DNA of 64,000 nt from Microbulbifer sp. A4B17 (GTDB lineage Bacteria > Pseudomonadota > Gammaproteobacteria > Pseudomonadales > Cellvibrionaceae): positions 816,501-880,500 of the forward strand of contig NZ_CP029064.1 in the NCBI RefSeq assembly GCF_003076275.1, in the 5' to 3' direction. The translations under genes were made by a program, and so were the position numbers. The notes below the pieces were generated by a model that had not been told where the DNA came from, did not search any database, and saw only the letters and a program-made list of their open reading frames with translations. Below are positions 1 to 64,000 of the stretch, one piece after another. The first letter of the stretch is position 1. Each line of letters begins with the position of its first letter.

Positions 1-428
1 ATACCGAGCCGAACTGGATGCCAGATGGTAAATCACTGATTTTCACCTCCGATAGGGGAGGGAAGCCACAAATTTACCAATTGACTCTTGCCACTGGTCA
101 AGTCGACCGCTTAACCTTCGATGGCGATTACAATGCGCGGCCCCGTGTTTCTCCAGATGGAAAGACACTGGTTATGGTGCATCGTAATAGGGGTGTGTTT
201 ACTATCGCTACGATGGATATCAACTCGGGCAGAATGCGTGTCCTTACGGAGACCACTCTGGATGAGTCCCCTAGTATCGCACCGAACGGGGCCATGTTGA
301 TGTACGCTACCAAACGTGGGGATAAAGGTATTCTGGCAGCGGTGTCGCTGGATGCCGGGGTGAAGTATAACCTGCCCTCTCAGAGGGGTGATGTCCGTGA
401 ACCGGCCTGGTCGCCGTACTTTGAATAA
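1..428 (+). CDS. tolB: TolB, C-terminal part (5' end outside window)
   Basis: This is the end of the periplasmic Tol-Pal protein TolB, which binds Pal and links the inner-membrane TolQRA complex to the outer membrane during cell constriction. About 141 residues are visible; the frame is open from base 3 and ends with TAA at 426-428. They contain repeated beta-propeller blades of the PD40 type ([17 protein letters not shown], then [15 protein letters not shown]), the usual C-terminal architecture of TolB. The gene order tolB-pal-cpoB directly downstream supports the name. The ATG at base 18 is internal, not a start, because the frame continues upstream with TEPNW. The N-terminal domain that contacts TolA cannot be assessed here. 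Confidence 0.93.
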
Positions 429-527
429 GGCGGGGGTGCCCGACGCGCTTCAGCGAAGGGTGTGAATTAGAGCAAGTAGAAATCTTTCAGGATTTTCGAT
501 AACACTATATATAAAGCGGAGTAGCTT

Positions 528-1016
528 ATGTTGAAATCAGTAAAAACAGGTCTTGGGTTAGCCTGTGTATTAGCAGTTATGGCTGGTTGTAGCAGCAATG
601 ACACCAAGACTGGCGGGGAGACCATGGTAGATGAAACCGCAAATAATACCGCGGTTGAAACCACCGAATTTGATACTACCCCTGAGCCCGTAGCACCTCT
701 TGAAAACGTAGTTTACTTCGATTTCGACCAGTCCCTGCTGAAGCCCGAAACCCGTGAACTGCTGATCCGTCACGCTGACCGCATGCGCGGCAACGCCGGT
801 TCCGTTCGCCTGGAAGGCCACGCTGACGAACTGGGTACTCGCGAGTACAACCTGGCTCTGGGTGAGCGTCGTGCCAATGCCGTTCGCGACTTTTTGGTAC
901 TGCAAGGCGTAGACGCAGCTAACCTGGAAGTAATCAGCTACGGTGAAGAGCGTCCGGCTCAAATGGGTTCTAACGAATCTGCCCGTGCGATGAACCGTCG
1001 CGTTGTTATTAACTAA
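528..1016 (+). CDS. pal: Pal, peptidoglycan-associated outer-membrane lipoprotein
   Basis: Pal anchors the outer membrane to peptidoglycan and is the outer-membrane partner of TolB. The 162-residue product starts with a lipoprotein signal peptide whose lipobox (AVMAGC) puts the lipidated cysteine at residue 21; the following Ser-Ser favours outer-membrane sorting. An acidic, Thr-rich linker leads to an OmpA-like domain (about residues 57-162) with the diaminopimelate-binding segment EGHADELGTREYNLALGERR. Its length is close to that of Pal proteins generally. It lies 99 bp after tolB and 12 bp before cpoB, as in the conserved tol-pal operon. The bases become markedly more GC-rich after the signal and linker region. 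Confidence 0.96.
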   Translation: MLKSVKTGLGLACVLAVMAGCSSNDTKTGGETMVDETANNTAVETTEFDTTPEPVAPLENVVYFDFDQSLLKPETRELLIRHADRMRGNAGSVRLEGHADELGTREYNLALGERRANAVRDFLVLQGVDAANLEVISYGEERPAQMGSNESARAMNRRVVIN

Positions 1017-1028
1017 TCGTAAAAATGG

Positions 1029-1874
1029 ATGCCAATGGCTTTAACGATTAGAAAACTAGCGATCGCCGCAGCAGTTATGGCTGCGGCATCGCCGGTATTT
1101 TCCCAGGCCCCGATTGTAGACCTGTCTTCTAAAAGCCAGGACCAGTCGGCCACTATTTATACCGATGAAGCGGATAGCAGTGCTCCGACACAGCTCGCCC
1201 GTGCCGGTATGTCACCACCCCGAGCACAGGGTAATCCTCAGGCCGAAGCCTACTATCAGATGCAGGTTTTGCAGCAGGAAGTGCGGGAGTTGCGTGGCAC
1301 AGTTGAAGAATTGCGCCATGAGATAAAGCGTCTCAAGCAGCAGCGCACTGAAGATTATATGGATCTGGACCGGCGTATTGCGCGCCTGAGTGGTACAGAG
1401 CCAGCGGCTCAACCGCCGTCAACCGCTGAAGGCGGTGCTTCGTCCATGCAAGGGCAGGGGGGCTCAGCAATGCCGCCTAAACCCCAAGGGCCGAAAGACG
1501 GCAAGAGTGAGCGCGACCGCTACCAGGCCAGCTTTGGTTTGGCCCGCAATGGCGATTACGGTGGCGCCAGTGAAGAGTTCAAAAGCCTGTTGCAGGACTT
1601 CCCCAATGGTCAGTACGCTCCGAACGCGAATTACTGGCTGGGTGAGATTGCACTGGTTCAGGGCAACCTGGAAGAGGCGCGAGAGTGGTTCGTAGCCTTA
1701 CTTGACGGTTACCCCAATTCCAGCAAAGTCTGGGATGGCCGCTACAAGCTGGGTACTGTTTACCACCAGCTGGGCGACCAACAAAAAGCCCGCAACCTGC
1801 TGGAGCAGGTGGCAGCCAGTGACGCCAGAGCGTCCAATCTGGCGAAGAAGTATCTGCAGGAGAACTTCCAGTAG
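1029..1874 (+). CDS. cpoB: CpoB (YbgF), Tol-Pal-associated coordinator of cell-wall synthesis
   Basis: This periplasmic protein couples PBP1B-dependent peptidoglycan synthesis to outer-membrane constriction through TolA. The 281-residue product has a signal peptide ending near PVFSQA (about residue 26). A Q/E/L-rich coiled coil follows at about 75-120, corresponding to the YbgF trimerisation domain, then a Pro/Gly/Ser linker. The C-terminal TPR domain occupies about 160-281 (YQASFGLARNGDYGGASEEF and two further repeats). ATG codons at 1029 and 1035 are both possible starts; the difference is two residues. It is the last gene of the tol-pal unit, followed by a strong terminator. Confidence 0.93.
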   Translation: MPMALTIRKLAIAAAVMAAASPVFSQAPIVDLSSKSQDQSATIYTDEADSSAPTQLARAGMSPPRAQGNPQAEAYYQMQVLQQEVRELRGTVEELRHEIKRLKQQRTEDYMDLDRRIARLSGTEPAAQPPSTAEGGASSMQGQGGSAMPPKPQGPKDGKSERDRYQASFGLARNGDYGGASEEFKSLLQDFPNGQYAPNANYWLGEIALVQGNLEEAREWFVALLDGYPNSSKVWDGRYKLGTVYHQLGDQQKARNLLEQVAASDARASNLAKKYLQENFQ

Positions 1875-1934
1875 CCACCAGTCGCTACTGACTGTCATCG
1901 CTGGTTTTTTGAGCAGAAAAAGCCTATGATCCCG

Positions 1935-1967
1935 CGCCCGGGTGGCATGTGCCACTCGGGCGTTTTT
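1935..1967 (+). terminator. Rho-independent terminator of the tol-pal operon
   Basis: A GC-rich hairpin (CGCCCG-G-GTGGCA, loop TG, TGCCAC-T-CGGGCG) is followed directly by TTTTT, 60 bp after the cpoB stop. It separates tol-pal from queE and argues against starting queE at the upstream ATG 1942, which lies inside the hairpin. Confidence 0.85.
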
Positions 1968-1980
1968 GTGTTGGGTGTGT

Positions 1981-2640
1981 ATGACCGATCTTTCCAAAGA
2001 ATCACTCAGAATCAGTGAAATTTTCTACTCCCTGCAAGGAGAGGCGCGAGAAAGTGGCCTTCCTACGGTGTTTGTGCGCCTGACGGGCTGCCCGTTGCGC
2101 TGTACCTATTGCGACTCCGAGTATGCCTTTTATGGCGGCGAGCGCATGACGCTGGAGCAGATTTTGCAGCAGGTACAGAGCCATCCCGCTCGCCATGTGT
2201 GCGTTACCGGTGGTGAGCCCCTGGCCCAGCCCAATTGTTTTCCCCTGATGAAGGCGCTTTGCGATGCGGGCTATGCGGTGTCCCTCGAGACCAGTGGCGC
2301 CATGCCTGTGGATAAAGTGGATGAACGGGTATCGAGAGTGGTCGACCTGAAAACGCCGGCCTCCGGGGAGCAGCACCGCAACCGTATGGAGAATATGCAA
2401 GTACTCACCCGCCAGGACCAGATCAAGTTTGTTATCTGTGATCGCGGGGATTACGACTGGGCTCGATTTACCCTGGATCAGTACCGCATACCTGAGCGGG
2501 TTGGAGAGGTGCTTTTCTCCCCCAGCTACGAGCAGCTGCAGCCGCGCCAGCTAGCTGAATGGATACTGGAAGATGGGTTACCGGTGCGTATGCAGATGCA
2601 AATGCACAAGCTGTTGTGGGGCGACATCCCAGGCGTATAA
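1981..2640 (+). CDS. queE: QueE, 7-carboxy-7-deazaguanine synthase (radical SAM)
   Basis: QueE converts 6-carboxytetrahydropterin to 7-carboxy-7-deazaguanine in the queuosine/preQ0 pathway, using S-adenosylmethionine and a [4Fe-4S] cluster. The cluster ligands are C37, C41 and C44 ([10 protein letters not shown], the CxxxCxxC radical SAM motif), preceded by the substrate-binding start [11 protein letters not shown], with the VTGGEPL motif downstream. The ATG at 1981 is chosen, giving 219 residues: the in-frame ATG at 1942 lies within the tol-pal terminator, and [13 protein letters not shown] matches normal QueE N-termini. queC follows after 35 bp, so the two probably form an operon. Confidence 0.94.
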
Positions 2641-2675
2641 AGCGCCGCTGCGCCACATCAAGAAAAGAGGAAAAA

Positions 2676-3353
2676 ATGACAGCAAAGAAAGCAGTAATCT
2701 TGCTATCCGGTGGCCTGGACTCAGCCACCGTACTGGCCATGGCTCGCTCTGAGGGCTACGAGTGTTACGCCCTGGGCTTCGATTATGGTCAGCGTCACGA
2801 GGCGGAACTATTGGCTGCGCAAAAGGTGGCGAAGGACTTGGGGGCCGTTGAGCACAAGGTGGTTAAGCTCGACCTGCGCTCAATCGGCGGATCAGCGCTG
2901 ACCGATGACTCTATCGAAGTACCCGAAGAGGAAACCACCGGCATTCCGGTAACCTATGTACCGGCGCGAAACACGGTGTTTCTATCTATTGCCCTGGGTT
3001 GGGCAGAGGTATTGGGCGCTCAGGATATTTTTGTGGGTGTGAATGCCGTGGATTACTCCGGTTATCCAGACTGCCGCCCGGAATATATTGAGGCCTACGA
3101 GAAGATGGCCAACCTGGCTACCAGAGCCGGTGTCGAGGGCAAGAAGTTGTCTATACGTGCGCCACTGATGGATATGAGTAAGGCGGATATTGTCACCGAA
3201 GGGGCCCGTTTAGGGGTGGACTACAGTTTAACAGTGTCCTGCTATCAAGCTCTGCCGGATGGTGCTGCCTGTCGCCGCTGCGATAGTTGTCGACTGAGGG
3301 CTGCGGGCTTCGCCAAGGCCGGCCTGGAGGACCCTACGGTTTACGCTTCCTGA
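2676..3353 (+). CDS. queC: QueC, 7-cyano-7-deazaguanine (preQ0) synthase
   Basis: QueC makes preQ0 from 7-carboxy-7-deazaguanine with ATP and ammonia, the step after QueE. The protein (225 residues) begins with the PP-loop ATP pyrophosphatase motif [13 protein letters not shown]. It also has the conserved [11 protein letters not shown] and [11 protein letters not shown] segments. Near the C-terminus, a zinc-binding cysteine set lies at SCY...[11 protein letters not shown]. The ATG at 2676 is preceded by AAGAGG at good spacing, so the longer in-frame extension back into queE is not used. Queuosine is inserted at position 34 of GUN-anticodon tRNAs. Tandem queE-queC after tol-pal is a common gammaproteobacterial arrangement. 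Confidence 0.96.
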
Positions 3354-3381
3354 TTGGCCGTTGGCGTCAACTTTTTGAGCA

Positions 3382-3429
3382 AATACCTAACTCCTTAAAT
3401 TTGTTAGATTTTTTTTCGAGTTAGGTATT
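3382..3429. repeat. 12-bp perfect inverted repeat between queC and tRNA-Lys
   Basis: AATACCTAACTC (3382-3393) and GAGTTAGGTATT (3418-3429) are exact reverse complements around a 24-nt AT-rich loop ending in a T8 run. It could be a long-loop terminator after queC or an operator: the right arm touches the proposed -35 of the tRNA promoter. Confidence 0.6.
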
Positions 3430-3455
3430 GTCTTTTCGAAATAGATCCGTAAGAT
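3428..3455 (+). promoter_or_regulatory. Candidate sigma-70 promoter for the tRNA-Lys genes
   Basis: TTGTCT (3428-3433), a 16-bp spacer and TAAGAT (3450-3455) lie about 30 bp before the first tRNA-Lys. Both hexamers are near consensus and well placed, but this is a visual match only. Confidence 0.4.
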
Positions 3456-3485
3456 ACGCAGCTCCTCACAACGAGGCATCGAAAA

Positions 3486-3561
3486 GGGTCGTTAGCTCAG
3501 TCGGTAGAGCAGTTGGCTTTTAACCAATTGGTCGCTGGTTCGAATCCAGCACGACCCACCA
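3486..3561 (+). tRNA. tRNA-Lys (anticodon TTT), copy 1
   Basis: This 76-nt gene has a complete cloverleaf. The acceptor arm GGGTCGT pairs with ACGACCC, followed by the A discriminator and an encoded CCA. The D-arm is AGCTC..GAGC, the anticodon loop CTTTTAA gives anticodon TTT, and the T-arm contains GGTTCGAATCC. It differs from the second copy by one base (C rather than T in the D-loop region, TCAGTCGG against TCAGTTGG). Confidence 0.98.
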
Positions 3562-3594
3562 TTTTCGACAGGGATGCCCAAGGCAGCCCACCTG

Positions 3595-3625
3595 GCTTTT
3601 ACATATTTTGCGCGAATGTAAAAGC
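3595..3625. repeat. Inverted repeat in the spacer between the two tRNA-Lys genes
   Basis: GCTTTTACAT (3595-3604) and ATGTAAAAGC (3616-3625) are perfect reverse complements with an 11-nt loop. It would form a hairpin in a joint tRNA precursor, perhaps a processing or stability element; no T-run follows. Confidence 0.5.
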
Positions 3626-3667
3626 ATCCCAAGTTGGACCATTACCAAGTTCGTCCAACCACCCTGG

Positions 3668-3743
3668 GGGTCGTTAGCTCAGTTGGTAGAGCAGTTGGCT
3701 TTTAACCAATTGGTCGCTGGTTCGAATCCAGCACGACCCACCA
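3668..3743 (+). tRNA. tRNA-Lys (anticodon TTT), copy 2
   Basis: This 76-nt cloverleaf is identical to copy 1 except for one D-loop base, with acceptor GGGTCGT/ACGACCC, anticodon TTT and encoded CCA. It starts 106 nt after the end of copy 1, so both are probably transcribed together. The AT-rich curlin region begins just downstream. Confidence 0.98.
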
Positions 3744-4138
3744 TCTCTCTTATTTTCCCAATATTTATTTTTTTAGATATTACTCAAATACAAAGATCTT
3801 GTGTTTCTGTTTTTCTACAAACCTTTTACCCAGTTCTTGGGCACTTTCTTCCTATAGATGGCTTAGCTTTTGCCGATAATAATTAATGAGCCTTTGACTT
3901 GCGTCTCGGTACAGTGGCCAGGGATCTCCAGCTAACTGATGTTAAAGGTTCTGCCGCTGAGAGTGGCGTTGCGCTTTTTGAAGGTGATATCTCCTCAAGT
4001 TTTCCGTGTCACCAGTTAAGGTGAATGGTACTTGCCTCGATGTTATGGGTTTGATTTCTGAGTAGTGCGGTTCGATCTGTATAGGTAAGGGAGCTGATTT
4101 TAACGAGAAATATTTTCTACCAGATAAGGACTGCCGAG
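3744..4138. other. Gene-free AT-rich gap before the curlin array, with a possible paralogue remnant
   Basis: No credible gene is present in this 395-bp gap. The first part is T-rich and may end tRNA transcription. Around 3866-3885, CTTTTGCCGATAATAATTA almost repeats the signal-peptide cleavage region of the first curlin gene (CTTTTGCGGATAATAATTC, 4197-4215). Read in frame it encodes AFADNN followed at once by TAA. It may be the debris of a fourth copy. The rest holds the leader of the first curlin-like gene. Confidence 0.45.
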
Positions 4139-5146
4139 ATGAAAACCGTAACCCCCATAACTGCCGCAATCTGTTTGGTGGCATTCAGTCATTCCTCTTT
4201 TGCGGATAATAATTCCACCATTGTTGAACAAAATGGGATTGGAAATAGCGCTATGGCAGATCAGTCCGATAGCGCGGTCAATTTTAGTCAGGTGATACAG
4301 TCCCAGACTGGTAACGGTAATCAGGTTGTCGCTGAGCAATACACAGATGTAACGGCGGCGACGGTAATTCAGACCCAGATTGGGGATGGGAATATTGCTA
4401 CTGCGGAACAGTTCAACAATATTGCTTTAGCCAGTCTAACTAATGTTCAACTTGAACAGTTCCAGTCAGGTAATGCCAATACTGTGATGAGTACCCAGCT
4501 GGGCACTGTGACGAATAGTAGTTTGACTGTTAATCAAGTAGGTAACATGAACCTGGTTGATAATAATGTGCAGAGTTTCAGTGTTGATGCGAGCACTATG
4601 ACGATAAATCAGCAGGGAGATATGAACATTGTCGGCCCCAGCTTTGCTCTACAGCAGCAGACGGTCAATTCTACTTTGTTGGCCACACAAATTGGCCAGA
4701 TGAACCAGATGGACGTTAATCAAAACTTAAATACCAGCTCAAGTTCGATGGTTGGTATTCAAGATGGCGTTGGAAATATTGCGGCCTTGGATCAGTTCGG
4801 TGGAGTCAGCTTCCTTACGATGAACTTGTTGCAAATGGGTAATGATAATATGGCGACCCTGGAACAGGAGTTTACTGTTGAAAATTCAAGTATGCTTGTC
4901 GACCAGTTTGGCGATATGAATGTAGCTACGCTGGATCAAGGAAGTGCCTTTTTCACCAGTGCTACAGTGTTGCAGGTCGGCGATTTCAATGATGCGGATA
5001 TCAATCAGTCAAATATCACTACCGGAGTAGCCTCAATATCTCAATCGGGTACCTCCAATGTATATGCCACTTCGCAAGCTGGCACCGCAGAGACGGCAAT
5101 AGCGACACAGTCTGGGGTGAGTAATACCGGCACAATTTTACAGTGA
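4139..5146 (+). CDS. Secreted curlin-repeat protein 1 (CsgA/CsgB-like), intact
   Basis: This 335-residue protein has a Sec signal peptide (MKTVTP...SSFA, cleavage near residue 22). The remainder is about 13 imperfect repeats of roughly 23 residues of the form S-x-h-x-h-x-Q-x-G-x-x-N-x-A-x-x-x-Q, for example TVIQTQIGDGNIATAEQ and NSSMLVDQFGDMNVATLDQ. This is the curlin repeat that stacks as a beta-strand-turn-beta-strand unit in the amyloid fibre of curli. It has more than twice the five repeats of E. coli CsgA and ends in TGTILQ. It is probably an extracellular amyloid or fibre subunit, but no csgE/F/G export genes are in the window. AAGGA lies upstream of the ATG. Two damaged paralogues follow on the same strand. 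Confidence 0.85.
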   Translation: MKTVTPITAAICLVAFSHSSFADNNSTIVEQNGIGNSAMADQSDSAVNFSQVIQSQTGNGNQVVAEQYTDVTAATVIQTQIGDGNIATAEQFNNIALASLTNVQLEQFQSGNANTVMSTQLGTVTNSSLTVNQVGNMNLVDNNVQSFSVDASTMTINQQGDMNIVGPSFALQQQTVNSTLLATQIGQMNQMDVNQNLNTSSSSMVGIQDGVGNIAALDQFGGVSFLTMNLLQMGNDNMATLEQEFTVENSSMLVDQFGDMNVATLDQGSAFFTSATVLQVGDFNDADINQSNITTGVASISQSGTSNVYATSQAGTAETAIATQSGVSNTGTILQ

Positions 5147-5606
5147 CAGTCAGTTCTTTAATTTCTGCGCTGCTAAGCACTTCTTCTGGTGGCGCAGATA
5201 ATTAACTCTAAACTTTATTCCTAATTTTTCCCCACTTCCTTCTTATAGCGGTATTGCTGCTTATCGTTAACTCTTACCCAGTAGTTGGTCGGCCCTTGAT
5301 CAGAGATTTGAGAATAGTTTCTAAATATTCAGTCGTTCAGTATCGCAAGTGACCCAGTGCCAGTACATGTGAATCCCTTTTTGGGGGTTTTTGCATAAAT
5401 ATTTACGCCTGTCTCAATATCACGGTATTCGATTTTGGCGGAATTTAGTGTTCCGTTTAATGAGTGCTGTTGTTCGATATTGGGATGGCGCTGAATTGGA
5501 TTTTTTCAGGTTTTATGCGGACATATGTATTGGTGTTGGTGCTATCTATGAGGCCCTCTAGATTGAGTCCCGAGAAAAGCTTGAATAGTTAATTAAGGAT
5601 TGAATT
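5147..5606. other. 460-bp AT-rich spacer between curlin genes 1 and 2
   Basis: I see no gene or RNA here. A weak hairpin (TCTGCGC...GCGCAGA, about 5166-5200) lies after gene 1. The last bases carry the AAGGATTGAATT leader of gene 2. The spacing is long for an operon, so each curlin gene may have had its own promoter. Confidence 0.5.
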
Positions 5607-6800
5607 ATGAGGAAGTTTAAGCCAGTAGCTCTAGTGATATTGACTGCAGTGAGTGGTGGCGCTATAGCCAGTAATAATACGACAATAGTGGGTCAGTAGG
5701 GTATTGGTAACACAGCTAATGCCAATCAGGTTGATCCTACGGCCATTGGGAACCTGATAGATGTTACCCAGATTGGTAATGCTAATACTTCATCGTCGAC
5801 CCAGGCCAGCGATGCTGTTAGCAATACCATGACCCACTATCAAGAGGGCGATGGCAATATGGCTGAATCCTTTCAGCAGTTTATTACTGAGGCCAGTTCG
5901 CTGGAGATCAATCAGGTCGGAAATAATAACGACACGACAGCTGAGCAACTTGAGTCAATTGGTTCTACTCAGGAGTTAAATCAAACGGGTGAAATGAACT
6001 TTATGACTATCACCCAGACTGATACGGAAGCTTCCAATATTGCAGTAACCCAAACTGGTAATATGAATGATGCGATTCTAATGGGACAGGTTTTTGATAT
6101 ATTGGCGAGCAATATTACTCTGAACCAAATTGGCGACGATAATATGGCTCAAATTGGGCAGCAGAGTATTGTTGAGAACAGCTCTATTTCTGTTGACCAA
6201 GTTGGCAATCAAAATCTCTTTGTCAGTGAGCAAATAATGGGAGTATTTTCCTCTTCCATTAATGTCCTTCAGTCTGGTGATATGAATGAGGTTGATTCCG
6301 ACCAAGAAAATGGGGTTACCGCAAACACTGTTCTAATTGCCCAAATAGGTAATGGGCATTTTGGAGGGGCTCTACAGGACGATGGAGTTACTAATAGTAC
6401 TGTAAATGTGAGTCAGTCGGAAGATGGAAACTTCGGTGGTGGTGTTCAGCAAGCTGTAGTCGATTCTACTGTTGGCAGTGTAAACCAGTCAGGTACCATG
6501 AATATGGGAATTACCCAGCAAGCAGGGGGTACCTCTTTCGCCACCGCCACACTTACTCAGTTGGGCACTACGAATAATGCAATGCTCGGACAGTTTGGTA
6601 TGACATCAGTTACGGGTTTTATATTGCAAAATGGTACAAGTAATATGGCGGAGATAGAACAGGTTGGTAATATGTTAAGCAATGCAACAATTACTCAGTT
6701 AGGTGATCTAAATCAACATATGACTCAACAAATGCTGGATTCTAAAACCACAGTTGCTACACAAAACGGCACTTCAAATATTGGATTTATTTTCCAATAA
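5607..6800 (+). pseudogene. Curlin-repeat protein 2, interrupted by an in-frame TAG
   Basis: The reading frame starts at ATG 5607 after AAGGA and encodes a signal peptide (MRKFKPVALVILTAVSGGAIA) and SNNTTIVGQ. It then meets TAG at 5697-5699 (codon 31) and runs open for 366 more codons to TAA at 6798-6800. Beyond the TAG lie about 16 curlin repeats, such as SNITLNQIGDDNMAQIGQQ, ending in SNIGFIFQ. The paralogue has IVEQNGIGN where this has IVGQ-stop-GIGN, so a single base change (for example CAG or AAG to TAG) explains the lesion. The rest of the frame looks unspoiled, suggesting a recent loss, suppression by readthrough, or a sequencing error. Re-initiation at ATG 5829 would lack a signal peptide. 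Confidence 0.8.
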
Positions 6801-7039
6801 AATTTATTGGGGTTTTGCACCTGTGTTTGGAGAAGTAATACTTATTAAGTAGATGTAAGCCCCCCCTTTTTTTTCTTTTCGCTCAATTTTGTGCCTGGGT
6901 GATGGTTTTTTGAAGACTAAGTTGTTATTTCTATTGATTTCGCACTACTAATTTACGTCTCTAGCACTAATCTTCTAGGGGGATATAGAATCTGTTATAG
7001 AATTTTTTTGTTTCAGAGTTTAAGTAAAAGGATTGAGAT

Positions 7040-7901
7040 TTGTTACAGGGAATTGATTAAGTGAATACTTGGATTTCACTGACTGCAGTCGCTTCGCTTA
7101 CCATTAGTGTCCATGCTGTCGGCAGCAATAATATGACAGACATTGAGCAGGAGGGAGTTGGGCATCTGGCAACAGTGGATCAGTCAAATCCTACCAGTAC
7201 CAGCAATACAGTTTCGATAACCCAAAGCGGGGATTCCCACCAGGTATCCGTTTTACAGGGGGCTCTCACGGATTTGAATACGGGTACGGTAGAGCAAGCT
7301 GGTTTGATGAACCAGGCAATTCTTGAGCAGATTGCAGAAGTATCTGAGAGTATTGCTCTGATTAGTCAATCTGGCGATGGCAATCTGGGTTGGGTGGTAC
7401 AAGATGATTTTGTTGTCGCCGGCAGTGCCATTGTTATTCAGTCGGGCTCTAATAATGAGGCCGTTGCTGCGCAGGTGGACGTGGGGGGGAATACAGGGAA
7501 CGGTCGCTGTTACGCAGTCAGGAACGATGAATTTTGCACAGGCTGTTCATGAAGATTTTGCTCTTGATAGCACTGGATTAATTGACCAGTTTGGGAGTGA
7601 GAATAGTGCTGAGTTATTCCAGGGTGACCTGACTGAATCGAGCGTTATAAGTGTTGTACAAGACGGAACGCTAAATGAGGCATTGGTGGGGCAGAGCTTT
7701 GCAGTTTCCTCCAATATTACCACCTTCCAGAGTGGGGATATGAATTATGCAGAGGTTTCTCAACTGGGGTTGAGTACTGGATCGGCCACCACTACCCAAT
7801 TAGGATCTTCCAATATTCATGTTACTGTTCAAATGAATGATAACCAGGTGGCGGTAGCAACTCAGATAGGGAGTAGTAACCAGGGAGATATAATACAATA
7901 G
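7040..7901 (+). pseudogene. Curlin-repeat protein 3, decayed start, in-frame TAA and G7 frameshift
   Basis: The leader AAGGATTGAGAT-TTG (7028-7042) aligns with AAGGATTGAATT-ATG of gene 2, so the ancestral start was probably at 7040. That frame meets TAA at 7058-7060, and an open frame restarts at GTG 7061 (NTWISLTAVASLTISVHA), whose signal-peptide-like segment lacks the usual basic n-region. About five curlin repeats follow. The frame is then lost at a run of seven G (7483-7489), ending at 7552. Removing one G restores a frame through six more repeats (TVAVTQSGTMNFAQAV...) to TAG at 7899-7901 and the shared C-terminal end SSNQGDIIQ. Three independent lesions make a true pseudogene more likely than a phase-variable gene, though the G7 run alone could vary. 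Confidence 0.75.
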
Positions 7902-7994
7902 TTGACTTTATTTTCTGTATCTTGAAAGTGTCGTCAATATATTCGGTCTTTACTGATAATCGAAAGTGTATTGAGATTGCTGTTGCTTGAAAAT

Positions 7995-9107
7995 TCATTT
8001 TTTCGGCACTTTTCCGATAATTTCTGCCGCAATTTTTCCCAGATATAGTGACGAGGTAAGCCCGGGGGATTCAATACCAAAGAAAGCGATTAATTGCGTT
8101 TTGCCAGAGAATTTTTTGTGGTAGAGCTGGAAATCTCCGGCGGGGGCTCCTTGGGAAACTATTTTGGGGCGAATGCCGGCATAACCAGGCTGCAATGTAT
8201 TTTCTATTACACCGGGCCAGTAACGACGGATACTATTATAGAATTTTTGTTGCTTGCCTGGGTCTACTTTGTAATTAATGGTGTCGACCCACTCTACATC
8301 CGGCCCAAAGCGCGCCCCTCCGGCTAAATCTAGAGTGAGGTGAATACCCAGGCCGGCTTTTTCTGGCAGTGGGTAAATTAAGTGGGAGAAGGGCGCTTTG
8401 CCCGATTGAGTGAAATAGCTGCCTTTGACAAAGTAAGTGTTGGGAATTTCTTTTTTTACTGCTTTGCTATCAATGGTTTGCATTAGCAAACTGGTGTGAA
8501 GGCCGGCGGCCAGAATCAGGTTGTTGGTTTTCAGTCTGTAGCCATCCGCCATCACCAACTGGCATATACCTGTAGAGACTTCAATTCGGGCAATTTTGGT
8601 TTCGAGTACCACTTCACCACCCTTGGATTCCAGGGCACCCTCAAGGGCCAGCATTAAGCCGTGGCTATCGATTATGCCTGTCGTCGGTGAGTGGATTGCA
8701 CTAACACATCGTAATTCCGGCTCCATAGATTGGGCATCAGTGGCGCTGAGTAAACGAAGTCCCCCTGCGTTGTTAATATCCCCCTGGGTTTTGAGGGCGT
8801 GCAGCTTTGCGAGCTGTGATTTATCGGTGGCGACAACCAGCTTGCCGATTTTTTTATGGGGAACATCGTATTCCCGACAAAATTGATAAAGCATGGATTT
8901 ACCGGCGACACAGGCTCGGGCTTTCAAGCTTCCGGTCGGGTAGTAGAGTCCGGCATGAATGACTTCACTATTGCGCGCACTGGTTTCAGTCCCAATGGCG
9001 CTGTGTTGTTCCAGTACCATCACATTGCGGCCAGTCAGGCTCAATTGGTAGGCACAGGCCAGCCCCAATATGCCAGCGCCGACTACTACGGTATCCAGTG
9101 TTTCCAT
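7995..9107 (-). CDS. lhgO: FAD-dependent oxidoreductase, L-2-hydroxyglutarate oxidase (LhgO) type
   Basis: This 370-residue flavoprotein begins with the FAD-binding Rossmann motif VVVGAGILGLACAYQL. It carries the signatures of the LhgO/L2HGDH family, RNSEVIHAGLYYPTGSLKA near the N-terminus and GLGIHLTLDLAGGARFGPD in the middle. The C-terminal FFGIESPGLTSSLYLG loop contacts the flavin in the DAO fold. The family oxidises L-2-hydroxyglutarate to 2-oxoglutarate, feeding electrons to the quinone pool. The start at 9107 is preceded by AGGACC; the in-frame ATG at 9146 has no good ribosome site. It is divergent from nadA. A related DAO-family substrate cannot be excluded. Confidence 0.8.
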   Translation of the reverse strand: METLDTVVVGAGILGLACAYQLSLTGRNVMVLEQHSAIGTETSARNSEVIHAGLYYPTGSLKARACVAGKSMLYQFCREYDVPHKKIGKLVVATDKSQLAKLHALKTQGDINNAGGLRLLSATDAQSMEPELRCVSAIHSPTTGIIDSHGLMLALEGALESKGGEVVLETKIARIEVSTGICQLVMADGYRLKTNNLILAAGLHTSLLMQTIDSKAVKKEIPNTYFVKGSYFTQSGKAPFSHLIYPLPEKAGLGIHLTLDLAGGARFGPDVEWVDTINYKVDPGKQQKFYNSIRRYWPGVIENTLQPGYAGIRPKIVSQGAPAGDFQLYHKKFSGKTQLIAFFGIESPGLTSSLYLGKIAAEIIGKVPKK

Positions 9108-9235
9108 AGCGGTCCTGTTGATTAACTGAGAACTTTGAAGGGGCATCCATGATAAAACCCCAGAGCTTATTTTGCCTGTAACAACAGATAAATATCACTG
9201 TCAAAAGGGTGCGTGGTGGTGTCGTTCCATTGCGC

Positions 9236-9241
9236 TATAAT
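9236..9241 (+). promoter_or_regulatory. Candidate -10 box of the nadA promoter
   Basis: A perfect TATAAT in the context GCGCTATAATACGCGC lies 30 bp before the nadA ATG. The matching -35 is weak. The same GCGCTATAAT string appears before the TusA-like gene at 12068-12077. Confidence 0.4.
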
Positions 9242-9270
9242 ACGCGCTTTTCCGCGACTGGAAGTTAGTC

Positions 9271-10323
9271 ATGACTCAGAAGTCCATTGCCGCAGACAAT
9301 GTAGATTCTCGCTCTTTGGTGCAGGCGCACCTGGCGGAGCCGGTAATGTCACAATATAGCGAAGAAGAGCTGCAAGAATGGCGTGAGCGTATTAAGCGCT
9401 TACTAAAGGAACAGAATGCAGTATTGGTCGCACACTACTATACCGATCCCTTGATCCAGGCCCTGGCTGAAGAGACTGGGGGTTGTGTTTCTGATTCGTT
9501 GGAAATGGCTCGTTTTGGTGCCCAGCATTCAGCGGATACCCTGGTGGTGGCTGGTGTTAAGTTCATGGGGGAGACTGCCAAAATCCTTACCCCCAACAAA
9601 AAAGTATTGATGCCGACACTTGAGGCAACCTGCTCCCTGGATCTCGGCTGTCCCCCGCAAGAATTCTCTGACTTTTGCGACCAGCATCCGGACCGCACTG
9701 TGGTAGTTTATGCCAATACCTCGGCGGCAGTGAAAGCACGGGCTGACTGGGTTGTAACCTCCAGTATTGCCTTGGATGTAGTGGATCACCTTGATGCCAA
9801 CGGGGAAAAAATCCTCTGGGCACCGGACAAGCATCTTGGCGGCTATGTGGAGCGTGAAACAGGTGCCGACGTCCTGCTTTGGGATGGCTCCTGTATCGTC
9901 CATGAGGAATTTAAGGCGAAGGGTGTCGAGGACTTAAAGGCCCTCTATCCCGATGCTGTGGTTTTGGTACATCCGGAGTCCCCCGCCTCTGTGGTAGCCC
10001 TGGCTGATGTGGTGGGGTCTACTTCGCAGATTATTAACGCAGCCAAGACCCGCCCGGAGAAGCGATTTATTGTGGCAACCGACCAGGGCATTTTCTACAA
10101 AATGCAGCAGGAGTGCCCGGATAAGGAGTTGATGGTGGCGCCGACAGCCGGTGCTGGGGCGACTTGCCGCAGCTGTGCTAACTGCCCCTGGATGGCGATG
10201 AATTCTCTGGAGAATCTGTGTGGGGTATTGGAGCGCGGTGATAATGAGATTTTTGTAGATCCAGAGCTGGGTCGCAAGGCGATGATCCCACTGCAGAGAA
10301 TGCTGGATTTCCGCAAAGGCTAA
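9271..10323 (+). CDS. nadA: NadA, quinolinate synthase
   Basis: NadA condenses iminoaspartate (from NadB) with dihydroxyacetone phosphate to quinolinate, the second step of de novo NAD synthesis. The 350-residue protein carries the three cluster ligands at C121 ([12 protein letters not shown]), C208 ([10 protein letters not shown]) and C305 ([13 protein letters not shown]). These correspond to E. coli C113, C200 and C297 with a constant offset of eight residues. The substrate motif [13 protein letters not shown] follows a short variable N-terminus. It is transcribed alone, with a bidirectional terminator after it. nadB is not in the window. Confidence 0.97.
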
Positions 10324-10350
10324 GGCTTGAGGAAATAGCGCTAAGAAAAC

Positions 10351-10379
10351 AAAAAGAGCGGCCATTGGCCGCTCTTTTT
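10351..10379. terminator. Bidirectional terminator between nadA and bepA
   Basis: AAAAAGAGCGGCC-ATT-GGCCGCTCTTTTT is a perfect hairpin with A and T tracts on both sides, placed between the convergent ends of nadA and bepA. Confidence 0.9.
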
Positions 10380-10394
10380 CGTTAGAGAGAGGGA

Positions 10395-11903
10395 TTACAG
10401 CTCCTCGATTCTCTCCTGCATTTTCAGGACGTCCTTGAGGCGCTGTTCCAGGATCGCGTGGGTCTGGTAGTCGTCCTGAGACATGCGAATACCGTGACGC
10501 AGGTGCTGTAAGGCCTTGTCGAATATGCCGTTTAGGATGTAGTACTCAGCACGGGCTTCATGCACACCGACGATATCCCCGGCCAGGCCGTGAGTTTCCG
10601 CGAGCAAGTACCAAACTGCCGGATCTTTTTTCCGTGTGCGGCTGTATTTGGCCAGCAGGCGCTCGGCGGCCAAATAGTTGCCAGCTTTAAAGTGGGCATT
10701 GGCGAGCCCCATGATTAAGGCATGGTCTCCGGGATTGCGATCCAGGGCCCACTGCAGGCGCTTGGTGGCGCTGCTGTAGTCTTCTCGCACCAGATCGATA
10801 TCTGCCCTTGCCAGTACATAAGCGGCTTTGGAGGGCTTCTTGTCCAGCAGGGGTTGCAGGGTGTCCAGAGCAGAGTCGGGCTTACCTGCGGCAACCTGGG
10901 CCAGGGCCAGGCCGTAACGGGCAGCATCCTCGTTGTCATTGATACCGTTGAGTTCTGCACTAAAGCGCTTAACGGCTTGCTGAGGTGTTGGCTCGGTGGT
11001 GAGGCGCACCCGCGAGCGCATCAGGTGATAGTCGAGATTTTCTTTGGGGGCAACCTTTTCCATACGCTGTGCCCGTAACTTGGCATCAGCAATACGCTTT
11101 TCTGTAACGGGGTGAGTCAGGAGAAATTCCGGTGGGCGCTGGTAGTAGCGTGTGGCCTTGAGCATTTGCTCAAACATTTCTCCTGCAGCCTCTGGGTCGC
11201 GCCCGGACTTGGCCAGGGTTTCAATGCCGACCCTGTCTGCCTCTTGCTCATTCTTGCGGCTGAAGCGCAGCTGGTTATCCAGGGCTGCGGCCTGGGTAAC
11301 ACTCATGGCTGCAATCCCCGCTTCACCGCCGGCGGTAGCTGCCAGAACCAGGGCGCCAAGCATGCCGGCTAAGGTGGGAATTGTGCTGTTGCGCTGTGCT
11401 TCCAGGGAGCGGGCGTAGTGCCGCTGGCTGAGGTGGCCCAATTCGTGGGCAACCACCGATGCAAACTGGTCCTCACGCTCTGCAAATAGAAACAGGCCGG
11501 TATGAATACCCATGACTCCGCCGGGTACCGCAAAGGCGTTCATGGTTTTGTTGCTTACAACGACAACATCAATCTCTTTGTCTTCCAGCGGGCTGTACTC
11601 TACCAATTCCTTGACCATGCCCTCGACATATTGCTGGATCAGCGCGTCACTGGAAGTGCGAACCTGGCTGCGGAATATGCGCAGCCACATCTGTCCCAGT
11701 TCTTTTTCCTGGGTGTGGGAGACGACGCCGCTGGTCCTGTCACCAAGTTCGGGGAGGCGTATCTCATCGCTGTCCGCTACAGCGGCGATCGGCACAGTGC
11801 CGAGTAATAAGCCAATACTGAGAGTGCGCAGTCCAGCGCGAATTCGATGGAGGATAGCTGGGGAGCGTGTCCGGTGAAGCAGGCTATTTTGGGTATCAGT
11901 CAT
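10395..11903 (-). CDS. bepA: BepA (YfgC), periplasmic M48 metalloprotease with TPR domain
   Basis: BepA assists outer-membrane protein assembly at the BAM/LptD complexes and degrades stalled substrates. The 502-residue product has a long signal region (hydrophobic core around residues 28-43, cleavage near AVADSDEIRLPELGD). The M48 zinc motif HELGH lies at 153-157, with the third ligand in QEADRVG. The FLLTHPVTEKRIADA segment contains the regulatory histidine known in E. coli BepA. The C-terminal third (about 310-502) is a TPR array. This is slightly longer than E. coli BepA (487). It stands alone on the minus strand, convergent with nadA. Confidence 0.92.
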   Translation of the reverse strand: MTDTQNSLLHRTRSPAILHRIRAGLRTLSIGLLLGTVPIAAVADSDEIRLPELGDRTSGVVSHTQEKELGQMWLRIFRSQVRTSSDALIQQYVEGMVKELVEYSPLEDKEIDVVVVSNKTMNAFAVPGGVMGIHTGLFLFAEREDQFASVVAHELGHLSQRHYARSLEAQRNSTIPTLAGMLGALVLAATAGGEAGIAAMSVTQAAALDNQLRFSRKNEQEADRVGIETLAKSGRDPEAAGEMFEQMLKATRYYQRPPEFLLTHPVTEKRIADAKLRAQRMEKVAPKENLDYHLMRSRVRLTTEPTPQQAVKRFSAELNGINDNEDAARYGLALAQVAAGKPDSALDTLQPLLDKKPSKAAYVLARADIDLVREDYSSATKRLQWALDRNPGDHALIMGLANAHFKAGNYLAAERLLAKYSRTRKKDPAVWYLLAETHGLAGDIVGVHEARAEYYILNGIFDKALQHLRHGIRMSQDDYQTHAILEQRLKDVLKMQERIEEL

Positions 11904-12067
11904 CTTGATTACTGCTCGGTCTGTCCATGAAGGATCTATAGTCCAACTCTATACGCTACCCCGTTGGACTGTCGAGGATTGGACTTAGTGGACCATAAAA
12001 GGTTCACACTTACGCCAGGTGGAAAGTTAAAAAGCGTAAAGTCTGTGCGGGTTATGGCGTCTGGTTC

Positions 12068-12077
12068 GCGCTATAAT
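12068..12077 (+). promoter_or_regulatory. Candidate -10 region for the tusA-like/permease pair
   Basis: GCGCTATAAT ends in a perfect TATAAT (12072-12077), 33 bp before the ATG at 12111. No good -35 is seen. The identical ten bases precede nadA. Confidence 0.4.
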
Positions 12078-12110
12078 CCCCGGCAATTCTGGTTTGTGAC
12101 TGAAAAGGCA

Positions 12111-12389
12111 ATGTCAGTAACTTCTTCTATCAATGAGCCCGACGCTCCGACTCCGGATTGGGACGCGGCCGCTATTGTGGATGCAAGAAATCTGCCCTGC
12201 CCACAACCGTTACTGGCCATGCGTCGCGCACTGCGTGAGCACCCTGAGGGAACACTGCTTTGCATACTCGCCACAGATGAGGGTTCCTGGCGAGATTTCC
12301 ACAGTTTTTCCTCTTTAAGTGGTAGACCTCTGCTCCGTGCCGAGCGGCGTAATAATACCTTTCAATATTGGCTGTACGCTGGCAAATGA
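12111..12389 (+). CDS. TusA/SirA-family sulfur-carrier-like protein
   Basis: This small protein (92 residues) belongs to the TusA/YedF family. It has the diagnostic CPxP motif in ARNLPCPQPLLAMRRAL, with the putative persulfide-carrying cysteine at residue 30, and the two-layer alpha/beta length of the family. The C-terminal DEGSWRDFHSF resembles the family's DPGSxxDIxxF motif. TusA relays sulfur for tRNA thiolation or other pathways; the exact branch here is unclear. The ATG at 12111 is preferred to the upstream in-frame ATG 11964, which would add a non-family N-terminus running through the promoter. Its stop overlaps the next ATG (ATGA), so it is co-translated with the permease. Confidence 0.75.
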   Translation: MSVTSSINEPDAPTPDWDAAAIVDARNLPCPQPLLAMRRALREHPEGTLLCILATDEGSWRDFHSFSSLSGRPLLRAERRNNTFQYWLYAGK

Positions 12390-13498
12390 ATAAAGACAAA
12401 CCCCGAGAGTCTATGTTATCGATTGTAAAAGGCTGGGTTAACCGCTACTTCAGTCAGGAAGAAGTGGTGCTTCTGGTTTTGATATTAACGCTGGCACTGG
12501 TAGTTCTGGCGACACTGGGGGCGGTGCTGGCCCCGGTATTCACTGCGCTGGTGATCGCTTTCCTGATGCAGGGCATGGTGCAAAAGCTGAAGTCCTGGCA
12601 TGTACCCCATTGGCTGGCCGTTACCCTGTCCTGTGTTGTGCTGGTGGGCACCATTGTGGCCCTGCTATTTGTGGTTCTACCAATTATCTGGCGCCAGCTG
12701 GTGCGCCTCGGGGCGGAGTTGCCCAATATGGTACAGCGCGGCCAGGAGCTTTTACTGTTACTTCCAGAGCGTTATCCGCGTTTAATTTCTGCCGGACAGA
12801 TCGATGAAATCTTCAACACCCTCGGCAGCGAGCTGGGCGGCCTTGGGCAGACATTATTGGCCTTTTCCCTTACCAACCTGCCTATTTTTGCCGGATTGCT
12901 GATCTACGTTGTGGTGGTGCCGATTCTGGTGTTCTTCTTCCTCAAGGATGCGGAGCAGCTGATTCGCTGGTGCACTTCTTTTCTGCCGAAAGAGCGGCCT
13001 ATGCTCCACCAGATCTGGCATGAGATGAACGACCAGGTGGCTAACTATGTACGTGGCAAGGTGATAGAGATTGGTATTGTCGCTGCTGTCAGCTATGCCG
13101 CTTTCCTGCTGTTGGGGGTGAACTATGCCCTGCTGCTCGCGGTAGCTGTGGGCTTTAGTGTTTTGATTCCCTATATCGGTGCAGCCGTTGTCACTATACC
13201 CGTTGCGGCCATTGGGCTATTCCAGTGGGGTTGGAGCAATGAGTTTTTCTACCTGATGATGACCTACGGCATTATCCAGCTGCTTGATGGAAATGTACTG
13301 GTGCCACTACTGTTCTCCGAGGCAGTTAACCTGCACCCGGTTGCTATTATTCTCGCGGTGCTGTTCTTTGGCGGCATCTGGGGGTTCTGGGGGGTCTTCT
13401 TTGCAATTCCCCTGGCGACCTTGCTCAAGGCCATTATGAGTGCCTGGCCCACCCATGAGCACCAGGTCGAATGGGAGGCTAGGCGAAGCTCTGAGTAA
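12386..13498 (+). CDS. perM: PerM / AI-2E transporter family membrane protein
   Basis: This 370-residue inner-membrane protein of the AI-2E exporter (TqsA/PerM) superfamily has about seven or eight hydrophobic segments. They include the N-terminal pair (VVLLVLILTLALVVLATLGAV and the next helix) and the family region FFLKDAEQLIRWCTSFLPKE. A glycine-rich C-terminal block (ILAVLFFGGIWGFWGVFFAIP) closes the protein. Family members move small molecules or ions; the substrate of PerM itself is not established. The start overlaps the stop of the TusA-like gene by four bases, and the same TusA-PerM pairing occurs in other gammaproteobacteria. A palindrome and purC follow. Confidence 0.85.
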   Translation: MNKDKPRESMLSIVKGWVNRYFSQEEVVLLVLILTLALVVLATLGAVLAPVFTALVIAFLMQGMVQKLKSWHVPHWLAVTLSCVVLVGTIVALLFVVLPIIWRQLVRLGAELPNMVQRGQELLLLLPERYPRLISAGQIDEIFNTLGSELGGLGQTLLAFSLTNLPIFAGLLIYVVVVPILVFFFLKDAEQLIRWCTSFLPKERPMLHQIWHEMNDQVANYVRGKVIEIGIVAAVSYAAFLLLGVNYALLLAVAVGFSVLIPYIGAAVVTIPVAAIGLFQWGWSNEFFYLMMTYGIIQLLDGNVLVPLLFSEAVNLHPVAIILAVLFFGGIWGFWGVFFAIPLATLLKAIMSAWPTHEHQVEWEARRSSE

Positions 13499-13527
13499 TT
13501 GCCCGATATCTTTCTTTGTCTGCAGGC

Positions 13528-13551
13528 CGCGGCATTTGCTAGAATGCCGCG
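13528..13551. promoter_or_regulatory. 9-bp inverted repeat over the purC -10 region
   Basis: CGCGGCATT-TGCTAG-AATGCCGCG is a perfect 9-bp inverted repeat. TAGAAT (13540-13545) inside it could be the -10 of purC, so the palindrome may be an operator. It is also followed by GCTTTCTTTT and could instead terminate the upstream perM transcript. Confidence 0.5.
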
Positions 13552-13589
13552 CTTTCTTTTATTTGGTCCCTTCAAATAGGTGAGAGCCC

Positions 13590-14693
13590 ATGAGCCTGGC
13601 TGACAAAGTTCTAGCAGTCAATAATGACCTGCCGATCCGCACCGACAAGCCTATCCACAGTGGCAAGGTCCGTTCCGTTTACTGGCTGAGCGAAGAGGAT
13701 AGCCGTCGCCTGATTAAGGAAAAAGGCTACCCGGTTTCCCCAGACACCCCCCTTGCAGTGATGGTGATTTCCGACCGAATCTCCGCGTTTGACTGTATCT
13801 GGACTGGCGAAGGTGGTATGCGTGGCGTACCTGGCAAGGGCGCGGCACTAAATGCCATTTCCAACCACTGGTTCAAGCTGTTTAAAGAGCAGGGCCTGGC
13901 TGATAGCCATATTCTGGATATCCCGCATCCGCTGGTCTGGATTGTACAGAAGGCGCGCCCAGTTATGATTGAAGCAATCGCCCGCCAGTACATCACAGGC
14001 TCCATGTGGCGTTCCTACCAGAAGGGCGAGCGCGAGTTCTGCGGAATCGAGATTGCCGATGGCTTGCAGAAAGACCAGAAGTTGCCTGAGCTGCTCATTA
14101 CCCCCTCCAGCAAAGGCATTCTCAGGGGTATCCCCGGCGTGCCGGAAGCGGACGATGTCAATGTCACCCGCAAGAATATCGAAGACAATTTCGAAGCCTT
14201 CGGCTTCCGCAAGGAAGGCGATATCGACCTGTACGAGAAGCTACTGAAAGAAGGTTTCGATTTGATTTCTGCGGAGCTGGGAACGCTCGACCAAGTCTTT
14301 GTCGATACTAAATTTGAATTCGGCTATGTCACCGATGCCAATGGTGTAGAGAAGCTGATCTATATGGACGAGGTGGGCACTCCGGACTCCTCCCGAATCT
14401 GGGACGGTGAACAATACAGCGCTGGCAAGGTTGTGGAAAACTCCAAAGAAGGTTTCCGTCAGGCCCTGCTCGACCACTTCCCGGATTCCGATATCCTGTT
14501 AAATAAAGACCGCATGGATGAGCGCCAGGCTTTGGCCCGTGATAACGAGTTGCCCCAATCCATGTTGATGGATCTCAGCAATACCTATGTGGGTATTGCT
14601 GAGAAGATTATCGGTAAGAAACTGGAGATATCTGATAATCCTAAAGCGGAGCTGCTCGAAGTGCTGCGCAAGGATTATGGTTTGGTCGATTGA
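13590..14693 (+). CDS. purC: PurC, SAICAR synthase (long form)
   Basis: PurC joins aspartate to CAIR using ATP, a step of purine biosynthesis in the cytosol. At 367 residues it is of the long type found in Vibrio and related marine gammaproteobacteria rather than the 237-residue E. coli form. Family motifs are clear: [10 protein letters not shown] at the nucleotide loop, [30 protein letters not shown], and DTKFEFGYV with [15 protein letters not shown] near the C-terminal half. The ATG is preceded by GGTGAGAG. In many relatives purC follows bamC; here dapA-bamC lies 39 kb away without purC. Confidence 0.95.
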
Positions 14694-14905
14694 TCCGGGC
14701 CTGATTGAAACAACCGGCGCTTGCGCAGTTTTTTGCCTGACAATTATTTGGTTCAGTTCCTGAATATAACGGGCAAAAAACTGTGGGTATATACCAAGGT
14801 AAACCCTTAAGTAGAAGATAACCTAAAAGTGAACTTTCCCTATGGTATGTATCTAAGATCGCTGCTTGAATTAGGCTAAATCAAATAAAGATAAAGGGAG
14901 TTGAA

Positions 14906-15232
14906 ATGAAAAAAATTATCGTAATTGTCCTAGCTTTGACTATGGTTGGCTGCGGTACAGTTAAAACTGTTGGTCGCGACAACTATGCGGTGGGTAGTGC
15001 TTTAATGAGGGAAGGTTCATACTGCAATAATATGCCGCGCGTATATAGTGGCGTGGCTTACAATGTATGTAAAATGAACTCCAAACCTAAGAACTTTGGT
15101 AACATCATTTTGGCTTGTACTGTAGTTGACTCAATGTTCTCTGTAGTGCTGGATACAGCTGTGCTTCCGATTACTCTTTACACCCAAAGCAAATATGGAA
15201 ACTTTGAATTGCGAGAACATATCCGTTCGTAG
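14906..15232 (+). CDS. YceK/YidQ-family lipoprotein (DUF1375-like)
   Basis: This small lipoprotein (108 residues) has a signal peptide and lipobox ending MVGC (lipid cysteine at residue 16). The mature part shows the YceK/YidQ pattern: an RVYSGVAYN segment, a central hydrophobic stretch with VDSMFSVVLDTAVLPITLYTQ, and a short polar tail. The function of the family is unknown. It has its own AAAGGGAG ribosome site and is followed by a terminator hairpin, so it appears monocistronic. Confidence 0.75.
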   Translation: MKKIIVIVLALTMVGCGTVKTVGRDNYAVGSALMREGSYCNNMPRVYSGVAYNVCKMNSKPKNFGNIILACTVVDSMFSVVLDTAVLPITLYTQSKYGNFELREHIRS

Positions 15233-15349
15233 TATCCATTTGAGATCGTAGCAATTTTATGCACATTAATTGAAAGTACAGGATTGCTTATCAGGCATTC
15301 TACGCGAATGTGGGGGGCTTGAATTATTATCCTGAAGGGCCAGTAAAAG

Positions 15350-15371
15350 CCGGCGAGAGCGCCGGTCTTTT
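15350..15371 (+). terminator. Terminator after the YceK-like gene
   Basis: CCGGCG-AGAG-CGCCGG followed by TCTTTTG. The stem is short but GC-rich, lying 117 bp after the stop and 118 bp before the sortase-target gene. Confidence 0.55.
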
Positions 15372-15488
15372 GTAGCTGCCACAATTTGCCATAATTCCCT
15401 TTCCTTTTTGCCCAATTTCCTGCCCGTTTTCGCCCGCTTCTCCCGTTTTAATAACTTCAACATCCAATTTAAAAGTGGAGGGAAGTTA

Positions 15489-17846
15489 GTGAACAGGGTG
15501 ATGTTATTTGGGCAGCGGTTTCATAAAGACGATCTGATGTTGCCGACAGAGGAGTATTATCGTCGCCGCCAGAAGACCGGTGGGGTGGGGCGCTGGTTGT
15601 TATTTGTCGTTGTGGTATTGGCGGTAGTTATTGCGGCAATCGGTGCAGAGGTCAATGCCCAGGAGATTCCCTCTGTGGGTGATGCGATCCAGCAGGAGTT
15701 CACCGAGACAGTTACCCTGGACGATGTAAAGGGCGGGGACTTACTTTTTACTGGCAATGAGTCCGGAAAGTATATTCCAGCGGTGCACCTGAAAAGTCGG
15801 GTCAGTATTTCCGTGCGGGGTCTGGTAGCGGAAGTAGAGCTTCAGCAGCAATTTAAGAATACCACCGACGGCTGGCAGGAAGCAGTTTATGCATTACCAC
15901 TGCCTGAGCACGCTGCGGTGGCGGGGCTTGAAATTCAGGTGGGGGAGCGCCGCATTGTCGGTAAGGTACGCGAGCGAAAAGAGGCCGCTAAAATATACAA
16001 GGCTGCTCGTGCGGCGGGTAAGCGTGCAGCTCTTCTTGAGCAGCAGCGCCCAAATTTGTTCACTAATAAAGTGGCCAATATTGCCCCCGATGAGATGGTA
16101 CAAATAAATATCCGCTACTTGCAGCCGGTGAATTATGACAGCGGCGTTTTTTCACTGCGTATGCCCACTACATTGACCCCGCGTTATATCCCTGGCAAGC
16201 CAATACCTCCCCAGGTATTGAACGGCGATGAGCTGGAGCTGGTGACAGAGAGTAGCGGCTGGGCTCTGCCCACTGACCAGGTGTCGGATGCTGCGTCGAT
16301 AACTCCGTTTATGCAGTCAGCGCGGGAGTTACAGAGATTGGGTAGCCATAATATTTCTATCGATGTGGATCTGCACGGCGGTCTGCCGTTAGAAAAAATC
16401 GATAGCCCCTACCACCAGATTGATATAGATAACCGGGGTGACGGTCGCTATCGGATACAGCTGCGCGATGGAACTGCGGTGATGGATCGGGATTTTCTGC
16501 TGAATTGGCAGCCGCGCTCTTCTGCTATGCCGCGTGCAGCGCTGTTTAGCGAGAAAATTGCAGCGCAAGAGGGAGAAGAGCAGGCTGGGGCTTATTTACA
16601 AGTTATGTTGCTACCGCCCAATAATGGCACTGGCGCCCAGCGTTTGCCGAGGGAAGTGATTTATGTAATCGATACTTCCGGCTCCATGTCTGGAAACTCT
16701 ATTCGCCAGGCGAAGGAGAGCCTTACCCTGGCGCTTGCTCGTTTGCACAGCAATGACCGATTTAATGTTATTGAATTTAACAGTGCGACCCGCGCATTTT
16801 TCCCGCGCCCGATAGCGGCGAGTGCTGAGAATATTCGCCGTGCACGCCAGGAAATAGAAAACCTGAATGCTGAAGGGGGCACAGAAATGGCACCCGCCCT
16901 GAGGATGGCATTCGGTCAGCAGATGCAGGACGATACCAGCACCGTTCAGCAGGTGGTATTTATCACTGATGGCGCCGTGGGCAATGAACGGGCTCTGTTC
17001 GAGTTAATTAGTCAATCCCTGCATAACGCTCGGCTGTTTACTGTGGGTATTGGTTCGGCCCCCAATAGCCACTTTATGCGCAAAGCCGCTCAGTTTGGTC
17101 GCGGTACTTTCGTCACCATCGGTGATATTTCCGAAGTTCGCGAGCGTATGCAGGCCCTGTTTGCCAAGTTGGAAAATCCTATGGCTACAGACCTGCAGCT
17201 CAATTGGCCCCAGGGAGTCGTAGCGGATGCCTACCCCAAGCGTATTCCCGATCTCTATAACGGTGAGCCTATGCAGTTGGTGGCAAAGGTGCAGGGTGAC
17301 CTGTTGCAGGGAGATATCCAGCTGCGGGGCCGAATGGCAGGTAAACAGTTCGTACGCAAACTAGCTCTCAAAGTAGAGAGTGGTAGCGATACTTCAGGCA
17401 TCGGCAGTGTTTGGGCGCGCAGCAAGATAGATTCTCTGCGGGACCGGCAGCTTCAGTCTGGAGAGCATTCGGATGCAGGCCTGGCTCTGCGCGAACAGAT
17501 TTTACAGATTGCCCTGAGGCATCAACTTGCCAGCCCCTACACCAGTTTTGTTGCAGTCGAAGAGGAAGTTGTACGCAGTGCTGAAGAGAAGTTATCTCGC
17601 AGCTCGGTCACCAATATGGTGGCTAAAGGGCAAGTGCTACAGCGCCAGGCCTATCCGCAAACAGCTACAGGTCTCTACGGGCAGTTATTGGCCGCGGCGG
17701 TATTGTTGATGTTTGCGGCGATCTTCCAGCGCGGTCGGGCCTTGCGCAGCAACTTGACCCGAGCCCTGCGCTCCTTCCTGCGCAGGATTTTACCGGACCC
17801 CCGTCAATCCAGCGGCGCTAATCCTCTGCAACGGGGAGGTGTGTAA
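15489..17846 (+). CDS. VIT/vWA-domain surface protein, marine proteobacterial sortase target
   Basis: This is the dedicated substrate of the adjacent class GN sortase. After a membrane-spanning signal (WLLFVVVVLAVVIAAIGAEVNAQ) comes a VIT domain (about residues 60-190). A von Willebrand A domain follows with the MIDAS motif DTSGSMSG at about residue 394. The C-terminal sorting signal YPQTATG lies near residue 722, followed by a hydrophobic helix and an Arg-rich tail. The tail is long, nearly 40 residues after the helix. The start chosen is GTG 15489, six bases after GGAGGG, giving 785 residues; an upstream ATG (15408) lacks a ribosome site. It ends two bases before the sortase start, so the pair is co-transcribed. 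Ligand and location (probably envelope-attached) are unproven. Confidence 0.87.
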   Translation: MNRVMLFGQRFHKDDLMLPTEEYYRRRQKTGGVGRWLLFVVVVLAVVIAAIGAEVNAQEIPSVGDAIQQEFTETVTLDDVKGGDLLFTGNESGKYIPAVHLKSRVSISVRGLVAEVELQQQFKNTTDGWQEAVYALPLPEHAAVAGLEIQVGERRIVGKVRERKEAAKIYKAARAAGKRAALLEQQRPNLFTNKVANIAPDEMVQINIRYLQPVNYDSGVFSLRMPTTLTPRYIPGKPIPPQVLNGDELELVTESSGWALPTDQVSDAASITPFMQSARELQRLGSHNISIDVDLHGGLPLEKIDSPYHQIDIDNRGDGRYRIQLRDGTAVMDRDFLLNWQPRSSAMPRAALFSEKIAAQEGEEQAGAYLQVMLLPPNNGTGAQRLPREVIYVIDTSGSMSGNSIRQAKESLTLALARLHSNDRFNVIEFNSATRAFFPRPIAASAENIRRARQEIENLNAEGGTEMAPALRMAFGQQMQDDTSTVQQVVFITDGAVGNERALFELISQSLHNARLFTVGIGSAPNSHFMRKAAQFGRGTFVTIGDISEVRERMQALFAKLENPMATDLQLNWPQGVVADAYPKRIPDLYNGEPMQLVAKVQGDLLQGDIQLRGRMAGKQFVRKLALKVESGSDTSGIGSVWARSKIDSLRDRQLQSGEHSDAGLALREQILQIALRHQLASPYTSFVAVEEEVVRSAEEKLSRSSVTNMVAKGQVLQRQAYPQTATGLYGQLLAAAVLLMFAAIFQRGRALRSNLTRALRSFLRRILPDPRQSSGANPLQRGGV

Positions 17847-17848
17847 GC

Positions 17849-18427
17849 GTGGCTCGCTCACTGCTCTTTATGCTTTGCTTGGGAACGGGGTTGTGGCAGC
17901 TGGGTTCCGCCAGCTGGCTCCTGGCCAAGGCCGAATTGGCCCAAGTGTTGATTAATAGTGCTTGGGAAGAACAGCTACAGGGCGGGGCTCTGCAAAAGCC
18001 CTGGCCCTGGGCGGACACCTGGCCAGTGGCCAAGTTAAAGTTGGAAGGGCAGTCGCCATTAGTTGTTCTGGCGGGGGGGAGTGGGCAGGCGCTGGCCTTT
18101 GGACCCGGCCTCTTGTCTGGATCCGGCAGTCCCGGTGAGTCTCGCACTACAGTTATCGCCGCTCATCGAGATACTCACTTTGCGGGATTGGAGCATGTCG
18201 GGCGGGGTACCTCCATTTACCTGCAGGACAAGCGCGGACGCTGGCATACTTACCGGGTTGTGGAAATGCGGATTGTGGATAGTGAGCGCGAGCGCCTGCC
18301 CATCTTTGCCGAGCGCGGATTGTTGTTGGTGACCTGTTACCCATTCAACGCCCTGGCCGCTGGCGGCTCCCTGCGTTACTTGGTCTACGCTGAATATCAG
18401 CCCGGTGGGGAGCTGGTTCAGCTGTGA
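17849..18427 (+). CDS. Class GN (Gram-negative) sortase
   Basis: This 192-residue transpeptidase of the sortase fold has an N-terminal membrane anchor. The catalytic triad is visible as histidine in VIAAHRDTHFAGL, cysteine in LLLVTCYPF and arginine in GSLRYLVYA. Sortases cleave a C-terminal signal and attach the protein to an amine acceptor; the acceptor in Gram-negative cells is not known. The GTG start follows GGGGAGG and lies two bases after the target gene's stop. Pairing of one sortase with one VIT/vWA target is the known arrangement for this class in marine proteobacteria. Confidence 0.9.
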   Translation: MARSLLFMLCLGTGLWQLGSASWLLAKAELAQVLINSAWEEQLQGGALQKPWPWADTWPVAKLKLEGQSPLVVLAGGSGQALAFGPGLLSGSGSPGESRTTVIAAHRDTHFAGLEHVGRGTSIYLQDKRGRWHTYRVVEMRIVDSERERLPIFAERGLLLVTCYPFNALAAGGSLRYLVYAEYQPGGELVQL

Positions 18428-18569
18428 CCAATATCTTTATTTGAGACTCGATTTTGTAGTTCGTTTTCTCAAAAAATCCACTAAATGTTCCGGTGAAACG
18501 GCCAAACGGCAAATAATTGTTTTGCTCTTTTGTTTTATTTGTTACTAACCGTCCTATCTGGAAAATTTT

Positions 18570-18586
18570 TTGTAGTAATACTACAA
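18570..18586. promoter_or_regulatory. 17-bp perfect palindrome TTGTAGTAATACTACAA (HexR-like site)
   Basis: TTGTAGTA-A-TACTACAA is perfectly symmetrical. It resembles the TTGTAATnnnATTACAA type of site described for HexR, the KDPG-responsive regulator of central carbon metabolism in gammaproteobacteria. It lies about 290 bp before aceE. The assignment to HexR is inference. Confidence 0.5.
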
Positions 18587-18757
18587 TCCCTTCCGCTAAC
18601 AACCGGGATGGGGTTTTGTCCGCCAGTCTGCGCGGGCCCCGGAACAGATAATCACAGTCAAACTAGGCACTTGCGGCAATCAATTGCGCCGCTTTCCTCT
18701 CCGTCATATTCGAGTAAAGATTCACAAACTTTGCATTTACGCCAACAAAGTTGGTGA

Positions 18758-18773
18758 ATTGGCGGAACCAAGA
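18758..18773. promoter_or_regulatory. PdhR/FadR-like operator before aceE
   Basis: The core TTGGCGGAACCAA matches the GntR-type PdhR consensus TTGGTnnnACCAA with one mismatch and correct spacing. It sits about 100 bp upstream of aceE, the classical PdhR target. No pdhR gene is in the window. Confidence 0.35.
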
Positions 18774-18874
18774 AAAAAAGGAAGCTTTTTTTTGCCTGCG
18801 CTGTAGTTTGCCCGCGTACCGATTTTTGAGAAATAGACCGACTCGACGTCGCCTAATTCGCCGAGGAGCACTTG

Positions 18875-21544
18875 ATGCACGAAGATACCGATAACCTCGA
18901 AACGCAGGAGTGGCTGGATGCGCTGCAAGCGGTTATCCGCTACAGCGGCAAAGAACGCGCAGCCTTCCTTCTGAAGCAGTTGTCTGACCGCGCTACCGAT
19001 GTAGGCGTACAGCTGCCTGCGGCAATCACCACTCCCTATCGCAATACCATTCCGCCCAATGCGGAAAAGCGTATGCCTGGCGACCTGTTTATGGAGCGTC
19101 GAATTCGCTCCCTGATTCGCTGGAATGCCCTGGCGATGGTGGTACGTGCCAACCAGAATAATGATGGCCTCGGCGGCCATATCTCCAGCTTCTCCTCTGC
19201 GGCCACACTCTACGATGTGGGCTTCAACTACTTCTTCCGTGGTAATGAAGGCGAGGAACGCGGCGACCTGATTTTCTTCCAGGGCCACAGCGCACCGGGC
19301 ATTTATGCCCGTTCCTACCTGGAAGGGCGTTTCGATGAAGAGCAGCTGGACAATTTCCGCCGCGAAGTGAACGGCAATGGCCTGTCTTCCTACCCGCATC
19401 CCTGGCTGATGCCGGAATACTGGCAGTTCCCCACAGTTTCCATGGGATTGGGGCCGATCCAGGCAATTTACCAGGCGCACATTATGCGCTACCTATCTGC
19501 CCGCGGCCTGTCCCCGCGCGGCGATCGCAAAGTGTGGGCTTTCCTTGGTGACGGTGAGTGTGACGAGCCGGAAACCCTGGGCGCAATCTCCCTGGCTGGC
19601 CGCGAGCAACTGGAAAACCTGGTGTTCGTGGTTAACTGTAACCTGCAGCGTCTGGACGGCCCGGTACGCGGCAACGGCAAGATCGTGCAGGAGCTGGAAG
19701 GCGTATTCCGCGGTGCCGGTTGGAATGTTGTCAAAGTACTCTGGGGTCGCCTATGGGATCCGCTGCTGGAGAAAGATGACAAGGGCCTGTTGCAGAAAGT
19801 CATGGACGAAGTGGTCGATGGCGAGATGCAGAACTTCAAGGCCAACGGCGGCGCTTATACCCGCGAGCATTTCTTCGGCAAATACCCGGAGTTGCTGGAG
19901 CTGGTTAAGGATATGTCCGACGATGAGATTATGAAGCTCAATCGCGGCGGCCACGACCCCTACAAAGTTTACGCAGCCTACGCGGCGGCAATGGCCCACA
20001 AAGGCCAGCCCACCGTGATCCTGGCCCAGACCGTTAAAGGTTACGGCTTGGGCTCCGCCGGTGAAGCGGCGATGGACACCCACTCTGTGAAGAAGCTGGA
20101 TCTGGATTCCCTCAAGCGTTTCCGCGATCGCTTTGCCATTCCGCTCACCGATAAAGAGCTGGAAGAAGTTCCTTACTACCGCCCATCTCCGGACAGCCCG
20201 GAAATGAAATATATGGCGGAGCGCCGCAAGGCCCTGGGTGGTCCGGTTCCCCGTCGCCCGGTTGAGTGCCCGAAACTGGAAGTCCCCGACCTCGATGCGT
20301 TCAGCGCACTGACCAAGGGCTCCGGTGAGCGCGAAATCTCCACCACCATGGCATTTGTTCGCGCGATTGCTGCGTTGGTGAAAGACAAGAATATCGGCAA
20401 AAACATCGCGCCGATTGTTCCCGATGAAGCCCGTACCTTTGGTATGGAAGGTCTGTTCCGTCAGTTGGGTATCTATTCCTCCCAAGGGCAGCGTTACACC
20501 CCGGTGGATCACGGCCAGATCATGTATTACAAGGAAGATAAGAAAGGCCAGGTGCTGGAAGAGGGCATCAACGAAGCGGGTGCTATGTCCACCTGGATGG
20601 CGTTGGCCACGGCCTATAGCAACCACGGCGTGCCGATGGTGCCTTTCTATATCTACTACTCAATGTTCGGCTTCCAGCGTATCGGCGACCTGGCCTGGGC
20701 CGCTGGCGATATGCAGGCGCGCGGCTTCCTGATCGGCGCTACCGCCGGCCGTACCACCTTGAATGGTGAAGGTCTGCAGCACCAGGATGGCCACAGTCAC
20801 GTACTGTCCTCCACTATCCCCAACTGCCGCAGCTATGATCCTGCCTATGGTTACGAGCTGGCAGTGGTTATGCAGCGCGGCTTGAAAGAAATGTACGAAG
20901 AGCAGAAGAACCTCTTCTACTACATCACCATCGAGAACGAGAACTACCTGCAGCCGGAAATGCCTCAGGGCGTGGAAGAGGGCATTATTCGCGGTATCTA
21001 CAAGTTGCAGTCCAACGTCAAGAAAGGCGCTAAGGGCAAAGCGGCGAAGAAACATGTACAGCTGATTGGTGGCGGTACTATTTTGCGCGAAGTGCTGGCA
21101 GCGGCGGATATCCTCGCCGACCAGTTCGGTGTGACCTCCGATGTCTGGAGCCTCACCTCCGCTGTGGAATCGGCCCGTGAAGGCCAGGACGTGGCACGCT
21201 GGAATATGCTGCACCCGGAAGCCGAGCCGCGCAAAGCCTGGATCACTGAGCAGTTCGAAGGCAATACCTCCCCGGTTATCGCCTCCACCGACTACATCCG
21301 TTCCTATGTGGAGCCACTGCGCGAATTTATCGACGGTGAGCTGACCACCCTGGGTACCGATGGTTTCGGCCGCAGTGACAGCCGCGAGCAGCTGCGTCGC
21401 TTCTTCGAAGTGGATCGCAACTACGTGGTAATCGCTGCACTGAACGGCTTGGCCAAGCAGGGTGTTATTGATGCTAAAGAGGTTGCGGAAGCAATCGTGA
21501 AGCTCAATATCGACGCCGAAAAAGTTAACCCGCGCATCAGCTAA
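18875..21544 (+). CDS. aceE: AceE, pyruvate dehydrogenase E1 component (homodimeric)
   Basis: AceE is the thiamine-diphosphate-dependent decarboxylase of the pyruvate dehydrogenase complex, which turns pyruvate to acetyl-CoA with AceF and Lpd. The 889-residue length matches the single-chain gammaproteobacterial E1 (E. coli 887). The ThDP/Mg motif GDGECDEPE...VVNCNLQ is present at about residues 228-263. The N-terminal LETQEWLDALQAV and the HQDGHSH active-site segment are also typical. ATG 18875 follows GAGGAG; a TTG immediately before it is also in frame but unlikely. aceF follows after 17 bp as an operon. lpd is not nearby. Confidence 0.97.
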   Translation: MHEDTDNLETQEWLDALQAVIRYSGKERAAFLLKQLSDRATDVGVQLPAAITTPYRNTIPPNAEKRMPGDLFMERRIRSLIRWNALAMVVRANQNNDGLGGHISSFSSAATLYDVGFNYFFRGNEGEERGDLIFFQGHSAPGIYARSYLEGRFDEEQLDNFRREVNGNGLSSYPHPWLMPEYWQFPTVSMGLGPIQAIYQAHIMRYLSARGLSPRGDRKVWAFLGDGECDEPETLGAISLAGREQLENLVFVVNCNLQRLDGPVRGNGKIVQELEGVFRGAGWNVVKVLWGRLWDPLLEKDDKGLLQKVMDEVVDGEMQNFKANGGAYTREHFFGKYPELLELVKDMSDDEIMKLNRGGHDPYKVYAAYAAAMAHKGQPTVILAQTVKGYGLGSAGEAAMDTHSVKKLDLDSLKRFRDRFAIPLTDKELEEVPYYRPSPDSPEMKYMAERRKALGGPVPRRPVECPKLEVPDLDAFSALTKGSGEREISTTMAFVRAIAALVKDKNIGKNIAPIVPDEARTFGMEGLFRQLGIYSSQGQRYTPVDHGQIMYYKEDKKGQVLEEGINEAGAMSTWMALATAYSNHGVPMVPFYIYYSMFGFQRIGDLAWAAGDMQARGFLIGATAGRTTLNGEGLQHQDGHSHVLSSTIPNCRSYDPAYGYELAVVMQRGLKEMYEEQKNLFYYITIENENYLQPEMPQGVEEGIIRGIYKLQSNVKKGAKGKAAKKHVQLIGGGTILREVLAAADILADQFGVTSDVWSLTSAVESAREGQDVARWNMLHPEAEPRKAWITEQFEGNTSPVIASTDYIRSYVEPLREFIDGELTTLGTDGFGRSDSREQLRRFFEVDRNYVVIAALNGLAKQGVIDAKEVAEAIVKLNIDAEKVNPRIS

Positions 21545-21561
21545 GAGAAGGCAGAACTCCT

Positions 21562-23196
21562 ATGGCAAAACAAGTCATTAAAGTGCCTGATCTCGGCGGT
21601 GCCGATCAGGTGGATGTGATTGAAATTACGGTTGCCGTCGGTGATACCGTCGCGCAAGAGGATTCTCTGATTGTGGTGGAGGGCGATAAAGCCTCCATGG
21701 ATGTGCCGGCCCCGGTGGCTGGTAAAATCCTCAGCATCAGCGTGCAAGAGGGCGATAAGGTCTCCGAAGGCGATGTGATTGGGGAGATCGAAACCGATGT
21801 GGCGGAAGCACCGGCAGAGGAGCCCGCTGCGGCCCCTGCCAAGCAAGAAGCTGCACCGGTTGCAGAGCCTGTGGCTGAAGCCCCTGCGGCAACGCCGAGC
21901 GGTGAGCCGAAAGAGGAAACGATCCAGATCCCGGATCTGGGTGGTGCCGATGCGGTTGATGTTATCGAGATCAGTGTGCAGCCCGGTGATGTAGTCGAAG
22001 AGGGCGACTCCCTGATTGTGGTGGAAGGTGATAAAGCCTCTATGGATGTGCCTTCCCCCAGCGCCGGTACCGTGGTTTCTATCGCGGTTAAAGAAGGCGA
22101 TAAGGTTTCCACGGGTGACATCCTGGGCGTGTTGAAAGTAGTTGCCGCAGGCGCCGCCGCGCCCGCTGCAGCCCCTGCAGCGACAGCGCCTGCCGAGAGC
22201 GCGCCACAGCAGGCATCTGCGTCTGTTGAGCCCCCGGCAGTGCCGCAGAAAGACTATCAGCTGGAGCGCAACCTCACCGCAGCAGCCCAGGTTTACGCCG
22301 GCCCGGCCGTGCGCAAACTGGCCCGCGAGTTGGGTGTTACCTTGAATAAGGTGAAGCCTACCGGCCCGCGCAACCGGGTCTCCAAGGACGATCTGCATAA
22401 TTACATCCGTGAGCAGGTGAAGAAAGCTGAAAGCGGCGCGGTTGGTGTCGGCGGTGGAATCGGTATCGCCAAGATGCCGGATATCGACTTCAGCCAGTTT
22501 GGCCCGGTGAATGTGGAGCCGATGAGCAAGATCCACAAGATCACCGCAGCTAACATGTCGCGCAACTGGCTCAACGTGCCTCACGTCACCCAGTTTGACG
22601 ATGCGGATATCACAGAGCTGGAAACCTTCCGCAAGTCCATGAAGGCCGAGGCTGAGAAGCGCGGAGTAAAGCTCACTCCAGTGCCTTTCCTGCTGAAAGC
22701 GGTAGCCGCAGCCCTGCGTGCAGAGCCTAGCTTTAATGTGTCTCTGCACAACGATGGCGAGCACATTGTGCGCAAGGACTATGTACATGTGGGTATGGCA
22801 GTAGATACACCCAAAGGCTTAATGGTGCCGGTTATCCGCGATGTGGATAAGAAAGGCTTGTACGAGTTGGCGGCCGAGGCCACTGAAATGGCCCTGAAAG
22901 CCCGCGATGGCAAGCTGAAGCCCAACGAGATGCAGGGCGCCTGCTTTACCATTTCCAGTTTGGGGGCTATCGGCGGCACCGGATTTACCCCGATCGTCAA
23001 TTCCCCGGAAGTTGGTATCCTCGGTGTTTCCAAGTTGGCGATGAAGCCGGTGTGGAACGGCAAGGACTTTGAGCCTCGGCAGATGTTGCCCTTGGCGCTA
23101 TCCTACGATCACCGCGCGGTAAATGGCGGAGATGCCGGACGCTTTATGACTTACTTGGTCAGCGTGCTGGCGGATGTGCGCAGACTGTTGCTGTAA
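21562..23196 (+). CDS. aceF: AceF, dihydrolipoamide acetyltransferase (E2) with two lipoyl domains
   Basis: AceF is the acetyl-transferring core of the pyruvate dehydrogenase complex. The 544-residue protein has two lipoyl domains, with lipoylated lysines at K43 and K158, both in VEGDKASMDVP. Ala/Pro/Glu-rich linkers follow each lipoyl domain. A peripheral-subunit-binding domain lies at about 247-280 (AGPAVRKLARELGV...). The catalytic domain ends with the LSYDHRAVNGGDAGRF motif carrying the active-site histidine. E. coli AceF has three lipoyl domains, so this is the two-domain form common in Pseudomonas and relatives. A strong terminator follows. Confidence 0.97.
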   Translation: MAKQVIKVPDLGGADQVDVIEITVAVGDTVAQEDSLIVVEGDKASMDVPAPVAGKILSISVQEGDKVSEGDVIGEIETDVAEAPAEEPAAAPAKQEAAPVAEPVAEAPAATPSGEPKEETIQIPDLGGADAVDVIEISVQPGDVVEEGDSLIVVEGDKASMDVPSPSAGTVVSIAVKEGDKVSTGDILGVLKVVAAGAAAPAAAPAATAPAESAPQQASASVEPPAVPQKDYQLERNLTAAAQVYAGPAVRKLARELGVTLNKVKPTGPRNRVSKDDLHNYIREQVKKAESGAVGVGGGIGIAKMPDIDFSQFGPVNVEPMSKIHKITAANMSRNWLNVPHVTQFDDADITELETFRKSMKAEAEKRGVKLTPVPFLLKAVAAALRAEPSFNVSLHNDGEHIVRKDYVHVGMAVDTPKGLMVPVIRDVDKKGLYELAAEATEMALKARDGKLKPNEMQGACFTISSLGAIGGTGFTPIVNSPEVGILGVSKLAMKPVWNGKDFEPRQMLPLALSYDHRAVNGGDAGRFMTYLVSVLADVRRLLL

Positions 23197-23217
23197 TTGC
23201 CAGCGAGTTAAAGTCAG

Positions 23218-23248
23218 TAAAAAAAGCGGCCAATCGGCCGCTTTTTTT
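23218..23248 (+). terminator. Terminator of the aceEF operon
   Basis: An A-rich run, then AAGCGGCC-AATC-GGCCGCTT and a T7 tract, about 25 bp after the aceF stop. Confidence 0.9.
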
Positions 23249-23447
23249 ATAGTCAGGACTAAGGAGCCTCTGAATAACTCCGTAATGCCTCTGCGGGTCT
23301 TGAAAGCTGCAGATGTTACCGCGAAAAACATCAATAAGATGATTTACGCGCAAATCGATTCTGGGTTGCTGGCTGCTAATGCCTCGGCAGCTAGACTCAC
23401 AGAGAGGCTACTATCATCGCAGCACTGAAAATGTGAGGTGTCGGATT

Positions 23448-23720
23448 ATGGGACCTACAAGGAAATTCGCGTTGCCGCTTGTGGCGGTATTTGCGATGCA
23501 GGGCTGCTTGTTTTTGCCTGCGGACGAAGTGGAGGGTGAAGACCCTTTCTTTTATGAGGCAGAGGCTGCCGGACAAAGCGCCAGCTTTGTGGAAGTCGGC
23601 AGCAACCACACAAAATACCCACAACCCCTTCCCGCCAATAGCGAATGCGAGGCGGCGGATTGCGTAGATAGTTTGCAGGACTCCATGGCCTGGTTTTTCC
23701 CTATATTGCGGGTTTACTAA
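23448..23720 (+). CDS. Small lipoprotein of unknown function (1 of 3)
   Basis: This 90-residue protein has a signal peptide and lipobox FAMQGC (lipid cysteine near residue 20), then an acidic segment (DEVEGEDPFFYEAEA). A further cysteine pair occurs in SECEAADCVDSL. The start at ATG 23448 follows GAGGTG; an upstream in-frame ATG would disrupt the signal peptide. I do not recognise the family. Two more short lipoprotein genes follow on the same strand within 400 bp. The set ends at a strong terminator, which suggests a functional group at the envelope. Confidence 0.6.
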   Translation: MGPTRKFALPLVAVFAMQGCLFLPADEVEGEDPFFYEAEAAGQSASFVEVGSNHTKYPQPLPANSECEAADCVDSLQDSMAWFFPILRVY

Positions 23721-23815
23721 CGATAGTAGCCGAGCCCAGTGTGGAGCTGTTGCGAAATAGCCGGATCTAAAAGTGCGTGGATTTTGTCCGCGCGGTGCTG
23801 ATACGGAGCGCTACC

Positions 23816-24118
23816 ATGCAAAAACTTGCGATATTTATTTCCGCCTTGTCGATGGGTGTATTCCTTGAGGGTTGCGGAACCCATGATACGCGCAATCAAG
23901 TGGTTTATCCCGCAAGCCCGCCCATTCCCCGCCATGCGGAGTACCGGGGTTATCCATCTTCTCACTCTTCTCATTCCTCCCATGTACCAGATGCACCTGC
24001 GTCTCCAACAAGCTGCCCGGGGGAATCTGAGGAGTTGGCGCCGGGTTCTATTTGCCCGCCCAGTGCCCGATGTTTTGATATTTCCGGTGGAAGGCGTTGT
24101 ATATCCTATGAAAGGTAG
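23816..24118 (+). CDS. Small cysteine-containing lipoprotein (2 of 3)
   Basis: This 100-residue product starts MQKLAIFISALSMG and has lipobox FLEGC (cysteine at about 20). A Pro/Ser/His-rich low-complexity segment follows (YPSSHSSHSSHVPDAPASP). The C-terminal module has four cysteines (SCPGES...SICPPSARCFDISGGRRC). The final C-F-D-I-S-G-G-x-x-C pattern matches the end of the next protein (C-Y-Q-L-D-T-G-D-W-C), so the two are likely paralogues. The GGAG before ATG 23816 is adequate. Function unknown. Its last bases overlap the start of the third gene. Confidence 0.6.
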   Translation: MQKLAIFISALSMGVFLEGCGTHDTRNQVVYPASPPIPRHAEYRGYPSSHSSHSSHVPDAPASPTSCPGESEELAPGSICPPSARCFDISGGRRCISYER

Positions 24119-24401
24119 AATTGTTCTTTTTCTTATTTTTGTAGCGCAGTCCCTGGCGGGCTGCGTGGCCGACGGTTTTGGTTATGACCTTACTGGTACG
24201 GCAACTTATTACACTTACAAGACCACTCCGGTGCCGCCGGATGAGCTCACCGCATTCCCGCGTTTTTGCCTGGCTGGTGATCCCTATATGGGAAGTCTAG
24301 ATAACTGTATTGCCGAGGGTGTGCACTGTTACCAGCTGGATACAGGAGACTGGTGTGCAGGGGCTTACTCTCCATTTGAGCTGAGTTACAGTTTCTACTG
24401 A
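24108..24401 (+). CDS. Small cysteine-containing lipoprotein (3 of 3)
   Basis: This protein of 97 residues has the signal MKGRIVLFLIFVAQSLAGC (lipid cysteine at residue 19). A YDLTGTATYYTYKTTP segment follows, then a C-terminal cysteine module (FCLAGD...NCIAEGVHCYQLDTGDWC) like that of the preceding gene. ATG 24108 overlaps the upstream coding region by 11 bp, so translation is probably coupled. Family and role are unknown. Four mature cysteines suggest two disulfides in the periplasm or at the surface. Confidence 0.6.
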   Translation: MKGRIVLFLIFVAQSLAGCVADGFGYDLTGTATYYTYKTTPVPPDELTAFPRFCLAGDPYMGSLDNCIAEGVHCYQLDTGDWCAGAYSPFELSYSFY

Positions 24402-24448
24402 ACGGCGTGATTACCGATGGTGTTACTTAGCTTGCCATTTGATATGGT

Positions 24449-24473
24449 GGTTGGGGTAACCCCAACCCTTTTT
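24449..24473 (+). terminator. Terminator after the lipoprotein trio
   Basis: GGTTGGGG-TAA-CCCCAACC-C-TTTTT, about 48 bp after the third lipoprotein's stop. Confidence 0.85.
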
Positions 24474-24552
24474 ACTCCATTATTATTTTGTGGAGAGAGT
24501 GAAATTAAAACTGAAATACATTATTCAGGTGCCAGTTTAAGCAGGTTTAATA

Positions 24553-24933
24553 ATGAGAGGTGCCAATAAAAGCTGGCTTCGAAATGTTATTGTTGCCGTG
24601 GATCAGTTGGGGAATGCCATTGCTGGTGGCAACCCCGATGCAACTATATCTGCGCGTTGTGGTTATTTCTCAAGGGTGACAGAGACACGTTTTCGACGCT
24701 ATTGGAGGTTTCTGGAGCGGGTTATTAATTACACCTTGATGCCGGTGGATGGCCCTGATCACTGCTATCAATCTTATTTGTGGGATCGTGCTGAGAAACA
24801 CGAAGAGGGTAGCGATTATATGCGCGCAATTTTAGGGATTATTGTGATTTTAATTTGTGTGCCGATGGGGTTGTTAATTCGACTGTATGTAATGGTCTTT
24901 CCCGGTGCTCGTTGGAAGAAAGAGAGAAAATAG
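24553..24933 (+). CDS. Small membrane protein of unknown function
   Basis: This 126-residue protein is not confidently recognised. The N-terminal part has W-L-R-N-V-I-V-A-V-D-Q-L-G-N-A and G-G-N-P-D-A-T-I-S-A-R. It resembles small prophage-associated or hypothetical proteins that begin with a 'DQL.N...GG.PDET.S.R' pattern and carry a later GPDHCYQSY motif, both present here. A single hydrophobic helix (AILGIIVILICVPMGLLIRLYVMVF) near the C-terminus is followed by a basic tail, suggesting an inner-membrane anchor. It stands alone, convergent with the RND pump gene, without other phage genes nearby. Confidence 0.55.
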   Translation: MRGANKSWLRNVIVAVDQLGNAIAGGNPDATISARCGYFSRVTETRFRRYWRFLERVINYTLMPVDGPDHCYQSYLWDRAEKHEEGSDYMRAILGIIVILICVPMGLLIRLYVMVFPGARWKKERK

Positions 24934-24945
24934 TAAAAATAAAAA

Positions 24946-24973
24946 TTCCCGGGCGCATGGGCACGCCCGGGAA
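24946..24973 (-). terminator. Terminator of the RND efflux operon
   Basis: TTCCCGGGCG / CGCCCGGGAA forms a 10-bp stem. Read on the minus strand it is followed by a T-rich tract (complement of AAAAATAAAAA), just after the pump gene's stop at 24982. Confidence 0.8.
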
Positions 24974-24981
24974 AAGCGGGG

Positions 24982-27900
24982 TTAAGTGTTAGCCGCTTGC
25001 TCCAAAGGCAAATTACTCTCCTGGCCATCTGTATCACGGGCTGCTGATAATTTACCGCCGGCAATCTTGCGCAGGGCAACATAAAATACCGGGGTGAGGA
25101 ACAGACCAAACAGGGTGACACCGATCATGCCGGTAAATACGGTAATGCCCATGGCATTGCGCACCTCAGCGCCAGCGCCGCCGGCCAATACCAGTGGAAC
25201 AACACCGGCAATAAAGGCGACTGAAGTCATAATGATCGGGCGCAGACGCAGGCGGCAGGCTTCCAGTGCAGCCTCGACAGTGCCTTTGCCTTCCATTTCC
25301 AGTTCGCGAGCAAATTCCACGATTAAAATAGCGTTCTTACAAGCGAGCCCCATCAGTACAACCAGCCCGACTTGAACAAATACATTGTTGTCGCCGCCAG
25401 TAGCCCAGACACCGAATAGTGCAGCCAGCAGACACATGGGCACGATCAGGATCACCGCCAGTGGCATCACCCAGCTTTCATAAAGGGCGGCCAGCACCAG
25501 GAATACCAGTAGTACTGCGAGAGGGAAAACCACCATAGCGGCATTGCCCTGGTTGACCTGCTGGAAGCTGAGGTCGGTCCACTGGATTTGCATACCTGGA
25601 GGCAGGGCTTGGCTAGCCACTTGCTCAACCGCAGCCAGTGCTTCAGAAGAAGACAGCATGCTGGGATCGGACTGTCCCATCAGGTCGGCCGCTGGGTAGC
25701 CGTTGTAACGGATCACCGGATCGGGTCCGTAACTCTGGCGCAGGGTCACCATGGTGCTGATGGGCACCATCTCCCCATTCATATTGCGAGTGTAGAGATT
25801 GTCCAGATCCTGCACTTCATCGCGGAAGGGTGCATCAGCCTGGGCAACGACCTGGTAGGTGCGGCCGAAAAGATTGAAGTCGTTGATATACATAGAGCCG
25901 AAGTAGAGCTGCAGGGTGCCGAACAAGTCGTCCATGCGCACACCCTGGGCCTTGGCCTGAAGGCGATCTACCTCCGCATCCATCTGTGGCACATTGGCCT
26001 GGTAGGAGCTGAAGGGGTAGCTGAGGCCGCTGGCCTGGCTCAGGGCACCAGCCAACATATTGGTGGCGTTTTGCAACTCACCGTAGCCGGCACCGCGACG
26101 GTCCTGAACATAGAGGGAGTAGCCGGAGCCGGCACCCAGACCGAAGATGGGCGGCGGCATAAAGGTCATCGCAAAGCCTTCCTTGATCTGTGAGATCTTG
26201 CCATTTAGCTCCGCAGCGATTTCCTGGGCACTGCGCTCACGTTCATCGAAATCGTCGAACAGGATAAATACAGTGCCTACGTTGGGGGTGTTGGTACTTT
26301 GCAGGGCATTGAAGCCGACAAAGGCCGCGGCGTTGGCAACACCTTCTGTTTCCAGAGCCAATTCACTCACGCGGCGAGCAACTTCCTCGGTGCGGTCCAG
26401 GGAGGCACCTTCCGGCAGGCGGATACTGCCCACCAGGTATGTCTTATCCTGAACCGGAATAAAGCCGCCTGGGACCTGCTGGAACAGGGCAAAAGTACCG
26501 CCGAGCAATATCAGGTAAACACCAAATACGATACCGCGACGCTTGAGGCTGCTACCCACGACCCGCTGGTAGCGCTCGGAGTTGCGCTGGAAGAAACGGT
26601 TGAACGGGCGGAATATCCAGCCGAACAAACGCTCAATAATACGAGCAGGCATATCCGGTTTGGCGCCGTGAGGCTTCAGCAGGGTTGCCGCCAGAGCCGG
26701 AGATAAAGTCAGCGAGTTGATCGCGGAGATAATGGTGGCGATAGCAATGGTGGTGGCGAACTGGCGGTAGAACTGGCCGGTGATACCATCCAGGAATGCC
26801 ATGGGTACAAACACCGCGCAGAGCACCAGGCTGATAGCGACAATCGGACCGCTCACCTCGCGCATGGCCTGGTGAGCAGCGGCTAAAGGTGTCAGTCCCT
26901 CCTCAATATTCCGCTCGACGTTTTCCACCACCACAATGGCGTCATCCACCACAATACCGATGGCCAGCACCATAGCGAACAGGGTCAGGGTGTTGATTGA
27001 GAAGCCCAACATCAACAGCACCGCAAAGGTGCCGACAATAGATACCGGCACGGCCAGCAGCGGGATCAATGAGGCGCGCCAGGTTTGCAGGAACAGGATA
27101 ACCACCAGAACCACGAGCAGTACGGCTTCCAGTAGGGTCTTGATCACTGAGCTGATGGAGGTGCTAACAAAAACCGTGGGGTCGTAAGCGACTTCCCACT
27201 TGAGGCCTTCCGGGAACTGGTCATCCAGTTCAGCCATTTTCTCCCGTACCGCCGCAGAAACTTCCAGTGAGTTGGAGCCTGGGGATTGGAAAATAGGAAT
27301 GGCGACAGCCTGGCGGCCGTTGAGCAGGGCGCGCAGGGAGTCCTGGGAAGAGGCCAGCTCCACACGGGCCACATCTCTCAGGCGGGTGATCTCACCATTA
27401 TTGCCGGTCTTGAGTACAACATCGCCAAACTCCTCTTCACTTTCCAGGCGGCCTTTGGCGTTGATGGAAATCAGGAAGTCTGAGCCGTTCGGCATTGGGG
27501 AGGCGCCGATCTGGCCGGCGGAAACCTGTACGTTCTGCTCGCGCACGGCGCTGACAATATCGGCAGCAGTAATGCCTACAGCGGCGGCTTTCTGCGGGTC
27601 CACCCACAAGCGCATGGCGTAGTCACCGGAACCGAATACGGCGGCGAGGCCCACGCCGGGAATGCGCGATAGCTCATCGCGAATATGCAGTACGGCATAG
27701 TTGCGAATATAGGTAGCGTCGAGGCTGTCGTCCGGGGAAATCAGGTGCACCGCCATCATCAGGTTTGGCGACTGCTTCTGGGTGGTAACACCTTGCAGGC
27801 GGACATCTTCGGGCAGGCGCGGCAGGGCCTGGGACACCCGGTTTTGCACCTGTACCTGGGCTTGGTCCGGGTCGGTGCCCAATTCAAAGGTTACGTTCAA

Positions 27901-28173
27901 AGTCAGGGTGCCGTCACTACCTGCCACTGACTTCATGTAAATCATATTTTCCACGCCGTTAATCGCTTCTTCCAGCGGCGTGGCAACAGTTTCTGAAATC
28001 GTCTTAGGGTTGGCACCGGGATAGCGGGCACTCACTTGCACGCTGGGAGGCACAACTTCGGGATATTCGCTGACCGGCAGTGAGGGAATACTGATCAGGC
28101 CGACGACGAAAATAATGATCGACAACACGGATGCAAATATCGGTCTGTCGACAAAGAAACGGGAAAAATTCAT
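24982..28173 (-). CDS. RND multidrug efflux pump, inner-membrane transporter (HAE1, AcrB/MexB type)
   Basis: This is the proton-driven trimeric pump of a tripartite efflux system. The 1063-residue length matches HAE1 pumps. It begins MNFSRFFVDRPIFASVLSI, as is typical, and has the TM4 proton-relay aspartates in GIVVDDAIVVVENV. The duplicated porter domains and twelve-helix plan of the family are consistent with the sequence. Substrates are probably hydrophobic drugs, detergents or similar compounds. The adaptor gene lies directly upstream (99-bp gap). No TolC-like gene is adjacent, so an unlinked outer-membrane channel must be used. The AraC gene divergent from the adaptor is the likely regulator. 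Confidence 0.95.
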   Translation of the reverse strand: MNFSRFFVDRPIFASVLSIIIFVVGLISIPSLPVSEYPEVVPPSVQVSARYPGANPKTISETVATPLEEAINGVENMIYMKSVAGSDGTLTLNVTFELGTDPDQAQVQVQNRVSQALPRLPEDVRLQGVTTQKQSPNLMMAVHLISPDDSLDATYIRNYAVLHIRDELSRIPGVGLAAVFGSGDYAMRLWVDPQKAAAVGITAADIVSAVREQNVQVSAGQIGASPMPNGSDFLISINAKGRLESEEEFGDVVLKTGNNGEITRLRDVARVELASSQDSLRALLNGRQAVAIPIFQSPGSNSLEVSAAVREKMAELDDQFPEGLKWEVAYDPTVFVSTSISSVIKTLLEAVLLVVLVVILFLQTWRASLIPLLAVPVSIVGTFAVLLMLGFSINTLTLFAMVLAIGIVVDDAIVVVENVERNIEEGLTPLAAAHQAMREVSGPIVAISLVLCAVFVPMAFLDGITGQFYRQFATTIAIATIISAINSLTLSPALAATLLKPHGAKPDMPARIIERLFGWIFRPFNRFFQRNSERYQRVVGSSLKRRGIVFGVYLILLGGTFALFQQVPGGFIPVQDKTYLVGSIRLPEGASLDRTEEVARRVSELALETEGVANAAAFVGFNALQSTNTPNVGTVFILFDDFDERERSAQEIAAELNGKISQIKEGFAMTFMPPPIFGLGAGSGYSLYVQDRRGAGYGELQNATNMLAGALSQASGLSYPFSSYQANVPQMDAEVDRLQAKAQGVRMDDLFGTLQLYFGSMYINDFNLFGRTYQVVAQADAPFRDEVQDLDNLYTRNMNGEMVPISTMVTLRQSYGPDPVIRYNGYPAADLMGQSDPSMLSSSEALAAVEQVASQALPPGMQIQWTDLSFQQVNQGNAAMVVFPLAVLLVFLVLAALYESWVMPLAVILIVPMCLLAALFGVWATGGDNNVFVQVGLVVLMGLACKNAILIVEFARELEMEGKGTVEAALEACRLRLRPIIMTSVAFIAGVVPLVLAGGAGAEVRNAMGITVFTGMIGVTLFGLFLTPVFYVALRKIAGGKLSAARDTDGQESNLPLEQAANT

Positions 28174-28272
28174 ATACTGCTACTCCGAGAGCGACTTAGT
28201 CAGCCGCTCGGATTCCATTGATAGGATTAGCTGAATGTATGGGCTCACTTCGGCAAGCCCCTTGCTCTTTGT

Positions 28273-29415
28273 TTAGTGGCCAGCGACTTGGGTCGCCTTT
28301 ACCTGCTCCTGCATGGCCACCATTTCCGGTGCGACGGGCATGCCCGGGAAGAAAATCTTTTGCAGGCCATTCACCACAATTTTCTCGCCGGGCTCCAGGC
28401 CGCTGCGGATAACCACAAGATCACCTTGGCGTTGGCCAGCGACCACGGGGCGTTTTTCGGTGACATTACTGTCGTTGACGATGTAGACATAGCGGCGGTC
28501 CTGATCGGTAAGAACCGCTTTGCTATTGATTAAAACTGCCTGTGAAACCTCTTCAATCGGCATTTCCACCCGGGCAAATTGCCCCGGCCTGAAAAAGCCG
28601 TCCCTGTTGTTAACCACAGCGCGGAACTGAATAGTGCCGGTATGGCTGTTCAGGCGGTTATCAATAAAGTCCAACTCTCCACTGTGTGGATACCCTTGCT
28701 CACCGGCGAGGCCTATACGCACAGCAGGCTTTTGCACTCTATTGAGTAAGCTGCGGCCCTTAGCAAAAGTCTGTTCGTCACTTTCGAAATACACGTACAT
28801 TGGGTCGACAGAGACCAGCGTTGTCAGCAGAGTACTGTCGGCATTGGCGAGATTGCCTTGAGTGACCAGGGCGCGGCTTACTCGGCCACTTATAGGTGCT
28901 TTAACTTCGGTGTATTGAAGGTCTAACCGGGCATTTTCCAGTGCCGCCTCGGCAGCGCTAAGGGCCGCTCGGGCCGAATCTCGTGAAGCGATACGTCGAT
29001 CGTATTCCTCACGGGAGATTGCCTTGCTGTTGAGCAGTTGTTTGGCTCGGCCGGCTTGCTTTTCGCTGTAGGAGAGGTCACTGCGAACTCGGGCCAGGTC
29101 AGCCCGGGCTGCGCGCTCGCGAGCCTTGTAAGGGCGGGGGTCGATAGTGAACAGGACATCGCCCTGCTTAACCAGGGTTCCCTCAACAAAGGAAACTTTA
29201 TCGATATAGCCGCTGACCCGAGGGCGCAGTTCGACGGTTTCAGGCGCTGCCACTCGGCCGGTAAAGCTGCGCCACAAGGTCGTGGCTCCTGCGGATACCT
29301 GGGCTACCTCAACAGCGGGAGGAGGGGGCTGCTGACCGCTCGGCTCATCACTATTGCAGCCGGCGAGCACCAGTGCGGATACGCCGAATAGAACTGTCGT
29401 TAATTTTCTTACCAT
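28273..29415 (-). CDS. RND efflux membrane-fusion (adaptor) lipoprotein, AcrA/MexA type
   Basis: The 380-residue periplasmic adaptor bridges the pump and the outer-membrane channel. It has a lipoprotein signal with lipobox LVLAGC (cysteine at residue 19). A barrel/lipoyl half-motif follows (RVSGYIDKVSFVEGTLVKQGDVLF), then an alpha-helical hairpin (about 95-165). The second lipoyl half (DLQYTEVKAPISGRVSRALV) and a beta-barrel and membrane-proximal domain complete the protein. Gene order adaptor-pump on the minus strand matches acrAB/mexAB. The start ATG at 29413-29415 gives a clean lipoprotein signal. Confidence 0.94.
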   Translation of the reverse strand: MVRKLTTVLFGVSALVLAGCNSDEPSGQQPPPPAVEVAQVSAGATTLWRSFTGRVAAPETVELRPRVSGYIDKVSFVEGTLVKQGDVLFTIDPRPYKARERAARADLARVRSDLSYSEKQAGRAKQLLNSKAISREEYDRRIASRDSARAALSAAEAALENARLDLQYTEVKAPISGRVSRALVTQGNLANADSTLLTTLVSVDPMYVYFESDEQTFAKGRSLLNRVQKPAVRIGLAGEQGYPHSGELDFIDNRLNSHTGTIQFRAVVNNRDGFFRPGQFARVEMPIEEVSQAVLINSKAVLTDQDRRYVYIVNDSNVTEKRPVVAGQRQGDLVVIRSGLEPGEKIVVNGLQKIFFPGMPVAPEMVAMQEQVKATQVAGH

Positions 29416-29793
29416 AACGCGTGTACTCCCTTTGCTACGGAGGGGAAGGGCTATTGGGTGCTTCTCCCAGTAAGGGCGTAACTCTAGCGGTGGCCAAGGT
29501 GTCGGCGGTATTCAGGAACTGTTAATTGATTGCCTATTTCTGCGTTAAGAGTGCTTTTAAGTTAGATGAGGCGCATTCAAGAGGATACTTAAAGAACTGG
29601 ATATATAACTAGTTGTCTCAATTGCTGACTAAGATATTACATTGATTTTAAGGGGCGCATCGGTCACTGTTACCTATTACTGCAGAGTGATTGCCTAATC
29701 CTGCAAAACTGGCCTGAAATTGCCTAAAACTCCGTATACTGTGTGCCACTTCGTTTTAAGGCGTGAACATGGTAGCGGGCACGAGGGGAGCAT
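29416..29793. other. Divergent regulatory gap between the efflux operon and araC-type regulator
   Basis: No gene is present in these 378 bp. The gap carries repeated operator-like sites, listed separately. A candidate -10, TATACT (29735-29740), serves the regulator gene, with no good -35, as expected for an activator-dependent or autoregulated promoter. Confidence 0.6.
29529..29733. promoter_or_regulatory. Four related 15-bp direct repeats, probable AraC-regulator operators
   Basis: The repeats are ATTGCCTATTTCTGC (29529-29543), GTTACCTATTACTGC (29669-29683), ATTGCCTAATCCTGC (29690-29704) and ATTGCCTAAAACTCC (29719-29733). All have the same orientation. The second and third are 21 bp apart (two helical turns), the fourth 29 bp further on. 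Repeated asymmetric sites in a divergent promoter fit AraC-family binding. The last abuts the proposed -10 of the regulator gene. Confidence 0.65.
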
Positions 29794-30756
29794 ATGAGCA
29801 TTGAAAACAGAGCGGAACCCAATTCAGTCGCTGTGGATATGGAGTCTATAAGGCAGAAACTGATTGGCTCTGTGATGCGTCAGGCGCCGGAGCAGGGATT
29901 AAATGAAACAGCACTGGGAGGTCTCTCCCTGATCCGCTGCAATGAACCGGGTGCCTGTGCGGCAACCGTGTATACACCTTCCCTGAATTTTATTATTCAG
30001 GGGCGAAAGACTCTGGAGTTGGGGGACCGGGAAATCTCCTATATGCCTTTGAGTTATGTGGCCACCTCTGTACATTTACCGATTCTGGGCCGTGTTGAAG
30101 ACGCCTCTCTGGAAACGCCATTTCTCGGCGTAAAGATAACCATTGACCCACAAGAAGTCGCCGATCTGGTTATGGAGCTTGGGGATAAGGCGCCGGGTGT
30201 GGAGGCCGGATATGACTGCCCTGAAGTGAGCTGCGGCCTGTGCCTGACCAAAATGGACTACGGTATGCTCGACGCACTAAACCGGCTGGTGTCTTTACTG
30301 GATAGCCCCAAAGATGTCCCCATACTGGCACCATTGGCACGGCGTGAGATTATCTATCGAGCTTTGATGGGGGAAATCGGAGCGCGAATGCGTAAATTCG
30401 CAATGGCTGATAGCCAGGCAAATCGCGTGTCCCGGGTGATTGAGGTGCTCAAAGATCGCTTTTCGGAGCCTCTGCGGATCAGTGACTTGGCGGATCAAGC
30501 CAATATGAGTGAGTCATCTCTGTACCACAGTTTCAAGCAGATCACCCGTATGTCTCCGCTGCAGTTTCAGAAAAAGCTGCGTTTACACGAGGCGCGCCGA
30601 CTGATGCTGACTGAGGGGCTGGAAGCGGCTTCCGCCAGTTACCGTGTTGGTTATGAGAGCCCCTCTCATTTCAGTCGTGAGTACAGCCGCATGTTTGGCC
30701 TGCCGCCCCGTGCAGATGTGATTAAGTTGCGCGGTGAACAGCGGGTACCGGCTTAA
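29794..30756 (+). CDS. AraC-family transcriptional regulator (AraC_N + HTH)
   Basis: This 320-residue regulator has an AraC_N-type N-terminal domain (about 25-180; LSLIRCNEPGACAATVYTPSL and IQGRKTLELGDREISY). The C-terminal double helix-turn-helix (about 215-315) includes LRISDLADQANMSESSLYHSFKQ (split across the first HTH) and the closing VGYESPSHFSREYSRMFG. It lies divergent to an RND efflux operon, and four repeated sites occupy the gap, so it probably controls efflux and itself. The effector is unknown. The start has AGGGGAG at good spacing. Its stop overlaps the end of the convergent HiPIP gene by four bases. Confidence 0.9.
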   Translation: MSIENRAEPNSVAVDMESIRQKLIGSVMRQAPEQGLNETALGGLSLIRCNEPGACAATVYTPSLNFIIQGRKTLELGDREISYMPLSYVATSVHLPILGRVEDASLETPFLGVKITIDPQEVADLVMELGDKAPGVEAGYDCPEVSCGLCLTKMDYGMLDALNRLVSLLDSPKDVPILAPLARREIIYRALMGEIGARMRKFAMADSQANRVSRVIEVLKDRFSEPLRISDLADQANMSESSLYHSFKQITRMSPLQFQKKLRLHEARRLMLTEGLEAASASYRVGYESPSHFSREYSRMFGLPPRADVIKLRGEQRVPA

Positions 30757-31037
30757 TTTGAAACGGGGTTACCCTGTTTTAGTACAAATAAGCTGCACCA
30801 TCCTTCGGGACTGATATCGCCCTCCACAACCAGGCAGGCATTGGGGGGCTCAAACAGCTGACAGTCCGCGCACTTTTTCCCGTCCTTGGGGGTATCTTGG
30901 TAATTTACTTTGTCCTTCTGCGCTTTGATTTGGGCCTGTGCAGAGGATGCTGCAATAAATGTGGCAGGAATTAAAAGTAGTGATGTCCCTGAAAGCTTAA
31001 GAAAGTGGCGACGGGAATTGTCTAGAGGCTTTTTCAT
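30753..31037 (-). CDS. High-potential iron-sulfur protein (HiPIP), Tat-exported
   Basis: This 94-residue periplasmic electron carrier has a twin-arginine signal (NSRRHFLKLSG) with cleavage near SAQA. Four cysteines follow in the HiPIP pattern: KCADC, a third in PPNAC and a fourth in PEGWC, binding a [4Fe-4S] cluster that cycles 3+/2+. The spacing CxxC-x10-C-x13-C is within the family range. The gene ends inside the tail of the convergent regulator gene. HiPIPs donate electrons to reaction centres, reductases or oxidases; the partner here is unknown. Confidence 0.88.
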   Translation of the reverse strand: MKKPLDNSRRHFLKLSGTSLLLIPATFIAASSAQAQIKAQKDKVNYQDTPKDGKKCADCQLFEPPNACLVVEGDISPEGWCSLFVLKQGNPVSN

Positions 31038-31158
31038 AAATGAATGCCTGAATGATTAAAAAGGTTTCTGGCATTCAGGTTAGTTGGAGACGGGAGTTTT
31101 GCTCGAATTAAAGGCTTTGTTTTGAGCGGTGATTTTATTCTATTTTGTTAAATTGGAG

Positions 31159-31181
31159 ACGGCGCCATAAAGGCGCCGCCT
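31159..31181 (+). terminator. Hairpin between HiPIP and M6 protease genes
   Basis: GGCGCC-ATAAA-GGCGCC within GACGGCGCC...GGCGCCGCC, followed on the plus strand by TGATTTTTCTTCTTTT. It lies just past the protease stop (31195, minus strand), so it may protect that transcript's end, although the T-run favours plus-strand termination. Confidence 0.5.
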
Positions 31182-31194
31182 GATTTTTCTTCTT

Positions 31195-33510
31195 TTATTT
31201 GGTTACGCGTATTTTGGCTACAGATTTATCTCCACTGCGAGATACGACCCGAACCTTTAAGCCGTAAGGTGTGATAGCGCGGCCGGCGTCTGGTATTTCT
31301 TCACTGCTATAGCTCCGTGTGTCGTTAAACAACGGGTAGCGGCGGTTGTGAATGTCACTTAGGAGTATGCCGTAGTCCTCGAGTAAATCCAGAACCATAT
31401 CGTCGGCTCTTTCGATGTTAAATGTGGCATCGTGAACCTGATAACGGGTACTGGCAACGGAATCATCACTCCATCTCAATACATTCTGGTCAGCATCAAC
31501 AACTCCAAGGAAGCCGTTTCCTGGGTGTACGCCAACCCAGTTATTATCGTAGCTGGAATCTACGTACCAAACCAAGAGGCCTTCTGTGAAAGTGAGCATC
31601 TTGCCAGCTACATTCACGTGCGCCAATCCGGCATCAACGCCGCGATGCGTGCGCCATTCGAGTAAGTAGTAGTGATCGTGCTCGAGATAGCCTGGGTTTC
31701 GGCTAAAGCCTGCAAGGCTGAAGTTGCCATCAGTTTCAGCATCATCGAAAAGGAACGTTGTGTCATCAATTTCGATGGTGATGTCATCGGCAAAAAGACC
31801 TGAATTCGCTACGGCGCCATCAGTAATATAGGCAAGCGAAAGGCTAATTTCTTGCCCGCTGTAAGCACTTAAGTCGAAGTCAATATCAATCCAGCCTTCA
31901 GAGCTGCCAGTAATGCCGTGGCCAGGATTAGTGCCATTAGGGTTGGTATCTGTAGTTATTGAACCAGGAATGGAGACAAAGCCATCACCGGAATCTACCA
32001 TGATCGCTGCGTAATCCCAATCCAGCTCAATGTCGTACCAGGCTTTGAAAGAGAGGCTTGCTGTTTCTGCATTGCTCAGATCAACAGATATTGTCATAGA
32101 GTTTTGCAGGTTGTTGCCGCTACCACTGAAGTAGGCGTATTCCCCACTGCTGGGTTCGGTAACTATCTCTTGTTTTGCGGGCAGGTCAATTCGGATTGCA
32201 TCGTTATTGGTACCCTTATGAACTGCTTCATCGAGTAGCAACTCGATACCGCGGCGAGGAATTTCATCCAGGGCAATAGTTTCACCGTGAAGCCAGTTTC
32301 CGCCATGGTTGTGTTGCAGGTACTCCTTGGCATATGCGGAAAAGCCTGTGGGTTCTGCACCCGGAGTTACACCAGCCCAGCTACCGCTGGACATAATGGA
32401 CCAGTAGGAGACTGGTTCTCCACGACCGCTTCCATCGGTATCGTATTCATCGGGCAGGCCCAGGTCATGGCCATATTCATGGCTGACAACCCCTGCAGCG
32501 GCGTCCGCCGGCTGAATGGTGTAATCATAAGCAGCCATAGTGCCGCCCCAGTAATCTACCTCCGCAGTAGTCCCTTCAAGTGAATAGACTCCGCCAAGAT
32601 TCCAACGGTGAGACCAAATGGCGTCTTCACCCAGTTGCCCGCCACCAGCTTCTTCACCAACCGAGGAGTGGAAGATCATGATGTGGTCTACTAAACCATC
32701 TGCTTCCCAAAAATCGCCATCACCATCCAAGTCGTAACGGTCTTCAATATCAAAATCTGACAGGTCTACTGTGGGGTCGGCAGCTGCAGCTTCCAGGGCC
32801 TCACGAATTAGGGAGCGAGCATCTCCATCGGTGTTATTGCCGTAATAAGCTGCTGGTTGGCTGGCCATATACCAACCTGCTACAGAGCCTTCAACTGAGT
32901 AGCTGTTACCGGATTGCTGCCAGTAAAACTGCTGCATGGATAGCATGTTTTCCCCACTGGGACCTTCAAAGCCGTTTTGGGAGAAAAGCAAGTCAGCGTA
33001 ATGTTCAGCGGCGTAATCCGCGTAGTACATATCACTTTCCCCGGGCTCGATGCTGTTATGGGGAAAATCTGGAAATTCCATCAAAATAGCGAGAACCCGT
33101 GCAGTTTGGGCTTCACCGTCGTAGCTCTCAAGTTGAATGTTTCTAGGGTGGCGGCTGCCATGGTTGCGATGAAGCGATCCTTTTCCCCTTTGCAACCGAG
33201 GATGTTTATGTCCTCCACGGGCTTCGCTCATCATTCTTACGGTATCACTGGAGAGGTCCTGAGCCGGATTAATGCTATGTGTAGCTCGCTCCTTTAAATA
33301 GTTACGCAAAGTACTTTCAGCTTCCGCAATAGTTGCATCTTGGCTGATACGTCCAGAGCGCTTGAGCATATCAATTAATTTGGCTTCATTAGCAATGACC
33401 AGGTCGACTTGATCACCACCTTTTTGATGTGAATTAATAGCCTGGGCATTGGCTGCCATCAGGCTCAGAGCGAGCGTGCCGGCGGACAGCAAATTGTTTA
33501 TTTTTAGCAT
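31195..33510 (-). CDS. Secreted M6-family (immune inhibitor A-like) metalloprotease
   Basis: This extracellular zinc protease of 771 residues has a signal peptide (MLKINNLLSAGTLALSL...ANAQA). A propeptide of about 110 residues and an M6 catalytic domain follow. The zinc motif HEYGH lies in VVSHEYGHDLGLPDEYD, with DDLGLPDE-type Asp/Glu ligands after it. The C-terminal half has beta-rich repeats like the MAM/jelly-roll modules of InhA proteases (TASLSFKAWYDIELDWDYA). The ATG at 33510 follows GAAGGG and gives a clean signal; the in-frame ATG at 33567 would bury it. Expected role: degradation of proteins outside the cell. It lies next to a two-component system, but no shared promoter is visible. 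Confidence 0.87.
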   Translation of the reverse strand: MLKINNLLSAGTLALSLMAANAQAINSHQKGGDQVDLVIANEAKLIDMLKRSGRISQDATIAEAESTLRNYLKERATHSINPAQDLSSDTVRMMSEARGGHKHPRLQRGKGSLHRNHGSRHPRNIQLESYDGEAQTARVLAILMEFPDFPHNSIEPGESDMYYADYAAEHYADLLFSQNGFEGPSGENMLSMQQFYWQQSGNSYSVEGSVAGWYMASQPAAYYGNNTDGDARSLIREALEAAAADPTVDLSDFDIEDRYDLDGDGDFWEADGLVDHIMIFHSSVGEEAGGGQLGEDAIWSHRWNLGGVYSLEGTTAEVDYWGGTMAAYDYTIQPADAAAGVVSHEYGHDLGLPDEYDTDGSGRGEPVSYWSIMSSGSWAGVTPGAEPTGFSAYAKEYLQHNHGGNWLHGETIALDEIPRRGIELLLDEAVHKGTNNDAIRIDLPAKQEIVTEPSSGEYAYFSGSGNNLQNSMTISVDLSNAETASLSFKAWYDIELDWDYAAIMVDSGDGFVSIPGSITTDTNPNGTNPGHGITGSSEGWIDIDFDLSAYSGQEISLSLAYITDGAVANSGLFADDITIEIDDTTFLFDDAETDGNFSLAGFSRNPGYLEHDHYYLLEWRTHRGVDAGLAHVNVAGKMLTFTEGLLVWYVDSSYDNNWVGVHPGNGFLGVVDADQNVLRWSDDSVASTRYQVHDATFNIERADDMVLDLLEDYGILLSDIHNRRYPLFNDTRSYSSEEIPDAGRAITPYGLKVRVVSRSGDKSVAKIRVTK

Positions 33511-33552
33511 GATCCCTTCTTGTGCATTCCGAAATAAATTTAAGGCAGCTTT

Positions 33553-33596
33553 CGAAGCCCAACACAAATAAAGAATATTAAAATAGTTGGGTTTCG
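33553..33596 (-). promoter_or_regulatory. Imperfect 11-bp inverted repeat upstream of the M6 protease gene
   Basis: CGAAGCCCAAC (33553-33563) and GTTGGGTTTCG (33586-33596) pair with one G-U, around a 22-nt AT-rich loop. It lies 43-86 nt before the start codon and could be an mRNA leader structure or operator. Confidence 0.4.
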
Positions 33597-33797
33597 AGCT
33601 ATGGCAGCTTAGGTTTTTTATTATCAGCTACAGAGGAATGACGTTTATAGATGAATAGGCCGCAATAAATTCATGAAATTTTTGTGTGAATTTAAACTAA
33701 AGTGTGACGCTTATTTAATCTTTTGGAAGTTTTCAAAAAAACAATTGAAATAGATTTTCCAGCACGCTGACTTTTTGAGTTTTTCGTTCCGCCAAGT

Positions 33798-35126
33798 TTA
33801 GTTTTTTCTTTTTTTCCATGGTAGCCAGAGACAGATTTGTAAGCCTCCACCGGAACGGTTCAAAAGTTGGATCTGCCCGTCATGTGCGTCAATAATTTCC
33901 CGGCATAGTGCCAACCCCAAGCCCACCCCTTGTTCTTTCGTTGAAAAGAACGGAAGTAGTGCCTGTTCAAGCACTTTCTCACTCATACCGCAGCCGCGAT
34001 CGGAGAGTACCAGTTTCTGGCCGAAGCTATCGATGCTAACTTCAAGTTCAATATCGTCAACATCGCTGCCTGCTTCTCGTGAATTCTTAATTAAGTTCAG
34101 TAGTGCCTGCTCTATTTGGATCGGGTCAAAATAACCGGCCTCGTCAGGCAGAGAGCCTTTCAGTGAAAAAGGTTGAATTGGCATTATTCGATTAATTAAC
34201 TCTTGCCAGGTCACTGTCTCGCAGCTTGGGGCTGGTAGCTTAGCAAAAGAAGCGTAGCCTTGAGTGAATTCTGTCAGGTGTTTGCAGCGATCTGCAATAA
34301 TATCGAATACCTTTTCCAGAGCCTGTTCTTTGCCAGGCTTTGTTATCAGCATTTTTCCTGAGTGTGCGAGAGATGAAATGGGAGCTAGAGAGTTATTTAA
34401 CTCATGACTGATCAGACGGATAACTTTTTTCCAAACTTCTACTTCCGCACGGGTCAGCTCGCGAGTCATTTCACGCAAGACAATTAGACGATGCTTTTGT
34501 GTATTAAGTACAAAAGTACTGTTTCCGATGTGCATGGAGTGTGAGCCATTAGCATCGGAGTAATTAAAAAGCCCATTTTTCCAGCTTTTAATGGCACTAG
34601 CTATTTCTTTAGGGCTGTTAGGTAGAAGTTTTTGTAAAAGTAGCCCTTGTAAAGGCTTTCCGTTATTGAGTAGCTGCTTGGCACTACTGTTTGAATAAAT
34701 AATACGATCGCTTTGGTCCACCAGTAAGAGCGCTTGCGGAGAGGTTTGGATAACGGTGTCTAAAAGCAATTCTCGTTGATAAATATGGGCACGTTCTTTA
34801 CGTAAGTGCTCGCCAATTTCATTGTATAGCAGCGTTATTTGACGAAGATCGTTGTCTTTGGGGTGTACAAGGGAGATTGAGAAGTCGCCATCACGAAAAT
34901 TTAGCAGACCATTTTGTAGTGATTTGAGGGTGTTAGTCAGAGGGGCAAGTGTTTGGCGCATGAGTCCAATTAATAATGGTATTGAAACTATAAGTCCAGC
35001 TGACCAAGAGAGTGATGGACTAAAGCCTGCCCGGGTACCGAGCCAGGAAATGGTGATACCGACAACTAAAGGAAGGGCCGCTGTTACGATAAGGCGGCCT
35101 TCAAGAGAAAAGTATTTCGACATCAA
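33798..35126 (-). CDS. Sensor histidine kinase, NtrY-like
   Basis: This 442-residue membrane kinase has two N-terminal membrane segments (about 11-30 and 40-58), a HAMP-like linker and a PAS domain (about 115-215). The HisKA phospho-acceptor is H in LISHELNNSLAPISSLAHSG, and the HATPase domain has N (LLNLIKNSREAG), G1 (LSDRGCGM) and G2 (GVGLGLALCREI) boxes. The ISHELNN form is typical of kinases that partner NtrC-type regulators. Its start overlaps the stop of the response-regulator gene by four bases, so they form one operon. The signal is unknown; the exporter cluster beside it suggests envelope stress or a peptide. Confidence 0.92.
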   Translation of the reverse strand: MMSKYFSLEGRLIVTAALPLVVGITISWLGTRAGFSPSLSWSAGLIVSIPLLIGLMRQTLAPLTNTLKSLQNGLLNFRDGDFSISLVHPKDNDLRQITLLYNEIGEHLRKERAHIYQRELLLDTVIQTSPQALLLVDQSDRIIYSNSSAKQLLNNGKPLQGLLLQKLLPNSPKEIASAIKSWKNGLFNYSDANGSHSMHIGNSTFVLNTQKHRLIVLREMTRELTRAEVEVWKKVIRLISHELNNSLAPISSLAHSGKMLITKPGKEQALEKVFDIIADRCKHLTEFTQGYASFAKLPAPSCETVTWQELINRIMPIQPFSLKGSLPDEAGYFDPIQIEQALLNLIKNSREAGSDVDDIELEVSIDSFGQKLVLSDRGCGMSEKVLEQALLPFFSTKEQGVGLGLALCREIIDAHDGQIQLLNRSGGGLQICLWLPWKKRKN

Positions 35127-36475
35127 TAGGGTATACCGTGTTTTTCCAGACGGCGGTACAAAGCTTGACGGCTCATACCGAGTTCTCGTGCGGCCTGGGC
35201 AATAATGCCATTACAATTGGAGAGAGTCTCCTGTAGCAACTCACGGCTGGGCTCAAAACTCACTTCCACTTTATCGGTTGGCGTTTGCTCAGGAAGTGCC
35301 AGGACGGCTTCATCGATAGTGTCCTCTTGGCTTAAGACGGCTGCTCGCTGCATAACATTTTGAAGTTCTCGCACATTGCCGGGCCAATGATAGCGAGTAA
35401 GGGCGTTTAACGCTTGAGGAGATAGCTTTTTTGAGTTGCCACTTTCCGCGAGGAAGCTCATTGCGAGGGGGGGGATGTCCTCAGGGCGTTCATGCAGTGG
35501 CGGAAGGCGCAGTTCTATAACATTGAGTCGATAAAATAAATCCTGGCGAAATTTGCCTTCCTCAATAGCCTTGTGGAGATCCCTATTGGTAGCACTGATT
35601 ACCCGAACTTTGGTTTTGCGGGTTTGGCTGCTGCCTAAACGTTGGAATTCTCCGGTTTGTAGTACGCGTAGTAGTTTCACCTGGCCGCTAGGTGAGAGCT
35701 CGCCAATTTCATCGAGAAATAAGGTGCCGCCATCGGCGGCTTCAAACCTACCCTCCCGTGCCCGATTGCCGGCGCCGGTATAGGCACCGGGTTCGGCACC
35801 GAACAGCTCTGCTTCCATCAGATCTTCTGGTAGTGCACCTACATTAACTTTAATAAAAGGCCCTTCTCTCGATGAAGAGTTCGCTTGAACGATCTCAGCA
35901 ATCTTTTCTTTACCGGCTCCATTTGGTCCGGTGATCAGGATGGGAACTTCAGATTTCGCTACTTGAGTGGCCATCTCCAGCAGCTTTTGCATTTTATCGC
36001 TGCGGTAAATTATGCCTTGTAGTAGAAAGTCTTCCCGTAATTGGCGTCGAGCATTCAAAGCCTGTTGCTGGGATGCCTGCTGGCGCTTTTGTAATTCTCC
36101 CAGCTCCAATAAATTGTTAATTGTGGATATTAGTTTATTGTCATCCCAGGGTTTGCTCAGGTAATCAGCGGCCCCAGCTCTGACTAACTCGACTGCCATT
36201 TCCAGTTGGGTCCAAGCGGTCAGCAGGATAATTGGAAGGTCCGGATTTATTTCCCGAATCGCAAAGAACAGCTCTTTGCCTTCTTCCCCAGAGGTTGTAT
36301 CAGCGGTGAAATTCATATCCTGGATAACCAGGCTTATATCGCTGTTCTCTCGTAGCAATTGTAATCCGGCTTGAGGAGTAATCGCACAAAGTGGCTGCAA
36401 GTCATGCAGGGACAACAGGATCTCCAGAGCGGAAACGATACTGCTGTTGTCGTCAATAATAAGTACTTTGTCCAT
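35123..36475 (-). CDS. Sigma-54-dependent response regulator, NtrC family
   Basis: This protein of 450 residues has a receiver domain (acidic pocket IIDDN at residues 6-10, phospho-acceptor D53). The AAA+ domain has Walker A GPNGAGKE and the sigma-54-contact loop GAYTGAG, followed by TLFLDEIGEL. A C-terminal Fis-type helix-turn-helix (NGIIAQAARELGMSRQALYRRLEKHG) ends the protein. The GA(F/Y)TGA loop means it acts only on sigma-54 promoters. It is co-transcribed with the kinase. A near-consensus -24/-12 promoter with repeated sites upstream of the nearby ABC exporter operon is the most likely target. Confidence 0.95.
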   Translation of the reverse strand: MDKVLIIDDNSSIVSALEILLSLHDLQPLCAITPQAGLQLLRENSDISLVIQDMNFTADTTSGEEGKELFFAIREINPDLPIILLTAWTQLEMAVELVRAGAADYLSKPWDDNKLISTINNLLELGELQKRQQASQQQALNARRQLREDFLLQGIIYRSDKMQKLLEMATQVAKSEVPILITGPNGAGKEKIAEIVQANSSSREGPFIKVNVGALPEDLMEAELFGAEPGAYTGAGNRAREGRFEAADGGTLFLDEIGELSPSGQVKLLRVLQTGEFQRLGSSQTRKTKVRVISATNRDLHKAIEEGKFRQDLFYRLNVIELRLPPLHERPEDIPPLAMSFLAESGNSKKLSPQALNALTRYHWPGNVRELQNVMQRAAVLSQEDTIDEAVLALPEQTPTDKVEVSFEPSRELLQETLSNCNGIIAQAARELGMSRQALYRRLEKHGIPY

Positions 36476-36537
36476 AGTTTCTAAGACACGCTATTAAGGC
36501 GCCTATTATGCAATGTGTTGGTGGCGAGGGGGAATGC

Positions 36538-36562
36538 TTGTGGCAGGTTTTCCCTGCCACAA
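36538..36562. repeat. Perfect 10-bp hairpin between the NTF2-like gene and the regulator gene
   Basis: TTGTGGCAGG-TTTTC-CCTGCCACAA. It lacks a T-run on the minus strand, so it is not a clear terminator. It lies 63-87 nt upstream of the regulator start and 31 nt past the NTF2-like stop. Confidence 0.55.
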
Positions 36563-36592
36563 ATAGATCTGGGAGAGTTAGTGGCCGATATG

Positions 36593-37117
36593 TTACTCAG
36601 CGGGTTTATGGTCGAAGCTGAGTACCCTTGCGAGCTGCCACTTACCATCAACCTGTTTCCAGAGATGAGTAAACTGAGAACTTTCTCGTAAGACTTCAGA
36701 ATTGTCGTCATTGATGCCATAAAATCGATGGGTACCGGACTGAATAGCACCATAATGGTTAACGGGGTAGACTTTAGAGCTCTCGATTACCAATTCACGA
36801 CGTGCACGAATGCCACTTCCATTTTCACGCTGTTTACACATATTGGTAATGGCCTTGACAAACTCTTCTCCAGACTTCGCCGTTTGACCCCACTTGTCAT
36901 GGTACATTTCAAAGTCATCGGTCACCAGGTTTTGTGCTTCACTTAGATCACAATTATTGAATAACGCATCAAATAAGCGTTGGTCAGCTCTTGTGATTTG
37001 TTGTACTAGTTCTTCAGTTGCTATTGGGCCAGCAATAACCGGATGCTTTTCCGCTTGTGAGTTTGGGCTTAGGAAGGTTAGCCCCATAAAAAAGAAAGAA
37101 GATATTTTTTTAAACAA
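36593..37117 (-). CDS. Secreted NTF2-fold (SnoaL/DUF4440-like) protein
   Basis: This 174-residue protein has a signal peptide (MFKKISSFFFMGLTFLSPNSQA). The following domain of about 130 residues has the NTF2/SnoaL pattern: an N-terminal helix with DQRLFDALFNNCD, a LVTDDFEMYHDKWGQ strand, and the closing FTHLWKQVDGKWQLARVLSFDH. Members of this fold bind small molecules or act as enzymes; the role here is not predictable. It lies between the exporter operon and the two-component operon, on the same strand, separated from the first by a terminator. Confidence 0.72.
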   Translation of the reverse strand: MFKKISSFFFMGLTFLSPNSQAEKHPVIAGPIATEELVQQITRADQRLFDALFNNCDLSEAQNLVTDDFEMYHDKWGQTAKSGEEFVKAITNMCKQRENGSGIRARRELVIESSKVYPVNHYGAIQSGTHRFYGINDDNSEVLRESSQFTHLWKQVDGKWQLARVLSFDHKPAE

Positions 37118-37216
37118 GATGAATGTCCTTATTATTTATTTTGATGGGGGCTGGGCATATCCGTTGAGCGCGATGGATAAACAATGAAAAATGAATGAAA
37201 AAAATTGACCCTTGCT

Positions 37217-37243
37217 AGGGGGTGAGTAAGTAGGTCACCCCCT
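37217..37243 (-). terminator. Terminator of the ABC exporter operon
   Basis: AGGGGGTGA-GTAAGTAGG-TCACCCCCT pairs perfectly over 9 bp. On the minus strand it is followed by AGCAAGGGTCAATTTTTTT, 12 bp after the last permease stop. Confidence 0.8.
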
Positions 37244-37255
37244 CAAGGTTGTTAT

Positions 37256-38461
37256 TTAAATACTTCGGGTGGCTGTTGCCGGTGATATATTCGCTGCTCG
37301 TAACGCTGGGGCAAGTGCAGCTGCAAGACTGACTAAAAGTACCAGTAATGCACAAACAACTAGGGGTGCAATTGTTAAAGTGGGCTGTGAGTAATCGCGA
37401 ACCATATATTGATTGGCAATTAGTGCTGCTGCACTGCCAACTGTGATACCCAGGCTCGCTATCATTCCGTTTTCTATAAGGAAATATCGGCTGATATTGG
37501 TACGGGTGGCCCCTAATGCACGTCTAACACCAATTTGCTTGGCCCTTTGATTAATCCAGAATATGGTTAGGCCTACAATGCCAAGAGCTACAATAAAACT
37601 CAACATGGCTGCAACAATAGTTAGGACTTTAACCATTAAATTATCGCGGGCATAACTGCGGGCGACATACTCTGTAAGCACTTTTGTTTTTATTACTCTT
37701 TGTGGGTCACGTTCAGATAACTTATCCTCTAATACCCTCAATACGTCATTCAACTTTCCTGGTTCAGTCCGAACTAAATAGTTTATATCTTGTGTGTTTC
37801 TAACGACGGGAAAAAAGGCTACATTACCTGCATTTGACCATCCCACCCAGGCTCCCAGGTGTCTCTCGACAACACCAATGATTTCTATTGGATGGTTGTT
37901 ACCATCATATAAAGGTTTACCTATAGGGTCCTGGTTAGGGTACAGTTTTTCAGCGAACTGCTTAGTGATAATGGCAACTGACATTTCCCTAATTTCATTA
38001 GGGTCAAAATACTGCATTTCCACATCTGTAAAATTTCGACCCGCAATTAAATTAAGACCTAGAGTATTAATAAAGTGTGGATCTGTATTGTAACGGTTGG
38101 AGACGACCCCACCGATTTCCTGATTTGGCTGCGTGTAAAATACGCCAGCAGATCCTGATTGTGATAAGGGTACTTGCTGTGTAACAGATGCATCCTTGAC
38201 ATGGGGAAGTTCGCGTAGCAATTTTAAATCAGAAGGTACTGCACTGATCATGTCATAATCCTGGGGGATTGCCATAACATTTATAGCAATAATTTCTTCC
38301 ACGGCAATACCTGTCGGTCGTGTTATCTTGCCAATGCGATCCTGTACAATAACCACAATATTACTGATGATCGCCAGTGTTAATGCTAGTTGCATAGCGA
38401 TTAACATTGCTGAGATTTTGTTGCGCCAGAGGGCAGACAACATAGGTTTCAATTCCAACAT
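37256..38461 (-). CDS. MacB/FtsX-type ABC transporter permease 2
   Basis: This 401-residue permease has the MacB-like plan: an N-terminal helix (KISAMLIAMQLALTLAIISNIVVIV), a large periplasmic MacB-PCD domain, and three C-terminal helices with the FtsX region. The conserved coupling motif RRALGATRTNISRYFL follows the second helix. Such permeases form dimers with a LolD/MacB-type ATPase and move substrates at the periplasmic side (mechanotransmission). It starts nine bases after permease 1, and the two differ, so the pump is probably a heterodimer. It is the last gene of the operon. Confidence 0.88.
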   Translation of the reverse strand: MLELKPMLSALWRNKISAMLIAMQLALTLAIISNIVVIVQDRIGKITRPTGIAVEEIIAINVMAIPQDYDMISAVPSDLKLLRELPHVKDASVTQQVPLSQSGSAGVFYTQPNQEIGGVVSNRYNTDPHFINTLGLNLIAGRNFTDVEMQYFDPNEIREMSVAIITKQFAEKLYPNQDPIGKPLYDGNNHPIEIIGVVERHLGAWVGWSNAGNVAFFPVVRNTQDINYLVRTEPGKLNDVLRVLEDKLSERDPQRVIKTKVLTEYVARSYARDNLMVKVLTIVAAMLSFIVALGIVGLTIFWINQRAKQIGVRRALGATRTNISRYFLIENGMIASLGITVGSAAALIANQYMVRDYSQPTLTIAPLVVCALLVLLVSLAAALAPALRAANISPATATRSI

Positions 38462-38470
38462 GATTCGGCC

Positions 38471-39784
38471 TTACTGGGTTTTCAGATAAATAGAGGGGTT
38501 GGTACGGCTGATACGCCAAGCGGGATAGATTCCTGCGAGTAGGCTTGCAATCAAAGCGAGGCCTATGGCTGCAATCATCATTACCCAATCCATCGTAGCT
38601 ACAGTATCCATTTGGCCCATGGCTAGGTAGCGGATTCCACTAATACCCATGACCGCAATAAATATTCCGGCGATACCACCGATCACTCCAATGGCAGAAC
38701 TTTCAATTAAGTGTTGGGTAAATATAGCGCCTCTGCTCGCTCCCAGGGCACGACGGACACCTGCTTCGGGTGCTTTACGCAAAAACTTAGCGAGCAATAA
38801 AGCTACAGCATTGATGACGCAAACTAATAAAAAAGCCAGAGATATCCAGCCCAATACACGGTTATCATCTCTGAGGACTTCGTTAAGAACCAGCCATTCA
38901 GAGGGCTTGCTCAGGGCGAATTTTAATGGTCGTTCAAAGCGCCCTTGTGTTTTTTCACCATTAATATATGCAGTCAGGAAATCTTCATATTGAGCTTTTT
39001 GGTCACTACTATTTATCTCGACCCAATACTGTATCCAAATATCCTCACTTTGTAGGAACCCCTCGTAACCATGGCCTTCACCATTTTTCCACCCATTGGT
39101 GTTTCCCCAGCTGTATATTTCCAGTTTCCTGTGTAGTCCGAAAGGCACAAACAGTTTTTCGGCGCTGCCAAAGGCACTGTTGTTAAGGTCATAAACTTTA
39201 GGAGCAGGCTCCCAGTGATCAATAACGCCAACAACGATAAAGGGCTCGCCATTTAGGATGATAGTTTTGCCTACACTATCTTCGCCAGAAAACAATTTGT
39301 CATTCGTCGACCTGGATAGAACAACAACTGCTACGTGAGAAGTGTCCGCTTCATTTTCCCAGGTACCACCGTAAATAAAAGGCACATCAAAAAGGGAGAA
39401 AAAATCGCGCGTAGTGACGCGGGTAGATGCGGTAAAAGGGCGCATCGAGGAATTTTCAAGTTGAACCGTAAACCCGAAGCGATGCATGGCAACCTGGCGA
39501 GTTGGAATATCTGAGCGCAGAAGCGCTTGTGTATCCTGGTAAGTCAGTTGCCAGGGTATCTCATTGGCTGTATTGGCAGTTTCCTTGGGGTTCCAACCAT
39601 CCAACTGCACAGCGAAAAGAACGTCATCTTTATGCTTGAGTGCATTTTGCGACATCATATAGTTGAGGGTGAGTACAGTCATGGAGGCTCCGACGCCCAC
39701 TGCAATAGCAGAGATCATCAAGCCGCTTAAAATTGGCGTACCGCGCAGGCTGCGTAAAGCCAGGGAAATATAGTATCCAAACAT
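38471..39784 (-). CDS. MacB/FtsX-type ABC transporter permease 1
   Basis: The 437-residue permease has four membrane segments in the MacB order. The N-terminal part is SLRGTPILSGLMISAIAVGVGASMTVL (first helix region), followed by a periplasmic domain of about 230 residues. The C-terminal bundle carries RRALGASRGAIFTQHLIESS and the end IYPAWRISRTNPSIYLKTQ, the usual FtsX close. It starts 11 bases after the ATPase gene and is followed nine bases later by permease 2. Together with the ATPase and HlyD-type adaptor it makes a four-gene MacAB-like exporter; probable substrates are peptides, toxins or lipoprotein-like molecules. Confidence 0.88.
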   Translation of the reverse strand: MFGYYISLALRSLRGTPILSGLMISAIAVGVGASMTVLTLNYMMSQNALKHKDDVLFAVQLDGWNPKETANTANEIPWQLTYQDTQALLRSDIPTRQVAMHRFGFTVQLENSSMRPFTASTRVTTRDFFSLFDVPFIYGGTWENEADTSHVAVVVLSRSTNDKLFSGEDSVGKTIILNGEPFIVVGVIDHWEPAPKVYDLNNSAFGSAEKLFVPFGLHRKLEIYSWGNTNGWKNGEGHGYEGFLQSEDIWIQYWVEINSSDQKAQYEDFLTAYINGEKTQGRFERPLKFALSKPSEWLVLNEVLRDDNRVLGWISLAFLLVCVINAVALLLAKFLRKAPEAGVRRALGASRGAIFTQHLIESSAIGVIGGIAGIFIAVMGISGIRYLAMGQMDTVATMDWVMMIAAIGLALIASLLAGIYPAWRISRTNPSIYLKTQ

Positions 39785-39795
39785 GTTGCGACTCC

Positions 39796-40497
39796 TTAAG
39801 CAGTAACGGCAGCAGGCTGCTCGGGGACTGCACGTAAATCACAAACCTGTCCATCCACAATCTGGATGTTACGATGAGCACGGCGAGCGAGTTCTGGATC
39901 GTGGGTAACCATCACGATGGTGGTTCCCCACTCGTTAATAAACTCCAGTAGCTCCATTACCTGGCGGGCCATTAGGGAGTCGAGGTTGCCGGTGGGCTCG
40001 TCCGCAAGCAGAAAGCGGGGTTCGCCAGCTAAAGCGCGGGCGATAGCGATACGTTGCTGCTGTCCACCGGAGAGCTGTGCCGGCAGGTGTTTGGCGCGTG
40101 CAGAAAGACCTACCTGCTCGAGCACTTTTTCAATACGCTTGCGGCGTTCTTTTGCATTGAAACCACGATAGCGCAGGGGAACGTCGATATTGTCAAATAA
40201 GGTCAGGTCGGGAATCAGGTTAAACCCCTGGAAAATAAAGCCTATCTTTTCGTTACGCAGATGTGAGCGCTGGCGATCATTGAGATTACTGACATTCTCA
40301 CCGTCGAGCAGGTATTCTCCACTGGTGGGCGTTTCTAGCAGGCCGGCGATATTGAGAAAGGTGGTTTTACCGGAGCCACTGGGACCGGTTACAGAAACAA
40401 ACTCACCCTCTTTAACTTCAAGGCTGAAATCGCGCAGCGCATGAGTTTCGATAGTATCGGTACGGAAACTTTTACGGATATTGTTCATTTTCAACAT
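39796..40497 (-). CDS. ABC transporter ATPase, MacB/LolD type
   Basis: This 233-residue ATPase of the macrolide/lipoprotein exporter class has Walker A GPSGSGKTTF, the signature LSGGQQQRIAIARAL, and Walker B FLLADEPTGNLDS followed by the H-loop MVTHD. The EPTGNLDS form is characteristic of LolD/MacB/FtsE proteins. It powers the two permeases encoded immediately downstream. ATG codons at 40497 and three codons later are both possible; the first is used here. Confidence 0.93.
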   Translation of the reverse strand: MLKMNNIRKSFRTDTIETHALRDFSLEVKEGEFVSVTGPSGSGKTTFLNIAGLLETPTSGEYLLDGENVSNLNDRQRSHLRNEKIGFIFQGFNLIPDLTLFDNIDVPLRYRGFNAKERRKRIEKVLEQVGLSARAKHLPAQLSGGQQQRIAIARALAGEPRFLLADEPTGNLDSLMARQVMELLEFINEWGTTIVMVTHDPELARRAHRNIQIVDGQVCDLRAVPEQPAAVTA

Positions 40498-40579
40498 TGC
40501 GATATTCCCTTTTTCTTAAACTTTAAATTCTTGATTGATTTATTAAGGAGCTATACCGAGCTCCAATTTGAATTCGGGG

Positions 40580-41860
40580 TTAATCTGTTAGCGCAACCAG
40601 CTGGGCATTTTCGAGTTCCTCCGAAGAGGAGATAATGATTCTGTCTCCCTCTTGTAGGCCTGAGACAATCTCCACCTGTTTTAAACCAAAGGCGCCTATC
40701 TGGATGGAAACTCGCTCCGCCTGTTGTTCGCTGTTCAAACGAAAGGCATGGTTGCCACCGCTTTGATCGAGAAAGCTACCGCGTTTGACCAGCAGTACGT
40801 TATTGCGGTTTTCCAGCAGTATGCGGGCGGTGAGACGGAGATTTTGTCGCAGCTTTTTCGGCTGGCCCTCAGTAAAACGGACCCGAGCAACCACTTGGCC
40901 GTTTATGACTTCAGGGGAGATTGCGGTAATTTCCCCGGGTAATTCTTTTCCACTGAGATTGATTGCCACAGCCATGCTGATGCCCAGGTCATCGGCATAG
41001 TTTTCCGGCACCTTGGCCTCCAGCTCGAAACTGGTGAGATCGACGACTGTAATAAGCGGCGTATTGGCGCCCACAGCGCTGCGCTGCGCCACAGCTAAGC
41101 TACCAACGGTGCCGTTGACCGGTGAGATAATGTTCAGCTCGCGCACTCGGCGCTCAGTTTCTTCTACCTGAAGGCGTTGTTGTGAAACCTGGAGTTCCAG
41201 ATTCTGGGTTTCAAAGGTCAGTGATTCTTTTTCCAGTCCCGCATTTTGTACGGCTTGTTCGTATTCCAGCTGGGCGCGGGCCATATCGTCCTTGGTTTTT
41301 TCAAAGTCCAGCCGCGAGATAATCTGCTTTTCCATCGACAACTCAGCGCGTCTCATCTCCCGCTTGGCAGCGGTGAGGTTGACTTTGGCCAGGTCGGCCT
41401 TTTGCTGGTTTTCCATATGCTGGCGTTTGGCCTGGATTTTTTGGCGCTGTAAGTTCACCGTCAGCTGGTTGAGTTGGGCGTTTTCCTGGGCCAGCTGATT
41501 GGATAGTTCCGGGCTGTCGACGGTGGCCAGCAATTGCCCTTCGTCAACGGTATCCCCAGCTTTCACTGCAAACTTCACAATGCCCTGGGCCGGGCTGAAA
41601 AGCGTGGGGCTATTTGCGGCGACCACTTGGCCCTGAACCACCAGATCCCGCACCAGGTCTCCTCGCTGGACCTGGGCGATATTGATTTGATGCAGGGAGA
41701 GGGTGCTGTCGACGGAGCTATTGCTGTGCCAGGAGCTGATACCCCAGGTCAGGAATGCCACTGTCAAACCGGCAAATACTGAGGCTTTGACGACCTTTTT
41801 GTTCTTCCAAACCGGCACGGCTTCTATCTTGGTATCTTGTCCGGAAGTATCTCTAATCAT
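40580..41860 (-). CDS. HlyD/MacA-family periplasmic adaptor of the ABC exporter
   Basis: This 426-residue adaptor has one N-terminal membrane helix (VFAGLTVAFLTWGISSW, about 28-45). A lipoyl half-motif follows (GIVKFAVKAGDTVDEGQLLATV), then a long coiled-coil hairpin (about 115-235, rich in Q/E/L/R). The second half-motif, with INTASPVNGTVG-type LNIISPVNGTVGSLAV, and the beta-barrel domain complete it. It is the first gene of the exporter operon, 82 bp before the ATPase. The operon is preceded by a sigma-54 promoter candidate (41967-41982). The outer-membrane partner is presumably TolC, encoded elsewhere. Confidence 0.9.
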   Translation of the reverse strand: MIRDTSGQDTKIEAVPVWKNKKVVKASVFAGLTVAFLTWGISSWHSNSSVDSTLSLHQINIAQVQRGDLVRDLVVQGQVVAANSPTLFSPAQGIVKFAVKAGDTVDEGQLLATVDSPELSNQLAQENAQLNQLTVNLQRQKIQAKRQHMENQQKADLAKVNLTAAKREMRRAELSMEKQIISRLDFEKTKDDMARAQLEYEQAVQNAGLEKESLTFETQNLELQVSQQRLQVEETERRVRELNIISPVNGTVGSLAVAQRSAVGANTPLITVVDLTSFELEAKVPENYADDLGISMAVAINLSGKELPGEITAISPEVINGQVVARVRFTEGQPKKLRQNLRLTARILLENRNNVLLVKRGSFLDQSGGNHAFRLNSEQQAERVSIQIGAFGLKQVEIVSGLQEGDRIIISSSEELENAQLVALTD

Positions 41861-41966
41861 TGCGGCTTTCCGTTTCTCTTACTGTTTTGCCTGTCATTGC
41901 TATTTGGATGCAGGCTTTTGGAAATTTGGATTCAGAGTTAAGAATCTGCTTGTTAGGAGGGGTATC

Positions 41967-41982
41967 GCAATAAGCATGCCAA
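41967..41982 (-). promoter_or_regulatory. Sigma-54 (-24/-12) promoter of the ABC exporter operon
   Basis: On the minus strand the sequence is TTGGCATGCTTATTGC. It matches the consensus TTGGCACG-N4-TTGC with one change (C to T), and GG and GC are exactly 10 bases apart. The start would fall near 41955, about 95 bp before the adaptor gene. An NtrC-type regulator gene lies in the same cluster. Confidence 0.75.
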
Positions 41983-42054
41983 TAGCTAAATGTTATTTAA
42001 CTTATTGAAATAAATGGATTTTTTTATATTTTTGTATTTTCTTGTTTTCTTGAG

Positions 42055-42118
42055 GGTGTCCGCAAAAAGTGTCCGGTGTCCGCCTTGTCTGCGGTCGGAC
42101 GGCAGTGGACAGTTCCAC
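42055..42118. promoter_or_regulatory. Cluster of GTGTCCG repeats, probable enhancer (UAS) of the sigma-54 promoter
   Basis: Three direct copies of GTGTCCG occur at 42056-42062, 42069-42075 and 42076-42082. They are followed by GCGGTCGGAC (42091-42100), which carries the opposite orientation CGGAC, and the small palindrome GTGGA-CAGT-TCCAC (42105-42118). They lie about 75-140 bp upstream of the -24 box, the normal position for binding of an NtrC-family activator. They also precede sulP and might affect it. Confidence 0.6.
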
Positions 42119-42232
42119 TATTTGTTAGAGGAAAAGTGGGGGGAGGGAGGCTGCGCCATGCGGGGTTGCTGCCGTTTATGGTAGAGTGCGCGGCCTTTTT
42201 TTGATCAATCTCAATTTAATTAGCTGTCTCCT

Positions 42233-43735
42233 ATGTTTCCTTCGCTGCTCTCATCGACCAAAGCCGACTGGTTCGGCAACATACGTCGGGATATTCTCGC
42301 CGGCCTGGTAGTGGCCCTGGCTTTGATACCCGAAGCCATTGCTTTCTCGATTATCGCGGGCGTTGACCCCAGGGTCGGACTCTACGCCTCTTTCTGTATC
42401 GCCGTTGTGATTGCATTTGTCGGCGGTCGCCCGGGAATGATCTCCGCTGCCACCGGGGCCATGGCTCTGCTGATGGTGACCCTGGTGAAAGAACACGGGT
42501 TGCAATATCTGCTTGCGGCAACCTTATTGACGGGGGTGCTGCAGATTATTGCGGGTTACCTGAAGCTGGGCAGCTTAATGAGTTTTGTCTCCCGGGCTGT
42601 GGTGACAGGGTTCGTCAATGCCCTGGCAATATTGATATTCCTGGCGCAAATGCCGGAATTGATCGGCGGCACCTGGGAAGTCTATGCAATGACTGCGGCC
42701 GGTCTGGGGATTATTTACCTGTTCCCTTATATTCCCGTGATCGGCAAAGCTGTGCCATCACCGCTGGTGTGTATTCTGCTCCTCACCGCAGTGGCAGTGA
42801 CTATGGGATTGGATATTCGCACTGTCGGCGATATGGGTGAGCTGCCGGATACTCTGCCTGTTTTCCTCTGGCCAGAAGTTCCGCTTAACTTTGAAACCTT
42901 ACAGATTATCTTTCCCTACTCCGCAGGTCTGGCCGTTGTGGGCTTGCTGGAATCCCTGATGACGGCGACGATTGTCGACGACCTGACCGATACTACCAGT
43001 GACAAAAACCGAGAGTGTAAAGGTCAGGGTATTGCCAATATTGCTGCGGGTACCCTGGGCGGTATGGCTGGCTGTGCCATGATCGGCCAGTCTGTTATTA
43101 ATGTAAAATCCGGTGGCCGCGGCCGTCTTTCCACTCTGGTGGCCGGTATCGGTCTGCTGACCCTGGTAGTGTTTATCAGTGACTGGGTTGCGGTGATCCC
43201 CATGGCGGCGCTGGTGGCAGTCATGATTATGGTTTCTATCGGCACCTTTGACTGGAGTTCCATCCGCAACCTGAAGCACTACCCACTCTCTACAAATTTG
43301 GTAATGCTGGCGACTGTGGTTGTGGTAGTGTGGACTCACAACCTGGCCTATGGTGTATTTGTCGGTGTGCTGTTGGCATCGCTCTTCTTTGCCAACAAAG
43401 TCAGTCACTTTATGTATGTGAGCAGCTCCCTGGATGAAAAGCAGAGTCGCCGCACTTACAAGGTCATTGGGCAGGTATTTTTCAATTCAGCCGATAAGTT
43501 TACCGCTTCATTTGATTTCAAAGAGGTGGTGGATACGGTGGTGATCGACCTCAATCGCGCGCACTTCTGGGATGTTTCCGGGGTTAATGCGCTGGATAAG
43601 GTGGTGCTTAAGTTCCGCCGCGAGGGAGCACAAGTTGAGCTGGTAGGACTGAATGAAGCCAGTGAAACGATCGTCGACCGTTTCGGCGTACACGATAAGC
43701 CCGAGGAAATAGAGCGGGTTCTTGGAGGACATTGA
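42233..43735 (+). CDS. SulP-family inorganic anion transporter with STAS domain
   Basis: This 500-residue SLC26/SulP transporter has an N-terminal hydrophobic region with 10 or more helices and the family segment [25 protein letters not shown]. The [15 protein letters not shown] motif appears as [28 protein letters not shown]-terminal STAS domain (about 400-500) includes [22 protein letters not shown]. Transported ions may be sulfate, bicarbonate or other anions. The next gene, a universal stress protein, overlaps its stop (TGATG), a linkage seen for many SulP transporters. Confidence 0.92.
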
Positions 43736-44619
43736 TGGCCGTCAGCAACAGCGAAAATAACAACGAGAACACTCCCTTGATACTCTCTTGTATCGATGGC
43801 TCTCATTACACTGGAGCGGTGTGTGATTACTCGGCCTGGCTGGCCAGGAGCCTGCAAGCACCGTTAAAGCTGTTGCACAACATCGAAAGAAGCAGTGTCC
43901 CTGCTGTAACCGATTTTACCGGTAGTATCGGCCTGGGAAGCCAGGAAGAATTGCTGGAAGAGTTAACTGCGCTGGAGCAGCAGCGGGCGCAGTTGATGGT
44001 GCAGCAGGGCAAACTGATGCTACAGGCCGCCCGCAGTCGCGCCGAAGATGCCGGTGTGCAAAATATCAAAGCCTGCCAGCGTCACGATAGCCTGACAGAA
44101 TCAGTGGTGGAAATGGAAGACTCCATTCGCGCACTGGTGTTGGGAATTCGCGGTGAAGAGCACGGGGATTCCGAGCGGGGACTCGGTGCTCACCTGGAGA
44201 CAGTGGTGCGCTCACTACACAGGCCGATTCTCGTGGTCAATCGGGACTTCAAAGAGCCCAGCAAGGTGATGCTTGCCTACGATGGCAGTGAGGCCTCGCG
44301 CAAGGCTTTGTCGATGGTTGCAGAGAGCCCACTGTTTCGCGAACTCTCCTGTCATCTTGTCTATGTAGGACCTGCCGAAACTGCGGAGAAATTGTTGGCT
44401 GAGGCCTCGGAAATACTGGATTCTGCGGGGCTCGCCTGTACTGCCAGCAATCTTACCGGCAATACAGTTGAAGCATTGGTGGCCTACCAAACCGAGCACC
44501 AGATTGATCTAACCATAATGGGGGCTTTCAGCCACAACCGCTTGCATGACCTTCTTATGGGAAGCATCACCGTTAAAATGTTGTTGAAAACTCGTCAGCC
44601 CCTGTTGCTGTTGCGGTAG
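43735..44619 (+). CDS. Tandem universal stress protein (two UspA domains)
   Basis: This 294-residue protein has two UspA domains in tandem: about 10-160 (ILSCIDGSHYTGAVCDYSAWLA) and about 170-294 (KVMLAYDGSEASRKALSMVAES). The second keeps a nucleotide-binding-like tail, MGAFSHNRLHDLLMGSITVKML, where the canonical G-2x-G-9x-G(S/T) pattern is loosely preserved. The ATG overlaps the sulP stop and has GGAGG in front, so the two genes are translationally coupled. It may sense ATP or stress for the transporter; that is inference. Confidence 0.88.
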   Translation: MAVSNSENNNENTPLILSCIDGSHYTGAVCDYSAWLARSLQAPLKLLHNIERSSVPAVTDFTGSIGLGSQEELLEELTALEQQRAQLMVQQGKLMLQAARSRAEDAGVQNIKACQRHDSLTESVVEMEDSIRALVLGIRGEEHGDSERGLGAHLETVVRSLHRPILVVNRDFKEPSKVMLAYDGSEASRKALSMVAESPLFRELSCHLVYVGPAETAEKLLAEASEILDSAGLACTASNLTGNTVEALVAYQTEHQIDLTIMGAFSHNRLHDLLMGSITVKMLLKTRQPLLLLR

Positions 44620-44638
44620 TAGCCCCTTCGCCTTCCAC

Positions 44639-46312
44639 CTAAAGTGCCTGGGCCGCTTCCCGGGGACTGGCAAACCAGCGTAAGGATTCTGCCTCATCGG
44701 GTAGCCTTAAATCGTAGAAATGGGCTTCGCGACCAGCCTTGCGAAGCTCTTTTTCCCCTATCGCTAAATAGTCATTAAGATCTAAGTTGCACAGGTTTTC
44801 CTGTCCTCGTTTTGTATCTGCCTCGGTAAATGTCAGCTGAGAGATATCAAGCGATGTGCTCATTTTCTTATCCTGATATCGCCATACGCCGGTGAGTGGG
44901 TCAAAATAATAAAACGGCAATAACCTCCAACCGTATTTAGCAACCAAGGCTACTGCCTCCAATAAGTATTTAAAGACTTCCTCGCTGATAAAATAGTTAA
45001 AATTGAGCCTTATCCAGCCGGGCCTCAGTACCTTGTGACCTTGCAGGATTTGCTCTTCCAGGGATTTACTGTGTGCCATATTGATGCCCAATAAAGCGTG
45101 CCCATAGGGACCGGCACAGGAGCAGCCTCCGCGAACCTGAATACCAAACAGGTCATTGAGCAATGCCACCACAAAACCGTAGTGAAGGTCCTTATTGTTC
45201 CATTTAATTCGCAGGGAGATGATGGATAGTCGCGCGGAGTCAGTATTGCCGAGTATCTCAATGGCCTTCTCCTTCGACCAGCGTTGCAGTGCCCGCTGTA
45301 AAAATTGGGTTTCACGTCGACCAATCTCTTTTGTGCCCACCGTCTGTTGAAGTTTGAAGACCATTCCGGCCCTGATCGACTCGATAATGGCTGGGGTGCC
45401 GCCCTCTTCACTGCGCTCGGCGTCTTCCAGATAGCGGTGATCTTCCGGCGTGACATAAAGGACGGTACCGCCTCCCGGTGTAGCAGGTACCGAATTTTTC
45501 AGCAGATCTTCGTGTACAACCAGAATACCTGGGGTGCCAGGTCCCCCGATGAATTTGTGCGGGGAGATAAACACGGCATCCTTTTGGTAGTGGCTATCCG
45601 GCGTTGCTGGCCCTTGCATATTAATTTGCACATAGGGTGCTGCGGCGGCGTAGTCCCAAAAAGATAAAGCTCCGTGTTTTTTAAGGAGTGCAGTCACTGC
45701 ATCTACATCTGTTTTGATTCCAGTTACGTTAGAGGCCGCAGAAAAACTGCCGATTTTAAGTGGTCTATGGGCATGGGCACGCAGTTCTGATTCCAGCACT
45801 TCAAGGTCAAGTCTGCCACTTTGATCCAGTGGAATAGCGATCAAGTCGGCAATGCTCTCTCGCCAGGGGAGTTCATTGGAATGGTGCTCGTATGGGCCGA
45901 TAAAAATAACCGGGCGATCATGTTCGGGAATTCTACTTAAGAGCTGGTGTTGCCTATCCAGGTCTGCGGGCAGGCGCAAGTTGAGAATATCGATCAATTT
46001 GTTGATCGCGGCTGTTGCACCAGAACCACAAAAAATCACTTTATGGTTATCGCTGGCGTTGACTGCCTGACGAATTTCTTCACGGGCCTGCTCCCGTAGC
46101 GCGGTGGTATGGGCACCTGTATAGGAGCTCTCGCTGTGGGTATTGGCATAGAAGGGCAGTACCTGCTGGCGGATAGTCTCTTCGATAAATATCAGCGCAC
46201 GACCGGAAGCTGTGTAATCGGCGTACACCAGAGGACGTTTTCCAAATGGCGTTACGATTGCTTGCATATCGCCGATTACCGAGTCGCGGATGTGCTTTAT
46301 CAGGTCTGTCAT
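44639..46312 (-). CDS. Class V aminotransferase-fold PLP enzyme (cysteine desulfurase-like)
   Basis: This 557-residue fold-type I PLP enzyme has the Schiff-base lysine in AVFISPHKFIGGPGTPGILV. It also has VIFCGSGATAAINKLI (cofactor phosphate site), SNVTG and FWDYAAAAPYVQ (aspartate under the pyridine ring), and the cysteine-rich loop VRGGCSCAGPYGH. It is longer than NifS/SufS proteins, with a C-terminal extension of about 100 residues (GWRLLPFYYFDPLTGVW...). The substrate is not clear. An Lrp/AsnC regulator gene is divergent from it, suggesting amino-acid-responsive control. Confidence 0.83.
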   Translation of the reverse strand: MTDLIKHIRDSVIGDMQAIVTPFGKRPLVYADYTASGRALIFIEETIRQQVLPFYANTHSESSYTGAHTTALREQAREEIRQAVNASDNHKVIFCGSGATAAINKLIDILNLRLPADLDRQHQLLSRIPEHDRPVIFIGPYEHHSNELPWRESIADLIAIPLDQSGRLDLEVLESELRAHAHRPLKIGSFSAASNVTGIKTDVDAVTALLKKHGALSFWDYAAAAPYVQINMQGPATPDSHYQKDAVFISPHKFIGGPGTPGILVVHEDLLKNSVPATPGGGTVLYVTPEDHRYLEDAERSEEGGTPAIIESIRAGMVFKLQQTVGTKEIGRRETQFLQRALQRWSKEKAIEILGNTDSARLSIISLRIKWNNKDLHYGFVVALLNDLFGIQVRGGCSCAGPYGHALLGINMAHSKSLEEQILQGHKVLRPGWIRLNFNYFISEEVFKYLLEAVALVAKYGWRLLPFYYFDPLTGVWRYQDKKMSTSLDISQLTFTEADTKRGQENLCNLDLNDYLAIGEKELRKAGREAHFYDLRLPDEAESLRWFASPREAAQAL

Positions 46313-46489
46313 GATTTCCTTTCCCCTGTTTTGTGGAGCTCACTTTAGTCCCGAATGCTTGACACAATGTCTCTAAATGTATCTGTTATTATAAGATTTA
46401 TGAATTCTTGTACCGAAATTTAGATATAAATCGTAAAACTGTGCCAGAGCGCTTCATTGTGAGTGATTGGACGAGGCGGGGACTGAGTG

Positions 46490-46966
46490 ATGACTGAAGG
46501 ATTAAGCAAACTGGACAGGGCAATACTCGAGCTGTTGCAGGCTGATGCGACCCTGTCAGTGGGGGATATTGCCGAGCGGGTTGGGATGTCCAAGTCGGCG
46601 TGCTGGCGCCGCATTCACCGTCTTGAGGATGAGGGGGTGATTTGTGACAGAGTTACCCTCCTTGATCAGCAAAAACTGAACTTGCCGCTGACAGTCTATA
46701 TCTCAATTCGTACCAATCAGCACAACGATCAGTGGGCCGCCCGTTTTGGCGAATTGGTACAGGGGGTGGCTGAAATTCTTGAGGTTCATCGCATGAGTGG
46801 AGATCTGGACTATCTGATCAAAGCGGTAGTCACCGATATGCCTGGCTACGATCGTCTCTATAAGGAACTGATCAAGGCCGACCTGTTTGATGTCAGCTCC
46901 AGTTTTGTTATGGAGACGATGAAGCAGACAACCCGTTTACCGCTAAATCATGCATTGTCCAAATAA
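46490..46966 (+). CDS. Lrp/AsnC-family transcriptional regulator
   Basis: This 158-residue regulator has an N-terminal AsnC helix-turn-helix (KLDRAILELLQADATLSVGD, IAERVGMSKSACWRRIHRLEDEGVI). The C-terminal RAM/Lrp effector domain (about 65-150) includes VAEILEVHRMSGDLDYLIKAVV. ATG 46490 is preferred over the GTG just before it, with which it is in frame. It is divergent from the class V PLP enzyme, so that gene is the likely target. Confidence 0.9.
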   Translation: MTEGLSKLDRAILELLQADATLSVGDIAERVGMSKSACWRRIHRLEDEGVICDRVTLLDQQKLNLPLTVYISIRTNQHNDQWAARFGELVQGVAEILEVHRMSGDLDYLIKAVVTDMPGYDRLYKELIKADLFDVSSSFVMETMKQTTRLPLNHALSK

Positions 46967-46975
46967 GGTTGGACT

Positions 46976-47686
46976 CTAGCCGCGTCGATTACTCCACCAG
47001 TGGCGCAATCGGGTTTCTCCCAGGGCGCTGTCACCCGGGGGGGCCTTAAGACTGTTGCGAATCTCACTCCAGGCGTTGGAGTTCAACCACAAGTTCAGGG
47101 CGAGTACCACCAGCATAGTGGTGATAGAGCCGAGCCCCGCCAGCAACATGTCTTTTTGCGCATCCCAGATATCTCCTTGAGAACCGAGGAAGGCTGCGCC
47201 CAATTCTGGAGAGACAGCTTTCGCCGCTTGCCACTCGATGATTTCGTAGATTGAAGAGAGCGCAAAAGTCACGTCTACCGGGAAGAAATAGGCCCAGAAT
47301 CCACGCAGCTGAGCCAGGCGCACAAGAATCTCTCGCACCGGATACGCCAGGAGAAGGCCAAAGCTGAAATGCACCAGGCGGTCGTACATATTGCGATCGG
47401 AGCCCAGCCATTCCTGCAAGGTGTAGCCAAAAGGCGTTTCGGCATAGGTGTAGTGAGAGCCGATCACATGAAGGCACATGAAGATGGTGATCAATGTATA
47501 GGAGATATTCGATAAGGGAAAATTCCGTGCACTGATCAAAATGACCGGTAGAGCGGCAAATACCAGGTAGTTCTCCAGCAACCAGTCATCGGGGTGCAGG
47601 GGTTCCCAGGCAGACCAGGCCCAGGTAATGGCAAATGTGGTCAATAAGAACAGGCGGAACCAGTGTTGGCGAAGGAAAGTCTGCAT
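46976..47686 (-). CDS. YjdF-like (DUF2238) inner-membrane protein
   Basis: This 236-residue integral membrane protein has about six helices. The DUF2238 hallmarks are present: CLHVIGSHYTYAETPFGYTL, then DRLVHFSFGLLLAYPVRE with polar residues inside a helix, and SSIYEIIEWQAA. The family's function is unknown. The gene is convergent with the Lrp-type regulator and upstream of miaE on the same strand, with an 86-bp gap. Confidence 0.85.
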   Translation of the reverse strand: MQTFLRQHWFRLFLLTTFAITWAWSAWEPLHPDDWLLENYLVFAALPVILISARNFPLSNISYTLITIFMCLHVIGSHYTYAETPFGYTLQEWLGSDRNMYDRLVHFSFGLLLAYPVREILVRLAQLRGFWAYFFPVDVTFALSSIYEIIEWQAAKAVSPELGAAFLGSQGDIWDAQKDMLLAGLGSITTMLVVLALNLWLNSNAWSEIRNSLKAPPGDSALGETRLRHWWSNRRG

Positions 47687-47772
47687 ATGTTTGGCGCCTC
47701 TACGTCGGGCTAGAGATTGGCGCCAGGATACACCATTGGAGGGGAATAGGAATTGCGTTGAATTACGGTCCG

Positions 47773-48345
47773 CTAATGCAATGCCGCGCGGTGTGGGAGT
47801 GCGGCAGTAATCGCGGCTTCCTCGTCGAGTAATTCAGATAGCCTCGCTTCCACTTTTTCGCGGGGAAAGTACTCCAGCGCGAGTTCGACAAATAGTTCGT
47901 GGTGGCGAGCTTCACTATCGGTGATGACCCGGTAGAAGGTCTTCAGGGGGCCAGCTGGCAGTGCCTCAGCCACCAGTCCAAAGCGCTCGTACCCCCGCGC
48001 TTCAATGATCGCTGCGGTGAGCAGGCGGTCCATCAAGTATTCATCTGGCCCCCGGCGAATCAGTTGGCGCAGGGCGTTGATATACGGATCTTTCGCATCC
48101 GGTGCCTGGTAGATCCCTCGATCATGCATAATCCTGATAACCTGGCGGAAGTGGTTCATTTCTTCCAGTGCCAGGTTGATCATGGCTTCCACTAAAACGG
48201 GCTTGTCGGGGTAGTGGGAGAACATGGATACCGCCATGCCGGAGGCCTTTTTCTCTGCGGCAGCATGGTCCTGCAGGAATCGATCAAAGTCGGCGAGCAC
48301 TACTTGAGCCCAGGATTTGGGGGTGTGAAATCGCAGTTCAAACAT
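47773..48345 (-). CDS. miaE: MiaE, tRNA-(ms2io6A37) hydroxylase
   Basis: MiaE is the diiron monooxygenase that hydroxylates the isopentenyl group of ms2i6A at tRNA position 37. The 190-residue protein has the ferritin-like iron motifs in the order expected: E in the first helix region, then LALEEMNHFRQV, a central IIEARGYERFGL, and DSEARHHELFVELA. The N-terminal LRFHTPKSWAQVVLADFDRF matches the family. miaA and miaB are not in the window. Confidence 0.93.
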   Translation of the reverse strand: MFELRFHTPKSWAQVVLADFDRFLQDHAAAEKKASGMAVSMFSHYPDKPVLVEAMINLALEEMNHFRQVIRIMHDRGIYQAPDAKDPYINALRQLIRRGPDEYLMDRLLTAAIIEARGYERFGLVAEALPAGPLKTFYRVITDSEARHHELFVELALEYFPREKVEARLSELLDEEAAITAALPHRAALH

Positions 48346-48424
48346 AGTCGATGGCGGTTAGTGCAAAGCGTCAGTATACCGCCACCGGTTCACTGCTCTA
48401 GAGCGTTATTGCTCCGGGGTAGAG

Positions 48425-48853
48425 TCAGCTGGCAATTCTGCGTTCGCGAACCTCCCGCTCTTGTTGAGTAACAATTCGGGCCTGTTCCAGGGACATGCCG
48501 GCCTTTGCATGAGGGGTGGGCTTGCCATTTGCGTCCAGCGCGACAAAAACAATTTGGTCCACTTGCACAATCAGCTGTTGTGACTGTTTGTTGCGAACCT
48601 CGCAATGGACTGTGAGCGAGGTTTGGCCGATACCAACCACCTCGAATCCAAACTCCACCACATCACCGCAGCAAGCGGAGCTGACGAAGTCAATTTCCGA
48701 CATCAGTTTGGTGACCAGCATCGGAGTACCCATCTGGCAGCCGGCAAAGATTGCCGCTTCCTCATCAATCCAGGACAGTAGCTGTCCGCCGAACAGGCGC
48801 TGAGCGGGATTGAGGTCTCCGGGTTTCACACAGTGTCGCGAATAGTATTTCAC
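48425..48853 (-). CDS. Acyl-CoA thioesterase, hotdog fold (YciA-like)
   Basis: This 142-residue hotdog thioesterase has the catalytic-loop segment RLFGGQLLSWIDEEAAIFAG, where the aspartate/glutamate after the central helix activates water. The LVTKLMSEIDFVSSACCGDVV strand pair is also typical of the YciA/acyl-CoA hydrolase group. It probably hydrolyses short- to medium-chain acyl-CoAs. It lies between miaE and fabV; its start is clear, with no competing ATG. Confidence 0.87.
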   Translation of the reverse strand: MKYYSRHCVKPGDLNPAQRLFGGQLLSWIDEEAAIFAGCQMGTPMLVTKLMSEIDFVSSACCGDVVEFGFEVVGIGQTSLTVHCEVRNKQSQQLIVQVDQIVFVALDANGKPTPHAKAGMSLEQARIVTQQEREVRERRIAS

Positions 48854-49333
48854 TCTGACCTTCCTAAGTTACTTCAGGTTGAACAACGCTTGAGCCACCC
48901 CTGGCTCGACCGTATTGCAGCAGTGGGCTGCTTACTGGGGATACTGCATACCGCGTGCCAAGCTAGAAAAATCCCAGTCAATGAATTCTTCCGAAAAAAT
49001 GTGTCAATAAACCCATTAGCAGCACCGACTTGGCGCAACATTAATCACTGTAGCCCCTTTTATGTGCAGAAAAGTCAGGAAATATCGCTTTATCGATTGG
49101 ATTTTTAATGGGGAGTGGCCGCTTTGGCCGGGATAGCAGATATTTTGGACGCCAGATGTGGATTGTGGGAAATACCGCTATGGGACTCCTCGGCGACAGA
49201 GATTAGAATGGCCCACGAACCTGACCCAGGCGTCGCACTCACGACCTCGGGTTGAGAGTTCTCCGGAGCGCCACCAGCGTATCTGTAATCAGGTAACAAC
49301 GATTCCCAAAAGACGAAGGGAGAGACTGTAAGG
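48854..49333. other. 480-bp gap upstream of fabV
   Basis: I see no credible gene. Several short frames run through it but lack ribosome sites. TAGAAT (49204-49209) is a possible -10 for fabV, with no clear -35. The first half would hold the promoter of the divergent thioesterase. Confidence 0.45.
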
Positions 49334-50512
49334 ATGATCATCCAGCCGAAAGTACGCGGTTTTATTTGTACCAATGCCCACCCGCAGGGCTGCGCTGCTA
49401 ACGTACGCGAGCAGATTGAGTATATTCAGTCCCAGCCAGCGGTCGAAAATGGGCCCAAAAAGGTGCTGGTGATAGGTGCCTCCACAGGTTATGGCCTGGC
49501 ATCACGAATTACAGCTGCTTTTGGTTGCGGCGCAAGTACCCTTGGTGTGTTCTTCGAGAAGCCGCCTACTGAAAAGCGCACAGCTTCTGCGGGTTATTAC
49601 AATTCCGCAGCTTTTGAGCAGGAGGCCCACAAAGCGGGGCTTTACGCAAAGAGTATCAATGGCGATGCCTTTTCAGATGAGGTGAAAGCCCAGACTGTAG
49701 AGATGATCAAAGAAGACCTCGGTCAGGTTGATCTCGTGGTTTACAGCTTGGCATCCCCGCGTCGCACAGACCCGAAAAGCGGTGAGCTGTATAGCTCTGT
49801 ACTCAAGCCCATTAACAAATCTTACACTGCCAAGAATCTGAACACTGACAAGCTGGAGATCTCCGATATTACTTTGGAGCCGGCGAGTGACGAAGAGATC
49901 GCAAATACCGTCAAGGTTATGGGTGGTGAAGACTGGGAACTATGGATGCAGGCCCTTGGCGATGCGGGAGTCCTGGCTGATAACTGCAAAACAGTGGCCT
50001 ACACCTATATTGGTGAAAAGTTGACCTGGCCGATTTATGGTCATGCGACTATCGGTAAAGCTAAAGAAGACCTCGATCGCGCGGCAAAAGCGATCACCGA
50101 TAGCGGTAAGGCTGCGGCTAACGTTGCCGTTTTGAAGGCGTTAGTTACCCAGTCCAGTTCTGCCATTCCGGTGATGCCGCTCTATATTTCCCTTGTCTAC
50201 AAAATCATGAAAGAAGAGGGGACTCATGAGGGCTGTATCGAACAGCTCTACCGCCTCTACACCGAGGGACTCTATACCGATACTCCGCGTCTTGATGATG
50301 TGAGCCGATTGCGTATGGATGAGAAAGAGTTGCGCCCTGAGACCCAGGCTAAGATTGAAAAGCTGTGGCCTGAGGTAACTGCTGAGAACCTGTTCGACCT
50401 GACTGACTTTAAAGGTTATCAGGCGGACTTTCTCAAGTTGTTTGGGTTTGGTGTGAATGGCATTGATTACGATGCCGATACCTCTCCTCTGGTTGATGCC
50501 AACTTCAAATGA
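49334..50512 (+). CDS. fabV: FabV, trans-2-enoyl-ACP/CoA reductase
   Basis: FabV catalyses the last reduction of fatty-acid elongation with NADH and is naturally insensitive to triclosan. The 392-residue monomer begins [20 protein letters not shown], as the family does. It has the Rossmann glycine motif [14 protein letters not shown] and the family catalytic Y-x8-K as [10 protein letters not shown] within [17 protein letters not shown]. It ends with the [17 protein letters not shown] segment. It is about 50-100 residues longer than FabI. It is monocistronic, with its own upstream gap and a hairpin after the stop. Confidence 0.96.
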
Positions 50513-50517
50513 TTTCT

Positions 50518-50553
50518 AGCGGGGCTCTATTTAGGGGCCCGCTTCTCCCTTTC
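50518..50553 (+). terminator. Possible terminator after fabV
   Basis: AGCGGGGCTC...GGGGCCCGCT pairs with one mismatch over 10 bp and is followed by a C/T-rich tract (TCTCCCTTTCTTT), just after the stop. Confidence 0.5.
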
Positions 50554-50624
50554 TTTACTCTCTTCCTACAACTCTTCTTCTCAAAACCGCATAATTCGCT
50601 TTTTCGGCTTATGGGGGCTTTTCA

Positions 50625-51668
50625 ATGGAGTATCGCCAACTCGGCACCACCAGCCTGAAGGTCAGCAAGATCTGCCTGGGCACCATGACCTATGGTGAAC
50701 AGAATAGTGAGAATGAAGCTGCTGAGCAGCTCGACTATGCGCTGGCGCAGGGAGTTAATTTTATTGATTGTGCAGAAATGTACCCAGTACCGCCACGGCC
50801 AGAAACCCAGGGGCGAACGGAGGAATATATCGGCAATTGGTTGGCCGCACGTGGAGGTCGGCAGCAGGTTGTTCTCGCCACCAAAGTAGCCGGTCGCAGT
50901 GCAGCTAACTCGGGCGTTGGCCATATCCGCTCGGGCCCCCGTTTGAATCGCGAGCAGATTTTGCAGGCTTGTGATGATTCCCTAAAGCGTCTCCGCACCG
51001 ACTATATCGATCTCTATCAAGTCCACTGGCCGGAGAGACAGACTAATTTCTTTGGACGCTTGGACTATTCCCACGGCAGCGATGATGGTGTATCCATTGC
51101 TGAAACACTGGGTGCGCTGGAGGAGTTGGTGGAGCAGGGGAAAGTTCGCCATATTGGCATTTCCAATGAGACCCCTTGGGGCATGTTTGAATATCTGCAG
51201 CAGGCAATTGCCTATGGAAAGCCTCGGGTCGTGTCGATTCAAAACCCCTACAACCTTTTGAACAGGGCTTTTGAAGTTGGTTGTGCGGAAATTGCCATTC
51301 GCGAAAGGTGTGGCTTGTTAGCTTATTCCCCTCTGGCATTCGGGGTCTTGTCTGGCAAGTACCTGGGTGGGAAAAAGCCTGAGGGGGCGCGACTCACCCG
51401 TTATGAACGTTTCCAGCGCTATGCTGGTGAGCGTACTCTGGCGGCGACCCAGGCCTATGTAGATTTAGCCCGACAGTTTGGCCTGGATCCGGCACAGATG
51501 GCGCTGGCATTTGTGAATCATCAGCCATTTGTTACTTCGAATATTATTGGTGCCACAACTATGGAGCAGTTGCGTTCCAATATTTCCAGCGCTGAGATCA
51601 CTTTGGATGATGAGCAATTGGTCGCTATCGATGCTATTCACCAAGATAACCCCAACCCGGCGCCTTAA
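50625..51668 (+). CDS. tas: Tas-like aldo/keto reductase
   Basis: This 347-residue NADPH-dependent aldo/keto reductase is closest in pattern to E. coli Tas: MEYRQLGTTSLKVSKICLGTMTYG, FIDCAEMYPVPPRPET (catalytic Asp and Tyr), LRTDYIDLYQVHWP and GISNETPWG. The C-terminal NADPH-binding region has TSNIIGATTMEQLRSN. Its natural substrate is unknown. It is alone on the plus strand, 112 bp after fabV. Confidence 0.92.
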   Translation: MEYRQLGTTSLKVSKICLGTMTYGEQNSENEAAEQLDYALAQGVNFIDCAEMYPVPPRPETQGRTEEYIGNWLAARGGRQQVVLATKVAGRSAANSGVGHIRSGPRLNREQILQACDDSLKRLRTDYIDLYQVHWPERQTNFFGRLDYSHGSDDGVSIAETLGALEELVEQGKVRHIGISNETPWGMFEYLQQAIAYGKPRVVSIQNPYNLLNRAFEVGCAEIAIRERCGLLAYSPLAFGVLSGKYLGGKKPEGARLTRYERFQRYAGERTLAATQAYVDLARQFGLDPAQMALAFVNHQPFVTSNIIGATTMEQLRSNISSAEITLDDEQLVAIDAIHQDNPNPAP

Positions 51669-51742
51669 AGGGCTGGGCGCCTAACTATAATTGGGGTACG
51701 CGCCTTGAAAGTATGGCGCGAGAGTAGTTAGTGGAAATTGTT

Positions 51743-51976
51743 ATGGAAATCACCGGGCACCACACTCTGAAGGACCTGTTTTCCCAGTTGGGACTGGCGT
51801 CTGAAGATGCGCAAATCCATGAATTCCTGGTCACGCACTACCTGCATCGCCATGAAAAGCTCTCTGCAGCCTCGTTTTGGACCGAAAACCAGCGGGAGTT
51901 TCTGGAGAGCGCTATTTTGGATGATTCGGATTGGTGTGTCGCAGTGGATGAGCTGGATACTTTGTTGCGGCACTGA
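51743..51976 (+). CDS. DUF2789 family protein
   Basis: This small acidic protein (77 residues) is of the DUF2789 type: HTLKDLFSQLGLASEDAQIHEFL, then an SFWTENQREFLESAIL motif and a final DWCVAVDELDTLL. The function is unknown; members occur widely in Pseudomonas and relatives. ATG 51743 is preferred over the GTG 12 bases upstream because family members start about there. A hairpin follows 10 bases after the stop. Confidence 0.8.
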   Translation: MEITGHHTLKDLFSQLGLASEDAQIHEFLVTHYLHRHEKLSAASFWTENQREFLESAILDDSDWCVAVDELDTLLRH

Positions 51977-51986
51977 TGCTTAGTTA

Positions 51987-52011
51987 GTGGCAGGGGTGCG
52001 GGCCCCGCCAC
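51987..52011 (+). terminator. GC-rich hairpin after the DUF2789 gene
   Basis: GTGGCAGGGGT-GCG-GGCCCCGCCAC pairs over 11 bp with one mismatch. The following tract CTCTTCAT is only weakly T-rich. Confidence 0.55.
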
Positions 52012-52085
52012 CTCTTCATAGGGTATACTACGTCGTTTTCAACCGACTTAGTTGGTGCCCCGGCGCCATACCCTGAATAGATCTG

Positions 52086-53051
52086 ATGGAAAAACCCCGA
52101 TTTCGCGCGGCGCTGCTGCATCCTCGCTACTGGCTGACCTGGCTGCTTTTCGCACTTTGGTTTTTGATTGCCCAATTGCCTTATCGTTGGCAGTTGGCTA
52201 TAGGTCGTGGATTTGGGCGCTTGATGCTCAGGGTGGCTACCAGCCGCCGAACCATTGCCGAGCGCAATCTTGCGCTGTGCTTCCCCGAACTGGGAGAGAG
52301 GGAACGGACAGAATTGTTACGGCGCAATTTTGAGTCCAGTGGTATCGCTTTAATGGAAACCGGGATGGCCTGGTTTCGCTCTGCTACTTGGTTAAGGAAA
52401 CGGTTTACCTTCGAGGGACTGGAGGCACTGCAAGCTATCCAGGCTGAGGGGCAAGGCGTCCTGTTGATGGCTATGCACTTTACCACTCTGGAACTCGGCG
52501 CCGCCATGATGGGGATGAGTATCACTCTCGATGGTATGTACAGACCGCACAAAAACCCAGTGTATGACTATATGCAGCGCAAGGGGCGTGAACGTCATAC
52601 GGAGAATGGCAGTGTTTACCAGCGCAAAGATGTACGCGGAGTTCTGCGAGCCCTGCAGCGGGGGCGTGCAGTCTGGTATGCTCCAGACCAGGATTACGGG
52701 ATTAAACAGGGGATATTTGCCCCGTTCTTTGGTGTTCCCGCGGCAACAGTGACAGGAACTTCGCGGTTTGCCCGGGTCGGGAAGGCCAAGGTAGTGCCCT
52801 ATGTGGTGACTCGACTCGAAGATGGTTCAGGTTATCGTCTTAAAATCTACGATCCCATAGAGCAGATCCCTTCCGGGGATGAACTGCAGGATGCCATCTT
52901 GGTGAACCAGTTTATCGAAGCCCGTATTCGTGAGATGCCTGAGCAATATATGTGGGTGCACCGCCGTTTTAAGACTCGCCCGGAGGGCGCTGAAAACGTC
53001 TACCTCGGAGTACGTAAAAAGAAAAAGAAGCGCAGAAGAGTGGCGAGTTAA
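52086..53051 (+). CDS. LpxL/HtrB-type lipid A acyltransferase
   Basis: This 321-residue inner-membrane enzyme of the lysophospholipid acyltransferase superfamily resembles LpxL, which adds a secondary acyl chain to Kdo2-lipid A. The catalytic H-x4-E motif is HFTTLE in LLMAMHFTTLELGA. DGMYRPHKNPVYDY and the ALQRGRAVWYAPDQDYG block are family-specific. One N-terminal membrane helix (LTWLLFALWFLIAQLPY) anchors it. The very basic C-terminus (KKKKKRRR) is unusual and may bind phospholipid head groups. Confidence 0.9.
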   Translation: MEKPRFRAALLHPRYWLTWLLFALWFLIAQLPYRWQLAIGRGFGRLMLRVATSRRTIAERNLALCFPELGERERTELLRRNFESSGIALMETGMAWFRSATWLRKRFTFEGLEALQAIQAEGQGVLLMAMHFTTLELGAAMMGMSITLDGMYRPHKNPVYDYMQRKGRERHTENGSVYQRKDVRGVLRALQRGRAVWYAPDQDYGIKQGIFAPFFGVPAATVTGTSRFARVGKAKVVPYVVTRLEDGSGYRLKIYDPIEQIPSGDELQDAILVNQFIEARIREMPEQYMWVHRRFKTRPEGAENVYLGVRKKKKKRRRVAS

Positions 53052-53143
53052 CCACACTGGCATAGATACCCTGGCCTAAGTAACATACTGAGCTGGCTCT
53101 GGCGGTGCTATTCCGGGTGGAGTGCAAAAGATAAGGAGTGAGG

Positions 53144-54019
53144 ATGTTAACCGGTAGTATGGTGGCCCTGGCCACCCCAATGTATGCAGACGGAAGCCCG
53201 GACTGGGACAGCCTGCACAACCTTGTTGAGTGGCATATTGAGCAGGGTACCCGCGCATTAGTAGCTGTGGGTACTACAGGTGAATCCGCGACTTTGGACT
53301 TTAATGAGCATATTGAGGTTATTCGTCGGGTTGTGGATCAGGTTGCTGGTCGCATCCCGGTTATTGCCGGAACAGGTGCCAACTCTACGGCTGAAGCGAT
53401 TGATTTAACGGAAAATGCCGCCAGATGCGGTGCGGATGCTTGCCTGCTGGTTACACCTTATTACAACAAACCCACCCAGGAAGGCCTCTACCAACACTAT
53501 CGTGCGGTCGCTAAGGCGGTTTCTATACCCCAGATTCTCTACAATGTGCCCGGTCGCACGGCGGTCGATATGCTGCCAGAGACGGTGCAGCGCCTGGCTC
53601 TTATCGGCAATATAGTGGGCATCAAGGAAGCTACTGGTGACCTGGAGCGGGCTAAAGTTTTAATAGATACTTTGCCGGAAGGGTTTGCTGTTTACTCTGG
53701 CGATGACTGTACGGCCGTAGAGTTAATGCTCCTGGGCGGCCATGGCGATATCAGTGTAACAGCCAATGTAGCCCCTGCCGCTGTAGCTCAAATGTGTGAA
53801 GCAGCATTGGCCGGCGATGCGGTGACTGCGAGGGCAATTGATCAGCGAATACAAATATTGCACAAAGTCCTGTTTTTGGAGTCCAACCCGATACCGGTGA
53901 AATGGGCTCTTCGGGAGATGGGTCGTGTCGATGGCGGAATACGCCTGCCACTGACAACTTTATCTCCGGAACATCACGGAACAGTGCGCGAAGCTCTGCG
54001 CAGTGCCGGTGTACTCTAA
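53144..54019 (+). CDS. dapA: DapA, 4-hydroxy-tetrahydrodipicolinate synthase
   Basis: DapA condenses pyruvate and aspartate semialdehyde, the first committed step of lysine and diaminopimelate synthesis. The 291-residue TIM barrel has [22 protein letters not shown] and the Schiff-base lysine in [10 protein letters not shown]. The C-terminal ends near [13 protein letters not shown] are typical. ATG 53144 is used because AAGGAG ends five bases before it; an in-frame GTG lies two codons upstream. bamC and an MBL hydrolase gene follow, a common gammaproteobacterial order from which purC is missing here. Confidence 0.96.
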
Positions 54020-54053
54020 ACCCGCGAACTGAGAATTAACCAGGATAGCTTTA

Positions 54054-55244
54054 ATGAAAAAATTGACCGTTGGAGCCGGGCTCTTTATCTCCAGTGTTAC
54101 GCTGGCTGGGTGCGGTGTGTTCGGCAACGATGGCTATTTCCGCGATCGCAGTAATGACTACCAGCATGCCGATAGCCTGACTCCCCTGAGGATACCCGAA
54201 GGTGTGAACACTAAGCATCAGGAGGAGCTCTATGAGATCCCTCAGATTGCTGGAGAGCAGTTGGCACAAGGTGACTTTGAGGTTCCGCGTCCCCAGGCAA
54301 TCTCGGTTAATGCGGGTTTGGACAAAGTAAAAATTCAAAAGCTCGGCGGAAACCGCTGGGTGCTGGTAACTCAGCCTCCTGAAGAGGTTTGGCCCCAATT
54401 GCATCAATTCTTGCGCAGTTCGGGCTTGACGCTAGAAATGTCGGATGCCAGCGCTGGTGTTCTAGAAACTGCCTGGATGACGTTTAAAGAGAGCCCTGAC
54501 ACTAAAGATAAATACCGTTTGCAAGTAGAGACCGGTGTACAGCCAGATACTACAGAAGTTCATGTGCGCCACCTCTCTGTACCTTCAGCGGCCCAGGTTG
54601 GTGGTAGTGTTAATTGGCCGAAGCAATCATCCAGCCCTGAGCGGGAGGGCTGGATGATCGATGAGATGTCCACTGCCCTGGCCTCTGAGACAGCTGCTGC
54701 TACTGCATCTTTGGTTGCACAAGCTATCGGCAGCAGCACTCTGAAAGTGCAACTGCGAGAACCTGCCGGCAATGAGCCGTATATTGCGATGGGGCTGGAA
54801 ATGGACAGAGCTTGGGCAACAGTCGCTCATGCGGTTAACTCCGGCGCCTATCGGTTGCACCGTGAAGATGCTGATATCGGCCTTTTTTATGTTACTTACG
54901 ATGAAGAGCGAGAGCTTGCCACTGATGAAGAGGATGATGGAGGTTGGTTCTCTTGGGGCGGCAAGAGTGATGAGGATGAGCTGGCTGAGAGTGCTGATCA
55001 GGTAAGCCTGCAGCAGATTCTGGCTGGAATTGACCTGACTGAAGGTGCTGAGCCAGTCCTTTTCAAGGAAATTAAAGGCCTGGGAGTTGGCTCTACTACG
55101 AGTGAAGCTTACCCCGGTTACTTGATTGTTATCCGTGGCAATGACGATGAGATCGAAGTCCGCGTGCGCAACACCCGGGGACAGCCGCTATCCAGGAATG
55201 AAGCTGCCCAGCTGCTTCAATCTATCCAGCAGAATCTCATTTAA
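54054..55244 (+). CDS. bamC: BamC, outer-membrane assembly lipoprotein
   Basis: BamC is a non-essential lipoprotein of the BAM complex that binds BamD. The 396-residue product has lipobox LAGC (cysteine at residue 20). The unstructured N-terminal segment includes YFRDRSNDYQHADSLTPLRIP, the part that contacts BamD. Two helix-grip domains follow at about 95-220 and 240-396. The acidic stretch DEEDDGGWFSWGGKSDEDELAES between them is longer than in E. coli. It is co-transcribed with dapA and overlaps the next ATG by one base (TAATG). Confidence 0.9.
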   Translation: MKKLTVGAGLFISSVTLAGCGVFGNDGYFRDRSNDYQHADSLTPLRIPEGVNTKHQEELYEIPQIAGEQLAQGDFEVPRPQAISVNAGLDKVKIQKLGGNRWVLVTQPPEEVWPQLHQFLRSSGLTLEMSDASAGVLETAWMTFKESPDTKDKYRLQVETGVQPDTTEVHVRHLSVPSAAQVGGSVNWPKQSSSPEREGWMIDEMSTALASETAAATASLVAQAIGSSTLKVQLREPAGNEPYIAMGLEMDRAWATVAHAVNSGAYRLHREDADIGLFYVTYDEERELATDEEDDGGWFSWGGKSDEDELAESADQVSLQQILAGIDLTEGAEPVLFKEIKGLGVGSTTSEAYPGYLIVIRGNDDEIEVRVRNTRGQPLSRNEAAQLLQSIQQNLI

Positions 55245-56017
55245 TGGGTCTTCGCTTCGCCTCTTTGGGAAGCGGCAGTAAAGGCAATGGAACAGTGGTC
55301 GCCAGTGGCGACCACTTTCTTTTGGTCGACTGCGGTTTTACCATCAAGGAAACCGAGCGCCGTATGGCGCGGCTCGGTATGTCTCCTGCTGATATTTCTG
55401 CGATTGTGGTTACCCACGAACACAGTGATCACCTTTCCGGTGTGGGCCCGCTTGCGCGCAGGTATGGCCTGCCTGTTTACCTGACGCCCGGTACTTTTAA
55501 GGCGCGTGATATTGGCAAGTTACCGGAGTTGCACTTAATTGAGGGGCACCAGCCTTTTGTTGTCGCTGATATTCAAGTAACCCCGGTCGCGGTTCCCCAC
55601 GATGCCCGTGAGGCGGCGCAGTTTGTCTTTCGCTATCGCGGTAGCAGTCTGGGCTTGTTGACGGACTTGGGGACTATCACCCCTCATGTTGAAACGCATT
55701 TTGGCGATTGTGATGCCTTGGTTTTAGAAGCAAATCACGACCCTCTGATGCTCGCTCAAGGACCCTATCCACCTTCGTTGAAGCGACGCGTTGGAGGTGC
55801 CTATGGCCATCTGAGTAATCAGCAGGCTGCTGGCTTTCTACAGCGCGTTGGCTATGAACAGCTACAGCACTTGGTAGTAGCCCATATCAGTGAAAAAAAT
55901 AACAGTCTTGCTCTGGCAAAGGAGGCCCTGGCAGAGGTTGCCGAAACAGTGGAGAGCTGTATTTTTGCCTGTCAGCAGGAAGGGTTTGACTGGCTTACAG
56001 TGGAAAGCCGAAGCTAA
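55244..56017 (+). CDS. MBL-fold metallo-hydrolase (YycJ-like)
   Basis: This 257-residue metallo-beta-lactamase-fold protein starts RFASLGSGSKGNGTVV. It carries the metal motif HEHSDHLSG, with additional ligands in PHDAREAAQFVF, DALVLEANHD and VVAHISEKNNS. This pattern is typical of the YycJ/WalJ-type nucleases or hydrolases. It shares an operon with bamC; translation is coupled through TAATG. Substrate is not established. Confidence 0.87.
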   Translation: MGLRFASLGSGSKGNGTVVASGDHFLLVDCGFTIKETERRMARLGMSPADISAIVVTHEHSDHLSGVGPLARRYGLPVYLTPGTFKARDIGKLPELHLIEGHQPFVVADIQVTPVAVPHDAREAAQFVFRYRGSSLGLLTDLGTITPHVETHFGDCDALVLEANHDPLMLAQGPYPPSLKRRVGGAYGHLSNQQAAGFLQRVGYEQLQHLVVAHISEKNNSLALAKEALAEVAETVESCIFACQQEGFDWLTVESRS

Positions 56018-56046
56018 GGTCGCTAACTATCCCCAGCTTATATCTG

Positions 56047-56080
56047 TTTAAATGCGACAAAATTGTTTGTCGTATTTAAA
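56047..56080. promoter_or_regulatory. 34-bp near-perfect palindrome before the TauE/SafE gene
   Basis: TTTAAATGCGACAAA-ATTG-TTTGTCGTATTTAAA has 15-bp arms with one C/T mismatch. It ends 11 bases before the preferred ATG (56092). It could be an operator or an mRNA hairpin affecting initiation; there is no T-run. Confidence 0.6.
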
Positions 56081-56091
56081 TGGGGTGGGCT

Positions 56092-56922
56092 ATGGAAGTA
56101 CTACTGGTTTATTTGTTGGTCGGTGCCGCTGCTGGAACTATCGCCGGATTATTTGGCGTAGGTGGTGGCCTGATCATTGTTCCTGCCTTGGTTTTTGTTT
56201 TCACCGCCATGGGGATATCCCCTGAAATCCTCACCCACATGGCTGTGGGTACCTCCCTGGCAACAATCATTGTCACTTCAATCAGTTCAGTGCGCGCCCA
56301 CAACAAGAAAAGGGCGGTGGACTGGAAGATCTTTGGGATTATGGCTCCAGGCATTTTAATCGGCTCCTGGGCCGGTGGTGTCACTGCTGAATTACTTCCC
56401 GGTGCTTGGCTGCAGCTGTTGATCGGTGTCTTTGCTATCGTGATTGCGGTGAGGATGTGGCTTAGTGGTGCCCGGCACGATCAATTAACGGAGGGGGCCG
56501 GCAACTTGCCAAGGTCATCTTTACTGCTATCTGCTGGGGGCGTTATAGGCTGGGTATCCGCGATTTTTGGTATCGGTGGGGGCTCATTAACCGTTCCATT
56601 TTTATCCCGCTGTCGGGTGAAGATGCAGCGTGCGGTTGCTACGTCGGCGGCTTGTGGTCTTCCCATTGCGGTTGCGGGTGCACTGAGCTTTGGTTTCCAG
56701 GGCTGGAACAACCAGCTTCTTCCAGAATGGAGTAGTGGCTATGTGTACTGGCCTGCGTTTTTTGGAATTGTTATCACCAGCACGTTTTTTGCCCGCTTTG
56801 GTGCCAATCTCGCCCATCGCCTTTCTCCCAAAATGCTTAAGCATTGCTTTGCCGTTTTGCTGTTTATTATTGGGGCGCGCTTTATCTGGCTGAATGTCGG
56901 TCTATTACAAGGCTTGCTTTAG
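56092..56922 (+). CDS. TauE/SafE-family sulfite exporter-like permease
   Basis: This protein of 276 residues has about eight helices. The duplicated TauE motif is visible: AAAGTIAGLFGVGGGLIIVPAL in the first half and GWVSAIFGIGGGSLTVPFL in the second. Members export sulfite, sulfoacetate or other small organosulfur anions, or are unassigned. ATG 56092 is preferred because the ATG at 56080 lies in the palindrome; GGGGTGG precedes the chosen start. A terminator follows. Confidence 0.88.
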   Translation: MEVLLVYLLVGAAAGTIAGLFGVGGGLIIVPALVFVFTAMGISPEILTHMAVGTSLATIIVTSISSVRAHNKKRAVDWKIFGIMAPGILIGSWAGGVTAELLPGAWLQLLIGVFAIVIAVRMWLSGARHDQLTEGAGNLPRSSLLLSAGGVIGWVSAIFGIGGGSLTVPFLSRCRVKMQRAVATSAACGLPIAVAGALSFGFQGWNNQLLPEWSSGYVYWPAFFGIVITSTFFARFGANLAHRLSPKMLKHCFAVLLFIIGARFIWLNVGLLQGLL

Positions 56923-56934
56923 GCGAGGGAAAAT

Positions 56935-56967
56935 AAAAAAGGCCACTGCATGCAGTGGCCTTTTTTT
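56935..56967. terminator. Bidirectional terminator between tauE-like and POT genes
   Basis: AAAAAAGGCCACTGCA / TGCAGTGGCCTTTTTT is a perfect 16-bp palindrome with A and T tracts on both sides, between two convergent genes. Confidence 0.92.
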
Positions 56968-56984
56968 GGGAGTACAGCTAAGTA

Positions 56985-58517
56985 TTAGGCCGTTTTAGTA
57001 GAGCCTTCAGCTGTCGCAGTATTCTGTGGTGCTTCTGAGTCACTTTCCCAGTACTTGGACTTGAGACTGATCAGGGCCAGGATGATACCCACTCCAATTG
57101 TGAACAAGCTGATTTGCAGGAACAGGTTTGGCATTTCAGCAACATTGTTCGGATCAAAGTTACCTGACAGAAGACCGGCAAAGAGGTTGCCGATAGAGTA
57201 AGTCAGAACAAAGACACCCATCATCTGGCCAGCAAAGCGGCGAGGAGAAAGTTTACTTACTGCACTCAGGGCCACTGGGCTCAGGCAGAGTTCACCGACA
57301 GTGTGCAGGAAGTAAGTGGCTACCAGCCAGTAAGGAGCAACTTTCAGGCCCGCTGCTGCATATTGAGCGGCAAAGAACATTACCAGGAAGCCACTGGCCA
57401 TGATGATCAGGCCAAGTGCACATTTCAGCCCATAGGATGGGGTGATCATGCGTTTGCCCAGGTTAATCCACAGTGCGGCAAAGAACGGGGACAGGGTAAT
57501 GATAAAGATGGAGTTAAAGCTTTGTAGCCAGGAGGTTGGCATTTCAAAGCTGCCAATCAGGCGATCCGTGTAGTCGCGGCCGAATAGGTTCAGTGAGGAG
57601 CCCGCTTGCTCGAAGCCCGACCAGAAAAAGGTAGAGGCTACACAGACTAGGAATAGCGCCCACATTTTCTTTTTCTCTGGCCCGCTCAGCTGGCCGCCAA
57701 AGTAGATAAAGCCAAAGTAGGCAAGGAAAGTCAGGGTGAAGGCTACAGCTACGTACTTGGCTATTTCTACCGGGTTGATGGTGATAGTGCCATTCATCAC
57801 CAAGCCAGTAATCACTGCAACACCGACTACGACAGCACCAATTATGCGCCAAGCTAGTTTTGCCTTTTCTGGCGAAAGTGGGTTCTCGGGATTGAGGCTT
57901 GCGCCCCCCAGATTGTGGATAGTGCGGCGATACTGGATCAGGCCAATAGCCATCCCCACTGCAGCGGCACCAAAGCCCCAATGCCAACCGACATTTTCAC
58001 CAAAGTAACCGCAGACGGCATAGCCAATAATTGAGCCCATATTGATGCCCATATAGTACAGAGCGTATCCACTGTCGCGGCGAACATCATCTGGTTGGTA
58101 CAAATGTCCAACTGCTGCACTGATGTTGGGCTTGAGGAGGCCGGTGCCGGTAGCAACAAGGATCAAGCCAATAAAGAAGCTCCAACTGGTTGGGATGGCG
58201 AGCACAATATGGCCACACATAATGATGATGCCGCCGTACCAAATGGTGCGTTGTCCTCCTAGCAGTCGGTCTGCAATCCAGCCACCGGGCAGGCCGAGGA
58301 AGTACACGGCGCCAGTGTAGAGCCCATAGATAGCTCCCGCCGCGGCAACAGTAAAGGCCAAGCCCTCTTCCTGAAGACTGGCTGTCATAAACAGCACAAG
58401 CAGGGCTCGCATACCGTAGTAACTCATCCGCTCCCACATTTCGGTGAAGAAAAGCGTGGAGAGCCCCTTGGGGTGGCCAAAAAAGCCGGCGTCATTTTGA
58501 TGTGTATTTGACGACAT
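56985..58517 (-). CDS. POT-family proton-coupled oligopeptide transporter
   Basis: This 510-residue MFS transporter of the PTR/POT family resembles DtpA/YdgR. The N-terminal ExxER signature is TEMWERMSYYGMRALL. The family loops GGWIADRLLGGQRTIW and LKPNISAAVGHLY follow, with FFWSGFEQAGSSLNLF in the second half. It imports di- and tripeptides with protons. Twelve to fourteen hydrophobic segments are visible. It is monocistronic and convergent with the TauE-like gene. Confidence 0.94.
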   Translation of the reverse strand: MSSNTHQNDAGFFGHPKGLSTLFFTEMWERMSYYGMRALLVLFMTASLQEEGLAFTVAAAGAIYGLYTGAVYFLGLPGGWIADRLLGGQRTIWYGGIIIMCGHIVLAIPTSWSFFIGLILVATGTGLLKPNISAAVGHLYQPDDVRRDSGYALYYMGINMGSIIGYAVCGYFGENVGWHWGFGAAAVGMAIGLIQYRRTIHNLGGASLNPENPLSPEKAKLAWRIIGAVVVGVAVITGLVMNGTITINPVEIAKYVAVAFTLTFLAYFGFIYFGGQLSGPEKKKMWALFLVCVASTFFWSGFEQAGSSLNLFGRDYTDRLIGSFEMPTSWLQSFNSIFIITLSPFFAALWINLGKRMITPSYGLKCALGLIIMASGFLVMFFAAQYAAAGLKVAPYWLVATYFLHTVGELCLSPVALSAVSKLSPRRFAGQMMGVFVLTYSIGNLFAGLLSGNFDPNNVAEMPNLFLQISLFTIGVGIILALISLKSKYWESDSEAPQNTATAEGSTKTA

Positions 58518-58899
58518 AAGCTGAAATTCCAGTTGTTATAGCTCTAGTGCAATATGCTGGTGCATATCAGGAAGGCAGCCTGGCCAGGGAATTGAATTTT
58601 CGGTGCCCTTTGGTTAGCCAGGTAATTCATCCATGTTTCAGAGTACTATTTATTTCCTGTATTGCTCTTGTTTAAGGAGGTCGCGACCGATCTGGGTTTG
58701 GGGCGGATGTTTCCGGCCAGCTCAAAGTCCCAAATGTTTGGAGCACCTACCTCCTGCGTAACTTGGAAAGTTTACCAGCTGTCTATTTAACAGGCGAACT
58801 GTTGTGGGGCGTTTTAAGCAAATGGTACCAGGGCACTTTATTTGGCCTTAAATTGGTGATAAATCCTGTTACAGTTCAAAATTTGGGGAGGGAAACGCT
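58518..58899. other. 382-bp gap between two divergent genes
   Basis: No gene is visible. A short inverted repeat ATATGC-TGGT-GCATAT (58552-58567), 35 bp from the transporter start, and the palindrome GGTCGCGACC (58679-58688) are the only symmetric sites seen. GGGGAGGG before 58900 is the ribosome site of the TPR lipoprotein. Confidence 0.45.
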
Positions 58900-60036
58900 G
58901 TGAAGGCACTATTTATAGTCGCTGTGGTACTGGTCATTGGTGGTTGTTCCCAGTACCCAAATATCCATACTAAACAAGTAGATACTGATTCTGTTTTGAG
59001 TGGACGGGCTGTTTTTAATCGATCTGTTCGAACAAATGAGCTGCCAGATGAAGAACTTTTAGAACTTGATACGGAAATTCGCTCATATCTAAATACACTT
59101 TCTCCTGATGCGATACCTGATAGCCGCCTTCAGGCACTGACGAACGCGGTGAGTAAGAGGGAGCTTTTCTTTGAGTACGATGCGAACAGTACCCTCTCTG
59201 CTAGGGAAGCCTTTTATCAGCAGCGGGGTAATTGCTTAACTTTTACACTGATGATGGTTGCTATGGCGAGGGAGTTAGGGGTTGAGGCCTTCTTTAATGA
59301 AGTCGATGTCCCCCCTGTCTGGAGTCAGGAAGAGGCGGAGACTTTTGTTATTTATCGTCACGTGAATATGGTATCTGAGCACCCAAGCGGTCAGCGAATT
59401 ATCGATCTCAATCTCGAAGTTTACGATCCTATTTATCAGCAGAGAACCCTGGACGATATTACTGCATTCGCTCTTTATTACAGTAATAGAGGTGTGGAGT
59501 TCCTTCGTGAAGGAGATGAGGAGCAAGCATTTCTATATTTACGTAAAGCCTTGCAATTACGTCCTGAAAGAAGTGATTTCTGGTCTAACATGGGGGCTTT
59601 CTATAGTCGTTTTGACCATCTTTATGAGGCTGAGCAAAGCTATCTCCAATCCCTCGTTTTACAGGAGGATAACCTGGTTGCCAGCAGCAACTTAGAGTGG
59701 TTATATCGCGGCACGGGACGTGATGAGTTAGCCAGCGTCTATGCTGGTAGGGTGAAATTTCACCGGGAACGTAATCCTTACTACCTCTATTACCAGGCTC
59801 GCGAATCCTATGAAAACAAAAATTACCTGGATGCAGAAAAACGTCTAAGACGAGCTATAAAGGCCAATGATGATGATCACCGATTCCACTTTTTACTTGG
59901 GCTAACTCAATATAACCTTGGTGATTTACTGGCTTCCAGGAATAGCTTTGAGAGAGCATTTTCGCTGGTGAGTAGCTTGGACGTGAAAAATATATATCAG
60001 CAAAAACTGGATCGCTTGTTGAATAGTGGTGCTTAA
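58900..60036 (+). CDS. Lipoprotein with transglutaminase-like and TPR domains
   Basis: This 378-residue lipoprotein starts at GTG 58900 after GGGAGG and has lipobox VIGGC (cysteine at residue 16). Residues about 100-200 resemble a transglutaminase-like fold: SAREAFYQQRGNCLTFTLMM with a candidate nucleophile cysteine, then RHVNMV with a candidate histidine. From about 200 to the end are TPR repeats (SNRGVEFLREGDEEQAFLYL and three or four more). It probably acts in the periplasm on proteins or peptidoglycan; the substrate is unknown. Confidence 0.75.
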   Translation: MKALFIVAVVLVIGGCSQYPNIHTKQVDTDSVLSGRAVFNRSVRTNELPDEELLELDTEIRSYLNTLSPDAIPDSRLQALTNAVSKRELFFEYDANSTLSAREAFYQQRGNCLTFTLMMVAMARELGVEAFFNEVDVPPVWSQEEAETFVIYRHVNMVSEHPSGQRIIDLNLEVYDPIYQQRTLDDITAFALYYSNRGVEFLREGDEEQAFLYLRKALQLRPERSDFWSNMGAFYSRFDHLYEAEQSYLQSLVLQEDNLVASSNLEWLYRGTGRDELASVYAGRVKFHRERNPYYLYYQARESYENKNYLDAEKRLRRAIKANDDDHRFHFLLGLTQYNLGDLLASRNSFERAFSLVSSLDVKNIYQQKLDRLLNSGA

Positions 60037-60050
60037 TTTTAGTCATTAAT

Positions 60051-60077
60051 AGAAAGGGTGCCATAGGCACCCTTTCT
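60051..60077. terminator. Terminator between the TPR lipoprotein and TonB receptor genes
   Basis: AGAAAGGGTGCC-ATA-GGCACCCTTTCT is a perfect 12-bp stem between convergent genes. Flanking T-runs are short, so strength is uncertain. Confidence 0.7.
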
Positions 60078-60100
60078 ACATTGGCTTTCGGAGTCTGGCT

Positions 60101-62812
60101 TTAGAATTGGTAGCTAACACCAGCCCAAGCGTAGCGGCCTTGGTAGTCATAGCTGCTGTTCACGTCATACCAGCTGGAGGTGTACGACGGCTCGCGGTCA
60201 GCGATATTGTCGATACCAGCAGTAAGACGCATATTGTCATTTACGTCCCAGCCCGCTTTCAGGTTCAAGTAGGTGTGGGAGGGCACATCAACGTAGGGGC
60301 TTTGGCCATCGCTCAAGTATTGTACGTCTACACCAAAGTCCCAGTTATCGGCATACCAGGTTGCATTGGCAAGGCCGCGCCACTTCACGTAGAGGCTGCT
60401 GTTTGTGCCAACGTAATCCAGGTAGTCGGAAGTTTGCTCAGTTTCTGTGTTGTAGATTTCATACTCAAGTAGGCGAGTAGCCTGTGCTCGCAGAGCAAGT
60501 TTACCTGTGTCGAAGTAAAGATTCTGAACTATATCAAGGTCGATACCTTTAGTTCTAATCTCACCGATATTCAGCAGAGAGCCTTCCAAGTAAGTGATCT
60601 GGCCACTGTCACCACGCTCAATCAGGGCACAAGCATCGGCAATGCCATCACGGTAGCAGTCGTCCAGAATCTGTTGAAGGTCGGCACTGTCGATCGCGTT
60701 AGTGATTTCCACGTCATAGTAGTCAACAGTGATGGACAGGTCTTCAACAAAAGAGGGAGTCCAAACGATGCCGGCGGTGAATGTACGCGCCTCTTCAGCT
60801 TCCAGGTCCTCATTACCCCCAATATTGGTAGCGATTTGAGAGCCAGCCTGGGTGAAGCTTGAGCCCACTTCACTACAGTAAGCACCTTGGCCATCTGAGT
60901 TGGAGCTACTGGTATCACAGGGGTCTAGAAGGTATTCGTAGCTCTGCGAAGTGCCGCTGTAGAGTTCGTAGATGCCCGGTGCGCGGAAAGAGGTCGAGTA
61001 GCTGGTACGGAAACGGAAGTTCTCGGTCGGGGCATAAACAATGCCAAGTTTACCTGTGCTCTGACCACCGAAGGTATCGAAGTCGGAATAGCGCAGGGCG
61101 ACATCCATAGACAGTTCGTCAGCGTATTTTTCACCGGCGAGAATCGGCAGATTAAATTCTGTGAACAATTCGGTCACCGAATAGTCGCCAGCAGTGGCAT
61201 CCTGCTGATTACCGAAAGTATCACCGTTCTGAGTTTCTTCACTGGGGTTGAACTCACCGGACTCTTTACGGTATTCAACACCGGCTGCGAAGCCTAGGGG
61301 GCCGCCCGGAAGCTGAACAGCGTCGATATCGCCGGTTAAGCTGGCACCAAAGTTAACCAGCTCGTATTCATTGTCTTCGCGATCTGTATAGCTGATGTAA
61401 TCTATAACTTCATCGCTCATGCCGCCGAGAAAAGAAATATCCTCATCAGCAAGAGAGCTGCCTCCATCGATAACTTCCTGCAATAAGGTCTTGTTGTAGG
61501 AGTTGCCAATAGTGTTCTCGCCTTCGTTACGACCAAAGCTCAGGAAGGTATCCCAGCCCCAGCCATTGGCCAGGTCACCGCGGGCGCCACCTAGCAGACG
61601 GAAGGTCTCAGTCTTTTGCTCGTAATCACGGGTGCCTCCAGCAACTGGACGCAGGCGGATATCAGTGATGCCATCTTCCCAGCTATCGCCGTGGGTCGCT
61701 TCTGGAGCAGAGGGTTCCAAACCATCGGGACTGCCCTGAGATTCCCACTCATCATAAGCGGCCTCATAGGCAGCGAGTTCGATTTGATACTGATCCTCCG
61801 CTTCTTGCCAGGCTTCTTCCAACTGAGCGGCGATTTCATTTGATACATTGTCAGAGGTCAGGTTTAGGCCATTACCACTGTACATTGGCTGGGCTGCCAA
61901 CTGCTGGCTAGTGGTTTTTACGGTGTAAGAGCCTTCGCCGTAGAGTTCAACGGCATCGGTGATTGAGTAGCTACCGCTAGCCATCAGGCTGGTGCGCTCC
62001 ATGGCTCCAGACAGCCACATGAATTGGCCGATATCGTATGAGGAATAGTCGGTAAGAGATTCACCGTCATCAGAAACACCGAAAGTTCCGTAGTTGGTGA
62101 AGATGTTGCCGGTGGGGGACATTGAGCTGTATAGCTGCGCCCAGTCGCGATCGTTATAGGTGATTTCGTCACGCTTGCTGTGGCTGACATTCGCGATAAA
62201 TTTACCGCGATCGCTTTCCCCACCGAAGGTGATAGAAATTTCTCCATTCTCGCCGCCTCCAGCTTCGGTGGCGCCTGCACGAGCATTGATTCGAACTCCC
62301 TCGAAAGAGTCCTTCATCACGATGTTAATAACACCTGCAACCGCATCAGAACCGTATACAGCTGAAGCGCCATCGGTCAGGACTTCAATACGGTCAATCA
62401 TATCTACTGGGATATTGTTCATATCCACAGCAGAGCTGACACCAGAGCTGGAGGATACAAAGCGTCGACCATTAACCAAAACCAAGGTGCGAGCGGAGCC
62501 CAGGTTACGTAGCTCAACGAAAGACAAGCCGGCGCCGCCATTGTTGTCGTTGGAGTTGATTCCTGTGGTGCCCATAGATGGCAGCTGGTTCAGAAGCTCA
62601 TCAATAGTTCCAACGCCAGAGCGCGCAATGGTTTCGGAGTCAACCAGAGTGATTGGACCTGTCGTGGATAGTGGGTCACGTGCGATGCGTGATCCGGTAA
62701 CAATTACTTCTTCTACTTCTGCGCCAATATCCGAGGATTCCTGGGCGAGAATGCCAGTGCTGGCCAATGTGCCCAGAGCAGCTATGGCAATGCTCAGTTT
62801 GGTCTTGATCAT
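60101..62812 (-). CDS. TonB-dependent outer-membrane receptor, complete
   Basis: This 903-residue receptor has a signal peptide (MIKTKLSIAIAALGTLASTGILAQ) and the plug-domain start VEEVIVTGSRIARDP. The plug motif VELRNLGSARTLVLVNGRR and the segment DGASAVYGSDAVAGVINIV follow. The 22-strand barrel ends in the aromatic terminal residue F (WAGVSYQF). Plugs of this sequence type are common in marine bacteria that import polymers or cofactors. The ligand cannot be told from sequence. An unusual Glu/Ala/Tyr-rich insertion occupies residues about 322-378. A second receptor gene lies upstream on the same strand. Confidence 0.93.
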   Translation of the reverse strand: MIKTKLSIAIAALGTLASTGILAQESSDIGAEVEEVIVTGSRIARDPLSTTGPITLVDSETIARSGVGTIDELLNQLPSMGTTGINSNDNNGGAGLSFVELRNLGSARTLVLVNGRRFVSSSSGVSSAVDMNNIPVDMIDRIEVLTDGASAVYGSDAVAGVINIVMKDSFEGVRINARAGATEAGGGENGEISITFGGESDRGKFIANVSHSKRDEITYNDRDWAQLYSSMSPTGNIFTNYGTFGVSDDGESLTDYSSYDIGQFMWLSGAMERTSLMASGSYSITDAVELYGEGSYTVKTTSQQLAAQPMYSGNGLNLTSDNVSNEIAAQLEEAWQEAEDQYQIELAAYEAAYDEWESQGSPDGLEPSAPEATHGDSWEDGITDIRLRPVAGGTRDYEQKTETFRLLGGARGDLANGWGWDTFLSFGRNEGENTIGNSYNKTLLQEVIDGGSSLADEDISFLGGMSDEVIDYISYTDREDNEYELVNFGASLTGDIDAVQLPGGPLGFAAGVEYRKESGEFNPSEETQNGDTFGNQQDATAGDYSVTELFTEFNLPILAGEKYADELSMDVALRYSDFDTFGGQSTGKLGIVYAPTENFRFRTSYSTSFRAPGIYELYSGTSQSYEYLLDPCDTSSSNSDGQGAYCSEVGSSFTQAGSQIATNIGGNEDLEAEEARTFTAGIVWTPSFVEDLSITVDYYDVEITNAIDSADLQQILDDCYRDGIADACALIERGDSGQITYLEGSLLNIGEIRTKGIDLDIVQNLYFDTGKLALRAQATRLLEYEIYNTETEQTSDYLDYVGTNSSLYVKWRGLANATWYADNWDFGVDVQYLSDGQSPYVDVPSHTYLNLKAGWDVNDNMRLTAGIDNIADREPSYTSSWYDVNSSYDYQGRYAWAGVSYQF

Positions 62813-63230
62813 AATGGAACCTTCTTATAGTTAAGGTACTTATAATGCTTTTTATGATATGTGTTAAAAGCTGTCAGACCTGACTTTAATGCATTCCATG
62901 TCGATATGGAACTATTGCGATAACTTGAAACTTATGTGCGGTAAGATCTATTGAGATGTATCGTCTTACAAAAAGTAAATCTCTAGATTTTTCAATCTAA
63001 GAAGACTAAATATTTAATATACATATTTCGTATTTTTCTTTTTTTTCGAAAAAGGCTTTTTGTTTGATTTAATTTTCAGCGACGGGGGGGTAATGGCCAG
63101 CTAGGTCGCTAAGGTTGCTTTACCTTATGCTGACTTCTTGTCGAGACTGGATAGTCGGGGTGGGAATGGTCGTTAGAAAAGGCAGTAGTTATAGTCAAAA
63201 GGGTACTTAGGCCTGCCTATTGGCATAAAA
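62813..63230. other. AT-rich gap between the two TonB receptor genes
   Basis: No gene is seen in the first 418 bp of this 485-bp gap. It would hold the promoter and leader of the first receptor (AAGGTTCC before its ATG). The region is AT-rich with several short inverted repeats, none long enough to name. Confidence 0.45.
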
Positions 63231-63255
63231 AAAGGGACCCTGAAAGGGTCCCTTT
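63231..63255 (-). terminator. Terminator of the second TonB receptor gene
   Basis: AAAGGGACCC-TGAAA-GGGTCCCTTT pairs over 10 bp. On the minus strand the stem is followed by a T tract (complement of AAAAAAA), about 43 bp after the stop at 63298. Confidence 0.85.
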
Positions 63256-63297
63256 AATTTCTGTATCTGTAACAGTGGCTAGGCCACAATTATAGAC

Positions 63298-64000
63298 TTA
63301 GAAGTCAACGGCGTACTCGGCGAAGTACACACGACCGAAGTTGTTGTACAGGTCGTAGTGATCGCGAGAGAACTCACCATTCTTATCGAGTACTGGGTCC
63401 TCATTGAATACGTTGCGAACACCAAGCTTGAAGTTATGAGTGTTCTGGAAGGTGTAGTTGTAGGACAGGTTGTGTACCAACCAGTCATCCAGTTTACCAT
63501 TGGATTCCAGAGCGGGCAGCAAGCTGTCATCGCTGTCGTCGATAATGTTCTCTGCGGCATGGGAGCCGGTGTAGGACATATACCAATCAACGCGGTGCTC
63601 ATCTTTGGTCCAGCTCAGGCCCAGAGTTCCTTTCCACTCAGGGAACAGGTTCCAACCGGCGTGGTCTTGAACGTCAGCGCCGAAGTAGGCTTGCTGGCTG
63701 TACTCCATCAGGTGGCTGAGCATAAAGTTGAAGCCAAGCACACCGTAAGCGGTATCGAAGTCACCTTTAGCGCTGAAGTCTAAAGTTTGCAGTTCGAAGC
63801 CCGGCCCATTGACGTATCCAGCGTAGATTTCGTCAATTTCACCATTACCCAGACGTACTACAGTGTGCTCCTGACCTGCATACTCAGCAAAGATCATGTC
63901 CTGAGCGCCAACAGTCTGGATAACATTATCTACGGTCAGGTTGAAGTAATCGAGACCGAGGGTGATGTTATCGGTAGCATCGTAAACAACGCCAAGAGTG
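63298..64000 (-). CDS. TonB-dependent receptor, C-terminal part (5' end outside window)
   Basis: The frame stays open from the window edge to the stop at 63298. The visible part, about 233 residues, is a receptor barrel end: TLGVVYDATDNITLGLDYFN, LRNGEIDEIY-like and FNFMLSHLMEYSQQAYFGAD regions, ending in the aromatic residue F of YFAEYAVDF. The C-terminal segment NFKLGVRNVFNEDPVLDKNG is a common barrel motif. The plug is not visible. It is on the same strand as, and just upstream of, the complete receptor; the two end differently, so they are related but not duplicates in this part. Confidence 0.85.
   Translation of the reverse strand, partial: TLGVVYDATDNITLGLDYFNLTVDNVIQTVGAQDMIFAEYAGQEHTVVRLGNGEIDEIYAGYVNGPGFELQTLDFSAKGDFDTAYGVLGFNFMLSHLMEYSQQAYFGADVQDHAGWNLFPEWKGTLGLSWTKDEHRVDWYMSYTGSHAAENIIDDSDDSLLPALESNGKLDDWLVHNLSYNYTFQNTHNFKLGVRNVFNEDPVLDKNGEFSRDHYDLYNNFGRVYFAEYAVDF

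Follow-up and report, generated by a model that had tools for sequence, protein, structure and literature searches.

A curlin-repeat array beside tRNA-Lys in Microbulbifer sp. A4B17: one site of a dispersed, partly broken family of curlin genes

We analyze a tandem array of three curlin-repeat genes in Microbulbifer sp. A4B17, one of them whole and two interrupted as read. The array is likely a satellite cluster of curli subunit genes that is served by CsgG encoded elsewhere in the genome and that is under birth-and-death turnover. The earlier note on this DNA had suggested an orphan system without export machinery, which is wrong at the genome level: it is ruled out by the presence of csgE, csgF and csgG, each twice, in the same genome. 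A curlin cluster without nearby csg genes need not be an orphan system.

Background

A published survey of CsgA describes homologues with 4 to 62 repeats and a distribution of copies per genome that declines towards 14, with a maximum of 30 in GCF_003076275.1 (PMC10192328). Its passages on genomes with several homologues give the count only; where the genes lie, a second operon, broken copies and turnover do not come up there. The assembly with the maximum is a Microbulbifer. A second paper, whose long multi-repeat subunits resemble those described here, reports CsgA homologues with up to 22 repeats outside Enterobacteriales; where it discusses functional genes versus pseudogenes, it makes the case that csg genes are rarely found disrupted (PMC3521004). 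The repeat length that the earlier note stressed is not in itself new, given the 4 to 62 repeats in the survey passages. Among the papers that our searches of the open literature listed, none deals with curli in Microbulbifer or with curlin families that are dispersed. Both long curlins and genomes rich in homologues are known; for the dispersed, lineage-specific family treated here, no description came up.

Results and discussion

The array and its lesions

The window, i.e. the whole stretch of 64,000 nucleotides analyzed here, covers bases 816501-880500 of the 5.04-Mb single-contig genome. Three tandem curlin-repeat (PF07012) genes lie on its + strand at 4139-7901, between two tRNA-Lys genes and a reversed DAO gene that is followed by nadA:

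3486..3561, + strand: tRNA-Lys (anticodon TTT), after queC, conserved in relatives; left border of the slot
3668..3743, + strand: second tRNA-Lys (anticodon TTT)
4139..5146, + strand: gene 1, intact curlin-repeat gene, 335 aa, 14 core motifs (PF07012, 42.7 bits)
5607..6800, + strand: gene 2, curlin-repeat gene with an in-frame stop (ORF reading, PF07012)
5697..5699, + strand: in-frame TAG of gene 2
7061..7901, + strand: gene 3, curlin-repeat gene split over two frames (ORF reading, PF07012)
7483..7489, + strand: run of seven G at the gene 3 frameshift
7995..9146, - strand: FAD-dependent oxidoreductase (DAO family), which bounds the slot on the right in the clade (PF01266, 194.9 bits; synteny)
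9271..10323, + strand: nadA, syntenic anchor (PF02445, 361.8 bits; synteny)

The four ORF pieces of the array score 42.7, 45.7, 55.2 and 37.6 bits against PF07012, all above the Pfam gathering cut-off of 20.7 bits, and the predicted fold agrees, which confirms the curlin identity first proposed from the letters. Counting QxGxxN and close variants as core motifs, and leaving out the loose match QLGLST in gene 3, we find 14 motifs in gene 1, 16 in gene 2 after the stop and, for gene 3, 5 in one frame plus 6 in the other, close to the earlier estimates of about 13, 16 and 11. Against NF007470, the NCBIfam equivalog model for CsgA, gene 1 scores 121.4 bits and the gene 2 piece 105; both fall short of the 160-bit cut-off, and we do not class gene 1 as an orthologue of CsgA.

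The ATG of gene 2 is at 5607, and 30 codons precede the TAG; the frame is open again from 5700 to 6800, and the first ATG of this later ORF is at 5829. Gene 3 starts with GTG at 7061, its first frame spans 7061-7552 and its second ends at 7901, with the change of frame at or next to the seven-G run. Judged by eye, leader-like N termini are present in gene 1, in gene 2 before its stop and in gene 3, and gene 1 is the only one of the three with a leader on an uninterrupted ORF. A full protein from genes 2 and 3 as read is ruled out by these lesions. The earlier note had counted three whole genes: three curlin-repeat genes are there, but only the first is whole, and both the lesions and the dispersal of the family over eight sites had been missed.

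Glutamine codons are one transition away from stop. They make up 11% of the codons in genes 1 and 2 and 8.5% in the first piece of gene 3, and 2-5% in six neighbouring genes, so that curlin genes offer more one-step nonsense targets; gene 1 has 335 open codons although 11% of them are for glutamine. Among relatives, the gene 2 orthologue is whole in M. okhotskensis (397 aa) and frameshifted, split between frames, in the genome G051, and the gene 3 orthologues are whole in both (279 aa each). The one syntenic relative found for gene 1, in the genome G013, is full of stops and frameshifts.

Variable cargo of the tRNA-Lys slot

We compared the stretch after queC in 18 relatives. A curlin array is present in the slot of G051 and, as a short remnant, in that of G058. 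In M. okhotskensis (G004) the contig stops after the tRNAs and the array is found on two other contigs, one with the gene 2 and gene 3 orthologues and a split further gene, the other with a 543-aa curlin adjoining DAO and nadA; we infer that the two are adjacent. The slot of G013 (L030 1243-8046), which is an exchangeable cargo site, holds two membrane proteins identified by eye, one of them TonB-receptor-like, together with the degraded gene 1. A motif scan detected no curlin in the slots of the other 14 relatives, and DNA comparison of two of these, G003 and G049, no degraded curlin remains. Slot cargo thus varies from species to species, and each of the three array-bearing species has its own array content. 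As a separate observation, the M. okhotskensis DAO gene beside the curlin array reads as two ORFs (L024 2034-3186).

A dispersed family and two exporter sets

The genome holds about 25 curlin genes at ten places, 18 of them dispersed over eight sites and seven in operons, as counted by a profile and motif scan that may miss diverged or short remnants. The dispersed sites are as follows:

0.82 Mb: the window array, 3 curlin genes
1390-1401k: 4 curlin genes
2578-2583k: 2 curlin genes
3247k: 1 curlin gene
3306-3309k: 2 curlin genes
3331k: 1 curlin gene
4092-4102k: 4 curlin genes
4108k: 1 curlin gene

Genome-wide profile searches find two copies of each of csgE, csgF and csgG, one set at 3983-3985k and the other at 4165-4167k, all over the Pfam cut-offs. 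These being the only matches, none of the three genes is in the window (816501-880500), as had been stated from its letters, and the alternative raised at the time, that the secretion genes lie elsewhere, proved correct, with the two sets at 3.98 and 4.17 Mb. A LuxR-family regulator lies just upstream of both sets. Downstream, operon 1 has one csgB-like and four csgA-like genes and operon 2 one short csgB-like and one csgA-like gene, the labels being assigned by size and place.

Seven of the 18 dispersed curlin genes are interrupted or truncated (genes 2 and 3 of the window and those at 2582k, 3247k, 3306k, 4092k and 4108k), in contrast to the rarity of disruption argued in the relevant passages of PMC3521004. 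None of the seven operon genes is interrupted; the difference is not significant (Fisher p 0.13), and a confinement of broken genes to the dispersed set is accordingly a tendency only. One of the 11 unbroken dispersed genes is short (172 aa). The dispersed curlins differ strongly from each other, and 21 of their 22 ORF pieces score better against the operon-1 subunits than against the operon-2 CsgA.

Distribution among Microbulbifer and beyond

Among 48 Microbulbifer genomes, csgG is present in 41, and the same 41 have curlin-profile matches: 4-7 in 32 genomes and 12-60 in the other nine (G000, G003, G004, G009, G013, G049, G051, G058 and G059), where matches are not genes, since a long gene may give two matches and the pieces of a broken gene are counted separately. 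These nine expanded genomes are exactly those with a second strong csgG; a second match in G014 is partial (24.5 bits). In a tree of 23 csgG sequences, from which the split csgG of G051 was left out, the operon-1 type clusters with the sequences of the six single-operon genomes that the tree covers, and the eight operon-2 sequences form a group of their own with full support. Two irregular genes were seen along the way: the operon-2 csgG of G051 is split in two frames (C1 4283827-4284461), and an additional csgG of the operon-2 type in G049 contains an internal TGA (C1 2573510-2574142).

The nine expanded genomes are also the nine highest in QueC identity to A4B17, at 91-97% besides A4B17 itself, with the rest at 89% or less. 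Because they share the highest QueC identity, the expansion and the second csgG probably go back to one or a few evolutionary events; the link between them rests on one clade and may be a coincidence of descent. In a sample of 274 genomes drawn from the class, seven, including A4B17, have any PF07012 match, the next highest having 10 matches versus 25 in A4B17 (34 in a more thorough search of its own genome). Homologue searches gave one match among 2419 candidates with gene 1 and at least 37 among 8000 scored candidates with the A1 profile; neither indicated a function.

Predicted structure and conserved end repeats

The model of gene 1 is an all-strand beta-solenoid (pLDDT 79.5). Its best match among solved structures (VIA-align) is 8c50_A, R15.5, the 15.5-repeat CsgA of Pontibacter korlensis, with which gene 1 shares 26% identity and which belongs to a different phylum from Microbulbifer. 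According to the passages on it in PMC10192328, the Pontibacter protein forms head-to-tail polymers by way of its end repeats, and it is reported to be a poor binder of thioflavin T. Across Microbulbifer curlins, conservation in the first and last repeats extends past the Q-G-N-Q core, and the middle repeats keep little but that core (92 N-terminal, 69 C-terminal and 504 middle windows, pooled from whole genes and pieces). This pattern suggests that the end repeats are preserved by a role in docking, in export or in both, in which case different subunits could share one fibre.

Selection, upstream words and G runs

We made 41 pairwise dN/dS comparisons, 40 with relatives and one between paralogues. 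A ratio was obtained for 24; the other 17 were saturated at synonymous sites and left out, and several of the 24 have dS > 1.5 and are hence rough. Operon genes gave ratios of 0.07-0.11 (6 of 15 comparisons), whole dispersed genes, with the short one counted, 0.11-0.21 (6 of 12), and broken dispersed genes, with each ORF piece taken separately, 0.07-0.22 (12 of 14), including 0.09-0.19 for the pieces of array genes 2 and 3; such pairwise values do not apportion change between lineages. As a control, 14 pairs were read in the two wrong frames, and all 28 readings gave dN/dS of at least 0.97. The low ratios of the broken genes, together with whole orthologues in relatives, suggest that the lesions are recent.

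No common promoter motif was established across 22 upstream regions. GTTCGA and AAGGAGT were above background there, uncorrected for the number of words, and neither is retained as a shared promoter box, AAGGAGT being a ribosome-site word; the array region has no promoter-like excess. Inside curlin genes, frameshifts coincide with a run of seven G (gene 3) and one of nine G (the 3306k gene). Runs of seven or more G/C number ten in 151 kb of compared stretches of the A4B17 genome, where they are not confined to curlins, and none in 136 kb of G051 (nine stretches with many curlins).

A probable satellite cluster and the alternatives

The system shares with E. coli curli (csgBAC-csgDEFG, type VIII secretion) the curlin repeats, a putative leader (by eye), a predicted beta-solenoid and CsgE, CsgF and CsgG in the genome. 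It differs in that the array's subunit genes are far from the exporter genes (0.82 versus 3.98 and 4.17 Mb), and in having 25 subunit genes, with products of 2-3 times the length. Intact members, gene 1 among them, would reach the periplasm by way of their leader, cross the outer membrane unfolded through CsgG-CsgE-CsgF from the 3.98 and 4.17 Mb sets, and on the cell surface either enter or build beta-solenoid fibres of the curli type. Export by CsgG is what we infer from family membership and from the zero curlin matches in the seven genomes that lack csgG, and co-assembly and amyloid formation by the array curlins are predicted. The dispersed set, for its part, probably undergoes birth-and-death turnover at exchangeable sites, the tRNA-Lys slot among them, which would leave each strain with its own subset of subunits.

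The array might instead be a dead relic, all three genes being unexpressed leftovers while the useful members of the family lie elsewhere. Such decay would agree with two broken genes out of three, the degraded gene 1 of G013, the remnant in G058 and the lack of promoter-like excess in the array region. However, gene 1 remains open over its 335 codons despite the 11% glutamine codons, the gene 2 and 3 pieces keep ratios of 0.09-0.19, and whole orthologues persist in relatives, and we consider a relic unlikely. Even less probable to us is that the lesions are sequencing or assembly errors and that the living strain has three whole genes: gene 2 carries a stop that shifts no frame, which is not the usual homopolymer fault, lesions elsewhere in the family are of various types, and other assemblies likewise contain broken array genes. 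Homopolymer frameshifts are, on the other hand, a typical assembly fault, low dN/dS fits whole genes, and the ten long G/C runs here face none in G051.

Slippage at G runs that toggles single dispersed curlins, i.e. phase-variable subunits, is very unlikely. The two curlin frameshifts at G runs speak for it, but the other interrupted genes carry stops or truncations, the nine curlin-rich stretches of G051 have no run of this length, and the runs in A4B17 extend beyond curlins; as a general cause of the lesions, G-run phase variation is unsupported.

Beyond the satellite cluster, a bolder reading, which we offer tentatively and hold to be unlikely, is that in one clade of Microbulbifer a dispersed, rapidly changing family of dozens of distinct long curlins passes through two CsgG pores to build a strain-specific, mixed-subunit surface, a combinatorial amyloid that is varied by exchange at tRNA-linked slots and by silencing of single members. 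Strain-specific curlin sets would then be comparable to variable surface-protein families. The usual description of curli has a major and a minor subunit, both made beside their exporter; most subunit genes of A4B17 are far from the exporter, mutually divergent and, where measurable, under purifying selection. If exported together, they would offer a natural test bed for mixed-subunit amyloid, in which the compatibility of subunit ends, the sorting of subunits by two CsgG pores and the relation of fibre composition to habitat become addressable.

Genes adjoining the dispersed sites

Several neighbours of the dispersed curlins may be recorded. Secreted right-handed beta-helix (NosD-like) proteins adjoin three sites (G000 1380-1397k, 3307k and 3333k; L015, L018, L054); with 29 matches to the query family spread over about 12 genomic sites, this adjacency may be due to chance. 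The broken 3247k curlin has an MFS transporter on either side (L017 2425-3807 and 6562-7932), and another lies beside the broken 4092k curlin (L020 2172-3548). Between dispersed curlins at 4096-4098k is a GH19 chitinase with CBM5/12 and PKD domains (L020 7901-10336).
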